Part shown: in pieces, positions 1-11,595 of the stretch
Numbering within the stretch: the stretch's first letter is position 1
Layout: each line of letters opens with the position of its first letter
Source: Sphingomonadaceae bacterium
GTDB taxonomy: Bacteria > Pseudomonadota > Alphaproteobacteria > Sphingomonadales > Sphingomonadaceae
DNA: 11,595 nt
Direction of reading: 5' to 3'
Assembly (NCBI GenBank): GCA_019454625.1
Contig: JACFNY010000039.1
Span: 1 to 11,595, forward strand
The notes under the pieces: model-generated
The model's database searches: none
Told to the model about the DNA's origin: nothing
What the model saw: the letters and a program-made list of their open reading frames with translations, nothing else
Program-made: the position numbers and the translations under genes

Positions 1-359
1 CCCGATCCAATGTAGCGCGGCGCCGTGCGCGGCAGGTCGGCGCGCCATTCGATCCTGAGCGCGGTGTCGCCGTAAGGAATGCAGGCGCCGGGTTCGAACG
101 GCTGCGGCGACGGCCATTTCCGCGTGCACGCCGCGATCCACGGCCTCTGGCTTTCGAGGAACGCGGCGGCGCGGCGGTGCGAGACGCCGTGCGGCAGGGT
201 GAGGCCGATGCAGCCGAGCGCGGCGTCGGCGCGAAGCGTCATGCGCCGGGCGCGCGGGCTGACGCGGACCCGAAGCGGCACGGTGCGGCCGTCGACCTCG
301 ACCACGTCGGGCAGCGCCGGCCGCCGCGACAGGGTGCGCCGCAGGAACGCGAGGCTCAT
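1..359 (-). CDS. YgjP-like (M48/DUF45) zinc metallopeptidase, 5' part only
   Basis: The first 119 residues can be read on the minus strand from the ATG at 359; the gene runs off the left edge of the window. The N-terminus carries the pattern VEVDGRTVPLRVRVSPRARR (residues 21-40), then a segment ending LTLPHGVSHRRAAAFLESQ and RPWIA, then PGACIPYGD. This order is typical of the YgjP/DUF45 (SprT-like, M48-type) metallopeptidase family. The zinc-binding HExxH motif lies in the C-terminal half of such proteins and is therefore outside the window, so catalytic competence cannot be judged. Its ATG overlaps the TGA of the upstream ycgN-like gene (ATGA), which indicates translational coupling and cotranscription from the sco side. 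The substrate in the cell is unknown. Family assignment rests on sequence pattern recalled from the family, not on a search. Confidence 0.78.
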   Translation of the reverse strand, partial: MSLAFLRRTLSRRPALPDVVEVDGRTVPLRVRVSPRARRMTLRADAALGCIGLTLPHGVSHRRAAAFLESQRPWIAACTRKWPSPQPFEPGACIPYGDTALRIEWRADLPRTAPRYIGS

Positions 360-799
360 AGCGCACGGTCCAGCATGTGATGTTCGAGGGGACCCGCCTC
401 GTCCTCCGAAACCGTCCATCCGCTCACCGACTCGCCGGCGCGCTTCACGCTTTCGGGGTCTCCGGTGATGAGCGGGTGCCAGTCGGGCAGCGGCTCGCCG
501 AGGTCCAGCAGGCGGTAGGCGCAGGTGGAGGGAAGCCAGTCGATGCTGCGCACCTTCGCGGGGGTCAGCCGCACGCAGTCCGGGATGTGGGCGCGGCGGT
601 TGCGATAGTCGGAGCAGCGGCCGGTGCGCCGGTCGAGCAGGCGGCAGGCGACGTTGGTGGCGACGAGCTCGCCGGTCTCCTCGTCCTCCAGCTTGTGCAG
701 GCAGCACTTGCCGCAGCCGTCGCAGAGCGCTTCCCACTCTGTGCGCGACATGTCCTCGAGCCGCTTCGTTTCCCAGAAGGGCGGCGTCAGCGCACCCAT
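356..799 (-). CDS. YcgN family (UPF0260) cysteine-cluster protein
   Basis: A 147-residue protein of the YcgN/UPF0260 family, cytoplasmic, function not established. It has the family's cysteine cluster CDGCGKCCLHKL (Cys26, Cys29, Cys32, Cys33), followed by Cys52, Cys62, Cys75 and Cys93, and the motif WLPSTCAYRLL ending near 98 plus LPDWHPLITGD. Cysteines in this spacing suggest binding of an Fe-S cluster or zinc, but this is inference. The start at 799 (MGALTPPFWE) was chosen because it aligns with the E. coli YcgN start (PFWQSK); the same frame stays open upstream to 1165, but that part is a shadow of the sco gene. It overlaps the 3' end of sco by 13 bases and its own stop overlaps the next start (ATGA), so the three genes look like one operon. 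Length is normal for the family. Confidence 0.9.
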   Translation of the reverse strand: MGALTPPFWETKRLEDMSRTEWEALCDGCGKCCLHKLEDEETGELVATNVACRLLDRRTGRCSDYRNRRAHIPDCVRLTPAKVRSIDWLPSTCAYRLLDLGEPLPDWHPLITGDPESVKRAGESVSGWTVSEDEAGPLEHHMLDRAL

Positions 800-1419
800 T
801 TCGCAAGGCCCGCGGCGATCGCCGCCGCATCGTCGCCGCGCTCGAAATACAGCATCGGCTTTCCGTCCGGGTCCATCAGGTAGATGAACGCGCTGTGATC
901 CATCAGGTAGTTCTCCGCGTCCGTGCCCTCGCCCTTCGCGGCATAGACGCGGTAGGCGCGCTTCGCCGTGTCGACCTCGGCCTCGCTCCCGGTGAGGCCG
1001 ACGAGGCGCGGGTGGAACGCCGCCACGAAGTCCTTGAGCACGGCGGGCGTGTCGCGCGCCGGATCGACGGTGACGAACACCGGCTGCACGCGCGCCGCGG
1101 CGGCGGGGTTCGCGGCCTCGAAGCGTTGCAGGCCCTGCGCCATGCGCTGCACGTCCACCGGGCACACGTCCGGGCAGAAGCTGTAGCCGAAATAGACGAG
1201 GCGGTAGCGGCCCTTCAGGCTGTCGTTGGTGACGCGGCCCCCGTCCTGGTCGGTGAGCGCGAAGTCGCCGCCGATCGGCGCGCCCGCCAGCGGCGGCGCT
1301 TCCACGCCCTGCGCCGCGGGCTTCTGCGCGGCGAGCCAGATGAAGGCCGCCACGAGCGCGACGGCGGCCGCGAGCAGCAGCGCGATGCGAAGGAAGGGAA
1401 GGCGACGCGGTTGTTTCAT
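787..1419 (-). CDS. senC: SCO family copper chaperone (SCO1/SenC)
   Basis: A 210-residue protein of the SCO1/SenC/PrrC family: a membrane-anchored thioredoxin-fold protein facing the periplasm that helps deliver copper to the CuA site of cytochrome c oxidase. Visible features: a basic start (MKQPRRLPFLR), one transmembrane segment at about residues 12-30, the copper-binding motif FGYSFCPDVCP with Cys82 and Cys86, the VTVDPARDTP motif at 116-125, and the distal copper-ligand histidine His175 in LMDHSAFIYLMD. All three copper ligands are present. The frame also contains a start 15 codons upstream (1464), but the ATG at 1419 gives a standard signal anchor. It is divergent from the ankyrin-regB-regA genes. 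In Rhodobacter senC sits in the reg locus and links oxidase assembly to redox control, so this context fits. Confidence 0.93.
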   Translation of the reverse strand: MKQPRRLPFLRIALLLAAAVALVAAFIWLAAQKPAAQGVEAPPLAGAPIGGDFALTDQDGGRVTNDSLKGRYRLVYFGYSFCPDVCPVDVQRMAQGLQRFEAANPAAAARVQPVFVTVDPARDTPAVLKDFVAAFHPRLVGLTGSEAEVDTAKRAYRVYAAKGEGTDAENYLMDHSAFIYLMDPDGKPMLYFERGDDAAAIAAGLAKWVR

Positions 1420-1481
1420 ATTCAGCCTGTCCGGCCTATAGACCAGCTTTGCTCCCGGGGACAAATCGGATCCGCACCACT

Positions 1482-2129
1482 ATGGCCAGCCTGCGTAACC
1501 TTGCCGCCTTCCTCACGATGTTCGCCGCGCTGTCGCTCGCCGCGCCAGCCGCCGCGCAATTCTCGGACCGCTACAACTTCTTCAAGGCGGTGAAGGACGG
1601 CGACGTGCTGAAGGTGAAATCGCTGATCGACCAGCCGGGCTCGACGCTGATCGACATGCGCGAGAGCGAATCCGGCGAGATGGCGCTGCACATCGTGACG
1701 CGGCGCCGCGACGTGCCGTGGATGAACTTCCTGATCGCCAACGGCGCCAGCGTGAACGTGCGCGACAAGGACGGCAACACGCCGCTGCACGTCGCCGCGC
1801 AGCTCGGCTTCATCGACGGCATCCAGACGCTCGTGCGCCGCAAGGCCGACGTGAACGCCGCGAACAGCCGGGGCGAGAACCCGCTGATCGTCGCCGTGCA
1901 GCAGAGGAACGCCATGGTGGTGCGCGAGCTTCTGAACGCGGGCGCGAACCCCGATCTCGCCGACCATGTCGCGGGCATGTCGGCGCGCGAATACGCCGAG
2001 CGCGACCGCCGCGCCACCGCGATCGTGCGCATGTTCAAGGACAACGACGCCAAGGCGAAGGCGGACGAGACCAAGACCGACGAGACGAAGCCGGTCACCG
2101 TCCTGCCGCTTCCGAACCCCGGAAACTGA
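1482..2129 (+). CDS. Secreted ankyrin-repeat protein upstream of regB
   Basis: A 215-residue protein with a clear Sec signal peptide (residues 1-25, cleavage expected after APAAA before Gln26), so it should act in the periplasm. It contains about four ankyrin repeats: a degenerate one starting YNFFKAVKDGDVLKV (31-45), then GEMALHIVTRR (65-75), a canonical DGNTPLHVAAQLG (97-109), and RGENPLIVAVQQR (130-142), ending in a divergent AREYAERD repeat. The last 30 residues are low-complexity (Lys, Asp, Glu, Thr, then Pro). Ankyrin repeats bind proteins; the partner is unknown. Start: ATG at 1482 rather than the in-frame TTG at 1449, because only the former puts the signal peptide at the N-terminus. 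It ends 11 bases before regB, so it is probably cotranscribed with regB-regA. A role in redox signalling would be speculation. Confidence 0.85.
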   Translation: MASLRNLAAFLTMFAALSLAAPAAAQFSDRYNFFKAVKDGDVLKVKSLIDQPGSTLIDMRESESGEMALHIVTRRRDVPWMNFLIANGASVNVRDKDGNTPLHVAAQLGFIDGIQTLVRRKADVNAANSRGENPLIVAVQQRNAMVVRELLNAGANPDLADHVAGMSAREYAERDRRATAIVRMFKDNDAKAKADETKTDETKPVTVLPLPNPGN

Positions 2130-2140
2130 CGGGCCGCGGC

Positions 2141-3445
2141 GTGCCGCAGCCGCAATCGCTTCCGCAGGCGCCGCTCCAGCAGGCCCCGCTGCCGACGGCG
2201 CTCGGCACGGCGGGCGTGCGCGTCCGCACGCTCGTCACCATCCGCTGGATGGCGATCGCCGGCCAGTCGATCGCGTTCCTCGTCGTGCACCTGCTGCTCG
2301 GCTTCCAGGTGCCGCTTGCGGCGGCGGGCGCGGCGATCCTCGCCTCCGCGGTGCTCAACATCGGGCTTTCGACGCTCTATGCGCCGACCGCGCGTCTCGT
2401 CGGCGTGGAGGCGCTGCTGCACCTCGCCTTCGACCTGCTCCAGCTCGGCGTCCTCCTCTACCTCACCGGCGGGCTCGCCAACCCGTTCAGCGTGCTGCTC
2501 GTCGTGCCGGTGACGATCTCCGCGACGCTGCTCAGCGCGCGCGCCACGGTGGCGCTGATCCTCATCGCAACGGCGATCCTCGGCGTGCTCTGGAAATGGT
2601 CGCTGCCGCTGCCGTGGGCGGGGCCGCCGCCGGCGCTGCCGCCGATCTACGTGCTCGCCAGCCTCGTCGCGCTCGGCTTCACCGTCGTCTTCCTCGCCAT
2701 CTACGTGCTGCGCGTGTCGCTCGACGCGCGGCGCTGGCAGCAGGCGCTCGTCATCACGCAGGCGGTGCTGGAGCGGGAGACGAAGATGTCGGCGCTCGGC
2801 GCGCTCGCCGCGGCGTCGGCGCACGAACTCGGCGGCCCGCTCGGCACGATCAGTCTCGTCGCGCGCGACCTCGCCGAGACATTGGAAGGCGACCCCGACT
2901 TCGGCGAGGACGTCGCCCTGCTCGACCGGGAGGCGAGGCGCTGCCGCGAGATCATGGCCGATCTCGCACGGCGCGCCGAGGTGGATGCGCCGTTTCCCCA
3001 CGTGCCGCTCCGCGTGCTGCTGCACGAGGTCGCGCAGCCCTTCGAGGCGAGCGGCAAGCGCGTGCACGTCGAGGCTCCCGCGACCGTGGTGGCGCGCACG
3101 CCCGAGCTGCTGCACGGCCTGCTGAACCTCGTCGACAACGCCGTGCGCCACGCGGCGCGCGACGTGCGGATCACGGCGACCACGGATGACGACAGCGTGG
3201 CGCTCGAAATCGCCGACGACGGCGCCGGTTTCCCGCCCGAGTTGCTGCCGCAGCTCGGCGAGCCGTACCTCGGCCCGTCGCGCTCGGCGCGCGGCGGCAC
3301 GGGGCTCGGTATCTTCATCGCCACCACGCTCATCGAGCGCACCGGCGGCCGGGTCGCATTTCGAAATGCCGCAGGCGGCGGCGCGGTAGTCGAAATCGTC
3401 TGGCCGATCGCCTATATCGCGGCAGGAACGGAAGGACAGGCATGA
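2141..3445 (+). CDS. regB: RegB/PrrB/ActS redox-sensing membrane histidine kinase
   Basis: About 434 residues. Six predicted membrane segments lie in the N-terminal half (from IRWMAIAGQS to IYVLRV), with the ubiquinone-linked motif GGLANPF at 110-116. A HisKA domain follows: H-box SAHELGGPLGT with phospho-accepting His228, then Cys268 in ARRCREIM, which matches the redox-active Cys265 of Rhodobacter capsulatus RegB. The ATPase domain shows the N-box (NLVDNAVRHA, Asn333), the DDGAGF box and GGTGLGIFIA. RegB controls RegA phosphorylation in response to redox state (respiration, carbon and nitrogen fixation in relatives). Oddity: H+4 is Gly, where HisKA kinases of the HExx[TN]P type have Thr or Asn. 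The start is uncertain: GTG at 2141 is the likely choice because the open frame upstream overlaps the ankyrin gene; GTG at 2216 is an alternative. It overlaps regA by ATGA. Confidence 0.92.
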   Translation: MPQPQSLPQAPLQQAPLPTALGTAGVRVRTLVTIRWMAIAGQSIAFLVVHLLLGFQVPLAAAGAAILASAVLNIGLSTLYAPTARLVGVEALLHLAFDLLQLGVLLYLTGGLANPFSVLLVVPVTISATLLSARATVALILIATAILGVLWKWSLPLPWAGPPPALPPIYVLASLVALGFTVVFLAIYVLRVSLDARRWQQALVITQAVLERETKMSALGALAAASAHELGGPLGTISLVARDLAETLEGDPDFGEDVALLDREARRCREIMADLARRAEVDAPFPHVPLRVLLHEVAQPFEASGKRVHVEAPATVVARTPELLHGLLNLVDNAVRHAARDVRITATTDDDSVALEIADDGAGFPPELLPQLGEPYLGPSRSARGGTGLGIFIATTLIERTGGRVAFRNAAGGGAVVEIVWPIAYIAAGTEGQA

Positions 3446-4035
3446 CCCCCGATACCAGAACCGGCGAGACCCGGACCGACGAAACCGAAACCGGCGCTCC
3501 GCGTGCCGCCGCAGACCGCACGCTGCTGCTCGTGGACGACGACAACGCCTTTCGCCAGCGGCTCGGCCTGACGCTCGAACGCCGCGGCTACACGGTCGCG
3601 GCCGCCTCCGGCATCGCCGAGGCGCGCGGCATCGCCGCCGAGCTGAAACCGGCCTACGCCGTGCTCGACATGCGGCTCGCCGACGGCAACGGGCTCGATC
3701 TCGTCGGCGAGCTGCGCGCGCTGCGGCCGGGCATCCGCATCGTGATGCTCACCGGCTACGGCAACCTCGCCACCGCCGTCGCGGCGGTGAAGGCCGGCGC
3801 GGTCGATTACCTGCCGAAGCCCGCCGATCCCGACGACATACTGAACGCGCTGCTCGCCCCCGGCGAGGCGAAGCCCGCGCCGCCCGACGAGCCGATGTCC
3901 GCCGACCGCGTGAAATGGGAGCACATCCAGCGCGTCTACGAGCTTTGCGACCGCAACGTCTCCGAAACCGCGCGGCGTCTGAAGATGCACCGGCGGACGC
4001 TGCAACGCATCCTCTCCAAGCGCTCGCCGCGTTAG
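3442..4035 (+). CDS. regA: RegA/PrrA/ActR response regulator
   Basis: A 197-residue DNA-binding response regulator. The receiver domain spans about residues 26-138: acidic pocket Asp32-Asp34, phosphorylation site Asp76 in AVLDMRL, Thr104 in MLTGYG and Lys126 in LPKPAD. A proline-rich linker (about 139-150) leads to a Fis-type helix-turn-helix at 155-194, with the RegA-typical sequence NVSETARRLKMHRRTLQRIL. All key residues are intact. The first 20 residues (rich in Thr, Arg, Glu, Asp) are an extension that I do not recognise. The ATG overlaps the regB stop and has a good ribosome site (GGAAGGACAGG). Thus kinase and regulator are cotranscribed, unlike R. capsulatus where regA follows senC and regB is divergent. 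The stop codon overlaps the stop of mmcB on the other strand. Confidence 0.95.
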   Translation: MTPDTRTGETRTDETETGAPRAAADRTLLLVDDDNAFRQRLGLTLERRGYTVAAASGIAEARGIAAELKPAYAVLDMRLADGNGLDLVGELRALRPGIRIVMLTGYGNLATAVAAVKAGAVDYLPKPADPDDILNALLAPGEAKPAPPDEPMSADRVKWEHIQRVYELCDRNVSETARRLKMHRRTLQRILSKRSPR

Positions 4036-4511
4036 GACAGCTCTCCGAAGAACGGGTCCTCCGACCGCTGCAAGCGGCTCGCGGCGAGTCTGCCGAAGCG
4101 GAGGATTTCCGTGCGCCGCCGCGCGGCGGGGAGCGGGCTCGTCGGCGCCGTCCGCAGGATCGCCGCGTCGAAGCGGTCGGCGACGATGACGCCGCTGATC
4201 TCCGGCCGGAACGCCGCTTCGTCGAGGATCGCGGCGGGAATGTGCGGCGGCACCGCCCAGAAGAAGCGGTCGCAGAAGTCGAGATAGTCCGGCCACTTCA
4301 TGTCGCCGCGCAGATCGGCGAGCGACACCTTCACCTCGCAGATGACGATCTCGCCCTTCGCGTCCACCGCATAGACGTCCGCACGGCGGCCGTTGCGCAG
4401 CGGCACCTCGGCGAGCGCGGCGAGGCCCAGATGATGGAACATGCGGCAAACGCCGCGCACCACGTCGCACGCGATCATCGGGGTTTCGGCAGGCAGCGCG
4501 GCGGAGCTCAT
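4032..4511 (-). CDS. mmcB: MmcB family DNA repair protein (PD-(D/E)XK fold)
   Basis: A 159-residue protein of the MmcB family, a putative DNA repair nuclease named in Caulobacter, where loss raises sensitivity to mitomycin C-type damage. The core fits a PD-(D/E)XK nuclease: Glu35 in ALAEVPL, Asp45 in GRRADVYAV, and Glu59-Val-Lys61 in IVICEVKVS, followed by the family-typical DMKWPDYLDFCDRFFWAVP (about 70-88). The start at 4511 is preceded by GAGG at a short distance; Met12 is an alternative. A LexA box lies 15 bases upstream of the ATG, so SOS induction is expected. It is downstream of the cell wall hydrolase gene (39-base gap) but probably has its own promoter. Tail-to-tail with regA, sharing 4 bases. 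Confidence 0.92.
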   Translation of the reverse strand: MSSAALPAETPMIACDVVRGVCRMFHHLGLAALAEVPLRNGRRADVYAVDAKGEIVICEVKVSLADLRGDMKWPDYLDFCDRFFWAVPPHIPAAILDEAAFRPEISGVIVADRFDAAILRTAPTSPLPAARRRTEILRFGRLAASRLQRSEDPFFGELS

Positions 4512-4526
4512 CGCCTCACTTTAGCA

Positions 4527-4541
4527 GAACAAGGCGGGAAC
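4527..4541 (-). promoter_or_regulatory. LexA (SOS) box before mmcB
   Basis: On the minus strand this reads GTTCCCGCCTTGTTC, an exact match to the alphaproteobacterial LexA consensus GTTC-N7-GTTC (a direct repeat). It lies in the 39-base gap between the cell wall hydrolase and mmcB, ending 15 bases before the mmcB ATG, where LexA would block RNA polymerase or early elongation. The mmcB gene belongs to the SOS regulon in Caulobacter, so position and target gene agree. No convincing -35/-10 pair was identified. Confidence 0.85.
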
Positions 4542-4550
4542 GAAAGACGT

Positions 4551-5252
4551 CTAGCGGTAGAAGACGTGGCCGCCGATACGGCGGGTCTCTTCCTTCACGC
4601 GGCGCCAGCCCGGCTTCACGTAGGTGGCGTGGAAGAAGGTCGCCTTGTCGGTCACGTCCTGCCAGCCCTGCGCCGCGGCGATGATCGCGATGGCCTCGGC
4701 GCGCCTCCACGCCGGGCCCTTCACGGCGGGAACGTCGGGCTTGCCGTCGAAGGTGAAGGAGAACTGCCCGCTCTGGTAGACGACGCCGCAGATGTCGTCG
4801 GGCCAGCGGTCGTGCGCCGCGCGGTTGAGGATGACCTGCGCGACGGCGAGCTGGCCTTCGAGCGATTCGCCGCGCGCCTCGAAGTAGATCGCGCTGGCGA
4901 GGCAGCGCATGTCACCGTCGAGTTCGCTGCGGTGCATGTCGGCGACGTCGCCCACCAGCGCAGCGAGATCGAGCGCCGGTTCGGATGACGGTTCGGACGC
5001 CGCTTCGGCCTCATGCGCGGCGGCGATCGGGCTGACGCGCGGCGTCTGGTCCACATCCAGTTCGTTTTCGATGCGGATCGGCGAGAACGGCAGGCCCTGC
5101 GGCGCGGCCGTCGGCACGTCGAGCGCGATCGAGGCCGGCTTCAGGTTGGAGACGATGACGTCGCCCGCCACCGGGGCCGCGCTCGGCCACACCATCGCGA
5201 TCATCGCCGCGCAGGACGCGACGAGGCCGATGCCCCGTATGGATTTCGACAT
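4551..5252 (-). CDS. SleB/CwlJ-type cell wall hydrolase
   Basis: A 233-residue protein with a Hydrolase_2 (SleB/CwlJ) domain in the C-terminal half (about 117-232): CLASAIYFEARGES with the putative catalytic Glu125, then LAVAQVILNRA, CGVVYQSGQFSFTFDGKPD and FFHATYVKPGWR. The family cleaves peptidoglycan glycan strands; in Gram-negative bacteria these are growth-related or accessory cell wall hydrolases rather than spore lysins. The N-terminus (about 1-27) is hydrophobic after SKSIRG and is a signal peptide or membrane anchor; residues 31-115 are a low-complexity, acidic linker expected in the periplasm. No good ribosome site precedes the ATG at 5252, so the start is moderately certain. The 165-base region upstream has no gene and must carry its promoter. 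The nuclease gene mmcB follows. Confidence 0.9.
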   Translation of the reverse strand: MSKSIRGIGLVASCAAMIAMVWPSAAPVAGDVIVSNLKPASIALDVPTAAPQGLPFSPIRIENELDVDQTPRVSPIAAAHEAEAASEPSSEPALDLAALVGDVADMHRSELDGDMRCLASAIYFEARGESLEGQLAVAQVILNRAAHDRWPDDICGVVYQSGQFSFTFDGKPDVPAVKGPAWRRAEAIAIIAAAQGWQDVTDKATFFHATYVKPGWRRVKEETRRIGGHVFYR

Positions 5253-5386
5253 GGAAGGGTCCGCTCGTTGTCCGGGGCCGCCCGAAGGGGCGAGCGGGGC
5301 CGAAAGTCAGGCCGCCAGCGCCGGGAGTTCAACATCAGCGCCTGCCCACCGGGAATGGCGCCCAACAAATTCGCCGTGCGGATTGC

Positions 5387-5404
5387 CTCCCTGACAGTCG
5401 GGAG
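5387..5404. other. Small inverted repeat in the gap between DUF1491 gene and cell wall hydrolase
   Basis: The gap 5253-5417 holds no gene. Just after the DUF1491 stop, CTCCC and GGGAG form a 5-bp stem around an 8-base loop (TGACAGTC). It might end transcription of the hpf-ptsN-PilZ-DUF1491 operon, or be an operator of the hydrolase gene, but there is no T-tract and the stem is short. A second 5-bp stem with a 4-base loop (5279-5292, CGCCC GAAG GGGCG) lies in the leader of the hydrolase gene. Confidence 0.25.
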
Positions 5405-5417
5405 TCAACATATTCCG

Positions 5418-5741
5418 TTAATCTTTATCGACAAAACGTTGCGGATCATCGACGTCCAGTTCGACGATCCACAAATCGGGATCGAATTTCCTGCGTTTTT
5501 CGAGCGCGTCCTGCGCTGCCGGATCGCGCTCCTCGCGATTTTCGAAGATCGGCTGCCACGAGACCTTGCCGTCCCCCATGTTGACTCGGGAAAGTGCTGT
5601 CAGCGTGCCGGGCGAATCGCGCAGCAGCAGCAGGACGGCACCCGAATCGGGTTCGCCCTTGGCGATGACGGTGGCGAATCCGCCCGCAGCCTCGACGCGG
5701 CGGCGAAGCGCGCCGAGCCAGATGTCGGTCCTGATTCGCAT
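5418..5741 (-). CDS. DUF1491 family protein
   Basis: A 107-residue protein of the DUF1491 family, small cytoplasmic proteins largely confined to Alphaproteobacteria, with no known function. It begins MRIRTDIWLGALRRRVEAAG, followed by the family-like FATVIAKGEPDSGAVLLLL and ends with PDLWIVELDVDDPQRF. No signal peptide or membrane segment is visible. Start ATG at 5741 was chosen because it aligns with the family start; the frame is open upstream to 6014 but that part is a shadow of the PilZ gene. It begins 8 bases after the PilZ stop, so it is the last gene of the hpf-ptsN-PilZ-DUF1491 unit. No function should be inferred beyond that association. Confidence 0.85.
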   Translation of the reverse strand: MRIRTDIWLGALRRRVEAAGGFATVIAKGEPDSGAVLLLLRDSPGTLTALSRVNMGDGKVSWQPIFENREERDPAAQDALEKRRKFDPDLWIVELDVDDPQRFVDKD

Positions 5742-5749
5742 CGCGCCGG

Positions 5750-6118
5750 TCAGGCGCTGGCGGCGGCGGCGTGTCCCGGCTGATCCGGCTTGGCGTCGAG
5801 CAGCCCGAGCATACGCGCCTTGTCGCCAAGCCGCTGCAGCCCGCCCGAGTCGCCGTCGACGAAGACGAGGCCCATCAGCCCCTGGTCCGCCCACGCGACG
5901 AGGCACGGAAACGTGCCGAACTTCGGCAGGAACAGGTGGAGCGCGGTGCCTTTCGGCAGCATCTGCTTGCAGGCGATGCGCGCGCCGCTCGTCGAGATGT
6001 CGCGCACGATGCACCCGAACTGCCGGTCGATCAGGCGGACCTCGCCCTTGAATACGACCTGACGGCGGCCCGCGAGGCGGGCCGTCTTGCCTTCAGCCTG
6101 GGTGTCTTCGATGCTCAT
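5750..6118 (-). CDS. PilZ-domain protein (probable c-di-GMP receptor)
   Basis: A 122-residue single-domain PilZ protein. Both c-di-GMP contact motifs are present: RxxxR at Arg14-Arg18 (RLAGR) and DxSxxG at Asp40-Gly45 (DISTSG), followed by the beta-barrel segments ARIACK, LHLFLPKFG and VAWADQGLMGLVFVD. The C-terminal 35 residues are an extension without a recognisable domain. It probably binds c-di-GMP in the cytoplasm and acts on a partner protein; which process it controls is not shown here. Its ATG overlaps the ptsN TGA (ATGA), so it is translationally coupled to ptsN, an association that could link nucleotide second-messenger and PTS-Ntr signalling, though cotranscription alone does not prove this. 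Confidence 0.9.
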   Translation of the reverse strand: MSIEDTQAEGKTARLAGRRQVVFKGEVRLIDRQFGCIVRDISTSGARIACKQMLPKGTALHLFLPKFGTFPCLVAWADQGLMGLVFVDGDSGGLQRLGDKARMLGLLDAKPDQPGHAAAASA

Positions 6119-6573
6119 GCTGCTTCGCTATGCCCGACTCCGCTTAAAAGCGCGTAAAGAGCATCACTATTGTTGGTGCCACGCAGCTTGTCGACGAGGC
6201 GGCGGTCGCGGAACATGCGACTGATCTGCGCGAGCGCCTTCAGATGGTCGGCGCCGGCGTCCTCGGGCGCGAGCAGCATGAACACGAGATCGACGGGCTG
6301 GCGGTCGATCGCGTCGAAGTCGATCGGCGGGTCGAGCTTCGCGAACAGGCCCTGCACGGTCTTCAGCTCCGGAAGCCGCGCGTGCGGCACCGCGACGCCG
6401 CCGCCGAGCCCGGTGGAGCCGAGTCGCTCGCGCTCGAGCAGCACCTCCATGATCCGCGCCTCGGGCACGTTCACCACGGCCGCGGCGAGCGCGGCGAGCT
6501 GCTGGAGCAGCGCCTTCTTGCTGCCGGCGCGCAGTCCCGTGTGGACGGTTCGCGGTGTGACCAGGTCGAACAT
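6115..6573 (-). CDS. ptsN: PTS IIA-like nitrogen regulatory protein (EIIA-Ntr)
   Basis: A 152-residue EIIA-Ntr, the terminal phosphate acceptor of the nitrogen PTS (EI-Ntr, NPr, EIIA-Ntr), a cytoplasmic regulator of potassium, nitrogen and stress processes. It spans a single PTS EIIA type-2 domain: LLERERLGSTGLGGGVAVPHAR contains the active-site His64; the motif LVFMLLAPEDAGADHLKALAQISRMFRD follows (about 96-123). Length and motifs are normal. It lies 51 bases downstream of hpf, and overlaps the PilZ gene by ATGA. The pairing hpf-ptsN is the same as in the rpoN-hpf-ptsN cluster of many Proteobacteria, but no rpoN is upstream here; dnaQ is. No strong ribosome site is seen before the ATG. Confidence 0.93.
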   Translation of the reverse strand: MFDLVTPRTVHTGLRAGSKKALLQQLAALAAAVVNVPEARIMEVLLERERLGSTGLGGGVAVPHARLPELKTVQGLFAKLDPPIDFDAIDRQPVDLVFMLLAPEDAGADHLKALAQISRMFRDRRLVDKLRGTNNSDALYALLSGVGHSEAA

Positions 6574-6615
6574 GCTTGCGCTTCTACTCCGGGCCGTCTG
6601 GAAGGGCCGTTAACG

Positions 6616-6634
6616 CGCCGCCGCTCAGGCGGCG
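6616..6634. other. Hairpin at the 3' end of hpf
   Basis: A 7-bp GC-only stem (CGCCGCC, 6616-6622; GGCGGCG, 6628-6634) with a 5-base loop that contains the hpf stop codon. No T-run follows on the minus strand, so it is more likely an mRNA-stabilising or attenuating hairpin between hpf and ptsN than an intrinsic terminator; it could also be chance in such GC-rich DNA. Confidence 0.25.
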
Positions 6635-7209
6635 GGCGGTTCCACCCAGCCGATGTGCCCGTCCTCGCGGCGGTACACCATGTTGTAGGCGCCGGTGCTG
6701 CTGTTGCGGAACATCAGCGCGCCCGTGTGCCGGAGGTCGAGCATCATCACGGCGTCGGACACGCTCGCCTCGGGAATGTCGACGCGGGTCTCGGCGACGA
6801 TGAGCGGGTTGTCGGCGCTCTCGTCCGCCTGTTCCGCGTCCTCGCCCGCCGCGCGCAGCACGCGGTACTCGGCGTCGAACGCGACGTCCTTCACGCCGTT
6901 CAGCCGGTGGTGATCCTCCAGCCTGCGCTTGTAGCGGCGGATCTGCTTGTCGATCTTCTGGGCGGCGCCGTCGAAGGCGAACTGCGCGGCGTTCATCGAC
7001 CGGTCCGACGCCTTCAGCACCAGGCCCTGCGTCAGCTGCAGCAGGATATCGCAGACGAAGCCGGCATCGTGCGGACCCGGCTTCAGCGTGACGTTCGCGC
7101 CGGTGGCGCGCACGCCGTACTTCTGCACCATCGCATCGAGACTGCTGTCGACATGCGCGGTCAGCGAGGAGCCGACATCAATCTGTTGACCGGAAACGCG
7201 GATATCCAT
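6625..7209 (-). CDS. hpf: Ribosome hibernation promoting factor, long form
   Basis: A 194-residue long-form HPF (RaiA/YfiA family). The N-terminal S30AE domain (about 1-105) starts MDIRVSGQQIDVGSSLTAHV and includes the basic KIDKQIRRYKRRLEDHH stretch that binds the 30S decoding region. An acidic linker (AAGEDAEQADESADN) leads to the C-terminal dimerisation domain (about 138-192) with VSDAVMMLDLRHTGALMFRN and NMVYRREDGHIGWVEP. The long form joins two 70S ribosomes into inactive 100S dimers in stationary phase or stress. Start ATG at 7209 has an AAAGGA ribosome site about 9 bases upstream; the open frame continues to 7296 without family similarity. A 103-base gap separates it from dnaQ, enough for its own promoter. 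Confidence 0.95.
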   Translation of the reverse strand: MDIRVSGQQIDVGSSLTAHVDSSLDAMVQKYGVRATGANVTLKPGPHDAGFVCDILLQLTQGLVLKASDRSMNAAQFAFDGAAQKIDKQIRRYKRRLEDHHRLNGVKDVAFDAEYRVLRAAGEDAEQADESADNPLIVAETRVDIPEASVSDAVMMLDLRHTGALMFRNSSTGAYNMVYRREDGHIGWVEPPAA

Positions 7210-7234
7210 CTCGGCCCATCCTTTCTTCTTGGCC

Positions 7235-7256
7235 TCGCCCGCCGGTTGCCGGGCGA
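7235..7256. other. Hairpin in the hpf leader
   Basis: A 7-bp stem (TCGCCCG, 7235-7241; CGGGCGA, 7250-7256) with an 8-base loop lies in the 103-base dnaQ-hpf gap, 26 bases upstream of the hpf ATG. No T-tract follows on the minus strand, so it is not a clear terminator. I see no convincing promoter elements in the gap. Confidence 0.25.
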
Positions 7257-7312
7257 TGGCGGTAAAACTCGTCACCGGACGCGCGCGCCTGCGCATCCGA
7301 CCCCAACAGGAC

Positions 7313-7999
7313 TCAATCCGTGCCCGTCTGCTCCCACAGCGGAGTCTTCAGGAGCTTGAGGAAGGCAGCGTGCCGCGCCAGCTCCTCAGGCGTCGCGGCG
7401 TGCGGGCGGGGCGCCACGTAGCGGCGTTCGACGCGGACCGCAACCGTTTCCTCTTGCGCCGCCGCCTGGCCGAGCGACAGGCCGATCTGCCGGCCGCCCG
7501 TCAGCTCCACGTAAACGCGCGCCAGAAGCTGCGCGTCGAGCAGCGCGCCGTGCTTGTCGCGCGCGGTGAGGTCTATGCTGAAGCGGGTGCACAGCGCGTC
7601 GAGCGAATGCTTGGCGCCGGGGAATTTCTTGCGCGCCATGACGAGCGTGTCGCCCACGCGCTCGATCGGGATCTGGTCGTGCCCCGTGTTGCGGAGCTCC
7701 CAGTTGACGAAGCGGCGGTCGAACTCGGCGTTGTGCGCGATGAGCCGCGCGTCGCCCACGAAGGCCACGAACTCGGCCGCGATCGCCGCGAACGTCGGCT
7801 TGTCGGCAAGGAACGCGTCGGAAAGCCCGTGCACCGCCTCGGCCTCGGCGGGCATCGGGCGGCACGGGTTTATGTACGCGTGGAACGTGCGCCCCGTTTC
7901 GATGCGGTTGACGAGTTCGACGCAGCCGATCTCGCAGATGCGATGCCCGTCCGACGGGTCGAGACCCGTGGTCTCGGTGTCGAAGATGACCTCACGCAT
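7313..7999 (-). CDS. dnaQ: DNA polymerase III epsilon subunit (3'-5' proofreading exonuclease)
   Basis: A 228-residue DnaQ of the DEDDh exonuclease family, the proofreading subunit of the replicative polymerase core. Exo[11 protein letters not shown] with Asp7 and Glu9; Exo[14 protein letters not shown] with Asp94; Exo[15 protein letters not shown] with His150 and Asp155. All catalytic residues are present. The C-terminal segment after about residue 175 is divergent, as usual where it contacts the polymerase alpha subunit. Start ATG at 7999 fits the family start; the frame opens at a TTG at 8035 but that adds 12 unrelated residues. The gene starts inside the open reading frame of coaE, which runs 130 bases into dnaQ. 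It is the last gene of the ppsR operon. Confidence 0.93.
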
Positions 8000-8607
8000 G
8001 TCTTGCAATATCGGACTCCATGACGCCGGAGACAAGAGACGAGATGACGGATTTCGGCCCGCGTCTCGCGCAGGCCCTGCCCCGTGTCGATCACGAAATC
8101 GGCGCGGCGGCGCTTTTCCCGGTCGCGCATCTGGGTGGCGAGGATGGCGCGGAACTTCTCGTGCGTCATCCCCGGCCGCCCGAGCACGCGGCGGCGCTGC
8201 ACATGCGCGGGCGCGGACACGACGACGGTGGCGTCAACGTGGGCCTGGCCGCCGCCCTCGAAGAGCAGCGGGATGTCGAGCGCGACGATCGCCGCGCGGT
8301 TTTGCCGCGCCGCCGCCAGGAACGCCTGCTGTGCCTGCCGCACCATCGGGTGCACGATCGCCTCGAGGCGGCGGCGCGCCCCGGCGTTCCCGAACACCGC
8401 CGCGCCGAGCTTCGCGCGGTCGACACCGTTCGGCCCGGTCGTCCCCGGAAACGCCGCCTCGATCGGCGCGAGCGCCGCGCCGCCGGGCCCTTGCAGCCGG
8501 TGCACCTCCGCATCGGCGTCGAACACGGGAACGCCCGCGCGCCGCAGCATCGCCGCGACGGTCGACTTGCCCATGCCGATCGAACCGGTGAGGCCGAGGA
8601 TGATCAT
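7870..8607 (-). CDS. coaE: Dephospho-CoA kinase with unusual C-terminal tail
   Basis: Dephospho-CoA kinase, the last step of coenzyme A synthesis. P-loop [12 protein letters not shown] (residues 5-16), [10 protein letters not shown] (about 29-38) and [10 protein letters not shown] (about 111-120) are the family motifs, and the fold ends near [10 protein letters not shown]. The family is normally about 200 residues. Here the first in-frame stop gives 245 residues, because the frame runs 130 bases into dnaQ; the last 43 residues are rich in Ser, Arg and Thr, as expected of a shadow frame in GC-rich DNA. A TGA in a neighbouring frame at 7992-7994, overlapping the dnaQ start, would end a normal-length CoaE, so a one-base indel near 8000-8040, real or from sequencing, is possible. 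The ATG overlaps the aroE stop (ATGA). Confidence 0.92.
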
Positions 8608-9416
8608 CGCGTGAGCAGCGCCTTCAGTTCGTCCTCGCAGCCTTCGGGCGGGACCGCGCCGAAGAACAGCGAGAAGGCGATCGCGGCCTGGCCGATCAGC
8701 ATTTCGAGCCCGTCGACGGTTTCGAAGCCGCGCGCCGCCGCAGCTTTCAAAAGGCCCGTTTCGAGCGGGCTGTACACGATGTCGTAAACGACCGCGTCCT
8801 CGGCAAGCGGCGAGAGGTCGAGGTCGAGCGGCGGCTGTCCGGTCATGCCGAGAGCGCTCGCGTTCACCAGCAGCGCCGCCTCGGGAAGCGGCGCATCGAG
8901 CGGCTTCGCCGATCCCGCGAGACCGAAGGCGGCAAGCAGGCCCATCGCCTTCAGCGGGCTGCGGTTCAGCACCGTCACCGGGCCGACATTCGCCTTCGAC
9001 AGGGCGAACAGGACGGCGCGCGCCGCGCCGCCCGCGCCCACCACGACCGCCGGCCGGCCTTCGAGGTCGAGCCCCGCGATCGGCGCGAAGAAGCCGCCCG
9101 CATCGGTGTTTGTGCCGAACAACGCGCCGTCCTCGCCGCGTGCGATCGTGTTCATCGCGCCGATGCTCGCGCGGACGCCGCCGGGATCGGCGACATGGTC
9201 CATCACCGCGATCTTGTGCGGGATCGTGACGTTGCAGCCGCGCCAGTCGGGATCGCTGCGGCGGCTTTCGATATAGGCGGCAAGCCCCTCCGCCTTCACG
9301 TGGGCGCGGCGGTAGTCGGCGGCGATGCCGAGCCGGTCCAGCCAGAATTTGTGGATGAGGGGAGACTTGGAATGGCTGATCGGATCGCCGATCACCTCCG
9401 CGTAGGGCAAGCTCAT
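8604..9416 (-). CDS. aroE: Shikimate dehydrogenase
   Basis: A 270-residue shikimate dehydrogenase, which reduces 3-dehydroshikimate to shikimate with NADPH in aromatic amino acid synthesis. Substrate-binding motif SHSKSP (14-19), catalytic Lys68 in NVTIPHK, Asn89 in GAMNTI, and Asp105 in GTNTDAGGF are all present. The NADP-binding Rossmann loop is [12 protein letters not shown], with the NRSPLK phosphate-binding motif later, and the C-terminus contains [12 protein letters not shown] and [13 protein letters not shown]. It is an ordinary, intact AroE rather than a YdiB or quinate enzyme, as judged by these motifs and the context. Overlaps by ATGA with both maf upstream and coaE downstream, so all are translationally coupled. 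Confidence 0.96.
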
Positions 9417-9952
9417 GTCGGCATCACGCTGCGGGTCCTCAGGTAATCGAGCACGGCCAGAAGCGGCAGGCCGCGAATGGTGAACTGGTCGCCGAGCAGC
9501 GCATCGCCGCAGGCGTCGAGATAGGCGTCCAGAAACGCATCCGAAAAGTCGCGCATGGTGAGCCTTGCGACACCGACGAAACGCCAGACCGCCGTCCCGT
9601 TCTCCGCGATCGCCGCCGCCGACACCAGCCGGTGCGCGCGGCCACGCAGCATCCGGAGCTGAACGGCGAGCGTTTCCCGGTCGGGCGCCTTGTCGATCAG
9701 CGTGCCGTCGTCGAGCGCCACCACGGAGTCGCTGCCGAGCGCCAGCGCCCCCGGCAGCTTCCGCGACACCCTCACCGCCTTCGCCTCGGCGAGCGCGTCC
9801 GCGATCCGGCGCGCGTCCGCGCCTTCGGCGGCGAGCGCGCGCTTCAGTTCGGCCTCGTCGACCATCGGCGGCAGCGCCTCGAAGGGAACGCCTGCCGCCG
9901 TCAGCATCGCCTGCCGCGATGCGCTCGTCGACGCGAGAACGAGTGACGTCAT
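9413..9952 (-). CDS. maf: Maf family nucleotide pyrophosphatase, short of a conserved segment
   Basis: A 179-residue Maf/YhdE-type protein; the family hydrolyses non-canonical or pyrimidine nucleoside triphosphates to monophosphates. Visible: [12 protein letters not shown] with Arg13, Glu33 in VDEAELK, Lys58 in AEAKAVR, Asp75 in [10 protein letters not shown], Lys88 in IDKAPD, and the C-terminal [16 protein letters not shown]. The usual segment with the pattern GxYxIEGxGAxLF, which follows the YLDAC region by about ten residues and precedes the GLPL motif, is missing: residue 154 (Gly) runs directly to Asp155-Gln-Phe-Thr. About 20 residues appear to be lost in frame. This explains the short length (relatives are about 195-200). 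Activity is therefore doubtful. Starts at the ppsR stop (ATGA) and ends at the aroE start (ATGA). Confidence 0.88.
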
Positions 9953-10779
9953 GCCGCCGAACCGTTGGCGTGCGTCTCGGCGCGCTCGTTGTAGAGGTTG
10001 ATGATCGCCGCCGCCGTCTCCTCGATCGAGCGGCGCGACACGTCGATCACCGGCCAGTTGTTGTCGGCGCAGAGCCGCCGCGCCGCCGCGACCTCCTTGG
10101 TCACCACGTCCATGTCGACATAGGCGGTCTCCGGCGCCTGCGCGAGGCTGAGCAGGCGGTTGCGGCGCACCTGCACGAGCCGGTCGGGATTGGTGGTGAG
10201 CCCGACGACCATCGGCTTCGACAGGCGGAACAATTGCTCTGGCGGTCGGCTCGTCGGCACCAGCGGCAGGTTCGCGGTCTTGACGCCCCGGTTGGCGAGG
10301 TAGATCGAGGTCGGCGTCTTCGAGGTGCGCGAGACGCCGATCAGCAGGATGTCGGCTTCCTCCCAGTTGTCGGCGCCCTGCCCGTCGTCGTGGTTCATCG
10401 TGTAGTCGATGGCGGCGACGCGGCGGAAATAGGCCTCGTCCATCTGGTGCTGGCGGCCCGGCCGGGCGGCGGCGCGCTGGCCGAGCACGGTTTGCAGCCC
10501 CTCGATCACGGGATCGAGCACGCCGACCGCCGGCAGCCCCATCGCGCGGCAGCGCGCCTCGAGGTGGGTCCGCATCTCGCCGCTCACCAGCGTGAACAGC
10601 ACGAGGCCGGGGCGCTTGGCGATGTCCATCAGCACGCGGTCGAGGTGGCCCTTCGATCGGACGAGTGGCCAGAAGTGCTTGATCGTCTCGACGTCCTCGA
10701 ACTGTGCGAGTCCGGCTTTCGCAACCGATTCAAGCGTTTCGCCGGTCGAATCGGAGACGAGATGCAAGTGCAGCCGCAT
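9949..10779 (-). CDS. ppsR: PEP synthase / PPDK regulatory protein (DUF299)
   Basis: A 276-residue protein of the DUF299 family, bifunctional serine/threonine kinases and pyrophosphorylases that inactivate and reactivate phosphoenolpyruvate synthase or pyruvate phosphate dikinase. The N-terminus MRLHLHLVSDSTGETL is typical, as are DPVIEGLQTVLG (89-100) and DYTMNHDDGQ (125-134). The P-loop-like motif GVSRTSKTPTSIYLANRG begins at residue 148. Start ATG at 10779 is fixed by a strong ribosome site AGGAGG (10786-10791) 6 bases upstream; the frame is open to 10995 but runs through the intergenic region. It heads the operon ppsR-maf-aroE-coaE-dnaQ and lies beside the probable replication origin; its equivalent in Rickettsia and Caulobacter borders the origin on the side opposite hemE. 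Regulated partner in this organism not in the window. Confidence 0.94.
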   Translation of the reverse strand: MRLHLHLVSDSTGETLESVAKAGLAQFEDVETIKHFWPLVRSKGHLDRVLMDIAKRPGLVLFTLVSGEMRTHLEARCRAMGLPAVGVLDPVIEGLQTVLGQRAAARPGRQHQMDEAYFRRVAAIDYTMNHDDGQGADNWEEADILLIGVSRTSKTPTSIYLANRGVKTANLPLVPTSRPPEQLFRLSKPMVVGLTTNPDRLVQVRRNRLLSLAQAPETAYVDMDVVTKEVAAARRLCADNNWPVIDVSRRSIEETAAAIINLYNERAETHANGSAA

Positions 10780-10803
10780 GTGTCGCCTCCTTTCCGGCGC
10801 TGT

Positions 10804-10812
10804 TGTGGATAA
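10804..10812 (-). promoter_or_regulatory. DnaA box, perfect
   Basis: TGTGGATAA on the plus strand, i.e. TTATCCACA on the minus strand, matches the consensus DnaA box exactly. It lies 25 bases upstream of the ppsR start codon at the left end of the putative origin. DnaA bound here could also affect ppsR transcription. Confidence 0.8.
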
Positions 10813-10936
10813 GCCCCGGACGACTCGCTTAAGGACTCGCGGGATAACGGGCAAGCGGGTGGTCGTGCATCCTTCCACGGGTCGCCACGGGCAGATCATC
10901 CCCAGGTGGACAGTTCCCGCATCGTCTTGTGAATCC

Positions 10937-10945
10937 GGTGGATAA
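10937..10945 (-). promoter_or_regulatory. DnaA box, one mismatch
   Basis: GGTGGATAA on the plus strand, TTATCCACC on the minus, differs from the consensus only at the last position. It sits directly beside the first copy of the GC-rich direct repeat. Confidence 0.6.
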
Positions 10946-10947
10946 GT

Positions 10948-10960
10948 CGCGCCCCGCGCC
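10948..10960 (+). repeat. 13-bp direct repeat in putative oriC, copy 1
   Basis: CGCGCCCCGCGCC, found again exactly at 10975-10987, 27 bases start to start. The copy is adjacent to the DnaA box at 10937-10945. Chance recurrence is possible in GC-rich DNA, but the copies are exact over 13 bases within the origin-like gap. Confidence 0.6.
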
Positions 10961-10974
10961 GCAAACCGGCAGGC

Positions 10975-10987
10975 CGCGCCCCGCGCC
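10975..10987 (+). repeat. 13-bp direct repeat in putative oriC, copy 2
   Basis: Second exact copy of CGCGCCCCGCGCC. Fourteen bases separate it from copy 1; the match does not extend on either side. Confidence 0.6.
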
Positions 10988-11025
10988 TGCGTCATGCTTG
11001 CCTGTGGACTTCACGGGAAACCCCG

Positions 11026-11034
11026 TTATCCCCA
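11026..11034 (+). promoter_or_regulatory. DnaA box, one mismatch
   Basis: TTATCCCCA on the plus strand, differing from the consensus at position 7 only. It lies immediately left of the AT-rich G-free stretch, the usual position for a box from which DnaA opens the duplex, and is inverted relative to the other two boxes. Confidence 0.55.
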
Positions 11035-11035
11035 G

Positions 11036-11072
11036 CCCAACAATCATCCAAATCCATCTATCTATATATTAA
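11036..11072. other. AT-rich, G-free stretch (candidate DNA unwinding element)
   Basis: There is no G on the plus strand in these 37 bases. Bases 11041-11072 are 75% A+T (24 of 32), against a strongly GC-rich surround, ending in TCTATCTATATATTAA. This is the most easily melted segment of the gap and flanks a DnaA box. It may double as the hemE promoter region, as it ends ten bases before the hemE ATG. Confidence 0.6.
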
Positions 11073-11081
11073 GGGAGAGAT

Positions 11082-11595
11082 ATGGGGTCCCGGTCCTTGC
11101 TCGCAGTGCTGAACGGAGAACGGCAATCCGTGCCGCCGGTGTGGTTCATGCGGCAGGCGGGGCGTTATCTCCCGGAGTATCGTGCGCTGCGTGCCGAGAA
11201 GGGGGGGTTTCTCGAACTCGTTTACGACAACGACGCCGCGGCGGAGATCACGCTGCAACCGATCCGGCGCTTCGGCTTCGACGGCGCGATCCTGTTCTCG
11301 GACATCCTGATCGTGCCGCACGCGATGGGCCAGGCGCTGACGTTCACGCCGGGCGAGGGGCCGCAGCTTGCGCCGCCGCTCGTGGAAGCCCGGCTCGAGG
11401 ACCTGCACGCGGCGCCGCAGCATCTGGCTGCCGTTTACGGGACCGTCCGCAAGGTCGCCGCGTTGCTGCCGGGCGAGACCACCTTCCTCGGTTTCGCGGG
11501 CGCACCGTGGACGGTCGCGACCTACATGGTCGCGGGCGAGGGCAGCCGCGATCAGGCCGCGGCGCGGCTGATGGCCTATCGCGAGCCCGCGCGCT
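11082..11595 (+). CDS. hemE: Uroporphyrinogen decarboxylase, 5' half
   Basis: Uroporphyrinogen III decarboxylase of heme synthesis, cytoplasmic; it removes four carboxyl groups to give coproporphyrinogen III. The window holds 171 codons of about 340; the gene continues right. The first family signature is complete, PPVWFMRQAGRYLPEYR (residues 18-34), with Arg24 and Arg28; the catalytic Asp74 is in ILFSDIL; the second signature GFAGAPWTVATYMVAGEG is near the end of the visible part. Start ATG at 11082 has a ribosome site AAGGGAGAGAT directly upstream. It is divergent from ppsR and borders the putative origin, as in Caulobacter. No frameshift or odd residue seen in the visible part. Confidence 0.97.
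   Translation, partial: MGSRSLLAVLNGERQSVPPVWFMRQAGRYLPEYRALRAEKGGFLELVYDNDAAAEITLQPIRRFGFDGAILFSDILIVPHAMGQALTFTPGEGPQLAPPLVEARLEDLHAAPQHLAAVYGTVRKVAALLPGETTFLGFAGAPWTVATYMVAGEGSRDQAAARLMAYREPAR

Follow-up and report, generated by a model that had tools for sequence, protein, structure and literature searches.

Chromosomal origins lying between hemE and a COG1806 gene have been reported in Caulobacter and Rickettsia (PMC1914354), and an oriC on the hemE side has been described for Sphingopyxis granuli and for most of the Sphingomonadaceae held in DoriC (PMC4741004). We analysed a stretch of DNA of 11,595 nucleotides (‘the window’) in which an initial annotation had proposed a hemE-type origin. 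Like the described oriC of S. granuli TFA, the candidate region lies beside hemE within a conserved gene order and combines intergenic DnaA boxes with a putative DNA-unwinding element (DUE), although the two belong to different genera and are likened by description (PMC4741004). Its position between hemE and COG1806 is shared with Caulobacter crescentus Cori and Rickettsia prowazekii ori, and its several DnaA boxes with Cori (PMC1914354). As in the basal unwinding system (BUS), one box lies a few bases from an AT-rich stretch (PMC8287927). Judged by its sequence, the gap is very probably the oriC of a Sphingosinicella-like alphaproteobacterium, an ordinary further example of an origin type known from relatives.

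Gene order around the gap

A 302-bp gap between divergent ppsR and hemE had been annotated, and its coordinates (10780–11081) proved exact: start codons read from the sequence lie at 10779 (minus strand) for ppsR and at 11082 (plus strand) for hemE, and tblastn matches from 109 loci begin at residues 1–9 of ppsR and 1–6 of hemE. An alternative, longer ppsR frame opens at 10995 but was rejected, as the matches of relatives stop short of the extension.

9949–10779, minus strand: ppsR / COG1806 (Kinase-PPPase; Pfam PF03618, E 3.1e-94)
10780–11081, no strand: putative oriC, the hemE–ppsR divergent intergenic region (gene order, boxes, enrichment)
11082–11595, plus strand: hemE, 5′ part only (Pfam PF01208, E 2.1e-56)

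Pfam domains bear out the neighbourhood that had been named, ppsR-maf-aroE-coaE-dnaQ on one side (Kinase-PPPase, Maf, shikimate dehydrogenase for aroE, CoaE and an exonuclease domain for dnaQ) and hemE on the other (URO-D), where the contig end truncates the gene. The source assembly is a draft of 677 contigs, 78% complete, and the window is contig 292; the further claim that it marks the start of the chromosome was dropped, as such a start is a mere numbering convention and the record a draft contig. Because the window ppsR is 95–96% identical to four Sphingosinicella records and the next record reaches only 74%, we regard the organism as Sphingosinicella-like.

Several other features of the window were recorded. 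Counted from the dnaQ methionine nearest the first motif, coaE overlaps dnaQ by 130 nt (7870–7999); an identical overlap occurs in all four Sphingosinicella loci (L002–L005), and among the 76 loci with both motifs the other 72 overlap by at most 88 nt, 54 of these not at all. Elsewhere in it are an ankyrin-repeat protein (1449–2129), then a histidine kinase frame (HATPase_c and a weak HisKA; 1718–3445) and a response regulator (3442–4035) with a weak C-terminal Fis-type match.

DnaA boxes and a putative unwinding element

DnaA boxes were scored as mismatches to TTATCCACA. The three good boxes of the initial annotation were recovered as one perfect box and two with one mismatch, and two weaker ones were found besides.

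10804–10812, plus strand: perfect DnaA box TGTGGATAA, invariant in the window and four Sphingosinicella records
10896–10904, plus strand: weak DnaA box TCATCCCCA, 2 mismatches, within an invariant block
10937–10945, plus strand: DnaA box GGTGGATAA, 1 mismatch (sequence match, congener alignment)
11003–11011, minus strand: TGTGGA core, differing from the full box at 3 positions and unchanged across the genus
11026–11034, plus strand: DnaA box TTATCCCCA, 1 mismatch, adjoining the putative unwinding element
11044–11052, plus strand: weak box TCATCCAAA, 2 mismatches, poorly kept in congeners
11036–11081, no strand: putative DNA-unwinding element, G-free over 11036–11072, 65% AT
10822–10826, no strand: GANTC (GACTC), CcrM-type site, kept in 5/5 sequences
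10834–10838, no strand: GANTC (GACTC), CcrM-type site, GANTC in 5/5, GAGTC in S. soli
10931–10935, no strand: GANTC (GAATC), kept in 4/5, lost in MCMED-G19

Sites with at most two mismatches numbered 18 in the window against 6.1 in shuffles, a count reached in 0/200 shuffles, and five of the 18 fall inside the 302-bp gap. The perfect 9-mer matched three times in the organism's own 2.7-Mb assembly, as often as a reversed control, so that only the clustering of boxes is informative.

The AT-rich, G-free element that had been noted was likewise found, as 37 nt beside hemE and immediately downstream of the 11026 box. No other G-free run in the window comes near it in length (11036–11072; runner-up, 17 nt), and the AT content of 40-mers peaks at 70% in those starting at 11039–11044 (window overall, 30.5%). 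As a hemE–COG1806 intergenic gap with a cluster of DnaA boxes beyond chance and, by composition, a candidate AT-rich unwinding element, the region has the predicted make-up of a hemE-type oriC.

DnaA-trios were sought with a simplified single-box form of the published rule (a DnaA box, then at least three NAN trios within 16 bp). The rule matched once in the window gap, at the box at 10896 (maximum spacer, 16); the box at 11026 had no three NAN trios within 16 bp, and trios were rejected as the mechanism in the window, the pattern being absent from the DUE-side box. In this the gap differs from the BUS, described as a DnaA-box with DnaA-trios (PMC8287927).

Two further regulators were considered in the window gap, with TTAA-N7-TTAA taken by us as the CtrA site motif and WATCAANNNNTTR as the presumed IHF consensus. 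The best CtrA match carries two mismatches, and IHF gave a single one-mismatch match at 11059, inside the AT-rich stretch. CtrA control of the window gap is not supported, all CtrA matches having at least two mismatches, and the IHF site is unconvincing, whereas Cori is described with five CtrA sites and an IHF site (PMC1914354).

Conservation among relatives

Comparison with related species, which the initial annotation had proposed as a check, revealed a conserved, box-rich divergent hemE–ppsR gap in relatives. This arrangement was present in 79/80 named loci, in 30/30 further genome loci (the organism's own contig included; five repeat gaps of the named set) and in 28/29 additional class-wide loci, these being the best-scoring 29 of 99 genomes with a ppsR match in a draw of 144 (45 had none).

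In an alignment of the window with the four Sphingosinicella records, strictly conserved blocks surround the boxes at 10804, 10896, 10937 and 11026 and the TGTGGA core at 11003–11011. All five sequences retain two GANTC sites, one of which has a base change that leaves GANTC intact; four retain the third. The gap is 80–83% identical between the window and the four congeners, more than the fourfold-degenerate sites of ppsR (68–76%) and hemE (54–62%), which suggests selection on this noncoding stretch.

Box clusters were ranked by scoring the gap against the best other 302-bp interval, per contig or sample. The gap scored 9 against at most 4 elsewhere in two same-genus contigs (145 kb of G002:C46 and 200 kb of G004:C5). 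It also led in 360 kb of G006 (7 against 4) and in the 440 kb sampled from G019 (5 against 3); in 400 kb sampled from G013 it scored 6 and one other interval 7. TTATNCMCA boxes in G019 numbered none in the gap and two at 2.12 Mb, 75 bp apart.

Strand polarity and parS around the gap

Because the organism's own genome lies in 677 contigs, in which chromosome-wide skew is unreadable, we used relatives for chromosome-scale tests and treated single-contig genomes as circular. In a one-contig genome of the same order (G036), ppsR lies at base 60 and hemE at the opposite end, so the record starts within the hemE–ppsR gap; of ten stretches sampled per half, all had positive GC skew in one half and all had negative GC skew in the other. 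GC skew in a one-contig genome of the same family (G019) was noise, and we therefore relied there on the polarity of the octamer GGGNAGGG, which we take to be the KOPS motif. In E. coli, KOPS octamers are reported to point from origin to terminus (PMC2680272).

The octamer was distributed 43:1 and 5:35 (plus:minus) over the two arms of G019. It switched strand twice, once between the samples that begin at 470 and 520 kb, an interval containing the gap (506,650–506,974), and once close to the antipode (about 1.89 Mb); finer positions gave one exception, 16 kb from the gap. Counts by side were 25:8 and 6:30 in G036, 14:7 and 6:22 in G006 (within about 180 kb of the gap) and 15:6 and 7:46 in G013 (summed over 20 bins; near the origin polarity is unclear, the first two bins giving 1:2 and 0:1). 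The terminus switch in G013 fell near 1.12 Mb (antipode, 1.05 Mb), and its origin switch was bracketed only, from 2.36 Mb to about 140 kb past the record start. In the same-genus contigs the counts to the left and to the right were 3:24 and 2:1 (G004:C5) and 5:7 and 2:1 (G002:C46), and speak neither for nor against a switch at the gap. Skew was weak in both, T/A skew changed sign at the gap in both, and the distance from the gap to the cumulative GC-skew minimum was 2 kb in G004:C5 and 42 kb in G002:C46. GRGNAGGG and GGGCAGGG agreed with GGGNAGGG in G019 and G036; for GGGGAG, GTGGTG and CTTCTTC, searched in the two same-genus contigs, a consistent switch was not found.

Allowing at most one mismatch to what we take to be the parS core, we found 27 parS-like sites in nine genomes, 19 of them 7–13 kb from the gap and all of these on the hemE side (with distance in G036 counted round the ring). 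Six were on other contigs of two drafts, the organism's own assembly (G000) and G003, and two lay far off (G036 at 1.91 Mb, and G004:C1). Seven of the nine genomes have parS near the gap, at 8.4–10.5 kb in G019, while the sites of the own genome and G003 sit on other contigs; the three parS-like sites of the own genome, on contigs C70 and C563, are expected to join the side of hemE.

The parAB genes have been suggested as an ori anchor, and dnaA is reported not to be conserved near ori in Sphingomonadales (PMC8116508). We rejected dnaA as an origin marker: it lies at 145 kb in G019, 361 kb from the gap, and on a separate contig from the gap in G002 and G004. It was not found in the organism's own draft assembly.

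Motifs in sphingomonad gaps

Motifs were counted in three sets of gaps. Before counting, L042 (without a hemE match) and L001 (the organism's own contig) were dropped and five identical gaps merged. The 97-gap sphingomonad set, with 50 shuffles each, excludes L105–L111, which share the order but belong to other families; a 99-gap set adds L213 and L214 (10 shuffles). The 33 other-family gaps are L105–L111 plus 26 from the class-wide draw, L239 being excluded for want of a hemE match.

The 97 sphingomonad gaps held 66 occurrences of TTATCCACA (0.2 in shuffles) and 288 of TGTGGA (15.4 in shuffles). Strict E. coli boxes were rejected as sole criterion, since TTATNCNCA is missing from 38/97 gaps and CTGTGGA present in 95/97. 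The single-box trio rule matched in 41/97 gaps (7.4 in shuffles, maximum 12), and 14/48 trio-matched boxes lay within 78 bp of hemE. CCWACWA beside an AT-rich stretch was rejected, being found in 59/97 gaps but in 34 with the reversed control. One locus on a contig labelled Brevundimonas sp. isolate N6CT (L007) has a sphingomonad-type gap, with ppsR and hemE 71–72% identical to those of the window; the contig is possibly misassigned.

GANTC occurred 531 times in the 97 gaps, compared with 152.6 in shuffles (maximum 177), 534 times in the 99 gaps (160 in shuffles) and 88 times in the 33 other-family gaps (64.7 in shuffles, maximum 81). The proportion of other intervals with a GANTC count at least equal to that of the gap was 0.08% in G006, 0.3% in G013 and 0.09% in G019; in all of these, and in G002 and G004, the maximum elsewhere (5–7) tops the count of the gap. 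Enrichment in the organism's own genus was rejected as weak, 8.7% (G002) and 1.4% (G004) of intervals being as rich.

TTAAC was depleted in the 97 gaps (9 versus 28.4 in shuffles). Exact TTAA-N7-TTAA was found in 1/99 sphingomonad and 4/33 other-family gaps. With at most one mismatch it was found in 14/99 sphingomonad gaps (16 matches versus 4.0 in shuffles, maximum 8) and stood at chance in the other families (8 versus 8.4). Since these one-mismatch matches exceed chance, we do not favour calling sphingomonad gaps CtrA-free.

No exact IHF match occurred in the 99 gaps; one-mismatch matches were present in 60/99 (87 versus 17.6 in shuffles). An element CTGTTGGCA is almost one-stranded, with 56 matches against 1 on the opposite strand, mostly 106–132 bp from hemE; read as AGTCAAGCTGTTG, it is one mismatch from the IHF consensus. 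A fixed GTCAAGCTGTTGGCAA-like element stands about 110 bp from hemE in sphingomonad gaps, but neither the window nor its congeners have it in exact form. In an alignment, what the window's genus carries looks like a decayed CTGTTGGCA element.

Discussion

The proposal of a hemE-type chromosomal origin is supported by the neighbourhood, the boxes and the DUE-like element of the window, and by parS proximity in relatives and opposite polarity in four relatives of other genera. DnaA would occupy the perfect box close to ppsR, both boxes with one mismatch and the weaker ones. Starting from the box at 11026, the complex formed beside hemE could then melt the AT-rich, G-free stretch at 11036–11081. 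Helicase would be loaded at the melted stretch and forks would depart both ways, with ParB, at parS sites on the hemE side (about 7.5–10 kb off in three same-genus relatives), presumably segregating the new origins.

DnaA can regulate genes, and the promoters of both hemE and ppsR are needed in this gap, which might therefore be a divergent promoter region only, with DnaA acting there as a transcription regulator. We consider this very improbable: it leaves unexplained the multiple spaced boxes with their AT-rich element, the conservation of the gap above fourfold-degenerate sites, and, in relatives, the clustering of parS near the gap and the opposite polarity of its two sides. The gap may still serve as a promoter region as well as an origin. 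In a second alternative, replication starts at some other site, such as dnaA or a different box pair, and the gap survives only as a conserved relic. In its favour, strict box content varies among relatives, G019 lacks strict boxes in the gap but has two of them paired at 2.12 Mb, and the sampled part of G013 holds one better box cluster. We nonetheless find it scarcely credible, since polarity in G019 switches around the gap (507 kb) and the antipode, not at 2.12 Mb or dnaA (145 kb), and its parS lies 8.4–10.5 kb from the gap.

With the gap read as oriC, its control in the family can be considered. Caulobacter and its near relatives are reported to carry several GANTC motifs in the origin (PMC3973325). 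In the literature on CtrA and GANTC that we covered (PMC8116508, PMC2877005, PMC3973325) we found no description of GANTC density in sphingomonad origins, though one may exist elsewhere. One speculative reading, which we think unlikely, is that sphingomonad origins keep the hemE–ppsR address while CcrM methylation state, not CtrA, gates initiation. In this reading the switch would consist of dense GANTC and the fixed, IHF-like GTCAAGCTGTTGGCAA about 110 bp from hemE, with few or no exact CtrA sites of the type by which the Caulobacter origin is silenced. The window's genus, in which GANTC sites are few and the element decayed, would then stand apart as divergent. Such a switch is made less probable by the excess over chance of one-mismatch CtrA matches in sphingomonad gaps, and by exact CtrA sites being uncommon (4/33) in other families too.

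Placing oriC in a genus for which we found only draft records makes it possible to orient contigs and to estimate growth from coverage. In G019, GGGNAGGG polarity and parS locate the origin despite a GC skew that is noise. More broadly, sphingomonad origins are rich in GANTC, exact CtrA sites in them are rare, and Sphingomonas melonis is reported to grow no worse after losing ctrA (PMC8116508), which together suggest a question about how replication is timed in sphingomonads.
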